From Globomyces pollinis-pini (Eukaryota; Chytridiomycota; Chytridiomycetes; Rhizophydiales; Globomycetaceae), in the NCBI GenBank assembly GCA_025399215.1, contig MU621143.1:16001-80000 (forward strand): a stretch of 64,000 nucleotides of DNA, read 5' to 3'. The position numbers and the translations under genes are program-made. Below, piece after piece: positions 1 through 64,000 of this stretch. The notes under the pieces were generated by a model that did not search any database, was not told the origin of the DNA, and worked only from the letters and a program-made list of their open reading frames with translations. Numbering within the stretch: the stretch's first letter is position 1; each line of letters begins with the position of its first letter.

Positions 1-3000
1 GAACTAAAAGAAAACTTTGAAAAAACTGAAGATGCTCGTGGTCGATTAGAACGAGCCAAACGTTTGACCGAGACTGAATTAGAATCGGTTAAAAATCGTG
101 TCAATGAACTAGATACTACTTTATCTGAATCCAAATCTCAACGAGATTTGCTTGAAAAGCAAGTCAATAGTTTATCGTCGAGATTGGAAGCTTTGGAAGC
201 AGACAATTTGAGATTAGAGCGCGAAAAGCAGACCATTCAACGTCAAAGTGATTCGATCAAAGAAGAACTTGATAGTGAAATCCAAAAGAAAAACTCAATT
301 GATGGACAAAGAAAGAGATTATCAGTTGAAGTGGCAGATCTTCAAGCACGCCTTGAAGAGGAAGAAGCCGCTAAATTGGATCTCAATAACAAATTAGCAA
401 GTAGAACAGCTGAATTGGAAACTTTCAAAGAAAAGTACAGTAAGGATGTCATTGCTCGCACTGCGGAATTGGAAGAAGCCAAGAGAAAAGTTGACAAAGA
501 TCTTATTGATGTCAATGCGAAAGTTGAAGAAATGGAACGTACCACTGCTAACTTGGAAAGAACTCGAACACGTCTTAGTACCGAAATTGAAGATTTGAAG
601 TTGGAAATTGATCGTGAACACAATAGTGCAAGAAATTCTGATCGTTTACTCAAACAAGTTGAAGCTCAAATGAACACCACTAATTTGAATCTTGAAAATG
701 AACGTAGATTGCGTGAAGTAGCTGATTCTGCTGCTCGAAAACTTCAAGGAACCATTGATTCTATGCAATTAACTTTGGATGAAAAGATTAGTCAGATTGG
801 AAGTCTTCAAAAGAGCAAAAATGATATGGATGCTGAATTAAAGTCACTTATTAATGAAATCGGTGATGGTGGTAAAAATGTTCATGAACTTGAACGTCAA
901 AAGCGTAAACTGGAATCCAGAATTGAAGAATTGACTCTCCAAGTTGAAGCTGATGAAACTGCTTTACGCCAAGCAGAAGAATCAAAGAAGAGTCTTGAAA
1001 ACCAATTCGCTGAATTCCGTAAAAAGTCTGAAGGTGATATTTTGGCCAAAGAATCTATTATGGAAGAAACCAGAAGAATGTTGATGAAGGAAGTGAATTC
1101 ATTGGGAGAGCAGTTAGATGAAGCTAATAATCAAAAATCGGATCTATTGAAAGCAAAAAAGAAACTGGAGGAGCAAGTTGAAGAACTCTCTTCCAGAGCA
1201 GAAAATTCAGCAAAAGGTCAATCTGATTTACAAAAGATTAAAAGCAAAAATGAAGCTGTTGTTCGAGAATTACAAAATCGTTTAGAAGATGAAGTTCGAA
1301 ACCGTACAAACCTTCAAGAACTAGCCCAACGTCATGAAAAGAAAGCTAATACTCTTCAATCTGAAATCGAACGTTTAGAAGTTCAAGTAGATGCTACCGA
1401 ACGTACCAAAAAACAATTGGAAAAGAAGTTGGAGGAATTAGACCGAGAATTAAATACTGGAGATGATAGTCGGGCTGCATTGTTGGACTTGAAACGAAAA
1501 TTGCTTAATGAAAACGAATCACTCAAGACACGCCTTGAAGAAGCCGAAGACGCAAAAGAGGCTTTAATTGCTTCAAAGAATGTAGCACCAGACACTGGGT
1601 TACGAGGTGCCGCTATTTTGGAATATGAAGAAAAGGTATCAAAACTTGAAGAGTCACGTCGAGCACTTTTGGCTGCCCAACGAATTTCAGTTCAAGAGTT
1701 GGATGAAAAAACATTACAGTTGGCAACGAGTGAAAAAGTTCGAAAACAATTGCAAATAGATTTAGATGATGTTCGAAGTCGATTAGAATCTGAGTCAGTT
1801 GCAAAAGGAGAAGAAAGTGCTAACCGTCGTAAATTGTCAGCAGAGTTGCGAGATCTTCAACTTCGTTATGATGTTGAAGTTGCCAAAGTTGCTGAATTGA
1901 CTGATGCATTAACACTCTTTAAAGCAAGGGCCGAACAAGCATCTGAAAAGCTTGAAGCTGCAGAATTGGGTCGAGTTAAAGCTGAAAAGAATGAATCTTT
2001 ACTCAAGGGAGCTATCAAAGAAGCAGATGAAAAGGTTCAAGAGGGATTGAAAGCAAAACGTGCCGCAGAAGATCACGTCAAAGCTTTGGAAGAACAAATT
2101 ATTGACTTGCAAGATAAACTTGAAGACAATTCACATGAATTGGGCGATTTACATGTAGCAAAACGTAAATTACAAGAAGAACTTGCTCAAATTAATGAGC
2201 GTAACCGTGCAGACATTGCTGAACGTGAACAATTTGAAGAATTGGGACGAAAGAAGTACCAGAAGGAGATTAAATCTTTGATGGAGGAATTAGAAACGGA
2301 AAAATTAAAGTGTATCAGTATGAAAGAGCATCTACGTGATTTTGAAACCGAAATTGAATCTCTCAATATCAAAATTGATTCCGAATTACGATCATCTGTG
2401 CTATGGAAGAAGGAAAAAGAGAAGTTGGAACTAAAGTTGGAAGATCTTACCAGGGCCCAACTAGATTTCACCGCCAGAAACGAGCAATTAGCTAGCACTA
2501 TCAGTGCAAATGCCTCTGAAATTCGTGATCTCAGATCTCATATTGACGATCGTGATGCTCAAATCCAACAATTTGAAAAACAAAAACGTAGTTATGAACA
2601 ACGATTACAACAATTGGATGATGAATACAATAACTCTTTACGCGATCGTAACAACATGAACAAGAGCGTAATGAACTTGGACCAAGAAGCTCAAAACTTG
2701 AGAAGTTTGGTTGAAGATTCAGAGAAACAAGTTAAAGATGCAGAAGACCGTGTCAGAAGAGCAGAACAACATGCTCAAGAAGTGCAAGCCGAGCTCAGCA
2801 AGGAAAGAAATGTAAACATTGAATTAGACAAGTGCAAGCTTGTTTTAGAAAAGTCTCTCAAGGAATTGACCGGAAGATTGTTTGAACTTGAAAGCATTAA
2901 TTTGGCTCGTGATTCTAATACTACCAAACGACTTGAATCTCGTATTGAAGAATTATCGAATCAATTAGATGCAGAGCAGAAGGAAAAGAACGAAGCTCTC

Positions 3001-3340
3001 AAGAATTCCCGTAAAACGGAGCGTGTTATTCGTGAATTGCAATTCCAAGTCAGTGAACGTGACAAATTCAAAGCTCGCTTTGATGAAGAGCAAGACAAGA
3101 TGGAACAGAAACTGAAAAAAATGAAATTGCAACTTGATGAATTGGTAATTTTCTATCCTGAGCTGACTTTTAGGAACTCTCTGAAAGCAATTTACAGTTA
3201 GCAAAACGACGTGCCGAGCGAGACGCCCAAGAGTATCGTGAAAAATGCCAAAAGTAAAGAACATTTATCTTTTAACTATTAGATACGAAAAAGAAGTGGA
3301 TAAATTAAAAGGTCGTATGGATCGTGGTATTGCTGGCTAG
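1..3340 (+). CDS. Myosin II heavy chain, coiled-coil tail (5' partial)
   Basis: The frame is open from base 1, so the motor head lies outside the window. About 1090 residues of almost uninterrupted heptad-rich, Glu/Lys/Leu-rich sequence without helix-breaking prolines are typical of a conventional (class II) myosin rod, which assembles into bipolar filaments for contractile-ring and cortical contraction. The 3' end is split by two 29-nt introns (3145-3173 and 3254-3282), giving a short tail ending in KGRMDRGIAG. A rod of another long coiled-coil protein cannot be strictly excluded without the head, but repeats such as RRLREVADSAARKLQ and the overall length fit myosin II best. Confidence 0.82.
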
Positions 3341-3537
3341 AATTTGAATAAATTCCAGATGCACAGATTGATTTAATGTTTGTATGACTGATTATCTATA
3401 TTGTAGCATAATCGAGTAATGAGAAAATGAGCTTCAAATAATAAAAGCCTAAACGGGTGCACTTTATTAATTATAGAATTTTCGGGAAGGAGATGGGCCA
3501 AACAACAAAGTACGAATTTCTGGAAGCATCTATGACA

Positions 3538-4429
3538 TTAAGTATTTAAAAGTACATTTTCTTGTAGCAAATCCAATCGTGATTCAAGAGTGTTAGAACA
3601 CAAAATATTCCAATTTGGAGTTCCCAACACGACACCTCCATAACTGTTGTTAATTTCAACCTTATACCTTTCTTTAGGCAAAGGATTAGCCTTGTCAACT
3701 TCAATAGTGCAATCAATACCACTTGCTTGTTTGAAAATTTGGACTGCATCCTTAATTGCACTTTCTGCTAAGTTGTAATCTTGTTCACGGACTTTAACGA
3801 GAACATTTTTTTCCATTAAACGATACATTCCCTAAAAATTATTAATATTCATTCAATAGATCTTCAGATGGTGCAGTTTAGGTTTGATGTTGTGACTCAA
3901 GCCATAATTTAAGACAAATATAGTAGATATAGTACCTGAAGAAGAAGATTCTTCAACAATTCTTGATATTTTCCTGAATCTTTTGTTAGAGAGTTCAATT
4001 GCAATTTTGTCTGCGCGAATAAATCATTCAAAACTTGTTGCCGTTGGGCCAAGACTTGTAGTCTATTTTTGTTGATCAAATGGGATGCAGAGCTGCCGAT
4101 AGATTATTAACTAAGAAATTACCTTAGATTAGTACATTTATGAAATTACATTTTACGTTGAACATCAGCTTGTTTAAGTTTTTTTTGAAAGAAAGCTTCA
4201 ATAGCGACAGTTTCAGCTCTAACTAGCTTTCCCTTTTCGATGTTGAATTCTTCATCGGCCTTTATCTTAGTTTCCCTTGCTTTTTCCAGGGCCTCTTGTT
4301 TGATGAAGGCGACCTAAAGTATCAAGATAAAGTGATTTGCAATACCTAAACAATCATCAGTTTGATGATATTTCTAACCATTTTGTTCATTTCCTGAGCT
4401 ACTTCTGAATCATTCAATCTGCCAGCCAT
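3538..4429 (-). CDS. VMA4: V-type proton ATPase subunit E
   Basis: Peripheral-stalk subunit of the V1 sector, linking catalytic head and membrane sector of the vacuolar/endosomal proton pump. The spliced product is 221 aa, the normal family length. It starts MAGRLNDSEVAQEMNKM, continues through a charged helix (KQADVQRKISASHLINKNRL) and ends in the conserved globular domain (LLLQGMYRLMEKNVLVKVREQ; NSYGGVVLGT). Three introns: 3832-3935 (104 nt), 4093-4149 (57 nt) and 4314-4378 (65 nt). The last two each decompose exactly into two abutting GT...AG mini-introns. It is divergent from COG7, with only 69 bp between the start codons. Confidence 0.93.
4093..4149 (-). other. Tandem abutting mini-introns (27+30 nt) in VMA4
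   Basis: In gene orientation a 27-nt GT...AG unit (4149-4123) is followed with no intervening base by a 30-nt GT...AG unit (4122-4093). Both begin GTAATTTC. Removing the whole 57 nt restores QRKISASHLINKNRL, the expected subunit E sequence. Single-intron removal and two-step removal give the same mRNA, so only RNA intermediates can tell them apart. Confidence 0.6.
4314..4378 (-). other. Tandem abutting mini-introns (33+32 nt) in VMA4
   Basis: In gene orientation 4378-4346 (33 nt) and 4345-4314 (32 nt) are each complete GT...TTTAG introns joined AG|GT. Removing both joins EMNKM to VAFIKQEALEKA, matching subunit E. It is the second such case in the same gene. Confidence 0.6.
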
Positions 4430-4498
4430 CTTGAGTAAAAAAACAAGAAATCATTAAAAACCATTAAAAATATTTAACAATAAGAAATTCAAGATTTA

Positions 4499-6892
4499 AT
4501 GACAGAGAAAGAGAATGTAACGAAACCTAGTATAAAAGGTATCAAATCATCAGATGAGAGTCTGCAAAACGAATTAGAATTGTTATTAGATTCAATCATG
4601 AAAGAGGAATCTGTTGAATCCCTGGCTACAAGAAAGAGTAACCTTCTTAACTAATCATAGTCGATGCTATCAATAATTTAACTGTCAATTATGAACTTCT
4701 TAAGTTGGAAAAATCAATTCAACTTCAACATCTAACAACTTCTGCAATTAATAGAATGCCAAATATATTGGCTGATATGAAAAAACTTCAATTAAAAATA
4801 AACGATATTCACTCTCTAGTAGCTTCCACCAAAGTCTCATTAAATGAAAAACATTCCAATGACAATGTTTTTGAATCTTTAGGTTAATTTCTATTAAACT
4901 AATATGTTAGGTATTCATATCTGTAATGATACTTATAATAGTACAATTGGACAGGGTAGCTTCTCGAATGAAAGCAACGAGATCTTGCTTAAAAGATGCT
5001 GATAATTGGTCAACAGTATCCGCTGAAATGGAAGTATTCATATATATTTATTAAAAGAAAGGCACTATTTGTCGCAAAAGATTATACAAAGGTTGCTCAA
5101 AGGTTGGAAGAAGCTGATAAATCATTGTCAATTTTATCCAATGTGAATGATTTGAATGATAGAAAAGAACTTTTACAATCATTATCTGATCAATTTATTA
5201 CGCTGTTGAAATCAGATTTAATGGAGGCAATGTCCACAAACAACCTCACGGATGTAAAGTCTCTTCTTTCTCATTTAAACACCATCCACAAATCAGATGA
5301 GATTACAAACATTTACTTCGATTCCCTTAAATCAACTTTGTCTGAAAAGTGGAAAGTCTCACAATCGGCTAAAGACTTGCTTATAGATCTCAAAAATTAT
5401 CTAACAGACTTATTGACACTTTTCAACAATGAAAAAAATCGCTGTCAAACTATTTTCGGAAAAGATAGTAATTTACAATTTAATCTGGTACTAAAAAGGC
5501 TATTGCAATCATTGGAACCTAACTTGACCAATCTTTTGTCCTTGATAGATAAATCTGGAAATGAAGCTAGTATAGTTATTTTCGTTCAAGTATTATAGTT
5601 ATCCATTAATCGTTAGTTTTATCAAATTGTATTGGCATTTGGGTCACAATTTGAAAAAGAATACCCTGTAGAGCAATCTAATGCTAAATGGAGCACAGAG
5701 TTATTTCAACCATTCATTTATTATCAGGTTTGATTTTCATTAATTAACAGAATTGATTAGAAAAAATATGACGTTTATGAAAGAAAATGTTTAAAATCCA
5801 AATCAAAACTGTTTACATCAGATTCACAGAAATTATTAATGTCTTCCATTAGTACTGCTGAGTTGGCATTGAATCGATTTATACAATTCACATTCTGCTT
5901 GCCAAAAAGTGATATCGCCAATCTACTTGACGAATTTTTTTCTGATGTCATTCACAATTTCAAAAATAGAAATGGTATTATAAAGAGTGACGTAGATTAT
6001 CTTGATCAGACGGAGCTGACTGAATCTGACCTAAAATTATTTCAAAATTGCATTGATGGCTTGAAGCAAGCGGTTAGCTTTCGACAGCAGGTAAATCTTT
6101 TGCTTTAACGCGAAGTTGGAAGAGTTTTGGGCGAAAGTTGATGAAGGTTTGAATAGCCCTCTTGCAAAAGGATCAATAATGGCAAAGTCGCCCCCAGAAA
6201 TATGTCAAACGAGTGTATCTAGTCTCTCTTCCTTGAAAGGGTTTGCTCACAAAGTTGGCGAGAAACATTCTTCTATCCAGCAATCATTTGACTTGGTCTA
6301 TAAGAATCAAGAGCAAGTACTACATTCAATATTGGTACCAGTTACCTCCATTTTAGATAAATTTACATCAATGATTGAATGGAGTTCAACAAATGGAGAG
6401 TCACAAAACGTCCCACAATTCAGCCTTTCTCCCCTACCATACATCACTTGCATTGGAGAATATCTTTTGACATTGCCTCAATATTTTGACTCTTATTCAC
6501 AAGAAGAGTTTCTGAAAGTGTTTGTAAACGAGTTGCCATTGCTTACAAAGGATGATAAGGAACAGTCTAACGATGATGACTCGTCTTTAGATTCAGAAGA
6601 AGTCGAAGACAGTATCAACATTTGGATTACATCAGCTGTACGAATCACTGAAGACTATTATGTCAAGCAAATCCTCAAGCTGACCACTATGACTGAACAA
6701 GGACGTATGCAACTTATTGCTGATATAACATATTTAAAAAATGTTATGGCAGCAATCGAAATTGATCCTACTGAGCCATTTTCATTTGTTCTAACTGGGT
6801 TAGAATTAACCATTGAAGAGTTGACAGAATTTATGGAGAAACATGATCACACTGTTTTGAAGACTATCATGTCATTGCGAGTGAAGAAATAA
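4499..6892 (+). CDS. COG7: Conserved oligomeric Golgi complex subunit 7
   Basis: Subunit of the COG tethering complex for retrograde intra-Golgi traffic. The spliced product is 732 aa, close to the usual length. Family landmarks: an N-terminal helical region (LQHLTTSAINRMPNILADMK), then VQLDRVASRMKATRSCLKDADNWST, the signature segment of COG7, and a long helical C-terminal half. Introns: 4638-4660 (23 nt), 4883-4941 (28+31 nt abutting), 5034-5061 (28), 5590-5616 (27), 5728-5760 (33) and 6091-6115 (25). The 5590 boundary is the least certain. It shares a short divergent promoter with VMA4. Confidence 0.87.
4883..4941 (+). other. Tandem abutting mini-introns (28+31 nt) in COG7
   Basis: 4883-4910 (28 nt) and 4911-4941 (31 nt) are complete GT...AG introns joined directly. 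Removing both gives FESLVQLDRVASRM in frame, exactly the COG7 signature region. Confidence 0.6.
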
Positions 6893-6989
6893 TATAATGA
6901 ATGATTTTATAAACCACGTATACGTACATCCCAACTTTATCTTTACAGTCGTTTAGAAGTTTGGGTGTTGAATTTTTTGTATATTAAAA

Positions 6990-8332
6990 ATGCACGAAAT
7001 CGTTGGAAAGATTCAGAATTACGATTGGGGAAAACTGGGGAAAGATTCAAAAGCTGCTCAACTAGCTTCTTATAACGGAACGATAATTGAAGCTGATAAA
7101 CCATATGCAGAGCTTTGGATGGGGTAATTGACCTTAAAACTGCTTTTTATACCATCAAATCAATTCCTTAAAGATTGTGACTCACTCTTTATAGAACACA
7201 TCCTAATGGTCCTTCAATGTTAAAGAAATCTAACACACCCTTGAAATCAATCGTAAATGCTCAAACAGTTTCCGAATCTATCTACAAGCAATACCAAGAT
7301 TTACCATTTCTATTAAAGATTCTATCCATCAGAAAAGCATTGTCAATTCAAGCACATCCGGATAAAAAGTTGGCTTCAAAATTACATGCCGAATTTCCAA
7401 ACATTTACAAGGATAGCAACCATAAACCGGAAATGGTAATTTTTACAGTGCTGACTATAGGCCGTTGCGTTAACTGATTTCCAAGCATTTATTGGATTTC
7501 GACCTTTGAATGAAATCGCAACTCATCTTATAGATTATCCAGAATTTAGTGGTTTATTAGGTAATGCATTAGCTACCGAATCCATTCAACTCTTTCAATC
7601 TAAATTTCAATCCAATTTGTCAACAGATATTGAAAACAATAAAAATCAATTGAAATTGGTTTTTGAAAAATTACAGAATACTGGACAGGAAGAATTGAAT
7701 ACGAGTATTGAAGCTTTGATGTTACGTATCCAGGACTCTTCTAGTCCATTGGATATGTTGTTAAAACGGTTACAAATCCAATTTCCAAACGATGTTGGGA
7801 TTTATTGTGCTTTACTACTGAACTTTGTAAATCTCAAACCAGGTCAAGCCATCTTTCTCGCTGCCAATGAACCACATGCTTACTTGTCCGGAGGTCTGAA
7901 TATATTTGTTTATCAGTAGATTTAGTGGAATGTATGGCTGCTAGTGATAATGTGGTACGATCAGGTTTGACTCCAAAATTCAAGGATGTTAAAACTTTGG
8001 TGGAAATGTTGACTTACAACTATGGACCAGCAGAATCAAATATCTTGAATGGAGATCAGTATGCGCCCAATACAAAAGAGTACAATCCACCTATTGATGA
8101 ATTTTCGATTTTGCAAACTACGTTATCGAATAATGCTGTGGAAAACTTACCGGCTATTGCTGGCCCTAGTATCATTATCGTTACCAATGGCCAAGGTTCT
8201 ATCCAAGTTGGTCAAGACACTCTGCCTGCCAAAACTGGATCGATTTTCTTTATTGAAGCCGATGCACCATTACAAATGATTGGTACTGGTGAACAAGATT
8301 TTATTGTCTATCGAGCATTTTGTGCCCTCTAA
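6990..8332 (+). CDS. MPI: Mannose-6-phosphate isomerase
   Basis: Zinc enzyme interconverting fructose-6-phosphate and mannose-6-phosphate, feeding GDP-mannose for glycosylation and cell wall. The spliced product is 406 aa. Type I PMI motifs are in order: KIQNYDWGK at the N-terminus, WMGTHPNGPS, QAHPDKKLA, HKPEMAVALTDFQAF, NEPHAYLSGDLVECMAASDN. Introns: 7124-7194 (71 nt), 7436-7460 (25) and 7894-7919 (26). The last interrupts the catalytic SGD/ECMAASDN segment. It lies 97 bp downstream of COG7 on the same strand. Confidence 0.95.
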
Positions 8333-8429
8333 TATAATTTCTTTTTTGAATTCATCATTGTTTATTTGTTTAATGGATTCTCTTCCATGATTTTGATGAA
8401 TTATAATCAATCAGATTTATCAAATTGTA

Positions 8430-9851
8430 ATGAAGAAAACGAAATCGTTATGGTATTTGATACCAATCTCGATAATCACGACGATGATGGTCATTCATTT
8501 AACATCCATTCAGATATTTAATTCACAACCATTCATACCCAAATCAGAGATCTTTCCTATCGTCATTCCAACCTATCAAGAACATTTTCATCTCAACATT
8601 CAATTTTTAGAATCCTTTGTAAAGAATGTCGATGATTTTTCTAATATTCTCATTCTATTTATAGTTTCGAATCGAAATGAAGTGAAATCATTATTGAAAC
8701 TGATTTATACTAATCCAGTATTGATTGAAGCATTTCAGATACATGAAGGTGGATTATATATTGAATCCTTATTTGACGTGATATCCAAAGTGGATGGAAT
8801 AGATTTACGAAATGAACCATTAATTTTTAATGATATTCATATACAAGAAGATAATCTATTAGAGTTGGTTCAAAAATACAAGTATCAATCCATCAAAAAA
8901 TTATATGGTATCAGGTATTTGGATACCATTATACCACATTATCAATACGCATTGATGGCAGATTCTGAATTCAAATGTATCAAGCCAAATACTTTATTTC
9001 ATAATACCGTACAAGATTATTTCTACAATTCAAAAATCAAATTATTTTATCAAGATTTTCGTCATGGTCAAATGAATCTCATTAAACAATTGGTACAAGA
9101 AATAATGGATTTCATTCATGTAAATGTACATGTATTACCAAGTGATACTACTTATATGTTACAAGATCAATCTTGGTTTGTACAACGTGATATTTATCAT
9201 GGATTTTGGAATTATCTTGAAGGTATCAATCAAACTTCTATATTACGTCGTATCTATGATAATCCTGGAAATGCTTTGTTTGGTGATTTAGGTATTCAAT
9301 ATCATTTCATATATAGCGTATCGTTATTATATTTATACAAATGATTTCCCTGGCAAGGATAGATATGAGTTTGTGGATGTAATACAACAATTTAAAACCC
9401 AAAAGGGTAATATGGTATCTTTTAATGTAAGGAGTATCTCCAGCAGCATACAACTTGATTTTAAAGGATCAATTGAAAAATGGTAAATATGGTGCTTTTG
9501 AAGAAATCTCTTGGTTCCCGAAATCATTAACCTCCCATCTTGTTGATTTCTTGAATACAAACAAAATTGCCTTTTTTCGTAATGAAGGAAATGAAGAATG
9601 TTTTCTTTATAAATTATCAAAATCAGTTGAAACGATGCGATATCAAGCATGTAGTGATGCCTATTTCCCCATTTCTGATGGGTATTGTAAAGCGCTTGAA
9701 GAAACTGAATTGCAAGCTGAACGTGACAGTCTTGCTGATCTTCATCAAGAAGAAAAGAGATTGCAAACTGCTCTGTAGAATTTATGGTAACAAGTCATGG
9801 TTCACACAGTTTATGGATTACTATATCATGAACTCTTTTACTGTTTCATAG
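8430..9851 (+). CDS. Glycosyltransferase-like type II membrane protein, unknown family
   Basis: An N-terminal signal-anchor (residues about 8-24, WYLIPISIITTMMVIHL) precedes a luminal domain opening with IFPIVIPTYQEHF, a start typical of nucleotide-diphospho-sugar transferase folds. LDTIIPHYQYALMADSEF carries a possible D-x-E metal-site motif. Apparent frameshifts are explained by 25-nt introns at 9292-9316 and 9407-9431, which restore NDFPGKDRYEFV and KGVSPAAYNLILKDQLKNG. Later segments include KYGAFEEISWFPKS, RNEGNEECFLY and CRIYGNKSWFTQ. One more intron near 9724-9762 is needed to reach the stop, but its exact boundaries are unresolved. Probably a Golgi enzyme; substrate unknown. Confidence 0.6.
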
Positions 9852-9876
9852 TTTATATATTTATTGAATATCAAAA

Positions 9877-10852
9877 TCACTTCTTAAAATTTTTGGAAAG
9901 TTTCTGCAAACGCGATTGAGGAGTTGAATACTAGGATAAAATAAATAGATATACCCGTCTCAAAACTTCGAGATCAGCTTCAGCATCTGCATTGGAAACA
10001 CTAAAGGAAAGAGTGGGAACAACAGGTTTTTTTGGTCTTCGCCTGGTATCTTCCAATTTGACAATTCTAGCTGTTTTTCGGGTACCAATCGACCGTGTTG
10101 TTTCTAGGGATGCATCTGATGTTAGGTAGTTAGAATACCAGCGCCAGAGTCGAATAGTTCTTTGTCTTCTAGTAGTTTGCGTTTGCGTGATTCAAGATTT
10201 TCTAGCATTTGCTCTTGCAGGGATGAATGTTCGAGCTGATCTATTAGTAAACATAATAGGGAGTTTGTATGAAGAAGAGAACTTTTAGTAAGAGGGAATT
10301 TCAATTGCTGTAAATATATTCAATCACATTCGGGTGTTTTAAAATAAAGATACCAATGGGAAATGTTCAAAAAAGTTTGTTGGTCAGAATTGATATGAGT
10401 ATGATGAGAGAAAAGAATACCTTATAATCGTCAATGGCAGCCTTGTACTCATCCTCAAAAATCCTCTGAGCGCAGTCAAGTTGATAAGACTGAAAGATCT
10501 CAGCAGCCTTACAAGCATGTAAATAATCCAGTTCGAGCAATTCGACGGCATCATTATAAGGACGATGAGAACCCATTTGAATATCGAGTAAATCCTGTTT
10601 ATATTTAACAATTTTATCGGAATAAATGCTGTATAGTTATAAATGAAAGAATTACACTTCACGTTGTAGTAATAAGTCAATATTCATCATTTGTTCGAGT
10701 CCTAATTGTTAATATTGTATTTAACATACTAGTTTTAATCTGGTCTTTTTTATTTAAGTCTTTAAGATGAGTAAGATATTGATACCTTGATTTATAGTAG
10801 GTAAGTAGTGAATATTGACATCTGATTGACGAAGGGGTAGAATGTGATTCAT
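9877..10852 (-). CDS. Sds3/BRMS1-like Rpd3L histone deacetylase complex subunit
   Basis: Reconstructed from seven short exons. The N-terminal part (MNHILPLRQSDVN, DQIKTRLEQMMNIDLLLQRE) leads into a coiled-coil that reads like the Sds3 family core: KYKQDLLDIQMGSHRPYNDA followed by AAEIFQSYQLDCAQRIFEDE. A basic C-terminal segment (TRRRPKKPVVPTLSFSVSNA) follows. Sds3 family proteins hold the Sin3-Rpd3 deacetylase together. Several introns are very short, including 10116-10138 (23 nt); the one around 10306-10425 is about 120 nt. Identity rests on general pattern and is moderate. Confidence 0.55.
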
Positions 10853-10956
10853 TTGGTGTAAATATAATAGGGAAAGAATACAAACCACCTTAACACAATT
10901 TACGTTCATTTACAAAAAAGTTACTTTAAATAAATAATTTCTACCTAATAAACGAC

Positions 10957-12474
10957 ATGATAAATTATGCGAATGTATATTAAAATGCATTGAAATCAAT
11001 AAAAATAATTTACCTAAAAGAATTACTTGACTGATGTGTATTCTACCTTCCTATCTGATATACTAGCTACTCCTACTCTCTTGGGTGTCCCTCTTAAATG
11101 GATTTCTTTAATCACTCTCATCATTCAAAATTCTGCTTTGGTTTTAGTGTATAGCTCTACTAATACTAATTTTATTTAGAATGAGATACTCTCGTACTCT
11201 ATCAGGTCCTCCTTATCTACCGGCTACTGCTGTAGTCGTAACTATTTTATCCTCACCCCTTTATAGGTATCGGAATTCATTAAATTATTCGTCTGTTTAT
11301 TAGTTCACATTCACGCTGAATCTAAAGCTCATCGGATCACCAGTAATCTACAACTTTCTCACTCAAAGCCTTTAAAATTTTAAACGATGTATTCGGTCCG
11401 GATTCTAATTGGTTACAAATGACTGTTCCTGCTCTTCTCTATTTCATTCAGAATAATTTACAATATGTCGCAGTTACTTTGTTGGATGCTGCTACTTTTC
11501 AAGTCACTTATCAATTCAAAATTATTACTACTGCCCTGTTTTCTGTTCTCTTACTGAAACGAACGCTGTCCTCTCAGAAATGGTTTGCTCTCGTCTTGTT
11601 GACTGCCGGTATTGCTATTGTGCAATTTCCTTCCGGCTCAGTTGAGAAAGATATCTCTTCTTCTGATCGCTTCTGGGGTCTATTGGCTGTTGCTGCTGCT
11701 TGTCTTCTTTCTGGTCTAGCGGGTGTTTGGTAATCACTAATGTCTTTAATTTGACAACCACTTACAGTGTTTGTGTCTTCCTACAACAATTGGTTTCACA
11801 AGCACTGAAAGTCTGGTCTTCTTGTTTTATCTCACTTTTGCATAGACTCACCCGTTTAGGTTTGAAAAGGTATTAAAGGGAACGAATAAATCTCTATTTC
11901 TACGGAACGTACAACTCTCCTTCTTCAGTGCAGTACCTGGTCTCATCTTTGGAGGTATGTCCGTATTCTTTCTCTCTATCACCCCTTCAACTTATTTTAA
12001 TGCTTTATCCATCTCAGCCAAAATCTTTAAACAAATCGCAAACCACAACGCTTTATTACAGAAATTAACCAGCAGTGTATATTGCAAATGGCAAAAGTGT
12101 AGCCGAAAACGGTTTTTTCTACGGTTACAACAAATGGACATGGGCTGCTATAACCTGTCAAGCCGTTGGTGGTCTGATTGTAGCCGTTGTTGTCAAGTAA
12201 TTACCATCATTAACCGTAGATATGCCGATAATATCCTTAAAGGATTTGCAACCTCCTTGGCTATCATCCTATCTTCCCTTGCCTCAGTCTTCATCTTTGA
12301 TTTCCAACTTTCATTCCTCTTTTGTATTGGAGCTATTATTGTCCTTTATGGTTTGTTTATTATATGTTGATGGTAGCGACACATTTGTATGGTTTGCCGG
12401 ATAAACCAGTCCGATCATTACCGGATATTCCAGAAGTAGATGATATGGATAAAAGTCAATTGTTGCCTAAATAA
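10957..12474 (+). CDS. Nucleotide-sugar transporter (SLC35A type)
   Basis: Multi-pass Golgi antiporter importing UDP- or CMP-activated sugar for luminal glycosylation. Family segments: [109 protein letters not shown] and [12 protein letters not shown]. Two introns are unusually long for this locus (11730-11859, 130 nt; 11955-12072, 118 nt), while 12197-12219 is only 23 nt. The start is uncertain: the ATG at 10957 followed by a 46-nt intron gives an open frame, but the first safely coding exon begins near 11021. Substrate cannot be told from sequence. Confidence 0.88.
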
Positions 12475-12659
12475 ACGTACTTTATTATCTACTCGTTTAT
12501 TCAACAATAGATCTTTTGGTTATTTGAGAAGGATTCTTCCACTTGAACTCTATATCGCACTCATCATCTCAGTCCTTTGTATCCATATTCATTACTATTC
12601 TTTGTCCATCAAAAAAAGGTCAAATTTGATTTTCATTTTTTTTTTCCAATTCACTCCAA

Positions 12660-13957
12660 ATGTCACAAGTGATAAATATTCGTAGAGATGTATCCGATAA
12701 ATATTATCGATACAAAATGCCTAAAGTACCCATTCAATTAGTAACAAGTAGATCATATCAAAAATCGAAGGAAAAGGAAACGGTATCAAAACTGTCATCG
12801 TCAACATGTCGGCTGTTGCTAAAGCATTATCTAGACCCCCTTCTTACACTACTAAATTCTTTGGAAGTGAATTGGGTACTCAAACTAAATTGGATGATAA
12901 AAATGATCGTTATATTATCAATGGTGCTCATGAAGCTGAGAAATTACAGGATTTATTAGATGTGTTTATTGAAAAGTTTGTCTTGTGTGCTTCTTGTAAA
13001 AATCCTGAAACGGAATTTGTAAGTGGTAGAGTTGAATTGATATTAGGAATTTACAAAGGATGATGTGATTTTAAAGGATTGTAAGGCATGTGGTGCTCAT
13101 TTACCTGCTGACATGAGACATCGTTTAGCCACTTATATCCTGAAAAATAGACCAGAAGTGAACAAGAAAAAGTAAGTTGAATATTTATTTGATCGTAGGG
13201 ACAAGTATCGTGGTAAGGGTGATAAAGTGGGTACTACTGAGAACTCGGATGCAGAAGATGGTGATCCGATTAATGGAGAATTGGAAAAGGAGATGAATAT
13301 GTTACCCACAGCTGAGGAATTACAAAAGGATGGAGAAGATGATTGGGCTGCAGATACTTCTGAAGCTGCCGTCGCCGCTCGAATGAAAGATCTAAGTGTG
13401 TCTGATGCCATCATGAACAAATTACTTGAAAAGGAAGATGATGACCTGAAAGATCCACTTGACATTTTCGGTGATTATGTCATGTGTGAACCTGACTTGA
13501 CTAACCAAGATATCCTTGATAAAGCACTTGAATTGGAATTACGTGCTGATAAGGTTGCCACCGTTTTACCACCTATTATCTTTAACGATAAAATTGTTAC
13601 TGAAGGTCAAATTGCACAACGTGCTGAACTACTTAAACACTTTCTCATCAACGAAAAGGCACAAAAAGGATTCATTGGTGGAATGTAACTCGATGACATC
13701 TAACCATAGTGAACGTCTCGTTGGGCTTTCGTATCCTGAATTGCTACCCTACGTATCACTCATCCTCAAAGATATTTATTTTGAGGATTTGGTAGAAGAA
13801 GAGGTTGGAAATTTTATTTTATTGATGATAGGTATTGAATCATTGGGGTGAAAAGATATCGAAGAAGTATGTTGAAAAGAAGGTCAGTCAACAGATTCAT
13901 ATGTCTGCGTTACCTTTCATCAACTGGTTGAAGGAAGCTGAAGAAGAAAGTGATTAG
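12660..13957 (+). CDS. TIF5: Translation initiation factor eIF5
   Basis: GTPase-activating protein for eIF2 in the pre-initiation complex. The spliced product is 387 aa. The N-terminal domain carries [19 protein letters not shown] and [14 protein letters not shown]; the zinc ribbon has [11 protein letters not shown] and CKACGAHLP; an acidic linker follows. The C-terminal W2/HEAT domain ([29 protein letters not shown]) ends in the aromatic/acidic [11 protein letters not shown] box that binds eIF2-beta and eIF3. Five introns of 25-28 nt: 12726-12751, 13019-13046, then near 13172, 13687 and 13804. Confidence 0.96.
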
Positions 13958-14067
13958 TTTATGTTCAAAATTCTCAAAAAACCACAATAAATGAAAAAAG
14001 TTTAAGCTATTAAATACAAACGATTTTCCTATTCGAGATTATTTTTAAACAAATGGTTTATTGTAGA

Positions 14068-15538
14068 TTAAGAAGTAAAGAATTGAACATTTTCATAAAA
14101 ACTCAACATTGGATTTTCATTTTCAATCGTTCTTGTGCCCTCCACTTGAGCATACATTTGTAAAAACTCCCCATGACTCTTTACCATTCCCACCTTTCCA
14201 TTTGTCAACCCATACAATTCATTCAACAACCCAAAATCAGTTGGAAAGAAAATATCAAACCAACCAGGTTGAACAAGATACGTTGAACATGGTACCATAG
14301 TTTTTTTATATCGAGTCTGTACAACGGGAGCATTGATTCCTGGAATGGTATCGGGAAGATATGAGAAATCCGAAATCAGTAATCGATGATTTGAGAAACA
14401 AGTATTCAGAATTTCCAATAATCGAAATGCATTTGTAGGTATGTATTCCATATCTGTCATATTACCTTTTCCAAAATTAAATTGAATATTAAATTACCTT
14501 GTAATGGATTTAAAGAATTCTTGAGTTTGTTTTTCCAAGAAAAAATTGGGTTTTGATATGTTGTACGTGCTCGTGTTTCCAAGTACCTTGATAAAAGTGG
14601 ATCTATGACTGGTTGATAGACTTGTTCATAATCCCCTGTATCATCAATCAATACCATTCCCTGTAACGGTTCAAGTGTTTGACTATCATATCGAACCAAA
14701 TCATGTGATAAATTATCCTAACGTTCATGATGAATTCATTACCAATACTTCCATAGCAATAAAGAAACATGGTTGTGGTACTGCATCTGACCAGTCGAAT
14801 ATGGATTTGTTGATGATTTGAACTTTATGATTGGTTTTTTCGGCTTGTTTATATTGACGTTTTGATAATTGATGACTGATTTCAATGATGTTATATCGAG
14901 TTTTGGTATATATCTGTGGTTCTGTCATTCGAATATAGTCAAGAATATTGGACCTATAAATGTAATGTTTAAAAATAGATGATTATATACATTAATGTTC
15001 CATTTCCAGCTCCAATCTCGTAAATGTCCAAATATTCATTCCCTTTATTGTCGGATTTGTATTGAGTTAGGATATAGTTTGCCAATGCATTCCCATACCA
15101 GGGTTGAAAGATCTCGGTTGGTGTATGCCAAATCTGTTTTGATTCTTGATTTTGTTCTTGGATTTCGTATAATGATGCTAAATGCTTCATAAAACCATCA
15201 TTGTTTTTGATTTTATTGAATTCTATTGGTTCATCTAATGTAAAGACTTGGGCCTGTTTAGAAAAGTATCCGTATGTTGGATGATAGAGTGAATGATGGA
15301 TGAACTCCCGAGTACTCATTATTGCATTTGTAACTGGTTCTGTTGACAATGCTGCTTGTTTGGCATCCAAAGGTGTATAATTTAATGTTGGCACAGGATC
15401 CAGATTATTCTTCCGTTTATGTTCTTTAATGGCCAAATTATCCCTTATATCATTAACTTGATGGTTCTAAATGTACCAGTAACTAACACTTCTATGCCCT
15501 CTTTGAATTGGTATTGTTAACCTTCTTAAATGGAACAT
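14068..15538 (-). CDS. NDUFAF7: NDUFAF7/MidA mitochondrial arginine methyltransferase, complex I assembly
   Basis: SAM-dependent methyltransferase (DUF185/MidA) that dimethylates an arginine of NDUFS2 during complex I assembly. The first exon (start 15538) encodes an Arg-rich presequence MFHLRRLTIPIQRGHRSVSY, joined by a 33-nt intron (15444-15476) to the body. Motifs: TPLDAKQAALSTEPVTNAIM (substrate side), DIYEIGAGNGTLM (SAM motif I), AMEVLDNLSHDLVRY and YIPTNAFRLLEIL. Other introns include a 25-nt one near 14716-14740 and a 44-nt one near 14457-14500. Presence with NDUFV2 and NDUFAF8 implies a working complex I. Confidence 0.9.
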
Positions 15539-15811
15539 TTGACTGAATCCAAAAAGAAAAAAATATTTCAAGTTCAGTGATATGTGTTTGAAATGGTCCA
15601 TTCAAATTGGAATTTAACGAGTAACGATTGAACGTGTATTTCACTTAATTGTTAACTCTTTGTAGTAAAATACGTAGAAATTCTATTAAACGGAAATATT
15701 TTATATATTGGGGTTTTTTTAATACTTCAAATCTGATGACGAAAATAAATTGAAGGTATCTATGTATCTATGAGTTAAAAAAGATTCAGAGCGTCTTGAT
15801 TATTTTCTATA

Positions 15812-17348
15812 CTATAAAATCCAAAGATAAAATAAAATCAGAGAATAAAAACATAGAGTGACAAATATCATTTCCATTATTTGTTTCCAAGAAAACTTTA
15901 AAAACCCAGGTAAATTGGTGAGAAATGTGTTGTTGGGAGTGAGTGGGACATTGTGTCGATTCCAATTGCGATAACTTACAATCACGTTTCCCACCAAAGA
16001 TATAACTAAAAGGCATATGTACCAGTAATAAATTGGTAATTGTTGAGGCAATGAACAAATCTCTAATGAGTATGATTTCGCATCCATCGAATAGGGTTTA
16101 GCGTGTAATGGTCGGAATGACATGACTCCAACTGCTGGATATATGTTTCCTTGAAGCCAAGAAAATGTTCCTACAGAATGCTATACGAAATATTAACCTC
16201 CTGATGAAATATTACCTCAGTGATTTCCATTCCGTCAATTCGATGCACATAAACACCTTACATTAGTGGTTTCATTTCTTACAATCATCATGGTCATCTC
16301 CAGAAATAATCAAATCTGGTTTTATAGCTCGTAATACATTGTTCGCTATGTCTGGTTGAATGAAATCTAGTAATTTAAGAACTTTGAATATCTTACTTTG
16401 GTATTGATAACCGCGTCTATTAGTTAAGGGTTTAGCTCTCCTTCGTGGGCCACATTCTGAATTTTCTGGTCTCCAAAATGGTACGTGTGTCAATAGAATT
16501 CGTCTTTCTGGTCCCACTGAATCGAGTGTGAGACTCTGTAAAAATTCGTGTGCTGTTTTATATGCTTGTGATTCAGGTCTACCTGATAGTCCAATGGTAT
16601 CCAAGGCGATTATTGAATGGTTTGCAACTGTTGTAATTGTATTTAATCTTCCAAACGTAGATAAATATCTTGAGTAAGCATATGGTATAACTTTGATTAA
16701 TGTAAACGTATTTACTAGTGTATCCAAATCCAATATCATGATTTCCAGCAACACCTTGTAATTAATTGAAGTCTATATTACCAAGAGTTAATGTTTTCTC
16801 ATTTCTTAAGCGGAATACTTTTCTAAATCGAACCAACTCTTCATAAAATCTATCATTTAAGCTATTATTAATATACTGAGCATCAGTCCATTCACGTCCT
16901 CCATCCATCAAATCTCCAACAAAAATAACTACAGATGGATTCAATGAAGATTGTAAACGGGCAAAATTCCTCTTCATGTAAATATCTGAATAAAATTCAG
17001 TTAGAGACAGTAAAATTCCCTAGAGTAAGTCCAAAAAGAACGTACCCTAGATTGTTTATATGAATATGCATCGGTTAGTTGAGGGTCCGCAATCACCAAA
17101 GCGTTAACTTGATCCTTCTTTAAATAATTAAAATTCAAGTTACATACCAATCCGACTCTTGGCCAATAACATCCCCAAATATATAAATTGATAAGCATAA
17201 TTTCAAAGAACCAAAGGTTCAAACACCAAACCAACGCAAATGGATTCCATTTCGCCAAATATTTCAAGTAACGAAGTGAAGTAATTTTCATTCTGTTTAG
17301 AATTGCTGACATGGACAATTGAAGTGTCATGATGTTATTTTGTTGCAT
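15812..17348 (-). CDS. Cdc1/Ted1/MPPE1-like metallophosphoesterase, GPI-anchor remodelling
   Basis: Membrane metallophosphoesterase of the Cdc1/PGAP5 group, which removes side-chain ethanolamine phosphate from GPI anchors in ER/Golgi. Metal-site motifs in order: ADPQLTD, VGDLMDGGREW, GNHDIGFG, LTHVPFWRP and SGDDHDDC. N-terminal hydrophobic segment (PFALVWCLNLWFFEIMLINL) and two C-terminal membrane segments (YYWYICLLVISLVGNVIV; MIFVTLCFYSLILFYLWIL). Start chosen at MQQNN (17348). Several 25-35 nt introns; 16367-16396 is 30 nt without an in-frame stop, so retention would insert ten residues. Cdc1 and Ted1 cannot be separated here. Confidence 0.87.
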
Positions 17349-17621
17349 GGTGGGAACACAGACAACAAACAAAAAATTTCACAAGGTCAGAACAGCGTCT
17401 GTGAAATAGGACCGGTATCTACGGCCAAGTTGAATCTACGCGAATATCGTTAGGAATTGAATCTGTGATATGCTTGGCATTTATTCAATCACTCAGTCGC
17501 GAAATAAGCAAATAAATCAATACCATTAAGTGAGTGTGTGAGAGTATTTAATTAATTTATGCAACATATATTTATATACACGACCATATATTAATAAAAC
17601 TATATACAATAAGACTTGAAA

Positions 17622-20465
17622 TTAGTCACTAAAAGCATGACGTGAAAAGTAAGCAAAAACCCCTTCAAATCCACCAAATGCAACATCTCGTTGATATCGT
17701 TGAATAAACTCTTCGTGAATGCTATTATGGTCTAGTTCCATTAAAATCACTTTTTTAATAATCTGGTAATACACTTTAGCTTTCTTTACACATGATAAAA
17801 CACCATTTGATGTGATATCATTATATGTAAGGTTCCATCGTTGGATATTCCATAATTTACCCTTTGATAATCTACATCCAATCTCTGTCATAAAATTGTC
17901 TTTTAATCTTAAATAGCTTAAATCAACATTTTTCAAATATTTCAATCCTTTGAGTAAATTTAAAACATCATCTTGATTGATATTGGTGTTTGATAAATTC
18001 ACTTGAACAACTCGCGATAGGATGAACACTTTCTGAAATTCAGGAACTACTATATGATCCAACAAATTTGAAGACACATCCAAGTTTGCAAACGTGTCCG
18101 ATTTAGTTTCGTTGGTCAAATTTAAGAAGTTTTTTTGATTCAATTCACAATTGGAGATGTTGAGAGTGACTGATGTTCTACCTTTGAACCAATTTACTAC
18201 ATTGCTGAAGTAAATCATTAAATGAATTCCACTTAGATTCAAGTTCAATATTTTTGTCATTGCTATGCTTTCTGTCAAATATTTCACACACAGATTTGTA
18301 ATTGCATTAAATGAAAAGTCGAATTCTAACAGACTGGTAAAGTGATTTAAATTGTATGCTAAGTATTTGATGTATTCTGTATCATCAAAATTTTTATCCA
18401 ATATTAATCTAGACAGTTTCAATTTCTTGAGTTTCGGTGCTAGGGGCACTTTAGAATCAACAAGAGCATTTAACACTAAATTCAATCCGATTGAGGTGAT
18501 GTTGGAGTTGTTGAGGTTCAAGTCCGTAACACATAGAGTTGTTTGATTGTTTTTCAAGAAATTGGATAAATCTAATGCTCCATTAAATCCAAAATTAAAA
18601 TTGGAAAAATCTAGGATTGTAATGTAAGGAATATACAAGTCGCTTTGAATCTTATAAAAATCAAAGTTCTCCTTGTACAAATTTTGACTCGGTTTGGATT
18701 CACTTGAAAAACTAATCGATATTTCACTAAATTTTAATTTCTGGGATGTTTCTGTGCTCTCTTGCTCTTGTTGAGACTCGGGTAAGTCCAAATACTCTGC
18801 CAAACTACTAATTCCTTTCAAGTTGAAGGTATTTTCTGTTTTCATGTGCAAATGACGATTTTTGATATTGGATCGTGCATTCTTTCGAATAAAGATGTCA
18901 TCTTTCTTTGGAAAAATCATGTAAGGTGCTATCTGAGACACAATACTGAATGATTCTGGTATGATAAAGTTAATTTTTACAACTATTTTGGGAAGCGATT
19001 CACAAGCTGCTAATAGAAAGTTTGACAGACAAGAGTTGACGACACTGCAGTTCACTGTAATCAATTGAATATTGGCACATTTTTGTAAAATAAAACACCA
19101 GAATCTATAATTTAACTGTTGTGAACAATCTGTATCAAAATGTAATACTAGTTCATTGACTCTATTCCCTTCATAATTAATAATAGATTCCATCAAATGT
19201 ATAGGGAACCGAGTTGATTTTGCTGCCTTTAAAAGAAATTGACTGAGAAAGAAGTCAATTGCGACAGATTTGGATAAATTGATGATAGTTCCCTGATAAA
19301 CCATCTGATACAACCGCGAAGGAAACTCAGAAGGGAATCTATTTTTACAATTGTGCATGACCTTGAAAAACTTGTCAATCCAAACAGATCCAATACTAAT
19401 TTTATCATTCAATTTCACTTCTAGATTATCATATTTCAATACTTCATGCTCAATTTGAACCAATTCACCAATATTAAGTAACTTCAATATCTTTCTGATG
19501 ATGGAGTTGGGAAGATTTCCAAATGATCCAATCACTATCGCAAATAAACAAAACGATTGATTTACTATATATATCTTTTGCAGCTTTGGAAATACAAAAA
19601 TCAACCAATTGGGGTATATCTAGAAAGTTTGCAATTTCCAATATATGAAAGTTAATCTCTTGATCGAAATCAAAAGGAATTAACATGCTAGTATCAACAT
19701 TCTGATAAGTAAGAAATTGCCTACTAAGATAGTTTAATATAATTTCCATTATGGCATCGGGTATAGTTGGAAAAGTTAACCCATTACGATATTCTAGGTA
19801 TTGATCTATATCATTAAACAGTGTGTCAATTTACTTGATGATTGGTGTATATGTTTGATTGTACTTGATTGGTACAAAATATCAAGAGGAATTCGTACCA
19901 ATTTTGAATTGTAATTAAGGTTGATAAACAGTTTAGTAGTTAGATGTGTATTGACCAATCGATCGAGTTCTTGTTTCTGATACATCAACCAGTTTTGATT
20001 CATGATTTTATCTTCCTTTAGATTTGGCTGGTCGATTATTGTTGGCAGGTTGATCAATTCAGAATGTGTACTGGTATGTGTTGATGGAATATTTGCTAAA
20101 GGTCCAAACCCAGCAGTATGTATCCTAACCAGTGATTGATGAGACTTCAATTTGTCTATGATTTGTTGGACATCTTCATCTATCTTTTTGATTGGACTCA
20201 ATTTTGGAGAACATCGTTTTTTAGGTACATTTAAACTGGGATAATTAATCATTGATTTTTCGGATTGGGTATGAGATAAATTAAGACCCGAGTCTATATA
20301 CTTGGATGTCATCCAATGCCTTTGATTTGTAACCGATTTATTTGGTGGTTTAGTCGTTTTTCGCGGTTTTGGTGGCAATGGAACTTGTACGCGAGTCATA
20401 TTGGTTGGAAATCCTTGGTTAGGATATGGTATAATGTTGAACATGTTGTTTTGTTTTCTTTCCAT
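17622..20465 (-). CDS. Elongin-C/SKP1-like domain fused to F-box-like motif and leucine-rich repeats
   Basis: Three exons join into about 927 aa (introns 19806-19834, 29 nt; 19535-19565, 31 nt). Residues 1 to about 165 are basic, Pro/Ser-rich and probably disordered. Residues about 170-288 read like Elongin C/SKP1 (BTB/POZ fold): KLVRIPLDILYQSSTIKHI, a helix IPDAIMEIILNYLSRQF, then EINFHILEIANFLDIPQLVD. Directly after comes an F-box-like stretch, GNLPNSIIRKILKLLNIGEL. The remaining roughly 600 residues are ribonuclease-inhibitor-type LRRs (VTDLNLNNSNITSIGLNLV; LSRLILD). In normal SCF or CRL2 ligases these are separate subunits. Inference: a single-chain ubiquitin-ligase substrate adaptor. Domain calls are by eye. 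Confidence 0.65.
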
Positions 20466-20617
20466 TATCGAAATAGAAAATCGTTGACGTTGGTTATTTC
20501 ATCAATTGAGCGAATGACGTTGCATTCAGCAACAATTGAATATCAAGACCAATATATTATTCTTATGGAAACGCTAAACAATGAATATGAACTTGTATCT
20601 AGTAATGCTCTAATATA

Positions 20618-22960
20618 TTAATGATTTATTCGGATAGATTTCCCAGAGAAATCTGACAGTAATTGTAGGTGCAATCCAAATATTATTTTGCCCTGAACTT
20701 GAATAATTAAAAAGTTTTACCTTTCTCTTGTGTTTTTGAGCTAAAGTCTTTAATGGTTCACGATACCTTTGACCCTTATCATCTGTACAAATCATTTGAC
20801 AACGCTCGCAATGGTCTACAACCTAAATATAAATAACAGTCTATCAATAAAACCTTGAAAATGATATCTCCAATTTGTACAGTGCTATCGACCCAATTTT
20901 CCTCTTCGAAAGGTGTTTCCCCATCAAAAATGAAATTAGCACGAAAGGAACCTGAAGAAACATGAGATTTAGGCGATGAGTTTGGGATTTCCTCTTTTAG
21001 TACATCTAGTGAGGTGTTGGAAATTAACAAAAACTGTGATGTATTTACAAATGATGTTTGACTGCTAGTCTTGAAAGATAGTTTAGACTCCATTGATACC
21101 AACACACATGGTTGTTGTAAAAACTCTGAAAACCATTGATTAACTGATTCATCATTGGCTAACCCGGTGACCGGTTTCAGACATATCAATGAATCCATAC
21201 TATTACCATGTCGTGTAGAAGTAATAACTAATGAAGGCATTCCAGGAGCAGACACTGTTATATATCCTGTAGATAAATCAATATCTATGATTTCTATCTG
21301 TTTTAACAAGATGCAATTTTTTTGTGTTAAAACATGATTATTTGAATCAAGCAACATAAAATTTCTATCATACATCAAACCGGTTTCCGATAATGGCCAA
21401 GACTCTACTACATAGCCAGAACATGATTTAATAGGGTACACAATGATTTGAGTCAATTTTAAAGTTCTAGTTGAAGGCAATAAGTGTGCTGTATCTGTTT
21501 TTAAACATGCATTCTTTTCTTGAAAATAAGACGATAAAAACTCGATCCATTTTAAGCAATCGTGTTCTGTATTTGCCATTCCAAATGATATTCTAATCGC
21601 TCCCGTAGGTTTGCCATTCAGTAGATCATTACCATCACCACATATAAATCCATGACTCTAAAAATTAAATTCTCTAAGTTTATAGAACCTGATGCATATC
21701 TTTAATATCTTCTGATGATAGATTCAAATAAAATTGAGATGCACCTGGGTTGCAAAATCTTCCCACTCGCAAATGAATGTTCTGGAGTAAATTACAACAT
21801 ATAATCTAACCTCTATGGCAGTAAACTTTGATATTTCAGAGTATCCAATATGTGAACCATCAGAACTTTTCAAGTTAAATGTTACAATGGGACCCAATTC
21901 ATCCCATTCATTTGGATAAAACTCTACTAAATTTGCTCCGTTATCATGTTTCAAACTTGACATTTTGCTTCTGGCTAAATTTGCCAAATAGTTACAATGA
22001 TTTGATAGATTTTTCCAATCTCCAAATCGACTTTCAATATATGTGAAACCATACTCTAATGCAATTATTTGCTGAAATGGAAGAGTCCCTAATCGATTAA
22101 TATTAGATTATCCACACCATCCTCAAATTTCTCGTGAATATTTGTTCGATTTGATATGTACAATGGTGCAACGGATATAGCAGACACTGTCCCTCCACCA
22201 GTATAGTTCTTCTTCAAAATCTTTGCACAAGAATTCTTTACAATTAGGGCTCCTAATCCTGTTGGGAATCCAAATATTTTATAGAATGACAAAACGGCAT
22301 AATCTGCAGGATACTTGGACAAATCAAATGCAGAAGTAGACGAGTAAGCAGCTATATCTATTAATACTTCGGCATTTCCAGAGCCATATGTATGAAAATC
22401 ATTTATCCAAGATGGACTAAATTTCACCCCAGAAAAGTTACACTGAGCTGGATATGCGAATACCACAGGCTTGTCTTGAAATTTATACTCTCTAACTAAA
22501 CCGCTTATTTCTGATTCCGATATACATCGTGTACAAGTCTCTACTGGTGTATTTGTGAATTGTGCAACTTTTGGAGATATACCCACAACTGAAGTATGAG
22601 ATGCATCTAAATACCAAAACTGTTTGTTATTCCAATCGATAGAATCTGCCAATAGTTTTAGTGCAGCAGTAGCGTTTGAAGTGAATATAACAGAATAGTC
22701 CAAGTCATTGGTATTCAAATATCTAAGTTGAGTCAATAACCGAATTCGATTTACGATAATATTTTCCTTCTAATATGATTTATTTTTAAATTTAATAGTG
22801 GTTGAGAGTGAGGATTAGAGTAATGGTTCGTTAACAAGTCATTCGTATGACCAGTAATAATTTGTTTGGGAACTGGTACACATCCAGCATTATCTAAATA
22901 AATCTGATTCTTTAACTGAGGAAAATCGTCTTGATCCAATGGAGGAATTACTGGACTCAT
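20618..22960 (-). CDS. MOCOS: Molybdenum cofactor sulfurase
   Basis: PLP-dependent enzyme that adds the terminal sulfide to Moco of xanthine dehydrogenase/aldehyde oxidase-type enzymes. N-terminal NifS-like domain: IYLDNAGCVPVPKQ, SNATAALKLLADS, SHTSVVGI, FAYPAQCNFSG and the PLP lysine in LSFYKIFGFPTGLGAL. C-terminal MOSC domain: IIVYPIKSCSGY, SETGLMYDRNFML, FRANFIFDGETPFEEENW and CERCQM. It ends GKIIFGLHLQLLSDFSG after a 28-nt intron. Introns elsewhere are 23-31 nt. Full length, both domains present. Confidence 0.94.
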
Positions 22961-23174
22961 TCAATTCAATTTTTATAAAAATATCCAAATCTGAAACTAT
23001 GTATGGTTCTTCCCTTCACGAAAAAGTGAGGTATGCAAAGTGGGTATTGAATTGTAAACCTGAAAGAGGGACATCAAACTGGTAAAGAAATAAATTTGTT
23101 AGGGGATATGGTAAAGAAGGAAGAGTATTGAATGGTAACTACAAATTATATTCAAAGTTGGATGCTGTCAGTAA

Positions 23175-25119
23175 TTAAACTTGTCTTTCATAGAACAATA
23201 TGTATGCTGAAGTGTTATTGTTCGGTTGACCACTTCCTAGACTAGTAACTTGAGAATCATTGCGTTCACACCATCCATCATCATTCCAATTCTTGGTAGT
23301 GGCTGTATAATGCCCTCCATGAACGCTACCAGAATGATTGGATATAGCAATTAAAGTATAATTTGTGTTTAACGTTTTAAGAAAATCTGATTGATATTCT
23401 TGCATATTGAGATTCAGTGGGTATGTAATGGAATGGTCAAGTTTCTTATTCGGATTATAACGAAATCTTTTCAAATCTAAGGAATTTAAATTGATTGAAT
23501 CTTACGTAGAACTAAGATTTGAGGTAGTTTAGACAATTTCAATCCTTTGGTTGCCTTCTCATATTTCTTACAAGTAGAACAATTGTAATCTGACTCTAAA
23601 TCTTCTTCCTTGAAATATTCATCCAAACAATGATTCAACATTGACAATAGACCTTCCCGTCTGCCAGTCACTGGTATAGAAAGATCCCAAACGGTATCAA
23701 ATGTGACTGATGGTGTTTTGCAACTTTTACACACTATTGTACTCTGTAATTGTCCTCCAAAAATATCTAAAAGGACACTATTTTCATACTTTTTGTACCG
23801 ATTCCATTGGATTTGGCTTTTAATCGAATCACTAAATATTAGCCAAGTAATATATAACTACCCTAAAACGTCAAGCTCAGAATCTTTGTAAGTAAATTTG
23901 GGTATCTGTTTAACTATCTTTAAGTATCAGTTACAAATACCATCATTTAAATCAAGATGCAATTCATTCAATATTGCTCTTAAACATTCTAAAATTAATC
24001 AATTGGTATAACCTTGCGCATCATGCTGACTGAATAAAACAATTAGTACAAATTGAATGTTACTCATATCCCTGAAATAGCTCGACCCTTCGTTGTATTA
24101 CATTCTTGAAGTTGGAAGGAGAAACACAAGAGTTGGCCCTGCTATTCAAAACACTTTCAATTAATTGAAAGAAAGCTATCCTGTTTACTATTTAAGGAAT
24201 GACAATACCTTTGGCAACGGTATGCTCTCGCTGAAGTCTTGAGTTCACGTTAAAAGGACCTTTTACTATACCAATGATATGTCTGATAGACATCAGGCAC
24301 TGTAGTATAGAGTTCATATAACACTATAATTAGTCAGTCAATCACATACAGTGTTTCCCAAATTGTTCAGCCCTACATAAGCATTCTTTGCTGAAAAGCT
24401 GAATATTGAAAGGTCTGGTATAGATCTTGATGCGAACGCCAATTGAATCAATTCAGGATGAAGTTGTATCTTTAGATTTGAATTAGATGCTGTACTTTTA
24501 GATGGCAATTTGACATGTGGTCTTTTTACACTATTTGCAGGTGATATATTTGTGCTTGATGTCGCCAAACTGTGCTGCGATTTGGATAATTCTGATTGTA
24601 TAGAACCACTTCTGTTTATTGTTCCCGATGCAAGTGCAGGTAATGCTGAGGATGAATTACTGTAATTATGTCCACGGAAAACAGCTTTTGTGGATATATT
24701 AGATTTGAGTGATGATTGACTGTTATTGTCTCGTGGAATTAAACTTATATTCGATGCTGAGTTATTTATATCCATATTATTTGAATATAATTTTGTACTA
24801 TTTCGAATCTCTCTATCCTCAACTGGAGGGAAATTGATATTTCTCTTTATCTTTGTCAATGAATTGATGATACTTCTCGACTCAGGTGCTGTCGATTTTC
24901 GAGTAGTCTCGCTTTTTAAAGACAGTCTTCGTATATTTCTTGCAATAATGTTTGTAGAAATAGGAGCTTTGGGAGGTTGTGGAACACTAAATGAAATTAA
25001 ACCAATGCAGATACTTACCGCGACTGAGATGGTTCGGGTTTCATTTTAAATCTCCTTGAGCTGGAGTTCCCAATTTGATTGGATGGAGTATTGGGTGGTA
25101 GTGGTGTTCTGGTCGACAT
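23175..25119 (-). CDS. Ubiquitin-specific protease (USP/UCH-2 deubiquitinase)
   Basis: A Ser/Asn-rich, probably disordered N-terminal region of about 200 residues (start MSTRTPLPPNTPSNQ at 25119) precedes the USP catalytic domain. The Cys box GLNNLGNTCYMNSILQ is split by a 26-nt intron (24324-24349) immediately before the catalytic Cys codon. Then ELFQGYDQHDAQE, the zinc-binding CKSCKTP and CSTC pairs, LHLKRFRY and the His box GSVHGGHYTA follow. Introns between 23500 and 24360 are 24-34 nt and needed exact placement to restore these motifs. Resembles the Doa4/USP2/USP21 type; target unknown. Confidence 0.9.
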
Positions 25120-25425
25120 TGGTATCTAATGAATGCGAAGAGCGTGATGGAAAGTTGTACGCGACTGTAATTGAAACCAAAAAACGACTATTTATCATCA
25201 CACTACACCCTGATGGATCAATTGAATCATAATTCATAATTAAGATGAAAACAATTTTGATTTTAAGTGGTGAGGTTAATATCTCACTAGTCACCGTTCA
25301 CCAACCAACAACTTAGAATCATAGATCAGCAATTAATGCTTTATTGAATATGGATTATGGAGCTCGTATAATGGACTGAAGTTCAAATTCAATCGTTTTT
25401 TTCTTGACGCACAAACTACAACAGA

Positions 25426-26663
25426 ATGGTAGTCATCAAAATCAAACAACCTGTAGAACCGAAAGATGGAAAGGATAACAAAGGTGCATTCAAACTATCA
25501 TCCAAAAGTGCTGCTCAAACTGGTCCACCTAAAATCAAAGTTAAACAATTTTACGACAAAGATATTGATGAAGCACTACAAGAAGCTCCCATAGAAGAAC
25601 ATTTCATATTAAGATTACCACCTTCACTCTATCATCTGAGAGAGAAAATTAAAAAACGGGATGTTCCTGTGGATTTAAATATGGTTTTCAAAGGTTTGTC
25701 TAGGTAACGTTAACGTAAAAGATCCTAGATATGGAAAACTATCTTTAGGAAAGAAATCATATCATGCAACATTGGTTGGTAAGAAAATACCTCTATTAAT
25801 TCCATCAACTTAGATTTGCCATGTATAACAGAATCACTAAAAACAATTGACAATAAGCAGTTTTATAAAATCGCAGATGTAATTCATCCATTTATCTTAA
25901 GTTGTATTAGGTATCACAAATGGTTATTGTACATGAAGAAGGAAAGAGATATACCGGCCCAAAAGATTGTGTCTTTAATGATGGACTATCTATACCTTTA
26001 AAGGATGTCAGAAACTGTCGATTTAGAAAAAGAATGTCAAAAAAAGTAGTTGAAGATGTGGAAGCAGAAGTGGAGAGGTTACTACTGGCAGATATTGAAG
26101 CGGAAGAATTAAAATATGGTTCATTTAAAACAAAAGACTTATTATTAGAGGTTCATGAAAGAAAAGATGCCGATATGGAAGAAGATATGGAAGAAGATGA
26201 AGGATTAGACTCGGATGGCGAAGAGGGTGATGATTTTGGTATCGATCTTGATGCAGCCATTGATGAAGTCTTGGATAAAGATGATGGAACTAATACCCAA
26301 GAACAAGAGCAGGAGCAGGAGGAATCTGAAGAAGAAGAAAGTGGTGATGAAAGTGATGATGGAGAACAGAGTGATAATAATGCTGAGAATGAAAATGAGA
26401 ATGATGAAAATAACATTTTGAAGAATTCATTGAAGAATGAGATAACGCAATTAGAAAATAAGTTGAATGAAAAGAATGCACTGGCGAACAATCAAGTTAA
26501 TGCGATTATGAAGGTACAATTTTAATAATCTTAAGTATAGTCGCGTTTCAAAGGAATTGTAGATAAATTAGCAGCAGAATTGGCATTAAAAAGAGAACAG
26601 TTATCTAAATTAGAAGAAGAGATTTTGAAAGAAGATGATGGCAATGAAGATGAAGATGAATAA
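25426..26663 (+). CDS. TAF7: TFIID subunit TAF7
   Basis: General transcription factor subunit that binds TAF1 and regulates its activity. The TAFII55 domain covers roughly residues 40-160: EEHFILRLPPSLYHLREKI, NMVFKDPRYGKLSL, YHATLVDLPCITESLKTIDN, IADVSQMVIVHEEGKRYTGP and DVRNCRFRKRM. A very acidic stretch and a short coiled-coil (LAAELALKREQLSKLEEE) form the C-terminus. Four introns of about 27-35 nt (25694, 25775, 25880 and 26512 areas); the third leaves GTATCA at the start of the next exon. Confidence 0.93.
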
Positions 26664-26843
26664 TAAACGTACTTAATACACATTAAAATCATTCGCGATC
26701 TATTCCATTTAACTAGTGAATTTATAGTCAGATAAGATACATGAGCACATGGCAATGATTCGAATTCTTCTAGAAAAATGATAAAATTTGCATGAGGAAA
26801 ATTTTAAACCTTTCGAAATCACGTTGATTGAATTCTTTTCAAA

Positions 26844-28938
26844 ATGAAATTCAGTTTCGATGTTTCCGAAGTGCTCACGAAACCAAGTATTTGAATGAAT
26901 GTACTTTAATCATCTATAGTCAGTATATTCACTGCTTCTGAATTACCTAAAACTCAACGAAAGTAACATTTTAATAATTGTTAATAATTAGATTTGATAA
27001 ATTAATGAATATTCTAGATGAATTGGGTAGAGCTAGTGGAAAAGCTCAATCTTTAAGAGGTCCAATTACAAGTCTTGTCAAATTAAAATCACATCCTGAT
27101 CAAGTAATACCATCATTAATTTGAACGTTAGCGTGTGTATATTATGAGAGAAGAGCAAATCTGTAAACCTCCACTGAAATCCCAAACGTCTAGGGATGAT
27201 CTATACATGTTTAGTGGTGCAGGAATGGCAGGATACAAAGATTTGACACAGTCTCAAAAATTTTCTATTGTGGGTATGATTAAAGTTGGTTGGAAAAGAT
27301 TGTTTGTGACGGTAATTGTATTTCATTATTTTGATTCTTTAGGATGATTTGAATCGTCAGATAGATTTGAATACATTATGTGTACTTGATTTTTATGTCG
27401 ATGAACATTTACAAAGAAAAGGTTAAAGAGAATGAAATTTAATAGGTAGGATATGGGAAGCAATTGTTTGAGCATATGTTGAAGGTAAATTTGTATGGTA
27501 TATACTTAACATCTTATACAGGTTGAGTTCATATCACCACAAAAACTAGCATACGATAGACCATCAATTAAATTTTTAAGCTTTTTACAGAAACACTACA
27601 ATCTGGTCGATTTTATTCCTCAAACCAACAATTTTGTTATCTTTAAAGAGTTTGGATTAAGATACCTAGACATTGGTAAGAATTACGAGAACAAATTACA
27701 ATTGAATTCAATTGCTAATTCATTTGATTATTTATTACTAACAAATGGTAGATAGTAGAGGACGGCCTTTAACCTCCTACCATCCAAAAGAAAAGAAACT
27801 AATTGCAATCAATCAAGAATTGTTCGCTGATAGACATAGATATCAAGAAGGTAATTCCAAACAGTTCTCAGAGTTTAAAAAATCCAATCTGACAAATAAG
27901 AGAAAAGACGTTGGCATGACTAGAATCAAATCCAAAGATTTGAGAAGAAATTCAATTACAACTTCCGATAATCTTGATTCGCGATACAATCTAAATGAAA
28001 ATGCTCAGAGTGATGATGCAGCAGATATCGGTATCGCTGTGAACGCTTCTATTATTGGCCAGGAAAATATATTAGCCTTTGACAATCAACAAGCATCTGC
28101 AACTACAAGACTATCAAGCAGAACACAACGAAGAGATTCTCAACATATTCGAAATAACGAACGACAACCACAAACAATTTCAAATGAGAAACATCTCCCT
28201 GCTTTGCCTAAAGTGGCTTCTGGTACTAATTTACATCAAATGGACACTCTTTTGACAGAAAATTCCGCGTCAAACATTCGAACAATGCATTCTCTGCCAT
28301 CCTTAAACTCAAATCCAATCGATCTCGATAAATGTTCTAATGCAACAGAGATCCCCGAAGATATAGTTGCTTCTAATCGCCATTCTATTCAACAAACAAC
28401 TATAGACAAAGCAATTGACATTGAACAGCCAAAAGAAGAGATAGAGGCAGTGATTGAGAAATTCGAAAGACAATTACCAGCTTTAGTTGTAGAGGAAGAT
28501 ATACATGAGACCATTGATGAATATCTACCTTCTCCAACGAAAATCAAACAACCACTCAAAAACAAAATCTCTAAAAAGAATTTACCACAAGACACAATTG
28601 AAGAGAACGTGGAAGAAAATGTTTGTGTTGAAATAGACCCAATCACTGATCCTATCGATTGGACACTTCATAACGTACCCATTAATTTCTCATCTTCTAA
28701 AACCATCCCCATCAAACCTATTCTAAGTTTCCACGAGGCCGAACGTCAAAACAAAGTCATGAAATTAATTGCCGAAACCCAAAATTCAAAACCTACAACC
28801 AACATTGGATATCAATATAAACCTATTGATAATTCCAAAGATTTGGGACGACATAATTTCTTACAACCTGCTGGTATTCCGTCTGGTATCAATTATCGTA
28901 ATCGTATGCATCAAAGAAAATTTGATAAAAGAAGTTAA
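26844..28938 (+). CDS. ATAT1: Alpha-tubulin N-acetyltransferase
   Basis: MEC-17/ATAT1 acetylates Lys40 of alpha-tubulin in the lumen of stable, mainly axonemal, microtubules. Catalytic domain (first about 220 aa): ILDELGRASGKAQSLRGPIT, IVGMIKVGWKRLFVT, LCVLDFYVDEHLQRKG (acetyl-CoA/tubulin pocket with the conserved Asp), YGKQLFEHML, LAYDRPSIKFLSFLQKHYNL and QTNNFVIFKEF. A long, probably disordered extension follows with a conserved-looking tail (QPAGIPSGINYRNR). Seven introns of 28-37 nt in the catalytic half, none in the tail. It implies cilia or flagella in this organism. Confidence 0.92.
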
Positions 28939-29124
28939 AAATCGATATGATTGATTTTGTCATTAAAATCTATTATCTTGACGTCAATACCATATTAATT
29001 CAATAAATTTTATATATTTAACAAGAATCTTTAAAATATAACGCGTCGATGGAGACAATGAGGTAAATTTTACTTTAAAAAAGATTGAAAGGCAATATCA
29101 AACGAATAGATTGAAAATCGTAGA

Positions 29125-30061
29125 ATGGATGGAATAAGATATGAACGTCATGTAGATTTAAAGAAACCCCGTAAATTGGATGTGAAGGATAAAGATCGAC
29201 TATCACAAAAAGTAATTTCATTCATAATAATGATTTTTAGAATGGAACTCATTCGACTATTTACTTGATTAATGGGGATAGATATATTGGAGAGTGGAGA
29301 GATAATAAACGACATGGTATTTATAGTCAAATTAATGTGTAGGAAAGGGAACACATTATTATAAATCATCTGGTCATACTTATATGGGAGAATGGCAGAA
29401 TGATTTAAGACATGGGTAATTTTGATTGTATTTATCATCCTAGATATGGTATTTTCTCGATTCCAGAAAAAGCTCAACAAAAGACATCTAAAAAGGAATC
29501 CATGTTTTCGAAAACGGAACCTACTAAAATGGCGAATGCAGAAACTCAAAAATTACGTAAAGTGTACACGGGATTGTGGATGAATGATGTTCGACATGGC
29601 ACAGGTTTCCCAGCCAGAATAGCTCATTTGTAGGAACTTACTTTTACCCCGATTCGTCTGTCTATGAAGGAAGTTGGGTAAACGATATGAGGCAAGGATG
29701 GGGTAAAATGACCTATGCAGATGGTTCAATCTATGAAGGTGAGTGGCATCATGAAACGCGCCATGGACAAGGGACTTTGTTGTTGAAGAATGGGGATCGT
29801 TACGAAGGAATGTGGTTTGATAATGAGAAAGAGGGTCCTGGGAAATTCATTTACTTGACCAAACGACAATGTTACAAAGGAGAATGGTCCAAAGGCCAAC
29901 CACGATGTGGAACTATTCAAAATCTTAGCAACTTGGCTGGATATCCTGGTACAATTTATCCTATTCCACCTATTCAGCTTGAAGACCCACAAAAAGTATT
30001 GGATGGAGAAAAAGAGTTAATTTATCAATCTCGTGCAAAAAGACTGGTTGGAGGAGAATAA
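29125..30061 (+). CDS. MORN3: MORN repeat protein, MORN3-like
   Basis: Seven or so MORN repeats (G-D-R-Y-x-G-E-W type): NGDRYIGEWRDNKRHGKGT, YMGEWQNDLRHG, YTGLWMNDVRHGTG, VYEGSWVNDMRQGWGKM, IYEGEWHHETRHGQGT, RYEGMWFDNEKEGPG and CYKGEWSKGQPRCGT. The insert between repeats (YGIFSIPEKAQ...RKVYTG) and the tail ending in IPPIQLEDPQKVL match the layout of animal MORN3, a sperm/flagellum-associated protein. Introns are 26-29 nt, each splitting a repeat at a Gly codon. The start (29125) is the first ATG giving an open first exon. Confidence 0.85.
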
Positions 30062-30189
30062 TAATAAATTGATTGATATTGATACATTTCCTCTTCCAAA
30101 CCTATAATGTCATACATTGAGGGAATTGACTAAGTGGTAGTAACTTGAAAAAAAAACACTTGATTTTGATGAACATGATTTATTTCAAT

Positions 30190-30529
30190 TTATTCATCAG
30201 CTTCAACAGTGCGTAGGTATTCCTTTCGGTTGTAATATTCATACTAAAAAAATATTAAGAAATATAATGTTTACCTTCTTATCAGCCCAAATATGAAGGT
30301 AATAGTAGAAGGCAAGTGGTGGAGCAATGAAAACAGCTTGTCTAGCAGTTCTCTTGATCCAGTTTCCAAAACCAGGAGTCAACATACCTTTGAAAGGTTT
30401 TTGTTGATAAGGACTTACGGAATATTCATAGAATCCATTCCTACTGTTAACATCATTTCATTATACATTTTTTGCATAGGCGAACCCCACCAGCTATGGT
30501 TAGTTATCATCAACGTACATATGTCCCAT
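30190..30529 (-). CDS. QCR8: Cytochrome bc1 complex subunit 8 (QCR8/UQCRQ)
   Basis: Small inner-membrane subunit of respiratory complex III. Four tiny exons separated by introns of 25 (30494-30518), 26 and 31 nt give 85 aa: MGHIWWGSPMQKMNGF, then EYSVSPYQQKPFKGMLTPG, the transmembrane segment AVFIAPPLAFYYYLHIWA and a charged tail. The order (SPYQQ, GF-NW-R, hydrophobic segment, YEYYNRKEY) is that of QCR8. The exons are too short to be seen as single reading frames. Confidence 0.88.
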
Positions 30530-30677
30530 ATTGTAAAATTGGAAAAAAATAATTTGAAAATTGTTACACCACATCAAGATTCAATAGCTTTAAAAAATGA
30601 TGGAATTTATTGATGGTGGAATTGTTTATTCCATGGGAATAGTTTATAAGGTCGTTCTATGGGAATGAAAAAGTCAT

Positions 30678-31814
30678 TCAATGGGAATGAGAAGGTATTT
30701 TAAATTGTTGCATTTCATTGATTTGAAATTCGATACACATCGTATTACGTAAATATTCAATAGGATAGTCATGTTCAGTATATTTCAATTCCATAGCTTT
30801 CAACACTTCATTCAACAAGCTTTTCAAATCTTCATTTTTCCAAACTTTAGTCCGATTTAATGCCATCAAAAATTCATTCTTTAATTCAAAAAGAAATTCT
30901 GAAGCATTTGGTTGGGTTTTGGTACTAATCGTATTCGCGTACATTTGGATAAAGTCACCAGAATGTTCTTGACTAACCATTCGACTGGGTGATAATATTT
31001 TGTCTTGATTAACTTGAAATGAATACTTTTTGAGTACATGAGCTTTCATTTTATACCAATCTTCCATTTCAAGCATTCGTCTCCACATTGCCAATCGATT
31101 CAAAATCGCCTCTGCTTCTTTAATACTATTTACTGTATATATTTTTGAAATGTTGAAAACTCGCATTGATGGTGAGAATCGTGTCCAAACCTTTTTCCAA
31201 ATATCATGTAACAAATCCAAGATTCTATATTGCAGGAAAGTGATAAAAGTGTTCAAAGAAACTCCAGATTCATGAACTGCAATATCTAATGATACTTGTG
31301 ATTCATAGATATCTTGCCATTTTTGAATTTCAACCAATGCACATTCAATCTGACCAGACAGCAATTTATTGTATTGTATGTAGCGAGGAGGTATGGATCC
31401 TATCAAGTGATAGAACCCTTCCAATGACTTCTTCATCTGAATTGGGCTGAGTGGAAAATCATTCAGACTTGGGTTTAAAATAGTTAATCTTCTTTCGTCA
31501 TGTCTTGAGTTAGTAATTAAATCTGTTTGAGTATGTTCATGAACTGTAGATTTTGGAGCAGTTGTGAGAGGGAGTCGTGGAAGGTCAATTGCAGGATCAA
31601 ACGCAATACAAGGATCTGAATCAAGTCGATACAAACCATCTGGAATTATATCCAATAAGTTTGAAAAACAAGACACTCTTTCATTATGCATTGATAGGAG
31701 AATGGGAGATGAACGAGGAGACACGAAGAGTGAGACACAGATTTGACGAAGGGACACAGTGGATTGCCATGGTCCATAGACTTCATTACGATAAACAACT
31801 TTGATGAATGGCAT
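30678..31814 (-). CDS. Intron-less 378-aa protein, unrecognised
   Basis: One uninterrupted frame starting MPFIKVVYRNEVYGPWQ. The first about 65 residues look like a small beta-rich fold ending IIPDGLYRLD. The rest is mainly helical with aromatic-rich segments (RMLEMEDWYKMKAHVLKKYS). No signal peptide or membrane segment. The lack of any intron stands out where nearly all neighbours have several. I do not recognise the family. Confidence 0.6.
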   Translation of the reverse strand: MPFIKVVYRNEVYGPWQSTVSLRQICVSLFVSPRSSPILLSMHNERVSCFSNLLDIIPDGLYRLDSDPCIAFDPAIDLPRLPLTTAPKSTVHEHTQTDLITNSRHDERRLTILNPSLNDFPLSPIQMKKSLEGFYHLIGSIPPRYIQYNKLLSGQIECALVEIQKWQDIYESQVSLDIAVHESGVSLNTFITFLQYRILDLLHDIWKKVWTRFSPSMRVFNISKIYTVNSIKEAEAILNRLAMWRRMLEMEDWYKMKAHVLKKYSFQVNQDKILSPSRMVSQEHSGDFIQMYANTISTKTQPNASEFLFELKNEFLMALNRTKVWKNEDLKSLLNEVLKAMELKYTEHDYPIEYLRNTMCIEFQINEMQQFKIPSHSH

Positions 31815-32011
31815 TTAAATCAGGTAACAGCAGAAGAGATTGAATGGTAGGTAGGGTGGATAATAGTCTCCATCCCCCCCCACTTCAATGAACACATCCA
31901 CTTGAATGATCAGTTATACCATCGTCCATCAATCATGAATCTCTGTCCTCTAAATCCTCTGTCTCTGATGTTCTCTTCGCGTTTTTTCACCCTGGTTTTT
32001 CTTCCTTCTTT

Positions 32012-33496
32012 ATGGCTGCAAAACAAGGAGAGGGTTTAACAACCTACTACAAAAATAAGATCGAGGTAAAAAATATTTGATGATTGATCTTAGGTATGGA
32101 TGATATGATTAATTCAATCCTAGGTAATGTACAGATGTATTGATTTTTAGCAATTAGAGGTCAAGGTATTCATCTATTCATTAATTTATTTAGGTATCAA
32201 AATCTCTTAAAACTAATTAAAAGTGCAACTCTATGACCTTGAACCTTCGACGACTGGAAGCTCAACGAAATCAGCTCAATGCAAAAGTTAGACTTTTGAG
32301 AGAAGAATTGCAACTATTACAGGAACCAGGAAGTTATGTTGGAGAAGTTGTAAAACTCATGGGCAAAAAGAAAGTATTGGTTAAAGTCAATACTGAAGGA
32401 AAATATGTGGTTGATATTCACCCTTCTATTGATATTGCTTTATTGACTCCAACCGTTAGAATTGCTTTACGACACGATTCTTATCAACTACATAAAGTTT
32501 TACCGAATAAGATTGATCCATTGGTGTCTTTGATGATGGTTGAAAAAGTACCTGATTCTACTTATGATATGATTGGTGGATTAGAAAATCAGATCAAAGA
32601 AATCAAAGAAGTCATTGAATTACCTGTTAAACATCCGGAGTTGTTTGATTCCTTGGGAATTGCGCAACCAAAAGGTTAGAATTTGTTTTACTCATTGTTG
32701 AAGGTGTTTTATTGTATGGACCACCAGGTACAGGAAAGACCTTACTTGCTCGGTTAGTTATTTTTTCTTATGTTATCTTTAGTGCTGTTGCCCATCATAC
32801 AGACTGTAGATTTATTCGTGTATCTGGATCTGAACTTGTCCAAAAATACATTGGTGAAGGTTCAAGAATGGTTAGAGAACTATTCGTAATGGCTCGTGAA
32901 CATGCACCTTCTATTATCTTTATGGATGAAATTGATTCTATCGGTTCCAGTCGAGGTATTGACCCATGTACCATTAATGTAAGGTGATGGTGGAGGTGGT
33001 AGTGGTGGTGATAGTGAAGTACAACGTACCATGTTGGAATTGTTGAATCAATTGGATGGATTCGAAGCCACACAAAGTATTAAAGTAATTATGGCAACAA
33101 ATCGTATCGATATTCTTGACGCTGCTCTTTTAAGACCTGGTATATCATCGATGACCATTAATACCATAGGTCGTATTGATCGTAAAATTGAATTCCCACC
33201 TCCAAATGAAGCAGCCCGTGCTGATATTTTAAAGATCCACTCTAGAAAGATGAATCTTACTCGTGGTATAGATTTGGTCAAGATAGCCGAAAAAATGACT
33301 GGAGCAAGTGGTGCTGAAGTCAAAGGTGTGTGTACTGAAGCAGGTATGTATGCTTTGCGTGAACGTCGTGTTCATGTCACCCAAGAGGATTTTGAAATGG
33401 CTGTATCCAAGGTATCTGTCTTTTTTAAACTTATACTGTTAGGTTTTGAAAAAAGATTCCGAGCAGAATATGTCTATCAAAAAATTATTCAAATAA
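32012..33496 (+). CDS. RPT6: 26S proteasome regulatory AAA-ATPase Rpt6 (PSMC5)
   Basis: One of six base ATPases that unfold proteasome substrates. The spliced product is 397 aa. It starts [18 protein letters not shown], then the coiled-coil [22 protein letters not shown] domain, Walker [10 protein letters not shown], Walker [36 protein letters not shown] and a C-terminus MSIKKLFK close to the usual HbYX-less Rpt6 tail. The first codons are fused to the rest by 143 nt of intron split by a 15-nt exon (32151-32165): three abutting introns before it and two after. Five further introns of 28-31 nt. Confidence 0.96.
32066..32150 (+). other. Triple tandem mini-intron array (28+30+27 nt) in RPT6
   Basis: 32066-32093, 32094-32123 and 32124-32150 are each complete GT...TAG introns, placed AG|GT...AG|GT with no exon between. 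The array separates KNKIE from the 15-nt exon coding QLEVK. Confidence 0.65.
32166..32223 (+). other. Double tandem mini-intron array (28+30 nt) in RPT6
   Basis: 32166-32193 and 32194-32223 are complete GT...AG introns joined directly. Removing both joins QLEVK to [16 protein letters not shown], in frame and matching the Rpt6 coiled-coil. Confidence 0.65.
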
Positions 33497-33608
33497 ATCT
33501 ATCGACCAAAAACAATTGTTACTTTACAATACTAACTACTTTAATTTTAATGAAAGATTTTATTATTTCCAAAACGTGAGTCAAACCAATTGAAGAATGA
33601 AACCAAAT

Positions 33609-35849
33609 TTAGAGTCCAATCCAAGACGACTTACCACCACGATTATGTATATGTGAAGCATCAGACACCACCACTTGACCATCAATAATAGGTACCACAC
33701 ACCATTCATACCAAACCTTTCTTTGATCCGTTAATCTCCAAAAATGAAATTCAATTTTAGAATCTTTAGGTAAATAAATTGGATTCTAAGAAATAAAATG
33801 AATTGTATCACAAGTTTTACTTTAATTGGAAAATACATTGGAAACCAAGATGTCCTACGATAAACAAGTCAAGTGAATTACATTTGTGGTGAATGAGTGA
33901 TTGGATTGATACTCATGATCACATCCTTATACAAGATCGATTCAAAGTAAGCAGCAATTCCATGCTAAAACCATAAACAATATAAAAACTAATTAAATTA
34001 TTTTACCATTGTAGTGGATTGATGAATATCAAACATTGTTTTTGAATATCTTGTATTATGATGATTGAAATCTGGATGACCTAGTGGTACCATTGAAATA
34101 GGATTGGGATGAGTAAATGTCCAAACTGGTTTTGAAGTATTGATTTCATAGACATCACGAAATTTGACTACAAAACCTGTTTCTAAATATTTCACATCAT
34201 TGTATTGTTTGGCATTGTTGTACAGTCGTGTGGAAGATAATGGGGCAACGAATGCGGTATAGTTTTGTGGGATAGAAATACCAGTATCTATATAGATTAA
34301 TGATGGATGGTGAAGTGTACTTTTTAATACTTTTTGAGCTCCATCAAGACATTCAGGGGATAATTCATTATCTGATCATGTCAGTTTTTATGATTGAGAA
34401 TACCTCCGAATGAACCTAATAATTCACTGACGAGAATATCACACTGATGGTTAGGGGAATCGATTACCTTTTCAGGTGGTGTCCAAAATCTCATGTCAGT
34501 ATGTACGACTTGAACTCGATCATGCCATTCTGTGGTTTTTTTCTTTCGAAGACTTTGATGAGTAAATGATGGATTACGTGATGATGGCATTTGGATTTTT
34601 TTCAATGGCATAGACTTTAACAGGACGTTTGGATGATTGGGATGCTTTTAAGGCTCGATCAACAAGTGGACCTCTACCAGCTCCTACCACCATGATCACA
34701 GTAGGTTGTGTAGAGTTAAGAGGAGCTCGATCAATTAAAGCTCTATAGATTGCTGTTTCATACAAGTTATACTTTACTGGATCTTTTTCAAATACTTCAT
34801 ATGTTGCTGATTCTAAATTATCCATTAATGGCTATGGTATCAATGGTTACTAGAATTACTTGTAATGGAGTTTGTAAATAACTAAATGTTAATGGTACAA
34901 TTAGAATTACTCATGGTAACCAGTAGCAAATTGATCTATTATATCTGGTTCGGGTTGATTTTGAAATAAATGATCTATATATTGACGATATGAAATGAGA
35001 GTAGCACTTGGATGACGAGCATTATAATCTGAATTAGAAACGATGACTTTTGGATTTGACTAATCATCAACAAAAGAAATTAATTATACTTTAATTAATT
35101 TGAAATAGAATTGTTGATGGGATTTTGATAATGCCGGGAACCCTTTTTTGTTTTTCAAAAATACATTGGTGGGTATGATGAGATTTCGAATGGGTTCAGC
35201 TATCCAACGATCCATGATATCTTGTGATGTATTATCACCAGTTAATTCTAATGTAACACCCAATTTGGAGGAATGTTGACAAAACATTCGTATTGTATTC
35301 CAATCATTCCATCTATCTATTGGAATCCGAATTGTCAACTACACAATAATTAATCATACTTCATTTTGTTGTTGTTGTTGTTGTTGTTGTGAATAAAGAT
35401 TGATGAGTATGAGTACTTACTGTAGAATAACGTAAAGTATCTAATCGACTTGAAATCACACGAGCTAAATTATAGATGGAACCGTTTAAGGGTAACGTAA
35501 ACATGATTGATCTTAATCCAATATGAACTGCCCAATCGATTTGTTTCTTTACCAACAATTCCGATTTTTGTCGAATAATCAAATCAGATGAATCCAAATC
35601 TGTCCAAATACTAATCATTCCAAAGATTGAATGAACATGCTCTGGGTATTAGATATTTCAGTTACCAAGTTGGTGAACGAAAAGAGAATCTGATGGAAGT
35701 GATGCTGGTATTGGCGCATTATCTGTCAGAAAATGACCATTTTCCATATGCAATATGTTGGCCAGTACAAAATCATAATGGTGATCTTTGGCATTTCCTA
35801 TCAATTCATCCACTGAAGAACAGCATAGTACTTCTAATCCTACTTCCAT
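33609..35849 (-). CDS. PRMT5: Protein arginine methyltransferase 5 (Skb1/Hsl7)
   Basis: Type II enzyme making symmetric dimethylarginine on Sm proteins and histones. N-terminal TIM-barrel part: [66 protein letters not shown]. Catalytic part: motif [18 protein letters not shown] and the double-Glu loop [15 protein letters not shown]. The C-terminal barrel ends [11 protein letters not shown]. Intron between VHQLE and HVHSIFG is 24 nt; the one near 35342-35420 contains an AAC/GTT trinucleotide repeat. Converges on RPT6, stops 112 bp apart. Confidence 0.93.
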
Positions 35850-36092
35850 TGATTAAAAAAGAAAAAAAAAGTTGAATAGCTAAAGAGCTCTGTCAAGTAT
35901 TATAATTATGATTAGATTTGAGGTTGATTGGTATAAAATTACACGGTAGCTTTAAATCAAAGTGTGGAAACTGGAAGGTTTAATCTAATCTGTACAAAGA
36001 CAAAAAGGAAAGGCATTGATTGAACGATTCAAGATCAGTAATCGAGTGAATTTTATTTTTAAAGGTTGAATTGATAGATGGTATAGTCGTCT

Positions 36093-36890
36093 CTACCATT
36101 TCATTCCATAACCAGGACCTGTAGGTTCAGAAGTCAAACTAGTTAACCCATTAATAGGTTCACAATTCTTTCTTCCAGAAACTGGTCCTGGAGTAGGAAT
36201 CTTTCCAGATTTGAATTCGTTCAAAATCTTGACAGTTGCATCTGGAGTCAAATCTTCCTAAAATAGTTAATATAAAGAAAATATTACATAATAATCATCA
36301 TTAAATGCCACTACAGGAGCATTTACACAAGCACCAGCACATTCCACTTCAACCAACGTGAATAAATTGTCTTTAGTGGTATCGCCTACATTTATTCCCA
36401 ATTCTTTTTTGAGTGTGTTGAGAATTTCGGTAGATCCACATAATTGACATGGAGTTGTAGTACATACTTGAACGAAATATTTACCGACAGGATCTCTAGA
36501 ATACCGATTAATAAGAATACCAGATACCTATTGTACATAGTATAGAAAGTAGCGACTTCATAAACTCTCATTGGTGCCATATCCAATAGTTTTGCAACGT
36601 AATTCATGACAGAGATAGAAGTGAAACCCGCTTGACGTTGACCCAAATCCAATAAAGGCATACAAGCACCTTTTTTATATTGCGAAGGATATCTATTAAT
36701 GATTTCCTTTGCTCTTTTTAAATTTTCGGTATTGAATTCGAAAGCGATATCTTGATTATTTTTACTAGTATTTTTATGCTAATATCAATTATGAATAGCA
36801 TTTGATTACCACGAATAATTTATCGGAGTGAAGTTTTGAAGAGGAAGAGAAAGTTCTTTTAAAAGAACGAATGGATTGTTTGATTGACAT
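36093..36890 (-). CDS. NDUFV2: NADH dehydrogenase 24-kDa subunit (complex I, NDUFV2)
   Basis: Matrix-arm subunit carrying the N1a [2Fe-2S] cluster. Mitochondrial presequence [19 protein letters not shown]. Core: [37 protein letters not shown] and the four cluster ligands in [12 protein letters not shown] and [11 protein letters not shown]. It ends TGPGYGMKW. Introns of 30-32 nt near 36259, 36500 and 36780. The upstream region holds a short tandem repeat. Confidence 0.95.
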
Positions 36891-36954
36891 TTAAAAAATG
36901 AAAAGAAATTTTTTATAAAGATCCAAATCAGATACTTTAGAGTCATTCGTTATT

Positions 36955-37036
36955 GGTAGTAGATGGTATTTATTATTGGTAGTTGATGTTATTTATTATG
37001 GTAGTTGATGTTATTTATTATGGTAGTTGATTGTTA
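36955..37036. repeat. About 22-bp tandem repeat, 3-4 copies, upstream of NDUFV2
   Basis: Units of the form TGGTAGTTGATGTTATTTAT recur three to four times with small differences. Lies between NDUFV2 and the 3' end of the ATG10-like gene. Confidence 0.7.
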
Positions 37037-37135
37037 CTAGCACAATCCTTACATAAAAGATTCAAGTGCAAGCAACTCTGAATTAAACTAAGTAACATCA
37101 CTAATTTATCCTTTCCTTCCCCTATTAAAATATTA

Positions 37136-37585
37136 TTACTTTGACATGGGTGGAAATATAAATATGGTACCATTTTCATCGGATGTTCCTATCATTATCA
37201 TATCATAAATTACTTCTTGACTAACTATAACTCCCCTTCCTTCTACTGGAAATAATTGTTGAATATGCGCCCATGTCAATGGTGTCCCTGTTGGATCAGT
37301 TACTCGAAAGTAAAACACTGGACAATTCCAGATGTACGAGTACACTAGATCCATATCCCAAATTAATACACTATTGCTATGATTAATGAGTTCAATGCTG
37401 GGGTCAATTGGTATACCCAATTCCATCTCAGTCAATATTGTATCTGTTTTACATTCTGAAATATCAGTTTTTTGAACAATGCACTCTTGCAAGAGATGAA
37501 TATGATTAGGATGAACAGTCCAAGGATGTTTGTTACAATGGGGGAGGTTTTGAATTCCCTCTTTAAATTCTTGCAGTGTAAACAT
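37136..37585 (-). CDS. ATG10-like E2-fold protein, apparently without catalytic Cys
   Basis: 149 aa from the first good ATG (MFTLQEFKEGIQNLPHC). An Autophagy_act_C-like core, VYSYIWNCPVFYFRVTDPTG followed by PLTWAHIQQLF, resembles the ATG10 YxxxYxVPxLYFRA...G-PL region. Where ATG10 and ATG3 have the catalytic HPC triplet near the C-terminus, this protein reads IFIFPPMSK then stop. ATG10 joins ATG12 to ATG5. Either a non-catalytic relative or a different E2-fold protein. The start codon is 27 bp from that of NDUFAF8. Confidence 0.5.
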   Translation of the reverse strand: MFTLQEFKEGIQNLPHCNKHPWTVHPNHIHLLQECIVQKTDISECKTDTILTEMELGIPIDPSIELINHSNSVLIWDMDLVYSYIWNCPVFYFRVTDPTGTPLTWAHIQQLFPVEGRGVIVSQEVIYDMIMIGTSDENGTIFIFPPMSK

Positions 37586-37612
37586 GGACTGAAAATTCTT
37601 GACCAAATTTAA

Positions 37613-37847
37613 ATGCAAAGGATACGACCCATCAAGAAATTAGCAAAAAGTGTTGGAGAATGTTCACAATCAGTATCGATCATGTACTGATAATAGGCTA
37701 TTGCTTATGGAGCTTGTATCAATCGACACTTTGCAGATGCACAACATCAATCTTGTCAAACTGAATTCAATCAATTTAAAGCTTGTGTAGTTAAATCAGT
37801 ATCTTATTATTATATTAACAAATTCCATTTAGTTGAAATCAAAATAA
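37613..37847 (+). CDS. NDUFAF8: NDUFAF8-like twin-Cys complex I assembly factor
   Basis: Three exons (introns 37673-37696, 24 nt; 37799-37832, 34 nt) give 58 aa: MQRIRPIKKLAKSVGECSQS, then AYGACINRHFADAQHQSCQT and EFNQFKACVVKS. Cys spacing and the YG-C...C..EF..F..C pattern match human NDUFAF8 (C17orf89), partner of NDUFAF5. Too short and too split to be found as one frame. Divergent from the ATG10-like gene. Confidence 0.72.
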
Positions 37848-38180
37848 TATTTAGTAGACTTTTCAATATACTCTTTTCTATTATGGTATTTACATTATGA
37901 TCAAATACTTACACGTATTCGCTTGTACATGAATTACTTGTTCTTTTTGTGTACAATTATCATGAATTACTTGTTCTTTGTATGTACAAATATCATGAAT
38001 TACTTGTTGAGATTTATAAGTTATTTGAATGAATAGATTTAACCAATTCAATCATAAAACTTGACTTACCATTCAATACGATTTCATTACCAATCAATAC
38101 ATAACTTACCATTCATTACCAGTTCATTTCAATGAGTCACATTAACAGCGTTCACCATCAATTTTTTTTTCACTACTCAA
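37848..38180. other. Intergenic region with direct repeats
   Basis: 333 bp without a supported gene. Holds the 33-bp repeat array (separate entry) and several variants of ACTTACCATTCATTACC closer to the TyrRS start, then an A/T-rich leader with a T10 run just before the ATG. Confidence 0.7.
37928..38008. repeat. 33-bp period direct repeat, three copies
   Basis: The core CATGAATTACTTGTT recurs exactly at 37928, 37961 and 37994, a 33-bp period, with partly conserved spacers (TTCTTT...TGTACAA). Upstream of the TyrRS gene. Confidence 0.85.
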
Positions 38181-39912
38181 ATGTCAATGACTCCTGATGA
38201 AAAGTAACGAATTTCAATTCTGATAAAAGGTTCAATTTGATTACTAGAAATTTACAAGAATACCTAGGTGCAGATAGAATCAAATCAGTTTTACAAGAAC
38301 GTGATTTAAAAGTTTACTGGGGAACGGCTACGACTGGAAAACCACATATTGGTTACTTTGTCGCTATGGCGAAAATTGCTGATATGTTGCATGCTGGTTG
38401 TCATGTATACTTCAATCCATCTCATCTTAGGTTACCGTTTTATTTGCAGATTTACATGCTTATCTGGATAATATGAAGGCTCCTTGGTCATTATTGAAAC
38501 TAAGAGCTAAATATTATGAAAATATCATTAAAAATATGTTGATTTCTATTGGTGTCAATATTGAAAAATTAAAATTCGTATTTGGTACTTCTTATCAATT
38601 ATCAAGAGAATACACTTTGGATGTCTATCGATTATCTGCCATCACTTCGGAGCATGATGCTAAAAAGGCTGGTGGTAATGAACCATCATAGTAACTTTCA
38701 TAGCGGAGGTGGTCAAACAAGTAGAATCTCCTCAACTTTCTGGATTAGTTTATCCTTTATTACAAGCATTAGATGAAGAATATCTTGATGTAGATGCACA
38801 ATTTGGAGGAGTAGATCAGCGAAAAATCTTTACCTTTGCTGAAAAATATATGCCTCAATTGGGATATAAAAAGAGAGCTCATTTGATGAATCCAATGGTG
38901 GGTGGTTTGAGTGGTTCAAAAATGAGTGCTTCCGACCCAAACTCCAAGATCGATATTTTGGATTCAAAAGCAGATATTGAAGCCAAACTTAAAAAGGCAT
39001 TTTGTGAAGAAGGAAATGTGGATGAAAATCCTATTCTCGCGTTTTTGAAATTTGTCGTGTTTCCTGTTAAATCTGTTTCTGGAAATCATTACGAATTCAA
39101 AATTAACCGACCTGAAAAGTTTGGTGGAAACGTTTCCTATGCAAATTGGGATGATTTATGTGCTGCATTCGCTGCAAAAGATATCCATCCTGGTGATTTA
39201 AAGAAAGCTGCAGGTATGTCTTTATTCGGTGATTCATTCTTTCAGCTGAAGCATTGGACTCTTTATTAGCCCCTATTAGAGTAGCTTGGGCAAAGGATCC
39301 TGAGTTGGCTAAATTAACTTTGGCTGCTTATCCTCCACCAAAACCAAAAATTAGTTCTGACATTTCCAGATTAGGTAATTGATCCTTCTTTAATTATCAA
39401 GACCTTCGTGTTGGAAAGGTTTTAGAAGTCTCTCATCATCCTGAAAAGGAGGTATAACTGAATTACATTTCTAACGTATGCAGAATCTCTACATTGAAAA
39501 AATCGATCTTGGTGAAGAGACTGGTCCACGTACCATAGTCAGTGGATTAGTTAACTACATCTCAGTTGAAGATTTCACTGGCCGTCTGGTAGTGGTCGCA
39601 ACAAACTTGAAAGCATCAAAATTTGCAGGTGTGTTATCACAAGGAATGGTTCTTGCAGCCTCCAACAGTGACAAATCACAAGTAGAATTGTTGACACCAC
39701 CAGAAGATGCTAAAGTTGGGGAATCCATTACATTTGATGGATTTGAAAGTAAACCAGATGCAGTGTTGAATCCTAAACATAAGATATTTGAAAAGTGTGC
39801 AGTTGACTTTTCTACTACTGAAGAATGTGTTGCTACATTCAAAGGAGTGCCATTTATGACATCTGATGGATCTGTTACATGTGCAACATTACAAGGTGCC
39901 AATATCAGTTAA
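38181..39912 (+). CDS. YARS1: Cytosolic tyrosyl-tRNA synthetase with C-terminal EMAPII/tRNA-binding domain
   Basis: Spliced product 519 aa. Class I core: [19 protein letters not shown] (HIGH), [57 protein letters not shown] and [12 protein letters not shown] (KMSKS). After [20 protein letters not shown] the C-terminal 170 aa form an OB-fold EMAPII-like domain ([32 protein letters not shown]) ending LQGANIS, as in animal YARS1. Dikarya TyrRS normally lacks this domain. Six introns of 26-32 nt. Confidence 0.95.
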
Positions 39913-40092
39913 TTAATAAACATTGCACTCCAATATTCTATCTTAATATGTTTAATTTGATGATAGTGTAAAAATCAGTTGTAGATCAGTAAAGTCAGTA
40001 GTCAAAAGACAAGACAGATAAATGAAACTAGAATAGGACAATAAATCCCAATTGGAATCTTTGTGATTTGATTACGTGTCCAAGTTGCAATG

Positions 40093-40142
40093 TTACGTAA
40101 GCAACTAGTCTGGAGGAGGCGGGATGAGGCTGATTACGTAAT
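40093..40142. promoter_or_regulatory. Two TTACGTAA palindromes upstream of MTHFR
   Basis: TTACGTAA occurs at 40093-40100, flanked by inverted GTTGC/GCAAC, and at 40135-40142 inside the perfect palindrome GATTACGTAATC. These are bZIP half-site palindromes of the Yap/CREB/PAR kind. A related GATTACGTG lies just upstream. Function inferred from form and position only. Confidence 0.5.
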
Positions 40143-40153
40143 CGCATCTCCAG

Positions 40154-40163
40154 TATTTAAATA
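40154..40163 (+). promoter_or_regulatory. TATA-like element of MTHFR
   Basis: TATTTAAATA, about 40 bp before the MTHFR ATG and just after the paired palindromes. Confidence 0.45.
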
Positions 40164-40203
40164 GACTCATTCTGATTGATAACAATCTTTTGAATCTCAA
40201 ATC

Positions 40204-42136
40204 ATGAAAATATCAGACAAAATTAAAAAAGCTGAAGGTAAATGATGATCGCATTTAACTGTTCTTGTAGCTGAACAAAGACCATACTGGTCCTTTGAAT
40301 ATTTCCCTCCAAAGACTGAAACGGGTGTCATGAACTTGTATGATCGTATGGAACGTATGTATGCCTTGGGTCCAGAGTTTATTGACGTGACTTGGAATGC
40401 CGGTGGAACTTCATCAGATACCACCATGGAAGTGATCATTTTTTTCTTTCTGATCTGTTAGATCTGTACCACCGCACAATCCGTTTATGGTTTAGAAACA
40501 TGTATGCATTTAACTTGTACCAATATGCCACGTGAAAAGATTGATATTGCGTTGAAGGAAGCTAAAGCTGCTGGTGTTCAGAATATCTTGGCACTTCGTG
40601 GTGATCCACCTCGTGGACAAGAAAACTGGACTTCTGTTGATACTGGGTTTTCTTACTCTACCGATCTGGTGAAATATATCCGTAAAGAATATGGCGATTA
40701 CTTTTGCATTGGTGTAGCTGGTAATGGAATTGTAATGGTTTATCGATTTAGGATACCCTGAAGGACACCCTGATAGTGAAACCAAGAGCAATGATCTACT
40801 TTTCTTGAAAGAAAAGGTAGATGCTGGTGCTGATTACATTGTTACCCAACTTTTCTATGATTGTGATTTGTACTTGGAGTGGGTTAAGGAGGTCCGAGCT
40901 TTAGGAATCGACACTCCTATTCTTCCTGGTATGATGATTATTCAAAGTTATGGTGGATTTAAACGAATGACTTCGTTATGTAAGACTACTGTACCAAAGT
41001 ATATATATGATGATTTGGAACCAATTAAGGATGATGATCAAGCTGTGAAAGATTATGGTGTGAATATGATGATTGATATGATTTCCAAGCTTCGTGAAGG
41101 TGGTGTATTGGGCTTCCATTTTTATACTCTTAACCTTGAACGGTCCACTAGACTTATTTTGGAAGGTTGTGGTTTCTTGCCACAACAAGAAGTTGTCAAA
41201 CCATTACCTTGGAGTCCTGTAAGAATTGCATGGTTGCTAATTATTAGTCTTTGGCAGTCAACCGATCAAAGGAAAATGTTCGACCTATTTTCTGGAGAAA
41301 CCGTCCAAAGAGTTATATTGCTCGCACTCAAAATTGGGATGAATTCCCTAATGGCCGTTGGGGTGATTCTCGATCTCCTGCATTTGGAGATTTAGATGGT
41401 TATGGGATCAATCTCAAATACCCAGCCGACCAATGTCTACAACTTTGGAATAAGCCTACATCAGTACGGGACGTTTCTGATATCTTTGTGGATTATATTA
41501 ACGGAAAGGTGTCATGCCTTCCTTGGTGTGATTCCCCACTTCAAGGTGAATCTGAGATCATCAAAGAACGTTTAAGTACCTTGAACAAAAATGGATTCCT
41601 TACCATTAATTCTCAACCTGCTGTTGATGGTGCTCTCTCCTCGGACAAAACTTTTGGTTGGGGACCAAAGAATGGATTTGTGTATCAAAAAGCATACCTG
41701 GAATTCTTTGTTTCTGCTCAAGCTTTGGATTTGTTGCTTGATAGAGTTTCTCAATATCCTTATATTACATTCTACGCCATCAACCGCGAGGTAAATAATT
41801 GGATCAAACATTAATTATTAGGGAGATTTGCGCACTAATACCAAAGGTGATACTCCAAATGCAGTCACCTGGGGAGTATTCCCTGGCCAAGAAATTGTTC
41901 AACCTACAGTCGTAGATGGACAAGCCTTTAATGCCTGGAAAGACGAAGCCTTTGAACTCTGGCGCCAATGGTCATCATTGTATGAAGCCGAAAGTTCATC
42001 CAAAAGTCTCTTGACTGGTATATATGATAATTGGTTTTTGGTCAATATTGTGGATAACAATTACAAGAGTCGATTTGCTATTTTTGATTTGTTGGATGAT
42101 GTCAAAGCTGAATTGACTGGGGAAGTGTTACATTAA
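40204..42136 (+). CDS. MTHFR: Methylenetetrahydrofolate reductase
   Basis: Reduces methylene-THF to methyl-THF for methionine synthesis. Spliced 592 aa with the eukaryotic two-domain layout. N-terminal flavin barrel: YWSFEYFPPKTETGV, FIDVTWNAGGTSSDTTMEI, ETCMHLTCTNM, NILALRGDPPRGQ, DYIVTQLFYD, PILPGMM, GFHFYTLNLERST. C-terminal regulatory domain: GRWGDSRSPAFGDLDGYG, PWCDSPLQGES, GFLTINSQPAVDG, FGWGPKNGFVYQKAYLEFF. Introns 40238-40270, 40432-40461, 40721-40751, 41219-41247, 41791-41821 (29-33 nt). Confidence 0.97.
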
Positions 42137-42572
42137 ATTAGTGATTATCGTGTTAATAAACCTTTAAATGACTCTTAGATCAGTGTGCTTTTTTTTGTTT
42201 GTGATTTAAAGAAACCTGCTATTTTTTTTCAAGAATGGAATCTTGTCTTTATTCGAAGTTACTGTGTACTGGCAAGAATACTAAACTACGTGACACCAAG
42301 GGATTATTGTCAAAGACTATTATTTGATATAAATACAATATCATTTCTAAATGATGATGAGTCAAGTTAGATTCAATCACTATGGACGTTGAACGCGAAA
42401 CGAACCAAGTTTTGAGTATACTGTGATTCCAATATTCTCAACCACGCCCAATTCAGAATTCAAAATTTCCCTATTCTGAATAATTTGACCGTTCAACCCC
42501 TTAGATCGAGACCCACAAAAAAATGTGTTTTTAAAATCCCCATCTGACTTTTTTTTCATTACAACATTACAA
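42137..42572. other. Intergenic region, MTHFR to SDR
   Basis: 436 bp, A/T-rich with T-runs, including the MTHFR 3' end and SDR promoter. Short frames on either strand show no codon-like pattern or motif. Nothing else supported. Confidence 0.6.
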
Positions 42573-43728
42573 ATGGGAAGATTAGATGGTAAAGTTGCTT
42601 TAGTTACTGGTGCTGCTTCAGGTATTGAACCATCCAAAAACTGAATTTTTTTTATATAGGTAATTAGATTAGTTGAATTTGATGATATGATAGGAATTGG
42701 TTTTGAAACTGCTGTTTTATTTGCAAAAGTTAGTTTTAAATTGAATCTTATATTTAAAGGAAGGTGCAAAAGTTGTTTGTGCAGATATCAATGAAAATGC
42801 TGGTAATTTAGCTTTACAAAAATTATTGGGTTTATTGGATCCTTCACTTAAATCTACCAATCCTGCAGTTTTTGTCAAGGTTGATGTATCAAAAGAATCG
42901 GATCTTGAAAATGCTGTCAAAGTTGCTGAATCCACTTTTGGTATTTCATTTTATTAAATAATATCTTAGGGTATTTCATTCTAAAGGTTGTTGATTGATT
43001 AGTAAATTGAATATTATCTTCAATAATGCTGGAATTATGCATCCTGATGATGATAATGCAACCAGTACTACCGAAAAAGTAATTTGTTTTGATGGTTTAA
43101 TATGAAAGGTTTGGGATTTGACCATGAACATCAATGTAAAGGGTGTTTGGTATGGATGTCGACATGGTATTCCTGCTCTTCGTCGTGCCGGTGGTGGTAG
43201 TATCATTAACAGTATGTTGATTTTTTTATTAACTGTTTAACTTTAGCTGCTTCATTTGTAATTGTTTCAATTTCATAATTATAGGTTGCAATCATGGGTG
43301 CTGCTACTCCTCAATTGGCTTGTATGCAAATTTGATTATTTAATGTTCAGATACCGCTTCTAAAGGTGCTGTTCTTGCCATGACTCGTGAATTGGCTACC
43401 ATTCATGCTAGAGAAAACATTAGAGTGAATGCTCTTTGTCCAGGTCCAATTCGCACACGTATACTAGTTCAGTTTTAATGAATTAGCATTATTAATGGAC
43501 TTTTTGAACACTGAAGAAAAGAAAAATCGTCGATTAGTTCATGTACCTATGGGTAGATTTGGTGAAGCTATTGAACAAGCATATGCTGCTTTGTTCCTTG
43601 CCTCTGATGAATCTACCTTTATTACTGGTACTGATTTCGCAGTCGATGGTGGTTTGACTGGTGCTTATGTCACCCCTGAAGGCCCTACTACCACTCACAG
43701 TGTTCACAAGAACTTTTCTGGTGTCTAA
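42573..43728 (+). CDS. Short-chain dehydrogenase/reductase
   Basis: Classical SDR, spliced 280 aa. NAD(P)-binding TGAASGIGFETAVLFAK, VVCADINENAG (Asp after beta-2 suggests NAD), NNAGIMHPDD, INVKGVWYGCRHG, and catalytic Tyr/Lys in LAYTASKGAV. Then RVNALCPGPIRTPLL and the typical end FITGTDFAVDGGLTG. Nine or more introns. Two sites have tandem introns: 42622-42693 (38+34 nt abutting) and 42941-43002 (29 nt, one G, 32 nt). Substrate unknown. Confidence 0.9.
42622..42693 (+). other. Tandem abutting mini-introns (38+34 nt) in SDR
   Basis: 42622-42659 and 42660-42693 are complete GT...AG introns joined AG|GT inside the glycine-rich motif. Removing both restores TGAASGIGF. Confidence 0.62.
42941..43002 (+). 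other. Two mini-introns separated by a 1-nt exon (G at 42970)
   Basis: 42941-42969 (29 nt) and 42971-43002 (32 nt) both start GTATTTCATT and end TTAG. Between them lies one G. Upstream exon ends TTT G, downstream starts T AAA TTG AAT. Only keeping that G gives TTT GGT AAA TTG (FGKLNIIFNNAG). Removing the whole block as one intron breaks the frame. Confidence 0.7.
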
Positions 43729-43822
43729 AAATAAAGTATCTGGTTATTGAATTCCATACTGAAACTATATTGCAATTTTATATTGATGATTAACGATGAA
43801 ATGATTTACAACATCCCTTGTA

Positions 43823-45184
43823 TCATTGATTACTCAAGAAATGTGTGATTGCATCATCTAGAAACAAATTCACAGTCTCTTGATTTGTACAATCATCTTT
43901 GGTCATCATGATGAAGTTGACTATGAATAATTAAAAAAGATATCAGTTTTACTATGTTGTTGATCAAAGAATTTCATATCCGCCGAATGGTTGGAATAAA
44001 TGATATACAATTGTAATATTTTGACATATACCATCCAAGAGTGATGATTTTCTTGACTATAACGATTATGAAAGTTTTTAGTTTTACTTGATATTGATTT
44101 TATGGGCATACTAAAGAATTAATTGAAGGTTATTACATTGTTTTCATATAACCAATTATCAATGTAGACTGATTCGATATGAGGTAAATAATGACCATCT
44201 GCTGCAACATGCAATGCAGTGTTTCCTGTTGTAGGTGTAATGGTTTGTTTGATATAGCCAAGTCTTGGGATTTCAATTGGTCGGTTTAAACCTTTTGAAT
44301 TATTTTCTTGGTCATTTTGTGTTTGTGTTCTTGGATATGGTTCATTCTCTTTGTTTTCATTCATGTCTGTTCCATCATGTGGATCTTGAATGGTTTCTCT
44401 GCAAGTGTATAAATCAGTTTGATTTGATTTGTCTACACTAACAACCTTTGTAGGTTTCATTCGTTTGACTGGAGTGGTTTTAATTGTCTCCAAATCACTT
44501 GATTTGTTTTTACCAGTAGGATTTTTAGATGGTTGAGTATCTGATGAAGGATTTGAGAGGTTGGATGAAGCTCTTAGTTCGGACAACCTTTTCATATCTT
44601 CAATGACGATATCTAAAATTAGTTTAATGCACAAATACTTTTCCAACCAGCTATTAAATTTTTGGCATAGATACTCTCTTGACCTCTTTCAAGTGGTGTT
44701 TTACCTTTATCATCAAGTGCTAAAGAATTACTCCCAAAGGAGAGTAATAATGAAACGATATCATGAGTAGCCATTTCACATGCACGATGTAAAGGAGTTA
44801 TTCCTCGAAGATCCTGATATATTAGTACAAAATAAATACCGCAATATTTGGATTTGCGCCAGCATCTAATAAAAGTTGAGTAGCATAATTACGTCTGAAT
44901 CTTATTGATCTAAATATACTTGATTCACCGAATCTATCTAAAGCATCTATTTCCGAATTTTTCAAGATCAATACTTTGATGAGTTCAATTAAACCGAAAC
45001 CGGCAGCAATATGTAGAATAGTTCTATTTGTATCTGGATCTGTTATGTAAATCAAATTTGAATTTTGATTTATTTCTTGAATGATTTCATCTTCCATTCC
45101 ATCTTTCAAGTAAGAAACAATTTGTTTGAATTCCATGAAAATTGTAAAGAAATTGCATTGAATTCGACAATGAATTGAATCCAT
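43823..45184 (-). CDS. Ankyrin-repeat protein
   Basis: N-terminal ankyrin repeats: NRTILHIAAGFGLIELIKVL, IDALDRFGESSIFRSIRF, NYATQLLLDAGANPN, GITPLHRACEMATHDIVSLL and LDDKGKTPLERGQESI. A long basic, Ser/Thr-rich linker follows (about 44270-44560), then one more ankyrin-like unit (GNTALHVAADGHYLPHI) and a divergent C-terminus ending FLDDAITHFLSNQ. Introns of 26-35 nt. Start taken at 45184; the downstream Met of MEFKQIVSY is an alternative. Function unknown. Confidence 0.75.
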
Positions 45185-45409
45185 TCATTACTACTATTAA
45201 GCATCAATTTTATTTAAATTGCTTTCTAATAGTATAAATTTAGATTATTTCCAGTACTATTTCCCATACTAATTCCAATACTAATTTCAATACTAATTCC
45301 AACTTTTAATTTTTATTACTTGGACTATTTCACTAAACTATACTTTTTTAGTTACTTTTCGAATGGTCAATGTCTAAGAATTCAATTTTTTGGTAAAATT
45401 TAATTTTTC

Positions 45410-47293
45410 ATGACATTTTTAACATTCACTCCAAGTATACCAACGATACTAGATTACACAGATTCGGATCACATTCTAATAGAGTATCATAGAATCAATA
45501 TTAATCAATTAGAACTAACAAAATTGCTATTCTAAGATCAAAACTAGAACGTATCTTTGAATTAAAAAATATTCCAGATAAAAATGTTACCATACCGGCT
45601 ATGGATACTATAAAAGAATTCATTTAGTATTCATCGCTCTTTTTAATCTTTAGTTATGCAAGAGAAGAAATTCAATTATGTTATGATATCACTCAAAGAT
45701 TAGTCAATAGTTTAAATACTACCGATTTACCGTCTTCAGATCAACCACATCTACGTACTTCTATCATTCAAAAAAAATCAATTCCTCCTCCTAATGTTTC
45801 TTTACAGATACTAAAATACATTGAAGCAATGAAAAAAAATGTTATATCTACTAAAATATCTAATTCATATAGGATTTGAAGGAATCAGTAATGTACCTTA
45901 AAAAGCATTCCAACCAATTACAAAATTTATTGGAAAGAGAACAACGATTTTATGGTGGATTAGCATTAGAATTGTTATCAAGATCTTGGATTCTACAAGA
46001 AAGAAATTGGAATAATATTCATCGTATACTATATGTTAACTACGGTTTTCGTCATGGTAATCCTTATAAACTGTAACATTTAGATGGTTCCAACTTTAAA
46101 GATTTCGGTGAAGCTGATATTTGGCGACAATCCATTTCAATTGAAGAACCTATAAATGATATGATGCAAATACCAAATGGATCGCGTGAATTAGAGATTA
46201 TTGGAAATGAAGTTGAAGTCATTAGTTCTCATAAAAAACAATACTTTACAAGTATATCAATATCAAATTGCAATTCAAATATACCCTGGGGATTTCCTTT
46301 ATCCCAAGGTAAATATCCTAAAGACTTAAAGTATAGTTACCTCTAAATCAAAAATCATTACTGTATTGTCTAATTCAAGAACTTGTATTTTCGAAAAAGA
46401 ATTATTTAATCAAGTATTCCGTTCATATACTAATCCATTAGATTCAAAAAGAAATTACGGATAATTCTTTTTTAAAAATGAATTGCAGTTTATCAAAAAC
46501 TTCAATGTCGTTACCACTTGGTGGTCCAAACCAAATGATATTAAGTTGCTCGTTAAAAGACCAACATCCTGAAAACAAATGCGAGACAATGGAAATGGAT
46601 CATCATTCAAGCATAATACCAGATTACAATTTTGAAACCAATTTTCTTGAAATGAAATCTAGATTACTCTTATTGAAATCCTTTCAACAGAATCGAAATC
46701 AGTTTATCGATCGTCGCGCTAAAACTCCGGTTAATATTGCTGTCACCCTTATCAGCTTTATCCAACAATATGAAATTTATAAACAAATTCAATCCACTTT
46801 TGATGACATCAGTCAGTTGAATTTCGTACTTGAATCTAATATTAAAACCACATATTTAAATGGATGTAACTGGAAATGGGAATTTAGCATTCATAAACAC
46901 AAATACACATGTACACTAATAGATGGAATCATTACTAGTTTCACTTTAAAACAACCAAACAATATTCAACTTTCATTCATTATTGAGTTGAAGCGAGGAT
47001 TATTGTATCTGATAATGGAATCGTTAATGGATACCGTATATGAAGAATGTTTCTGCTTGTTTGAACCAAACCAACTGAATCGCATCAATTATCACACTAT
47101 GCAGTTAAAACATCAGCAAAGGTAATTTATTGTAGTATAACTTTGGTAAAGATTACTGAGAATTCAGATAGATGGACAATCGTCGGATGAGCTAAAGATT
47201 AGTTTTGAAGGGCTACATACTCAATCGATATTAATCAAGGATATGCATTATGGATTCTTGGCCACCATACAAATGATACTTATTAAAATATAA
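45410..47293 (+). CDS. MED17: Mediator subunit 17 (Srb4)-like
   Basis: Assembled from about seven exons. Clues: YAREEIQLCYDITQRLVNSL near residue 65, matching the conserved helix of MED17; ALELLSRSWILQERNWN followed by LYVNYGFRHG, the MED17 pattern of Trp/Arg then a basic-aromatic beta segment; a long helical-beta C-terminal half. MED17 is a scaffold of the Mediator head. A 29-nt intron near 45486 and a 30-nt one near 47123 were needed to keep frame; the C-terminus ends FLATIQMILIKI. Identification is by pattern, no single diagnostic motif. Confidence 0.5.
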
Positions 47294-47383
47294 CTCTATA
47301 CTATAAAATTTGAACGAGTATGTCATTGACAACAGAAATAGTGATTGGCAACCTAAACATTTATTTGATTATCATTCAATGAA

Positions 47384-48116
47384 CTATTTGGCTTTCTTTC
47401 CTTTCTTTTTGGTAGCTTTACTCTTTTCTTCTTCTTCGATTAATTCGTTTTGCAATCTCTCCCTTCTTTCTTCATCTGTTTCCACCAATTCGGCTTTAGG
47501 AGCCGATTTTTTAGTTTTATGAACAGGACTTTGCACAGTTTCGGTAGCATTTAATTCTTCTGCTGCCTTTTGAGCTTCTTGTTGTAATTTATTTTGAACC
47601 AATGCTGATGCTTCTTGTAAGAAAGTCTTTCCCCAATCAGGTTTATAGATATTTGATTCTTCTACAATCTAATAGTTGAATTTTTTTTCAAACATACATC
47701 TTGCATTTCAGTTTCAATATCAGCTTCTGTTGCTAATAATTTATCCCATAAAGCTTCCCCGACCACTCCATCTCTGACCATCTGTTGTAAAGATGGTTTT
47801 TCTTCACGAATACGAATGACTCTAGTAATTCCTAAACTTAATTTATGAAATTATAAAAACCTTCCATTGCTCTTTTCATCAAAGCAACAACCAACACTTT
47901 TTTACCAGATGGTATATCAGGAGAGTATTGTTCCGCCAATTCCTGATATTCCAATTTTGGTTTATTAATTGGAAAGTAAGAATCATCTACAAATGAGTTT
48001 TGATCTCCAATACCTTCATCTTTATTCTTTGATTTCAATACTCTTCTTGCTAACACTAGTATTCCAACTAGAAACAGAACATAGAATATGGGTAGTAGTA
48101 GGGTGAACACACTCAT
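47384..48116 (-). CDS. SEC66: Sec63-complex subunit Sec66 (Sec71)
   Basis: Fungal-type component of the Sec62/63 post-translational translocon. An N-terminal membrane segment (LLLPIFYVLFLVGILVLAR) precedes a cytosolic domain with VALMKRAMEGITRVIRIREE, KPSLQQMVRDGVVGEALWDK, IETEMQDIVEESN and PDWGKTFLQEAS, the Sec66 signature, and a Lys-rich tail. Intron of about 30 nt after KRAMEG and one of about 33 nt near 47668. Confidence 0.87.
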
Positions 48117-48620
48117 TGAAAAGAAAAGTTTTTACCCATTGAAATTAAACAAAGGAATTCATATTTCTGCTTGAAAGTATTGGGTCGTTTACATTCAAAG
48201 GAACTCCATAGTCATTGATTGAAGCTACGCTTAGTCCTTTATATCCATTAATGGATATGTATATTGATTTTATTTTTAATGGAGGGATAATATTATCTCA
48301 TGGGTTAGTCATGTACTTTAATGACCCATTAGATATGATACCTCTGTTGAACATAAGATCAATGTTATCTAATGATCGTATCCATTAATCGACATGACTA
48401 ACGTGTAATTTCTATTAATGACTATAGAATTTCCCCTCTGAACGAAAATGTCATTACGATCCAGTATTAGAATTCTTTAACAACGTTTATTGAATCAAGG
48501 ATTTGATTGTGTAATTTCCATGATTTTTTTTTGGTGTTGAAAATACCAAACCATGTAACGTCAAAGTGTCTAGTTGATACTTGAGAATGCAATTGTTTTA
48601 TTAAAGAGATTGATCTATAG
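48117..48620. other. Intergenic region with inverted repeats
   Basis: About 500 bp between SEC66 and an unknown gene. Contains a perfect 18-bp palindrome, a pair of inverted 10-mers and several CATTAATG-like motifs. No supported gene, though the first exon of the next gene may lie at its right end. Confidence 0.6.
48241..48258. repeat. Perfect 18-bp palindrome
   Basis: ATATCCATTAATGGATAT reads the same on both strands. Nearby GTTAGTCATG (48304-48313) is inverted as CATGACTAAC at 48393-48402. Confidence 0.85.
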
Positions 48621-50091
48621 TTCAAACGCCTTTGAATCCATTTATTTACATTCCATCAACAAAATCTGATCCACGTTTAATTCGATTCCAATTCATTACT
48701 TTTAGAAAAGGAATCATGAAAGCTTTTCAAACCAAACAAAATCATAAATTAAAAAATTCAGATTCTTTTGTAGAATATAAACGACAAAATGAAATCTATC
48801 ATCTTTCAAAGAATTTAAAATCCAATTTTCAATATAATGATGGTCAAAATGTGAATCGATTTCAACCAAAAAGGGAATTAAAAACGAGAGAAAATCATTG
48901 GGTAATTCATTAAAATTGATCAGAATTTGATCTCATTTTTAAATTTATAGAAAAAACCAGATGTCATTCAAGAATTTAATAATGTGGATGTAGTACTTGG
49001 AAATCCTCCAATTGGTCAATGTAATTATTTTAGAGCATTTACTACAAATATTCAAATACCAAAACAATCAAAATCAAGAACTGAAATATTATTACCTCAT
49101 AAAGCAAAGAAAACTGTACGTTTGTATGGTGTGAAACCATTGGTATTATTAACTAAAACGAATCAACATCCAATTCAATTTATGGATCGAAAGGCTAGAA
49201 AAAATGTGATCAATAAACCACAAATGTTATCAAATGCTCCAAAATCAAAATCACCATCCAAATCTATTTCAAGAGGTAGAATAGATGGTCCTGAAATAGC
49301 ACCAAATATGGCTGATGATAATGAATTCGAGATTTATGAAGAGTTAAGTATGGAAATTCCATTGGAAATGCCAGGAGATGATCTAGAAAATTATATCAAA
49401 TTTACACCACAAAAGATTATATACAAAAATGGTGAAGATGCTGTAGTGACCTTCTCCAAACATAACTCTGTTGAACAATTACAGGACACAATATCAGTTA
49501 TACAGAATTCTGAAGAATCTACAATCCCAATCTTTGTTAATCAAATAGAAGACAATCAAAATTTTCAAAAGAATTCTTATCCAGTTAATCCTTATATACC
49601 AGTCAAACTTTCTACAACCCCAGTACCTGTTGCTTTTAATAGACAATCACCTCCACGGAAATATTCTGTCGATGAAAAACTGTCAGTGATTCTGGATGAA
49701 AACTCAAATGCGATACAACCAGTATCCGTTCATTTACCAATTCTTGAAGAAAAGCAGCATATAGTTCAAGATACAGAAACGGTGATTGAACCAAGAAAAA
49801 GTGTAATTCATCGCCCTGAAAAACAAAGTATGATGGAAACAAGCGATCGAAAATCATTCAATACAAAACCAGTGGCATTAAAGAAAGGGAAACCACTTCC
49901 AAAAGATAATAACAAGACTCATACCATTTCTAATGGTAAACAGAAATCGACACATCAAGCAAAAGCTCAAAAACACAAGGTAATTATTTAAAATTTTATC
50001 AACAAATTAGGAAATTAAATGTCATACTCCAATGGAAGCATTCTTACAATCCGATAAAGATAACGATGTATTCAAACCTTTTAATCACTAA
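48621..50091 (+). CDS. Disordered basic protein, unrecognised (5' end unresolved)
   Basis: Exons from an acceptor at 48620 to a stop at 50091 encode about 460 aa. The first part (NPFIYIPSTKSDPRLIRFQF) and VDVVLGNPPIGQCNYFRAF look conserved; the rest is Ser/Lys/Pro-rich and probably disordered. Intron near 48901-48951 and a 31-nt one near 49981-50011. No start codon fits directly upstream, so a first exon is missing from this model. Family not recognised. Confidence 0.5.
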
Positions 50092-50125
50092 TCATTAGCT
50101 TCCATTAATATCCAAACTCAAAGAT

Positions 50126-50765
50126 ATGTCTGTACTAGATAAGGACACGGAAAAACGACTGGATGCAACCTTTGGTTCTCTATTTAGTACCCGTGATTCC
50201 ATTTTTGTCAATGAAATTGACACGATTCTCTCATCCCGGTATCCAATCAATGCATCCTCATTATCATACGTCAAGAAAGTAAACAACAGTGACTATTCAT
50301 CATAGGTATTTGGAATATTAGAAAAACCTGAATTGACAAGAAAAGATTTCTACATTGTTGCTGCATTAGCTGAAAAATTGGCCAAGATGAATTCAGAAGT
50401 TGTTTTAGCTTTCAAAGATGTAGATTTCAAAGATTTTGAATCACAATTGATGAATCTCAAGGTAATTTACAACCATTTCATTCAAAAGTCACTTTTCCAG
50501 TTATATGCTGGTCCTGATGGTAAATTCACATATGAAGATATTCATGATGTGCTTGGTGCTGCAAATGTTACCAAAGAGGTATCATTTACTATTTAATTGG
50601 TAGCAAAGTGAGATTTTGATTAAAGTATTGAATGGAACTGCAGATTACCAACATATCTCTGCAAATGTTAAGTTTCTTGATTTTCTTTGTTTTTGTCCAT
50701 TCTTCTTACATCTTCATGATCGAATTATTGATAATCCACTATCTTTGGGAAGTGAAGATTTGTAG
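50126..50765 (+). CDS. Small EF-hand-like helical protein, unrecognised
   Basis: Four exons, about 180 aa. Paired helix segments resemble degenerate EF-hands: LFSTRDSIFVNEIDTILSSR, and AGPDGKFTYEDIHDVLGAAN, which has the best loop. Introns of 27 nt (50279-50305), about 39 nt (50462-50500) and 25 nt (near 50579). Starts 35 bp after the previous stop, same strand. Could be a calcium-binding flagellar protein, but that is only a guess. Confidence 0.5.
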
Positions 50766-50842
50766 GTTCTCTTCAAATAAAATAAATTATATTGGCTATC
50801 AACCATTTTTTTAATGATAACTGAAATTTTATTGTTTAAAGG

Positions 50843-52480
50843 TTAATGAGCTTGCTCTTGTTGAAATCTTTGACCCAATTCATGTAATGCTAGTTTCGAG
50901 GATTTCTCATTAGATTGGAAGATTTGGCCCATCAAATACATACCTTCAGCCCTACGAACTCGATCTTCATATGGAACAGAAAAATCTTTCAATACTTTGA
51001 TACAAACTTGACGTAGGGTGGATTCTACATCAACAACAGTAAAGTTCCATAAGGTTTCTGCAAGACTTCCAAAACTTTTCTCAGCAATCTTAGCATTTGC
51101 TTCAGCTTCCTCTGCTTCAGAAAGTGGTTGATTTGGAGATGTAGGTGATTTGCCTTTCTTGGATTCTTTCTCGGCCTTGTTCACATCATTGTAAGTCTTT
51201 ACAGCTGATTCTAAAATACGATACTTGTTTGCAAGGTTATGAACAGATTGTTGAAGGTTCATGAATCCCAAACCAGCCCCAACACTTTTTTTAAACCCTA
51301 GAAAGGTTTCTGCTTGCTCTTGGTAAATGTAACCCTATAATCTTTAACAAGTCTTATTTTACCAACACACCAATGAGGGTACCACCAAATGCGGTTGCTG
51401 CCAATTCCTCAGCTTCGGCTCTCATTGAAGCAATAAATGAAAGATGATCTTCAGAAGTATCTTGCAAATATTGATCCAATAGTTTTGCAAGGTTAACAGC
51501 ACATTGAACTTCTCGCTTTTTCTGTTTGAGTTTCATTTTCTTTTCTGCACTTGCCATCTGCTCGAATTGTACCTCAGTTTCATTTACATTTTTCAAACTT
51601 TCTTGAAGAGATAGAAGCTGCAACTCTCCAACATATGATTCAAACCGTTGACTACCAAAAATTGCTTCATATAACTGAGCGCTGTCAAGTAATCCCTTCT
51701 GATCAACACCATCAGTACCATGTTGGTCATATGACGCTCTTAGTTGTGGATTAGATAGAATTTGATAAGCTTGACCTAATTTCTGGAAGTTTGAGGAAGC
51801 ATTTGGGTCATTTGGATTCTTATCCGGGTGTAAACTAATGGCCTTTGTTCTATAAGCTTTCTTGATTTCACCGCTGGTAGCGGTCGGTGCAACCCCAAGT
51901 GTGTCATAGTATTCAGTATCTTTGACTTTTCGGTTAGCACTTTCTTGAGCAGCAGCAGCTTCTTCCAAAATCTTTTTAGCTTCCTCTGGCAAATTGTATT
52001 CATACCATACTCGCCTTTCATCGTCCCACAACTGTTCAGACATTTTTCCATGAATTGCCATTGGAGTGTTCGCAATACCACGTCCTAGTTGAACAACTCC
52101 GGTACCAACTCCACCAATAGTCTAAAGTCATTATAACCAAACACTATACCAATGCGACTGCTGAAACTAATCCCATTCCTAGTCCTTTTGCAAAACCAAG
52201 AGCACCTACAATAAACCAAATTTGAGTCATCTTACCTTCATTTTGAGCACCTACAACTGGCATAGCAACTAAAGATACTAAACCTCCACCAACCCTTTAA
52301 AATCAGAAAGTGAATATCTAACCCTTTGGCAACACTACAGTTAGAATTAGTGACATACCTTTTCAAACCCGAAGACAAACCAGCAACAGCATCTTTTGGA
52401 TTCCTAGTAGAGAATATCTCCATTTTGGACATTTCATCTTCTCGTTCTGAGCTCGCCAGCATTTTCCTTTCTTCACTCAT
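50843..52480 (-). CDS. J-domain protein, DnaJ-X type
   Basis: The N-terminal region has hydrophobic Gly/Ala-rich segments (VGGGLVSLVAMPVVGAQ; LGFAKGLGMGLVSAVAL) and VQLGRGIANTPMAIHGKMSE. The J domain then spans TEYYDTLGVAPTATSGEIKK with the HPD motif in ISLHPDKNPNDP and FQKLGQAYQILSNPQLRASY, followed by HGTDGVDQ. The remaining C-terminal part is the DnaJ-X region found in Djp1/Caj1-type co-chaperones. J-domain proteins stimulate Hsp70. A 64-nt intron lies at 52295-52358. Confidence 0.85.
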
Positions 52481-52589
52481 TTGAGTTAAAAAATTACTCA
52501 CAGCCTCGTGAAAGCAACCCGTTCTCACAACATCAAATGAAGGAAGAATCAAACAAGAATTAATGAAAAGCAACTTTATTCTAAAAAAC

Positions 52590-54976
52590 TTAAGCAGAAG
52601 CAGATTTAGCTTCGTTCTCGGCTTGCAATAATAACTGGATTCCCTTGTATAATGAACAAACAATGTCTGCTTCTTCAATCATCAATCTAGCTGATGGAGA
52701 AATATCAACTGTACCGTCTGCTCCAATTGGAGTGTGTTCTCCACCAAGACCACGAACTGATAACCCAAGTGGTTTGCAAACAGCTTTGGCCTTCTTGTCA
52801 GTTCCATCACTTGTTAATGCTGGCAGTTTCACGTGGATGGAAGCTCGCATTCCTGTTCCGAGGTTGGTTGGACAACTGGTAACATACCCATACTTCTTGG
52901 ATCGTGCGAATTTATCAGCATATTTTTCAACCACCTTTTCTGCACTTTGAAGTCTGTCAAATACGCTATTCAGAATGGTTCCTTGAATCATGCACATGAT
53001 TCGCAAATGGTCTTCTTCTCCAACCCATACGATGAATTCCTTATCAGCACTAACGTAACATCCTCGACCATATGGCCAGTTAGATGAGATACCAGCACTG
53101 TTCAAGTAAGAATCGGCAGACATGTCCTTGAACATGATATGATCTTTGACGAGTTCTTGATACTTTTCGTCGCTGATCTTGAATGGATTTCCAGGGGTTA
53201 AAGAGTAATATTGACCACCAAAAGCTTTATCACTGATAAGATTCTTGAAAGCTCCAATCATGACATTCTCCATTTTAATTCGGTCATCTTTGGTCATAGC
53301 ACCAGGAAGTGGGAAGGATGCCAAGTTTCTTCCGACACGAACTCTCATGCTGGATTTACCCAGTCCAAGTTTCGCCAAATCAAGTTTACCATCTGGGCAA
53401 CCAAGCTCATCGAGACGAGATTGCTTTGTAGACAAATTCCAGTTGGTGGTATGAACTTTTTCACCTTCGATTTTATGATATTCTCTGATAACCAAGTCAA
53501 ACAGCCCCGAAAATTGTTCGTAATCATTTGGTTGCATAGCGTACATACCCAAGTGAGAGTCACTGTTATCAGTACCACTCTTGCAGATTTTCAATAATTG
53601 CGCTCGTAATGAGTTTGTTGCTAATCCATCATAGTACGACTTGTTGAAATGCTTTGCCATCAAGTTATCAGGGTTTGATGTTTTTGCAGCAGAGATTTTT
53701 GCCAGTTGTGCCTTTTCGTACACTTCAGCAGCAGATTTTTCAGCGGTCAACAAATTGCGAATTCCTTCGTATAAATTGCAAACAATGTCGACTTCTTCAA
53801 TCATAAGTCTTGCAGAAGGAGAAATATCCACTGTACCATCTGCACCAATCGGAGTGTGTTCACCACCAAGCCCTCTTACAGATAAACCAAGTGGTTTACA
53901 AACAGCTTTTGCATTTTTGTCCGTTCCATCTGAGGTCAAAAATGGTAGTTGGATATGAAGAGATGCTCTCATACCAGTTCCCAGATTCGTTGGACAACTA
54001 GTAACGTATCCGTATGAATTGGATCGTGCAAATTTATCAGCATGCTTTTCAACAATCTTTTCAGCAGTATTCAATCTGTCAAACACATTATTTAGAACTG
54101 TTCCTTGAATCATACACATGATTCGCAAGTGGTCTTCTTCACCAACCCAGACAATGAATTCTCTATCAGCGCTCACGTAACAACCACGACCAAATGGCCA
54201 ATTGGAGGATATACCGGCGCTATTGAGGTACTTGTCAGCAGCCATATCCTTAAACATGATATGGTCTTTGACTAGTTGCTGATACTTTTCATTGTTGATG
54301 TAGTACGGATTGGAAGGGGTTAATGAGTAATATTGTCCACCAAATGCTGGATCATTGATCAAGTTTTTGAATGCGGAAATCATCTTGTTTTCCATTTGAA
54401 TACGGTCTTGCTTTGTCATGGATCCTGGTAACGGGAAAGAAGAAAGATTTCTACCAACTCGAACTCGCATGGAAGTCTTGCCAAGTCCTAATTTTGTCAA
54501 GTCCAATTTGCCATCTCCGCATCCAAGAGCTTCGAGTCTTGCTTGACGGGTGGAAAGATCCCTAAAATAAGCTTTACGGAGTATTACCAGTTTGTCACGT
54601 GTTGCAATGGACCTGAAATTTTGTGATATTCACGAATTACTTTATCAAAGTAATCAAAGAACACTAGAACATATTAGATAAATATTAATATACCATCATA
54701 ATCATCAGGCTGTTGTGCATACATTCCCAAAGAGGAATCTGCATTATCTCCACCACTTCGACAGATTTTGAGTAATCGAACTTTCTTGTCTTCAGGGAGT
54801 CCATTATAATAAGCTTCAGAGAAATGTTTGGCCATTAAATTATCTGGGTTACGAACCTATTAAAGTCATGTAAAAATATTTTAGAGTACATGAGACGCGA
54901 GGATTTTGTTCACCATCATTTCATTTTGATCGTTGCTTGCTGCACTTACTGGTCCTTTTGATGCTCCTCCTCCCAT
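52590..54976 (-). CDS. Two-domain phosphagen (guanidino) kinase with N-myristoylation signal
   Basis: ATP:guanido phosphotransferase, 745 aa, two complete domains in tandem (each about 360 aa, roughly 75-80% alike). Each has GMYA...Y (short guanidino-specificity loop, as in arginine kinases), MRVRVGRNL, SAGISSNWPFGRGCY or its Tyr variant, the catalytic Cys in TSCPTNLGTGMRAS and LSVRGLGGEHTPIG. The 27-nt first exon encodes only MGGGASKGP, a classic Gly2 myristoylation signal, and is followed by a 93-nt intron. Such enzymes buffer and shuttle ATP along flagella. Rare in fungi. The substrate (arginine likely) is inferred. Confidence 0.92.
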
Positions 54977-55154
54977 ATTTTTAGTTTATAGACAAGATTT
55001 TCTTCAATGATTTATCGTGGATTACTTGTTGTGCGGTCATCCGACCATATCATATCCACCCATTAATAAACCATTTTCACCCACTCCGATCTTATGCAAT
55101 TCAAACATTGCGTCATCTAAATATTATTATAAAATATATATTAAATAACAACAT

Positions 55155-56743
55155 TTAAAACTGAAGGGATTGGACTTCCGCTTCTGTACTATAAATTTTT
55201 GACTGGGGTAAATAATGAAGCTTATAATTACCTTCAAATTCTGCAGTTGTGAGGATATTTTACTCGCTCGTTCACCAGTTAATCTCGCTATACCAGTTAG
55301 AATCGCTAATTACCAAGATTTAACAAAACCAATTCTTTATCTTCCAAAGAACCATATTTGAGTATATTTTTTTCTAAAACTCTCAGTTGCTGTCTTAATG
55401 AGACTATATCACTCGTAAACCCTTCAATTTCATAATCTCTTCGTCGCTTCAAAGCATTGTAACTACGGTGGTTATACATGATTTCAATACCTTGCATTAA
55501 CTTGATCAAAACGTGTTTTTAAATATTCAATCTTTTTAGCAGATACTGCAGACTTTTCTACCATTTCTGTCTTCAGCTTTTTGATGTTTTCTTCCAGTTT
55601 TCTATTTTGTATTTTTAGATCATGAACAATGGTTTCATGTTTCTTTGATATTCGACTTTCAATTGACTTATTTTGTTTAGATATCTTTCTTTAATGATAC
55701 CTTTTCAGCGCTTTCGTTTCTTTCTTGTTCTACAGCTAGCTGTGAGTGTAAGTTTTTAATTTGTTCAATTAAATCAGCCTTTTCTTCTATTAACGACCTT
55801 TCATGAGCATGCGATATCTTTTTTGTTCTTAGCAACTCTAAAGATTAGATCCAACGAATCAATACCTCTTGTATTCTCTCTGCATAAGGTTCTCATTTTA
55901 GCTAACGTGTCCATTAGTCCTTTAATTTTGTTTTCATTATAATCTGATCGAGCACGTTCCTCTTCTAACTTTAAGCGTCTTTCTTTCATTATGGCGTCCA
56001 TTGTGTTGTCAAAATTTAATTTCTGATGTTTATAGGATATCAGTAGTACCTGTTCTTGTACTTGAGCTTGCAGCGATGATACTGTCAACTTTAAACCTTG
56101 CACTTCATCTTCAAGGATTATCAAATCTTGTTCCTCGTTCTTCCTTTGGGATGCCTCTTCAACTTGGAGGCTAGATCTTGCAATCTTTACCAATCGTTTA
56201 TCCAGTCTATCCCGAAAGTACGTCACCTCTTCCTCTGGTGCTCCGGAGAGAGACAGCAGAAATCTGAATCAGAACAATAAAAACATACCTATTCTATTAA
56301 TGGCACTATCTTACTTTATTTTTTTCCGATCTTTTAATTCTTGAACTAATTGTCAAATTTGAGAACATTTTACTCTTTCAGGTTAGACCAAACAATATCT
56401 TACTTTTAAGGCATCATTTTCCGCAACAATTTTCAACGTGCTGTAGTTGTTAACCAAAAATTGATTACTGTTTCCTTTCATCAAACAAAGTTGTTTGAAA
56501 ATCACCTAATGCTTGTTGTAATTCCCTAACCTCTTTTGATCTTTTATAAACCTCCCAAGACAATTTATGATGCTCTTGATGTGATATTTTCAACTCATTG
56601 ATTCGATCTAAAGCATTTTGATAATCGATTTCAGCATTTTCTACAAATCATTAAGATTTCATCAAACCCAATTTTTGTTTATAAAACTCCAACAATTCTT
56701 TTGAAATTGGCAAGTCTGATAAATCCTTTTCCAATGTCACCAT
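55155..56743 (-). CDS. CCDC77: CCDC77-like centrosome/basal-body coiled-coil protein
   Basis: Starts MVTLEKDLSDLPISKELLEF, as CCDC77 (PSKELLEYY...). Long coiled-coil in many small exons: RSKEVRELQQALGDFQTTLF, LVKIARSSLQVEEASQRK, SYNALKRRRDYEIEGFTSDI and VSLRQQLRVLEKNILKYG, the last two lining up with the human YEALERRR..EVEGFK..I..LRQKL..LE segment. C-terminus ERASKISSQLQNLKSKIY as in the family. Internal exon borders are not all resolved. Linked to centrioles and basal bodies. Divergent from the DSC3-like gene, 60 bp apart. Confidence 0.72.
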
Positions 56744-56803
56744 ACGTTAATAATGTAGATCGTGATGTTATTTGTATTTTTTAGAAAAGTTAAAAAGTTT
56801 GAA

Positions 56804-57564
56804 ATGAAAGCAATATTCGTTCGTTTTGTTGATTTTCGACAAGACGTGGAATTAGATGTAGATAGCAATGAAACTATTCTTGATGTGAAGAATAGCTTGG
56901 TATTTTAAATGGTAAGTAATGGTCTTTATTCACCGTCTATCTTAGGTATTCTTTGATTGGATATTAAAGAAACAGTGATCTTAAAATTAGATTCATCAAT
57001 TTCCAGAGTTTAGGTCAAAGTTATTAAGGATTATTATGGGAGGAAAGTTATTGGCAGGTATTGAACTTGGATTTAAATTCAAGATTCGACGGGAACTAGA
57101 ACATTACTCAACGAGGAAGAAAATGCAGTTGTACATTGTTGCGTATCAGATTATGCCAGCAAGAATCCAGAAAATAATTCCACCCCTAACTTACAGGGCT
57201 TTGATAGACTGTTGGAGATGGGAATTGGAGAGAGTGAAGTCACAGGTAGCTATCGGGAGTTTGTAATGCTATAGAGCTACGAGAGCAATTTCATGCGGTG
57301 AGAGGTTTAAATGCATTAGAATCACCGAATATGGCTCGAGAAGCGGAGGAGCAATGGATTGATTCTACAGAACCGGGCAATTTAGATAACCAGATAGAAG
57401 GCTCAGAGTTTGATTTGGTTACTGGGCTTTGTATTGGATTCTTTTTGGGATTAATCGTCTTTATCTGGATTAAGGAATCGTATCTATTCTCAAAAAAACA
57501 ACAGCAGGGAATAATAATTGGATTCCTCTTAAATATCACGTTCGGGATAATTCATTGTATATAA
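56804..57564 (+). CDS. DSC3: Dsc3-like ubiquitin-like-domain membrane protein (Dsc/Tul1 E3 complex)
   Basis: N-terminal ubiquitin-like fold: MKAIFVRFVDFRQDVELDVD, ETILDVKNSLIHQFPEFRSK, LLRIIMGGKLLAD. C-terminal DUF2407-type part: QGFDRLLEMGIGESEVTEL, REQFHAVRGLNALES and EEQWIDSTEPG, then two membrane segments (LCIGFFLGLIVFIWIKES; GIIIGFLLNITFGIIHCI). Matches Dsc3 of the Golgi/endosome Dsc E3 ligase. Introns: 56900-56990 (46+45 nt abutting), a 26-nt one near 57057 and a 29-nt one near 57245. Confidence 0.78.
56900..56990 (+). other. Tandem abutting introns (46+45 nt) in DSC3-like gene
   Basis: 56900-56945 and 56946-56990 are complete GT...AG introns joined AG|GT. Removing both links DVKNSL to IHQFPEFRSK in frame. 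Larger than the other tandem units, so coincidence is more likely here. Confidence 0.45.
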
Positions 57565-57612
57565 ACGAATATTTCATAATGTCTCGTGGTCTGAATTGAA
57601 CTTTAATGATTT

Positions 57613-57976
57613 TTATTTCCTTGACAAATTGGATACGGTGTCTTTGTCTGTAAATGGTTTGTCATTCCTTTCGTTAAGCTGGTTAAGAAGTTCAGTCTCT
57701 TGTTTTTGCTGTATATTTTGAATTCCATATCCAATTGCCGTACCAATCACTGCACCAGCAATAATCTGCCATTTAAATTCGAATTAAGTACCTAAGTTAT
57801 TCAATAAGGGACACAGCTGGTACCTTTCCAAAAAATTTACTCATATGATTCATTGTTGAGTCTAAAAAAAAATGAAGTTAAAAAGTATTGAAATACTACT
57901 CTTGTTACAGTACCGGATTCTTCATTTTGGTCTTATCTTTTGAAGAGTTTTGCAGCAGGGAACGGTAAGAAGGCAT
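57613..57976 (-). CDS. Small single-pass membrane protein, unrecognised
   Basis: Downstream exons encode MNHMSKFFGK then IIAGAVIGTAIGYGIQNIQ, a Gly-rich membrane segment, and a charged tail ending DTVSNLSRK. An upstream ATG at 57976 (MPSYRSLLQNSSKDK) may be the start, but I could not place the intron that would join it in frame; translation from the Met at 57853 is the alternative. Mitochondrial location is possible from size and Gly-rich segment. A tandem intron lies at 57766-57823. Confidence 0.5.
57766..57823 (-). other. Tandem abutting mini-introns (32+26 nt)
   Basis: In gene orientation 57823-57792 (32 nt) and 57791-57766 (26 nt) are complete GT...AG introns joined directly. Removing both links SKFFGK to IIAGAVIGTA in frame. 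Confidence 0.58.
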
Positions 57977-58165
57977 TTTAATATGGAATGTTCATGGTAC
58001 ACTAGTGTTGAGTTTAAGTGATTCAGAACAATTGAGAGCAATGTACATACAATGTCAGTCTATCATTAAGCATGTTAGACTCCGACAACTTGAAATGATT
58101 TTATACTAACTCTGCTTTTGAAGTGGTAGATCCAGACTGTTCGTTGTCCGAAGTTAACTACAAAA

Positions 58166-60197
58166 TGACAATCACCAAACAACAAATATACAAAATTATA
58201 TCAAGGAAACATGGATTGAAAGTTTCTTCAGATGCAATTCAATATTTAGTTGAATTATTTGAAGACAGTGACAACTCACAATTGATGGAAAACATAGAGT
58301 AACCTCAAAACAATCTGATTTATTCTTAGCCTCATCATAAAAGAGTATGTACTTCAGGAAGGAGGTGGGAAGTCAATTGAAAAATCCCCATTAGAATTAG
58401 TGGTGGAAACGCTGTTCAAAAAGCAGAATCTAAATCAATTTGTGGATCAGGAAACCGAAAATTTAGAAGGAATATCTCAATACTTCAAAGTACTGGATAC
58501 CTTTAATTTACCCCAATATTCTTATCGGCAAGATGATAAATCATTTTACTTGTAATTATCTGCTCAAAAAGTAACCTTTAGAGATAAATCGGATAGATCA
58601 TTACTGGCAACTGCTGATAAAAAATCCACCCTTTACAGAAACAGATATGATATATTAAAACAGAGATTTCTTCGAAATGAAGCCTTTAGAATGTCAAACT
58701 TTTCGGCAGACAAAGATTCGTACTTCAAAGTAAATCATTTACATTAATTCAACAGACCACCCCGATAATTCACTTGAAAGGAAAACCTCCTGGTCGTTAC
58801 TTACTCTTCGGAATGTTAACGCAAATCGAGGAACGATTATTACATTTGGAAGACTTGGATGCGTGTATCCAAGTTGATTTTGCTACCAATGTAACTAGTT
58901 ACTTATTTTTTGATTGTCGTAGTTTCAGAAAGGGGTTGGAATCTTTACCCGGAACTGTTTTGTTTTGGCACAAGTAATGCTTTAATGGACTTAATATTAG
59001 GGAGAGTATACTGCGGATGGTGTAATAGAATGAAACTCATCAATTTAGATATTTTTGATAGATATAATCGGTATGCCATTGCCCGAACGAAGAGAAGATT
59101 CATTGTACTATGTTGTTGCTAATTGTTAGACTTGCACTTACTAATAATGTTAACCTTTTTGGCGGACCAACGATGACGGATGACCATGTATGTATTTATA
59201 TACATGTTTATTTTTAGAGTTTTTTATTGCAGTTAGAAAAGTCAAGTGATGAAGTTTCATTTGTGTTAATATCGGATCTTTGGTTGGATCAACCTCAAGT
59301 TTTTGAAAAGTTAAGACTCTTGTTTGAAGGTATATATCCTCAGCTATAACATTCAGGTTATTCAGAAGCAATCATTCCCTTAGCGTTCATATTCATTGGA
59401 AATTTCCAATCAACGCCATTTAATTATACATCTCAAGAATCAAGTGCATATAGAGGTAAATTTACCTTGTAGTTGATTCCTACTAGAGTCATTTGACCAA
59501 CTTGCAAATCTGATATCGGAATTTCCTGAAATAGCAGCACAGTCTCATTTCATATTCGTGCCAGGACCAAATGATCCATGGGCGGGAAATATGTAAAATC
59601 TTATGCTTAACGCTTTTTAGTGTCCCTCGACCACCAATTCCTGTACAATATAGACAAAAACTGAATGCAAAAGTGAAGAATGTCCATTTTACTGGCAATC
59701 CGTGCAGGTATCCAAGACTATTGGCATTTACTTATTAGGATTAAATACTGTACACAAGATATCATCATTTTTAGGGAAGACTTAATGAATACCATGCGTC
59801 GAAATGCGATCATTCCAGTCACAGACGATCAAGATATGCCTTTGGAGCGTCATGTAACGATATTTAACTGATAAAAGATGATCGCAACTATTTTGGATCA
59901 AAGTTACTTGACTCCCGTTCCTATTGATGTGAAACCAGTATACTGGGCGCATTCGAATGCACTGATGGTTTATCCTCAGCCACATTTGGTAAACCAATGG
60001 CACTTTTTGTTAATTGTAGTTGGTGTTAGCTGATAGATTCGAAACTTATGAACATATGTATGAAGGTTGCTTAGCAGTTAATCCAGGGTCATTTCCAAAC
60101 TCTGACTTTCAGTTTTTGGTCTATCAACCAGCAACAAACGTCTGCGAAACAAGGTATCATTTTGTCCGGTTTTTAATATCCCAGTAAAATATCTTAA
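58166..60197 (+). CDS. DPB2: DNA polymerase epsilon subunit B
   Basis: Non-catalytic subunit (POLE2/Dpb2) of the leading-strand polymerase. N-terminus KQQIYKIISRKHGLKVSSDA. Core: GRYLLFGMLTQIEERLLHLE, FTRNCFVLAQGEYTADG, GMPLPERRED, NVNLFGGPT, FVLISDLWLDQPQVFEKLR, FIFVPGPNDPW, VPRPPIPVQYRQK, IIIFREDLMNTMRRNAI and CLAVNPGSFPNSDFQFLVY. The calcineurin-like fold lacks full metal ligands, as in the family. About fifteen introns of 24-45 nt; the last places the stop after ETSKIS. Confidence 0.9.
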
Positions 60198-60410
60198 TAT
60201 CTACTATAATAAAAAATGCACTAAAGACTTACTGGGGTTTATTTTTCTTTCATCTCTGTAGCCATGAAACAAAGCTGGTTCTATATTTTTTTTGTTTAGT
60301 GTTTCCGAAACGTTGATTGAACCGTTGACTAACATTTGTATGGGGATGTGGCTGGTAAACCCTATTTCCCTAAATAGTTCTTGTACTGGCATTACTGAAA
60401 CAACTCTTTG

Positions 60411-60419
60411 TATAAAAGG
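60411..60419 (+). promoter_or_regulatory. TATA box of the secreted repeat peptide gene
   Basis: TATAAAAGG lies about 40 bp before the ATG, the clearest TATA element seen in the window. Fits a strongly or conditionally expressed gene. Confidence 0.6.
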
Positions 60420-60457
60420 CCAATCGCTCGATTCATACAGTATCTGATATTATTACA

Positions 60458-60946
60458 ATGCAATTCCTAGCTGTTCTTATCTGTGCTGTTTCTGCTTCCC
60501 CAATTCTTGAAAGACGTGGTGGCCCAATCTTTGCTGGTGAAGGACAATCCTGCGAAAAGAAGGCATGTGCACCAGGTCTCAAATGCGATACTGATTTCTA
60601 CACTTGTGTTGGTGCATTCACTAAACGTGATGGTCCAATCTTTGCTGGTGAAGGACAATCCTGTGAAAAGAAAGCATGTGCACCAGGTCTCAAATGCGAT
60701 ACTGATTTCTACACTTGTGTTGGTGCATTCTCTAAACGTGATGGTCCAATCTTTGCTGGTGAAGGACAATCTTGTGAAAAGAAAGCATGTGCACCAGGTC
60801 TCAAATGCGATACTGATTTCTACACTTGTGTTGGTGCATTCTCTAAACGTGATGGTCCAATCTTTGCCCAAGAAGGACAATCCTGTGAACGAAAAGCTTG
60901 TTTCATTGGATTGAAATGTGACCCTGATATGTTAGTATGTGTTTAG
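60458..60946 (+). CDS. Secreted repeat precursor with Lys-Arg (Kex2-type) sites and four-Cys peptides
   Basis: 162 aa, no intron. Signal peptide MQFLAVLICAVSASP, then four units of 37 residues (111 bp; starts at 60518, 60629, 60740, 60851). Each begins after RR or KR with GPIFAGEGQSCEKKAC and has four Cys spaced C-x4-C-x5-C-x6-C. Units 1-3 are almost identical at DNA level, unit 4 has diverged. Layout is that of kexin-processed repeat peptides (pheromone precursors, fungal KEPs, RiPP precursors), predicting about 35-residue two-disulfide peptides. Role unknown: mating/chemotaxis signal, effector or antimicrobial are all possible. Confidence 0.8.
   Translation: MQFLAVLICAVSASPILERRGGPIFAGEGQSCEKKACAPGLKCDTDFYTCVGAFTKRDGPIFAGEGQSCEKKACAPGLKCDTDFYTCVGAFSKRDGPIFAGEGQSCEKKACAPGLKCDTDFYTCVGAFSKRDGPIFAQEGQSCERKACFIGLKCDPDMLVCV
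60518..60943 (+). repeat. 111-bp coding tandem repeat, four copies
   Basis: Copies begin at 60518, 60629, 60740 and 60851. Exact 111-bp period with few substitutions in the first three copies, suggesting recent homogenisation. Confidence 0.9.
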
Positions 60947-60949
60947 GTT

Positions 60950-61015
60950 ATTAAACAATTTTAAACTATTATATCCATTACAATTTTAAACTATTATATC
61001 CATTAAGTTTATATT
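60950..61015. repeat. Short direct repeat 3' of the peptide gene
   Basis: The motif TTTTAAACTATTATATCCAT occurs twice in a row between the peptide gene and the RING gene. Confidence 0.75.
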
Positions 61016-61029
61016 TTGAGACCATTTTG

Positions 61030-61841
61030 CTAATAACGTTCTTCCGCTGAGAGGTAGTCATCAGATACTATAAAACCTGCTTCAGAAGAATCCAACGATT
61101 CTTCGTCACTGGACCGTTCATTGGAGTCGTCACTGTGGTCTGAGTTGGATATATGTGCATATTGCTGGCTGCAACGTGCACAATTTCTGTCGATAATTTC
61201 CCATCCACATACCCCACAACGGAGGACTCCATCCTCTTCATCTCTTATTACAGAAATAGGCATTTTCCAGTCTTCGAAAAAGAGCTTTTTGTAACCACCT
61301 ACAATTAGTGACAGTAAATCATACTATTGGCAGACGCAATACGCTTCGCTGCTTCTGTATCGTGTCGTTTTGCAACTACAAACTTTATATTAGCAATCAG
61401 TGAAACCATACCTCTACATGTTGCTCCATACCAAGATTGAGGATTGGTTTTTGTACTAAATGCTTTCTACAAGTTGGGCATTGACCATTCCCTTCACCTT
61501 CTGGTCGCTTAGACCAACTCTCCAAACACTCATAGCAAAATGTATGTCCTAGAATAAATATGATAAAAATACCACACTCGATTATGTGAGGTTTTGAAAA
61601 TGGATCCAAACAGATAGCACACTTGATCATTTCACATTCTGGAATTAAATTTGAAGTTTTTACCTAGTTTGTCTAATTCTGTATACTTTTCCTTCAACTT
61701 TTCCATTTTTGTTTTAAGGCCATTTATTGAATCGATCAAACTTTCATCTGTAATTTTTGCTGTCAATTTGGAAATAGAATCAAGCATTAAAAGTTCTAAA
61801 TCTGCAATGGTTGGTTCAGCAACTGTTTTTTCCTTGGCCAT
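61030..61841 (-). CDS. RING-finger protein with C-terminal zinc ribbon-like motif
   Basis: N-terminal coiled-coil (MAKEKTVAEPTIADLELLML...KMEKLKEKYTELDKL), then a C3HC4 RING: CAICLDPFSKPHIIECGHTF, CYECLESWS and CPTCRKHL. Downstream LRCGVCGWEIIDRNCARC forms a second C-x2-C...C-x2-C site, then an acidic Ser/Asp-rich tail. Probably an E3 ubiquitin ligase; the partner and pathway are not evident. Introns of 24-29 nt, one inside the RING between C and G of ECGHTF. Confidence 0.78.
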
Positions 61842-61883
61842 TGATACCGAGGCGCTGCTTCAGAGCTCGTTAATCATAAATGC

Positions 61884-63605
61884 TTACGAAGAAGACGAGC
61901 TTGACGATCCATCATTAAACATTTTCAAAATGGTTGATTCTTTAGGAATCTTTAACTGTTTATCATTGTTGGGAATGGCAGCATCAACTTTTAACGGGCC
62001 ATTTTTGCTTATAATTGGCATTACTAACTTTTTTGAATGTCTATGGTTTAAAAGAATATCAGTTACGGAATAGCCTCATTTTCAATCAATGGACTCATAT
62101 GCCTGGGTATTTTCTTTTCTTTTGGTGCAGCTTCTTCTATGTTTCTTTCAAAAGAATCACTTTCATCCTCGTCAGTGTCAGATACAACATTTTGACGCTT
62201 TTGTTTGTGCAAATTCTTGATGCGTGAAGGACTTGAATCAATACTAGTTTCGCTAGAATCAGAATTACTGTCCAATGAATCTTGTTGGTTGGTAGATTTA
62301 GAAGCACCACTATGGTCACTTAGATATCAATCCTTACTCAGAGTCTGTATCTTCTGTCGCCTCGTCGTCAATAAAGAGGTTTGGTTTGTGTTTTTTACCA
62401 AGTTTAATATATCGTGCCTTATTTTGATGGTTTGAAGTTGATTCTTCCAAAGCGCTACTTTCTTCTATCGGTTTCTTTTTGTCTTTATGATTTGTGGATT
62501 TATTGCTTTTTTGCTGGTTAGTTTTACTTTCCAACACAGAGTTTTCCAATGCTTTCTTTTTTTCACTCTCCTCTTTGGCTTTCTTGTTCTTTTTTGTATC
62601 AATTGCAGTCTGTGATACACTTTCTTTTTTCGTTGATTCATTTTGTCCCATGGTACTAACTAATTTGCTATCAGTGAGCCCTATATTGGAAGGTTTATTA
62701 TCATGTTTCTCCAATGTAGATTGTTTTTCGTTTGACTCGCTACTGTTACCTTTTCCTAATGATTTCTTTTTCTTCTTCTTTTTCTTCTTAGGCAAAGGTT
62801 CTGAAGATTTAGAAGTAGACAAGACAACAGCAATGGTCGGTGAATCCGTTTGTTTGCTTATGGGAGTATTCACCTCGGCCTTTTGTGGGGATTTCTTTGG
62901 TTTTTTCTTTTTAGATTTACGAAGTTGAGTACATTCCAAGTTTACAGACTGGCTCTTACTAGTTGTTTGATTCTCTTGTATATCTGATTCTATAAAGTTC
63001 TTTTGTTCAGATGCTGATTGAGTTAAATTGAAATTCGAAACTTCTTGCACTAAGATAAATCCAAATTGCACACTTACATTTGCCTTCTGTTTGAGATCCA
63101 TGTTCTTCTTTAGGTTTTTGTTTTTTAAATTGTCGACTGCTTTCTAATTTTTCCTAATTTATCAATACATTTGTTATACTTGAATTATGCTCAATTTCCT
63201 TTTCTTCTTGTTGATTTTGTTTAAAATCTCCTCCTTTCTTGCCTGTGAAAACGGTACCTTTGGCGATGAATGGGTCACTTCAGTAACAATGTTCATGTGC
63301 TGTATCTGATTGTTTGACACATCAACTGTACGTTTTTGTGGAGATACGTTCATTTTAGGAATCACGAGTGAGAATACCGGTGCTGATTTGTTCAAAGATT
63401 CTCTTTTTAGGTCAAGCGTATCGACAGATATATTTTGTTTTGTATTAGTTGGAGAAGATACATTGAATTTTTGTCCAACAGTAAAAAACGAGTGAGATGA
63501 TTTATTTGTTGATCCCTGTTCAGATTGATATATTTCTTTCTTGATAAAATTAGTGCCCTTTCTTCTCTTTGATTTTTTTTGTTTCTTGTTGTTCATCCCT
63601 AACAT
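61884..63605 (-). CDS. Lys/Ser-rich probably nuclear protein, unrecognised
   Basis: About 500 aa in several exons. Start MLGMNNKKQKKSKRRKGTN, later runs of up to nine lysines and acidic/Ser patches, with a more ordered stretch ARYIKLGKKHKPNLFIDDEA before a 28-nt intron. C-terminal part has SRIKNLHKQKRQNVVSDTDE, ends in a poly-Ser tail. Composition suggests a nucleolar or chromatin-associated protein. No domain recognised. Confidence 0.6.
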
Positions 63606-63767
63606 TAATAAAAAAGAAAAATAAAATTCAATTCAATGTAACCAACATTGTAAACCTTTAATCTTTACAAATTTGTATACGAAAGAGTACAAGAGATTTT
63701 TTTTTGTTTACTTTACTATGGACCTGCTATTAACTCATCGCGAAAATTTCCTTTGTTTACCAGCAAC

Positions 63768-64000
63768 ATGAATGGAATTCCAACTGATAAAGATAAGAAA
63801 CAAAAAGATTCTTCAAAAAAGGATTTGGATCCAACCCAATCTTCGCAAAAATCTACCACATATACCGACCGTAATCGTTCTCAAAAAATCCCTCAACAAG
63901 TTACTGCAAAGAATAGGTATTCATCTCAAAATAATAATTTAAAGTGTAGTTGTAAAGGTTGGCATGGTTGGCGATTCTCAAATTGGGAAAACAAGTTTAA
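63768..64000 (+). CDS. TEM1: Tem1/Spg1-type septation GTPase (3' partial)
   Basis: A short Lys/Ser-rich N-terminus (MNGIPTDKDKKQKDSSKKD) is followed, after a 28-nt intron (near 63916-63943), by SVVVKVGMVGDSQIGKTSL, the P-loop region typical of the Tem1/Spg1 small GTPases that start the septation/mitotic exit signal. The rest lies beyond the window edge. Confidence 0.8.
   Translation, partial: MNGIPTDKDKKQKDSSKKDLDPTQSSQKSTTYTDRNRSQKIPQQVTAKNRYSSQNNNLKCSCKGWHGWRFSNWENKF

Follow-up and report, generated by a model that had tools for sequence, protein, structure and literature searches.

The short-chain dehydrogenase (SDR) gene of the chytrid Globomyces pollinis-pini (Chytridiomycota, Rhizophydiales, Globomycetaceae) described here raises the question whether a single nucleotide can form an exon of its own, flanked by two introns of about 30 nt, and, if it does, how these introns are removed. 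The gene lies in a stretch of 64,000 nucleotides, referred to below as the window. A single G between introns of 29 and 32 nt had been proposed in the first-pass annotation of this DNA, and both the coordinates and the lengths are exact, as is the observation that the two introns start alike, their common start being GTATTTCATT (Table 1). We consider it probable, at about 0.83, that the SDR gene contains a one-base exon, that the introns around it are likely removed in succession, and that the site is the extreme case of a wider habit of abutting mini-introns in this genome.

Table 1. Positions in the window of the SDR and CCDC77-like genes, the single-nucleotide exons and the abutting mini-introns.
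Feature	Position	Strand	Remarks
SDR (short-chain dehydrogenase) gene	42573-43728	+	removal of ten GT-AG introns of 27-38 nt gives an intact protein of 280 aa
SDR abutting doublet, 38 + 34 nt, or one 72-nt intron	42622-42659, 42660-42693	+	homology
SDR intron 1 of the pair	42941-42969	+	29 nt, GTATTTCATT...CTTAG
Putative one-nt exon G	42970	+	base of the Gly89 codon; AG before, GT after
SDR intron 2 of the pair	42971-43002	+	32 nt, GTATTTCATT...GATTAG; YTRAY branch point present
CCDC77-like gene	55155-56743	-	
Probable one-nt exon A, CCDC77-like	56374	-	introns 56375-56403 (29 nt) and 56346-56373 (28 nt)
Abutting doublet, CCDC77-like, 26 + 25 nt	56264-56314	-	gene finder; gapless against P0121
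Rpt6 (26S proteasome subunit 8) abutting triplet, 28 + 30 + 27 nt	32066-32150	+	
Rpt6 abutting doublet, 28 + 30 nt	32166-32223	+	
Predicted abutting doublet, 28 + 31 nt	4883-4941	+	gene 4499-6892; finder only
Predicted abutting doublet, 33 + 32 nt	4314-4378	-	low-scoring gene model 3909-4429
Predicted abutting doublet, 27 + 30 nt	4093-4149	-	low-scoring gene model 3909-4429

The reading frame gives the most direct information on the fate of the G. Removal of the 62 nt as one intron breaks the frame, as the annotation had argued, and the translation ends in a stop (ESTFVN*); leaving either intron 1 or intron 2 unspliced also leads to stops. Retention of the G alone translates to ESTFGKLNIIFNNAG, which is the sequence expected of an SDR, and short-chain dehydrogenase domains were found in the complete product. 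All splicing patterns with up to three introns were then enumerated between fixed exon anchors, with sites within ~42937-43009. For GT-AG introns of at least 16 nt there are 13 such patterns, only two of them open in frame, and both retain the G (the second differs only by dividing intron 2 into 16+16). With a minimum of 10 nt the number rises to 18, of which three are open, again all with the G retained, while GC donors yield no extra pattern and AT-AC introns leave the unspliced pattern only, which is closed. The annotation had itself named a different frame-keeping splice pattern as the objection to be feared; every open pattern found by this enumeration retains the G.

Conservation of the protein at this position points the same way. 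The G completes Gly89, located within FGKLNIIFNNAG, and this glycine is found in 120/120 homologues (the best 120 of 8000 scored), none of which has a gap in residues 85-99. A single one of these 120 listed homologues, P0026 from Rhizophlyctis rosea, carries a five-residue insertion adjoining Gly89, which fits a retained phase-1 intron and hints that the ancestral SDR intron may have been of phase 1. The best match listed is from Boothiomyces sp. JEL0838 (86%), and no SDR of Globomyces appears in the 120 best listed matches, for which only proteins of 154-490 aa were candidates. The deposited SDR orthologue P0001 (Boothiomyces sp. JEL0838) is a model of 486 aa; its additional C-terminal portion resembles, by eye, the 24-kDa subunit of NADH dehydrogenase, probably through a fusion in annotation. 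Another small exon of the same gene, the 11-nt CTGCTTCATTT at 43247-43257 (+) of the window, is flanked by introns of 35 and 27 nt.

Both introns of the SDR pair are recovered by a self-trained gene finder that takes no homology into account. When exons of 1-2 nt are forbidden, its model of the gene shrinks and the score drops from 107.4 to 30.9 nats. An AG-N-GT that divides the sequence into two units of 23-38 nt occurs in 274/5000 shuffles of the SDR 62-mer and in none of the 18 other sampled intervening sequences that measure 46-77 nt, and the donor it provides here is a strong one (72nd percentile). A YTRAY branch point was looked for in intron 1, at 6-14 nt from its end, and none was found. 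The SDR locus matches only itself in a search of the whole genome. As far as DNA can tell, the G appears to have the attributes of a single-nucleotide exon, namely canonical GT-AG introns on both sides and a base needed for the frame as well as for the conserved protein, and we infer that it is present in the mature SDR mRNA. Separate splicing of the two units, also claimed by the annotation, is borne out by the frame, the pattern enumeration, the gene-finder score and the homologues.

The sample given to the gene finder consisted of the window together with C1:1-150000 and C2:1-100000 (314 kb), in which 155 genes with 795 introns were predicted. The 743 single introns (≤40 nt) have a median length of 28 nt, with the central 95% at 24-34 nt, so that both units of the SDR pair are of ordinary length. 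Introns that are stop-free and a multiple of three in length escape the finder, two of which were recognized by eye, one of 27 nt in the CCDC77-like gene and one of 24 nt in a kinesin gene (G000:C1:107493-110387). Two exons of 5 nt, ATGAG and TGCAG, are predicted in the genes at G000:C1 34490-36612 (-) and 24554-25444 (+), respectively. There are no Rfam matches and no tRNA in the window. U2 snRNA was found in the genome and U1 snRNA was not, with the control genomes giving neither.

Apart from the SDR exon, the finder called two other one-base exons, at which forbidding exons of 1-2 nt costs just 0.85 and 2.9 nats, so that independent evidence is needed for both. This evidence eliminates one of them, which makes one of the three calls false: the G at 9406 is not a one-base exon, because what would be its first intron is coding sequence in the deposited P0174 and in the paralogue P0175, and the protein of 8484-9778 and P0174 are identical at 405/405 aligned residues. 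The product of 8484-9778 (+) has ~430 aa, and the search for it gave these two proteins only, both of Globomyces.

The other call, an A in the CCDC77-like gene, is probably a one-base exon, as suggested by spacing in homologous proteins. Thirteen splicing patterns exist at this site, three of them open. Among these, the pattern that includes the one-base exon is alone in separating ALK from QELKDR by a single residue, which is the spacing of seven CCDC77 homologues. Among 53 homologues, exactly one residue is found in 44, four are gapped and five have extra residues at the exact site (P0136, P0139, P0159, P0162, and P0163). Each of the five extra stretches is compatible with translation of a retained phase-1 intron, that is, with a first codon N-GT, a last codon G-NN and a preceding codon ending in A, criteria that 4, 5 and 12 of the 20 residues, respectively, would allow by chance. 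On this reading, the relatives seem to have a single intron directly 3' of the base that stands alone in Globomyces, where the additional unit is located one base further upstream. In the two Boothiomyces sequences the stretch reads as 21 nt and AGT is the only possible first codon, which makes A the base before their intron. Deposited CCDC77 proteins of other chytrids thus appear to include a translated unspliced intron (of 21 nt in the Boothiomyces entries).

Nine residues apart, the CCDC77-like protein agrees with the deposited P0121 of Globomyces pollinis-pini at 416/417 aligned residues; the nine are probably the missed stop-free intron. The lone mismatch is at the one-base-exon site, with Val deposited and Ile resulting from the A, and for annotators this is the one place where the deposited CCDC77 protein departs from the reading of the genome. 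A 57-nt intron bordered by TA would give the deposited Val, but Ile and Val are both common among the 49 residues of this column (I 29, V 18, A 1, M 1, and gap 4 in the 53 homologues). Invariance of Ile, as seen in six relatives, did not hold in this larger set. A genome search with the CCDC77 locus returned only the locus itself.

One-base exons are not a bulk feature of this genome. A series of whole-genome patterns, with GTAANT donors only and AG to GT spacings of 0, 1, 2, and 3 nt, gave 67, 13, 19, and 22 matches, respectively, and the backward-pattern controls gave 46, 33, 22, and 27. The excess at 0 nt is thus only 1.5-fold over its own backward control and is clearer against the other spacings, and at 1 nt there is no excess at all (13 vs 19 and 22, with 33 backward), from which it follows that one-base exons are rare. 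The finder modelled eight of the 13 one-nt matches and called a one-base exon in none (first intron only in five, a weak intronless gene in one and no gene in two), so it does not make such exons from the motif; two more matches fall in the sample, inside genes predicted on the other strand.

Introns often abut without any base in between in the gene models. The finder predicted 22 zero-nt exons, forming 14 strings in 12 genes with total lengths of 51-138 nt; nine strings consist of two units, three of three, one of four, and one of five. The string of five lies in a CLK/LAMMER kinase (L004, G000:C1:20692-20829 (-)) between FLHDL and GLIHTDLKPEN, and is made of complete introns of 25, 27, 29, 28, and 29 nt placed end to end. 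Residue-level checks were made for six of the 14 strings, including the CCDC77 doublet, and for a further doublet in the SDR gene. Alignments to solved chains are gapless across both Rpt6 strings (three and two units) and across those in the CLK kinase (five), a KIF19-like kinesin (two) and a CDKL kinase (two), while for a Gpi1-like protein with a three-unit string no solved structure matched. At the SDR doublet, 42622-42693, the finder picked a 51-nt intron, contradicted by homology, as an insertion is present in 0/120 listed homologues, four of which are gapped there. Neither this doublet nor the strings in other genes had been mentioned in the annotation.

Because a narrow length model could divide long introns arbitrarily, the finder was rerun with a broad one and with exons below 3 nt disallowed, and the resulting intervening sequences were tiled with units of 23-38 nt joined AG/GT. 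Twelve of the 38 intervening sequences of at least 46 nt tile exactly, compared with a mean of 1.12 in 1000 dinucleotide shuffles (SD 0.98, max 5), and between 55 and 65 nt all eight do (8/8). Among the 11 other permutations of AGGT, GGTA tiles 10/38 and TAGG 8/38, probably because these overlap AGGT shifted by one, and the rest tile 0 or 1. At the 19 internal junctions, donors (p=0.89) and acceptors (p=0.56) are similar to those found in single introns and score above 1823 other AGGTs (p=6e-8 and p=7e-6, respectively). A YTRAY branch point accompanies 14/19 internal junctions, 437/743 single introns and 246/1823 AGGTs. Of four tests on exon flanks that compared strings with single introns, one alone reached p<0.05: the exon after the string starts with GT in 5/14 cases, vs 83/743 after single introns (p=0.016).

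Several other explanations have to be weighed against these results. An error in the assembly, with a G missing beside an exon and the 62 nt forming in reality one intron, could imitate a one-base exon in the SDR gene, since one extra G at either side would restore the frame and the locus has no second genomic copy for comparison. Such an error, which we regard as quite improbable, leaves unexplained that an AG-N-GT with a strong donor happens to lie at the right spacing, that other intervening sequences of ~60 nt in this genome tile into units, and that the same arrangement recurs in the CCDC77-like gene. A single 61-nt SDR intron with a non-canonical border (starting with TA or ending with TA) would give the same protein; the codon is GGT either way, so the protein is no argument against it, and in the CCDC77-like gene the deposited Val is what a border of this kind would produce. 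We give this explanation very little credence, as it invokes a rare class of border and about twice the usual length where two canonical introns of usual length fit, and as the two Boothiomyces CCDC77 homologues imply, before their intron, the same A that forms the one-base exon.

A more serious competitor, although in our judgment an unlikely one, is that each zero-nt string is one longer intron removed in a single reaction, with its internal AG/GT sites being incidental or relics. The product is identical in both cases, and the frame is therefore uninformative on the zero-nt strings; furthermore, 26 of the 38 sequences of at least 46 nt do not tile, so that longer single introns are spliced in this fungus if the models are right. 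Against it stand the tiling at about 10 times the shuffled expectation and the internal sites, which look no less well preserved than the sites of single introns, and at both one-base exons single-step removal breaks the frame. In our best reading, the strings consist of complete introns that are probably taken out one after another.

On the origin of the pair, the annotation had suggested tandem duplication of an intron, and of this at most a donor segment stands. The first 10 nt are common to both SDR introns, as in only 84/275,653 pairs of single introns, whereas the identity beyond them, 0.45, is below the mean of 0.53 for random pairs, and over 24 adjacent pairs there is no clear surplus of similarity compared with random ones (p=0.46 for the prefix, 0.70 for the suffix, 0.06 for identity, and 0.03 for the longest common substring). 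Duplication of the whole intron is therefore improbable. Donor similarity amounts to 10/10 positions in the SDR pair (0.03% of single-intron pairs) and 8/10 in the CCDC77 pair (3.4%), while 1/22 of the zero-nt neighbours reaches 8/10. The similar donors in both one-base-exon pairs are a post-hoc hint at donor duplication or at gain of an intron beside an old one, and gain of the second intron one base from the old one and formation of a new donor by a short duplication both fit. Intron 1, the only one of the pair searched, occurs once in the genome at up to three mismatches, and the best identity among the sampled introns is 0.89; neither intron 1 nor the sampled introns show the near-identical copies at many sites that characterize introners.

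The mechanism that we propose starts from two complete GT-AG introns around a G that the mature mRNA would retain. The fungus presumably recognizes introns by intron definition, as units of ~24-34 nt. One base cannot part two assembled splicing complexes, so the two SDR introns would most likely be removed in turn, and this stepwise removal is the most plausible route for the pair; each excision would leave the splice sites of its neighbour intact. The zero-nt strings of two to five units are probably also removed in succession, where the order of removal and the use of every internal site, like intron definition itself, are what the proposal supposes. As a tentative extension, routine stepwise removal of end-to-end mini-introns may reflect a spliceosome tuned to units of ~29 nt, for which many longer intervening sequences would be tolerated only as strings, with new introns arising at or beside old junctions and one-base exons resulting where the new intron misses the junction by one base, a course of events suggested by the relatives' CCDC77 sequences. 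If true, this would amount to a miniature form of recursive splicing that serves compact genes rather than giant introns. Extrapolated to the genome, the 22 zero-nt junctions of the 314-kb sample would correspond to perhaps more than a thousand. We weigh these strings of complete introns as more important than an additional one-base exon: those that abut up to five in a row would be a compact natural test of the order of removal by the spliceosome, and they bear on a possible measurement of length in intron definition and on the possible birth of new introns at existing junctions.

Exons of 1-15 nt are collected in a plant microexon database, and one-base exons are described in two nuclear genes, APC11 and CYP621A, to which the present analysis adds one, probably two, from another phylum and with introns of ~30 nt around the exon. 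In Arabidopsis APC11, a constitutive one-base exon within a 422-nt intervening sequence was proven by cDNA and mutagenesis, and Guo and Liu argued for intron definition and successive removal (PMC4674806). As in the SDR gene, one base acts as an exon and is needed for the frame, but both SDR introns have ~30 nt, abutting introns are numerous in this genome, and the exon is deduced. CYP621A of Fusarium has a one-nt exon, which in F. graminearum lies within an intervening sequence of 139 nt; it is described in 20 orthologues and with transcript reads and termed there the second one-base exon and the first in fungi (PMC12940212). It shares with the SDR gene the fungal nuclear setting, the AG/G/GT core and the restoration of a conserved Gly codon, whereas the SDR case belongs to Chytridiomycota, has a 62-nt sequence and is known from DNA.

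Searches of the open-access literature for abutting, tandem or zero-nt introns led to ratchet points, dual-specific sites and stwintrons, and to no strings of the kind seen here. Stwintrons are complex intervening sequences of fungi that are excised by consecutive reactions, with donor duplication proposed as their origin in Lipomyces (PMC7138796); in the strict sense, an internal intron splits a splice element of the external one, whereas AG/G/GT leaves both introns whole. Human dual-specific AGGT sites, acceptor and donor in one, are reported to be weak as a tendency and under-represented among annotated sites (PMC10809524), in contrast to the internal sites of the chytrid, which score like those of ordinary introns. 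A further parallel to the zero-nt strings is with the ratchet points of Drosophila, where AG/GT is likewise juxtaposed in an apparent zero-nt exon. The Drosophila sites are described mainly from long introns and need a cryptic RS-exon (PMC8605326), whereas the chytrid strings span just 51-138 nt and are built of units of ~25-34 nt, up to five in a row.
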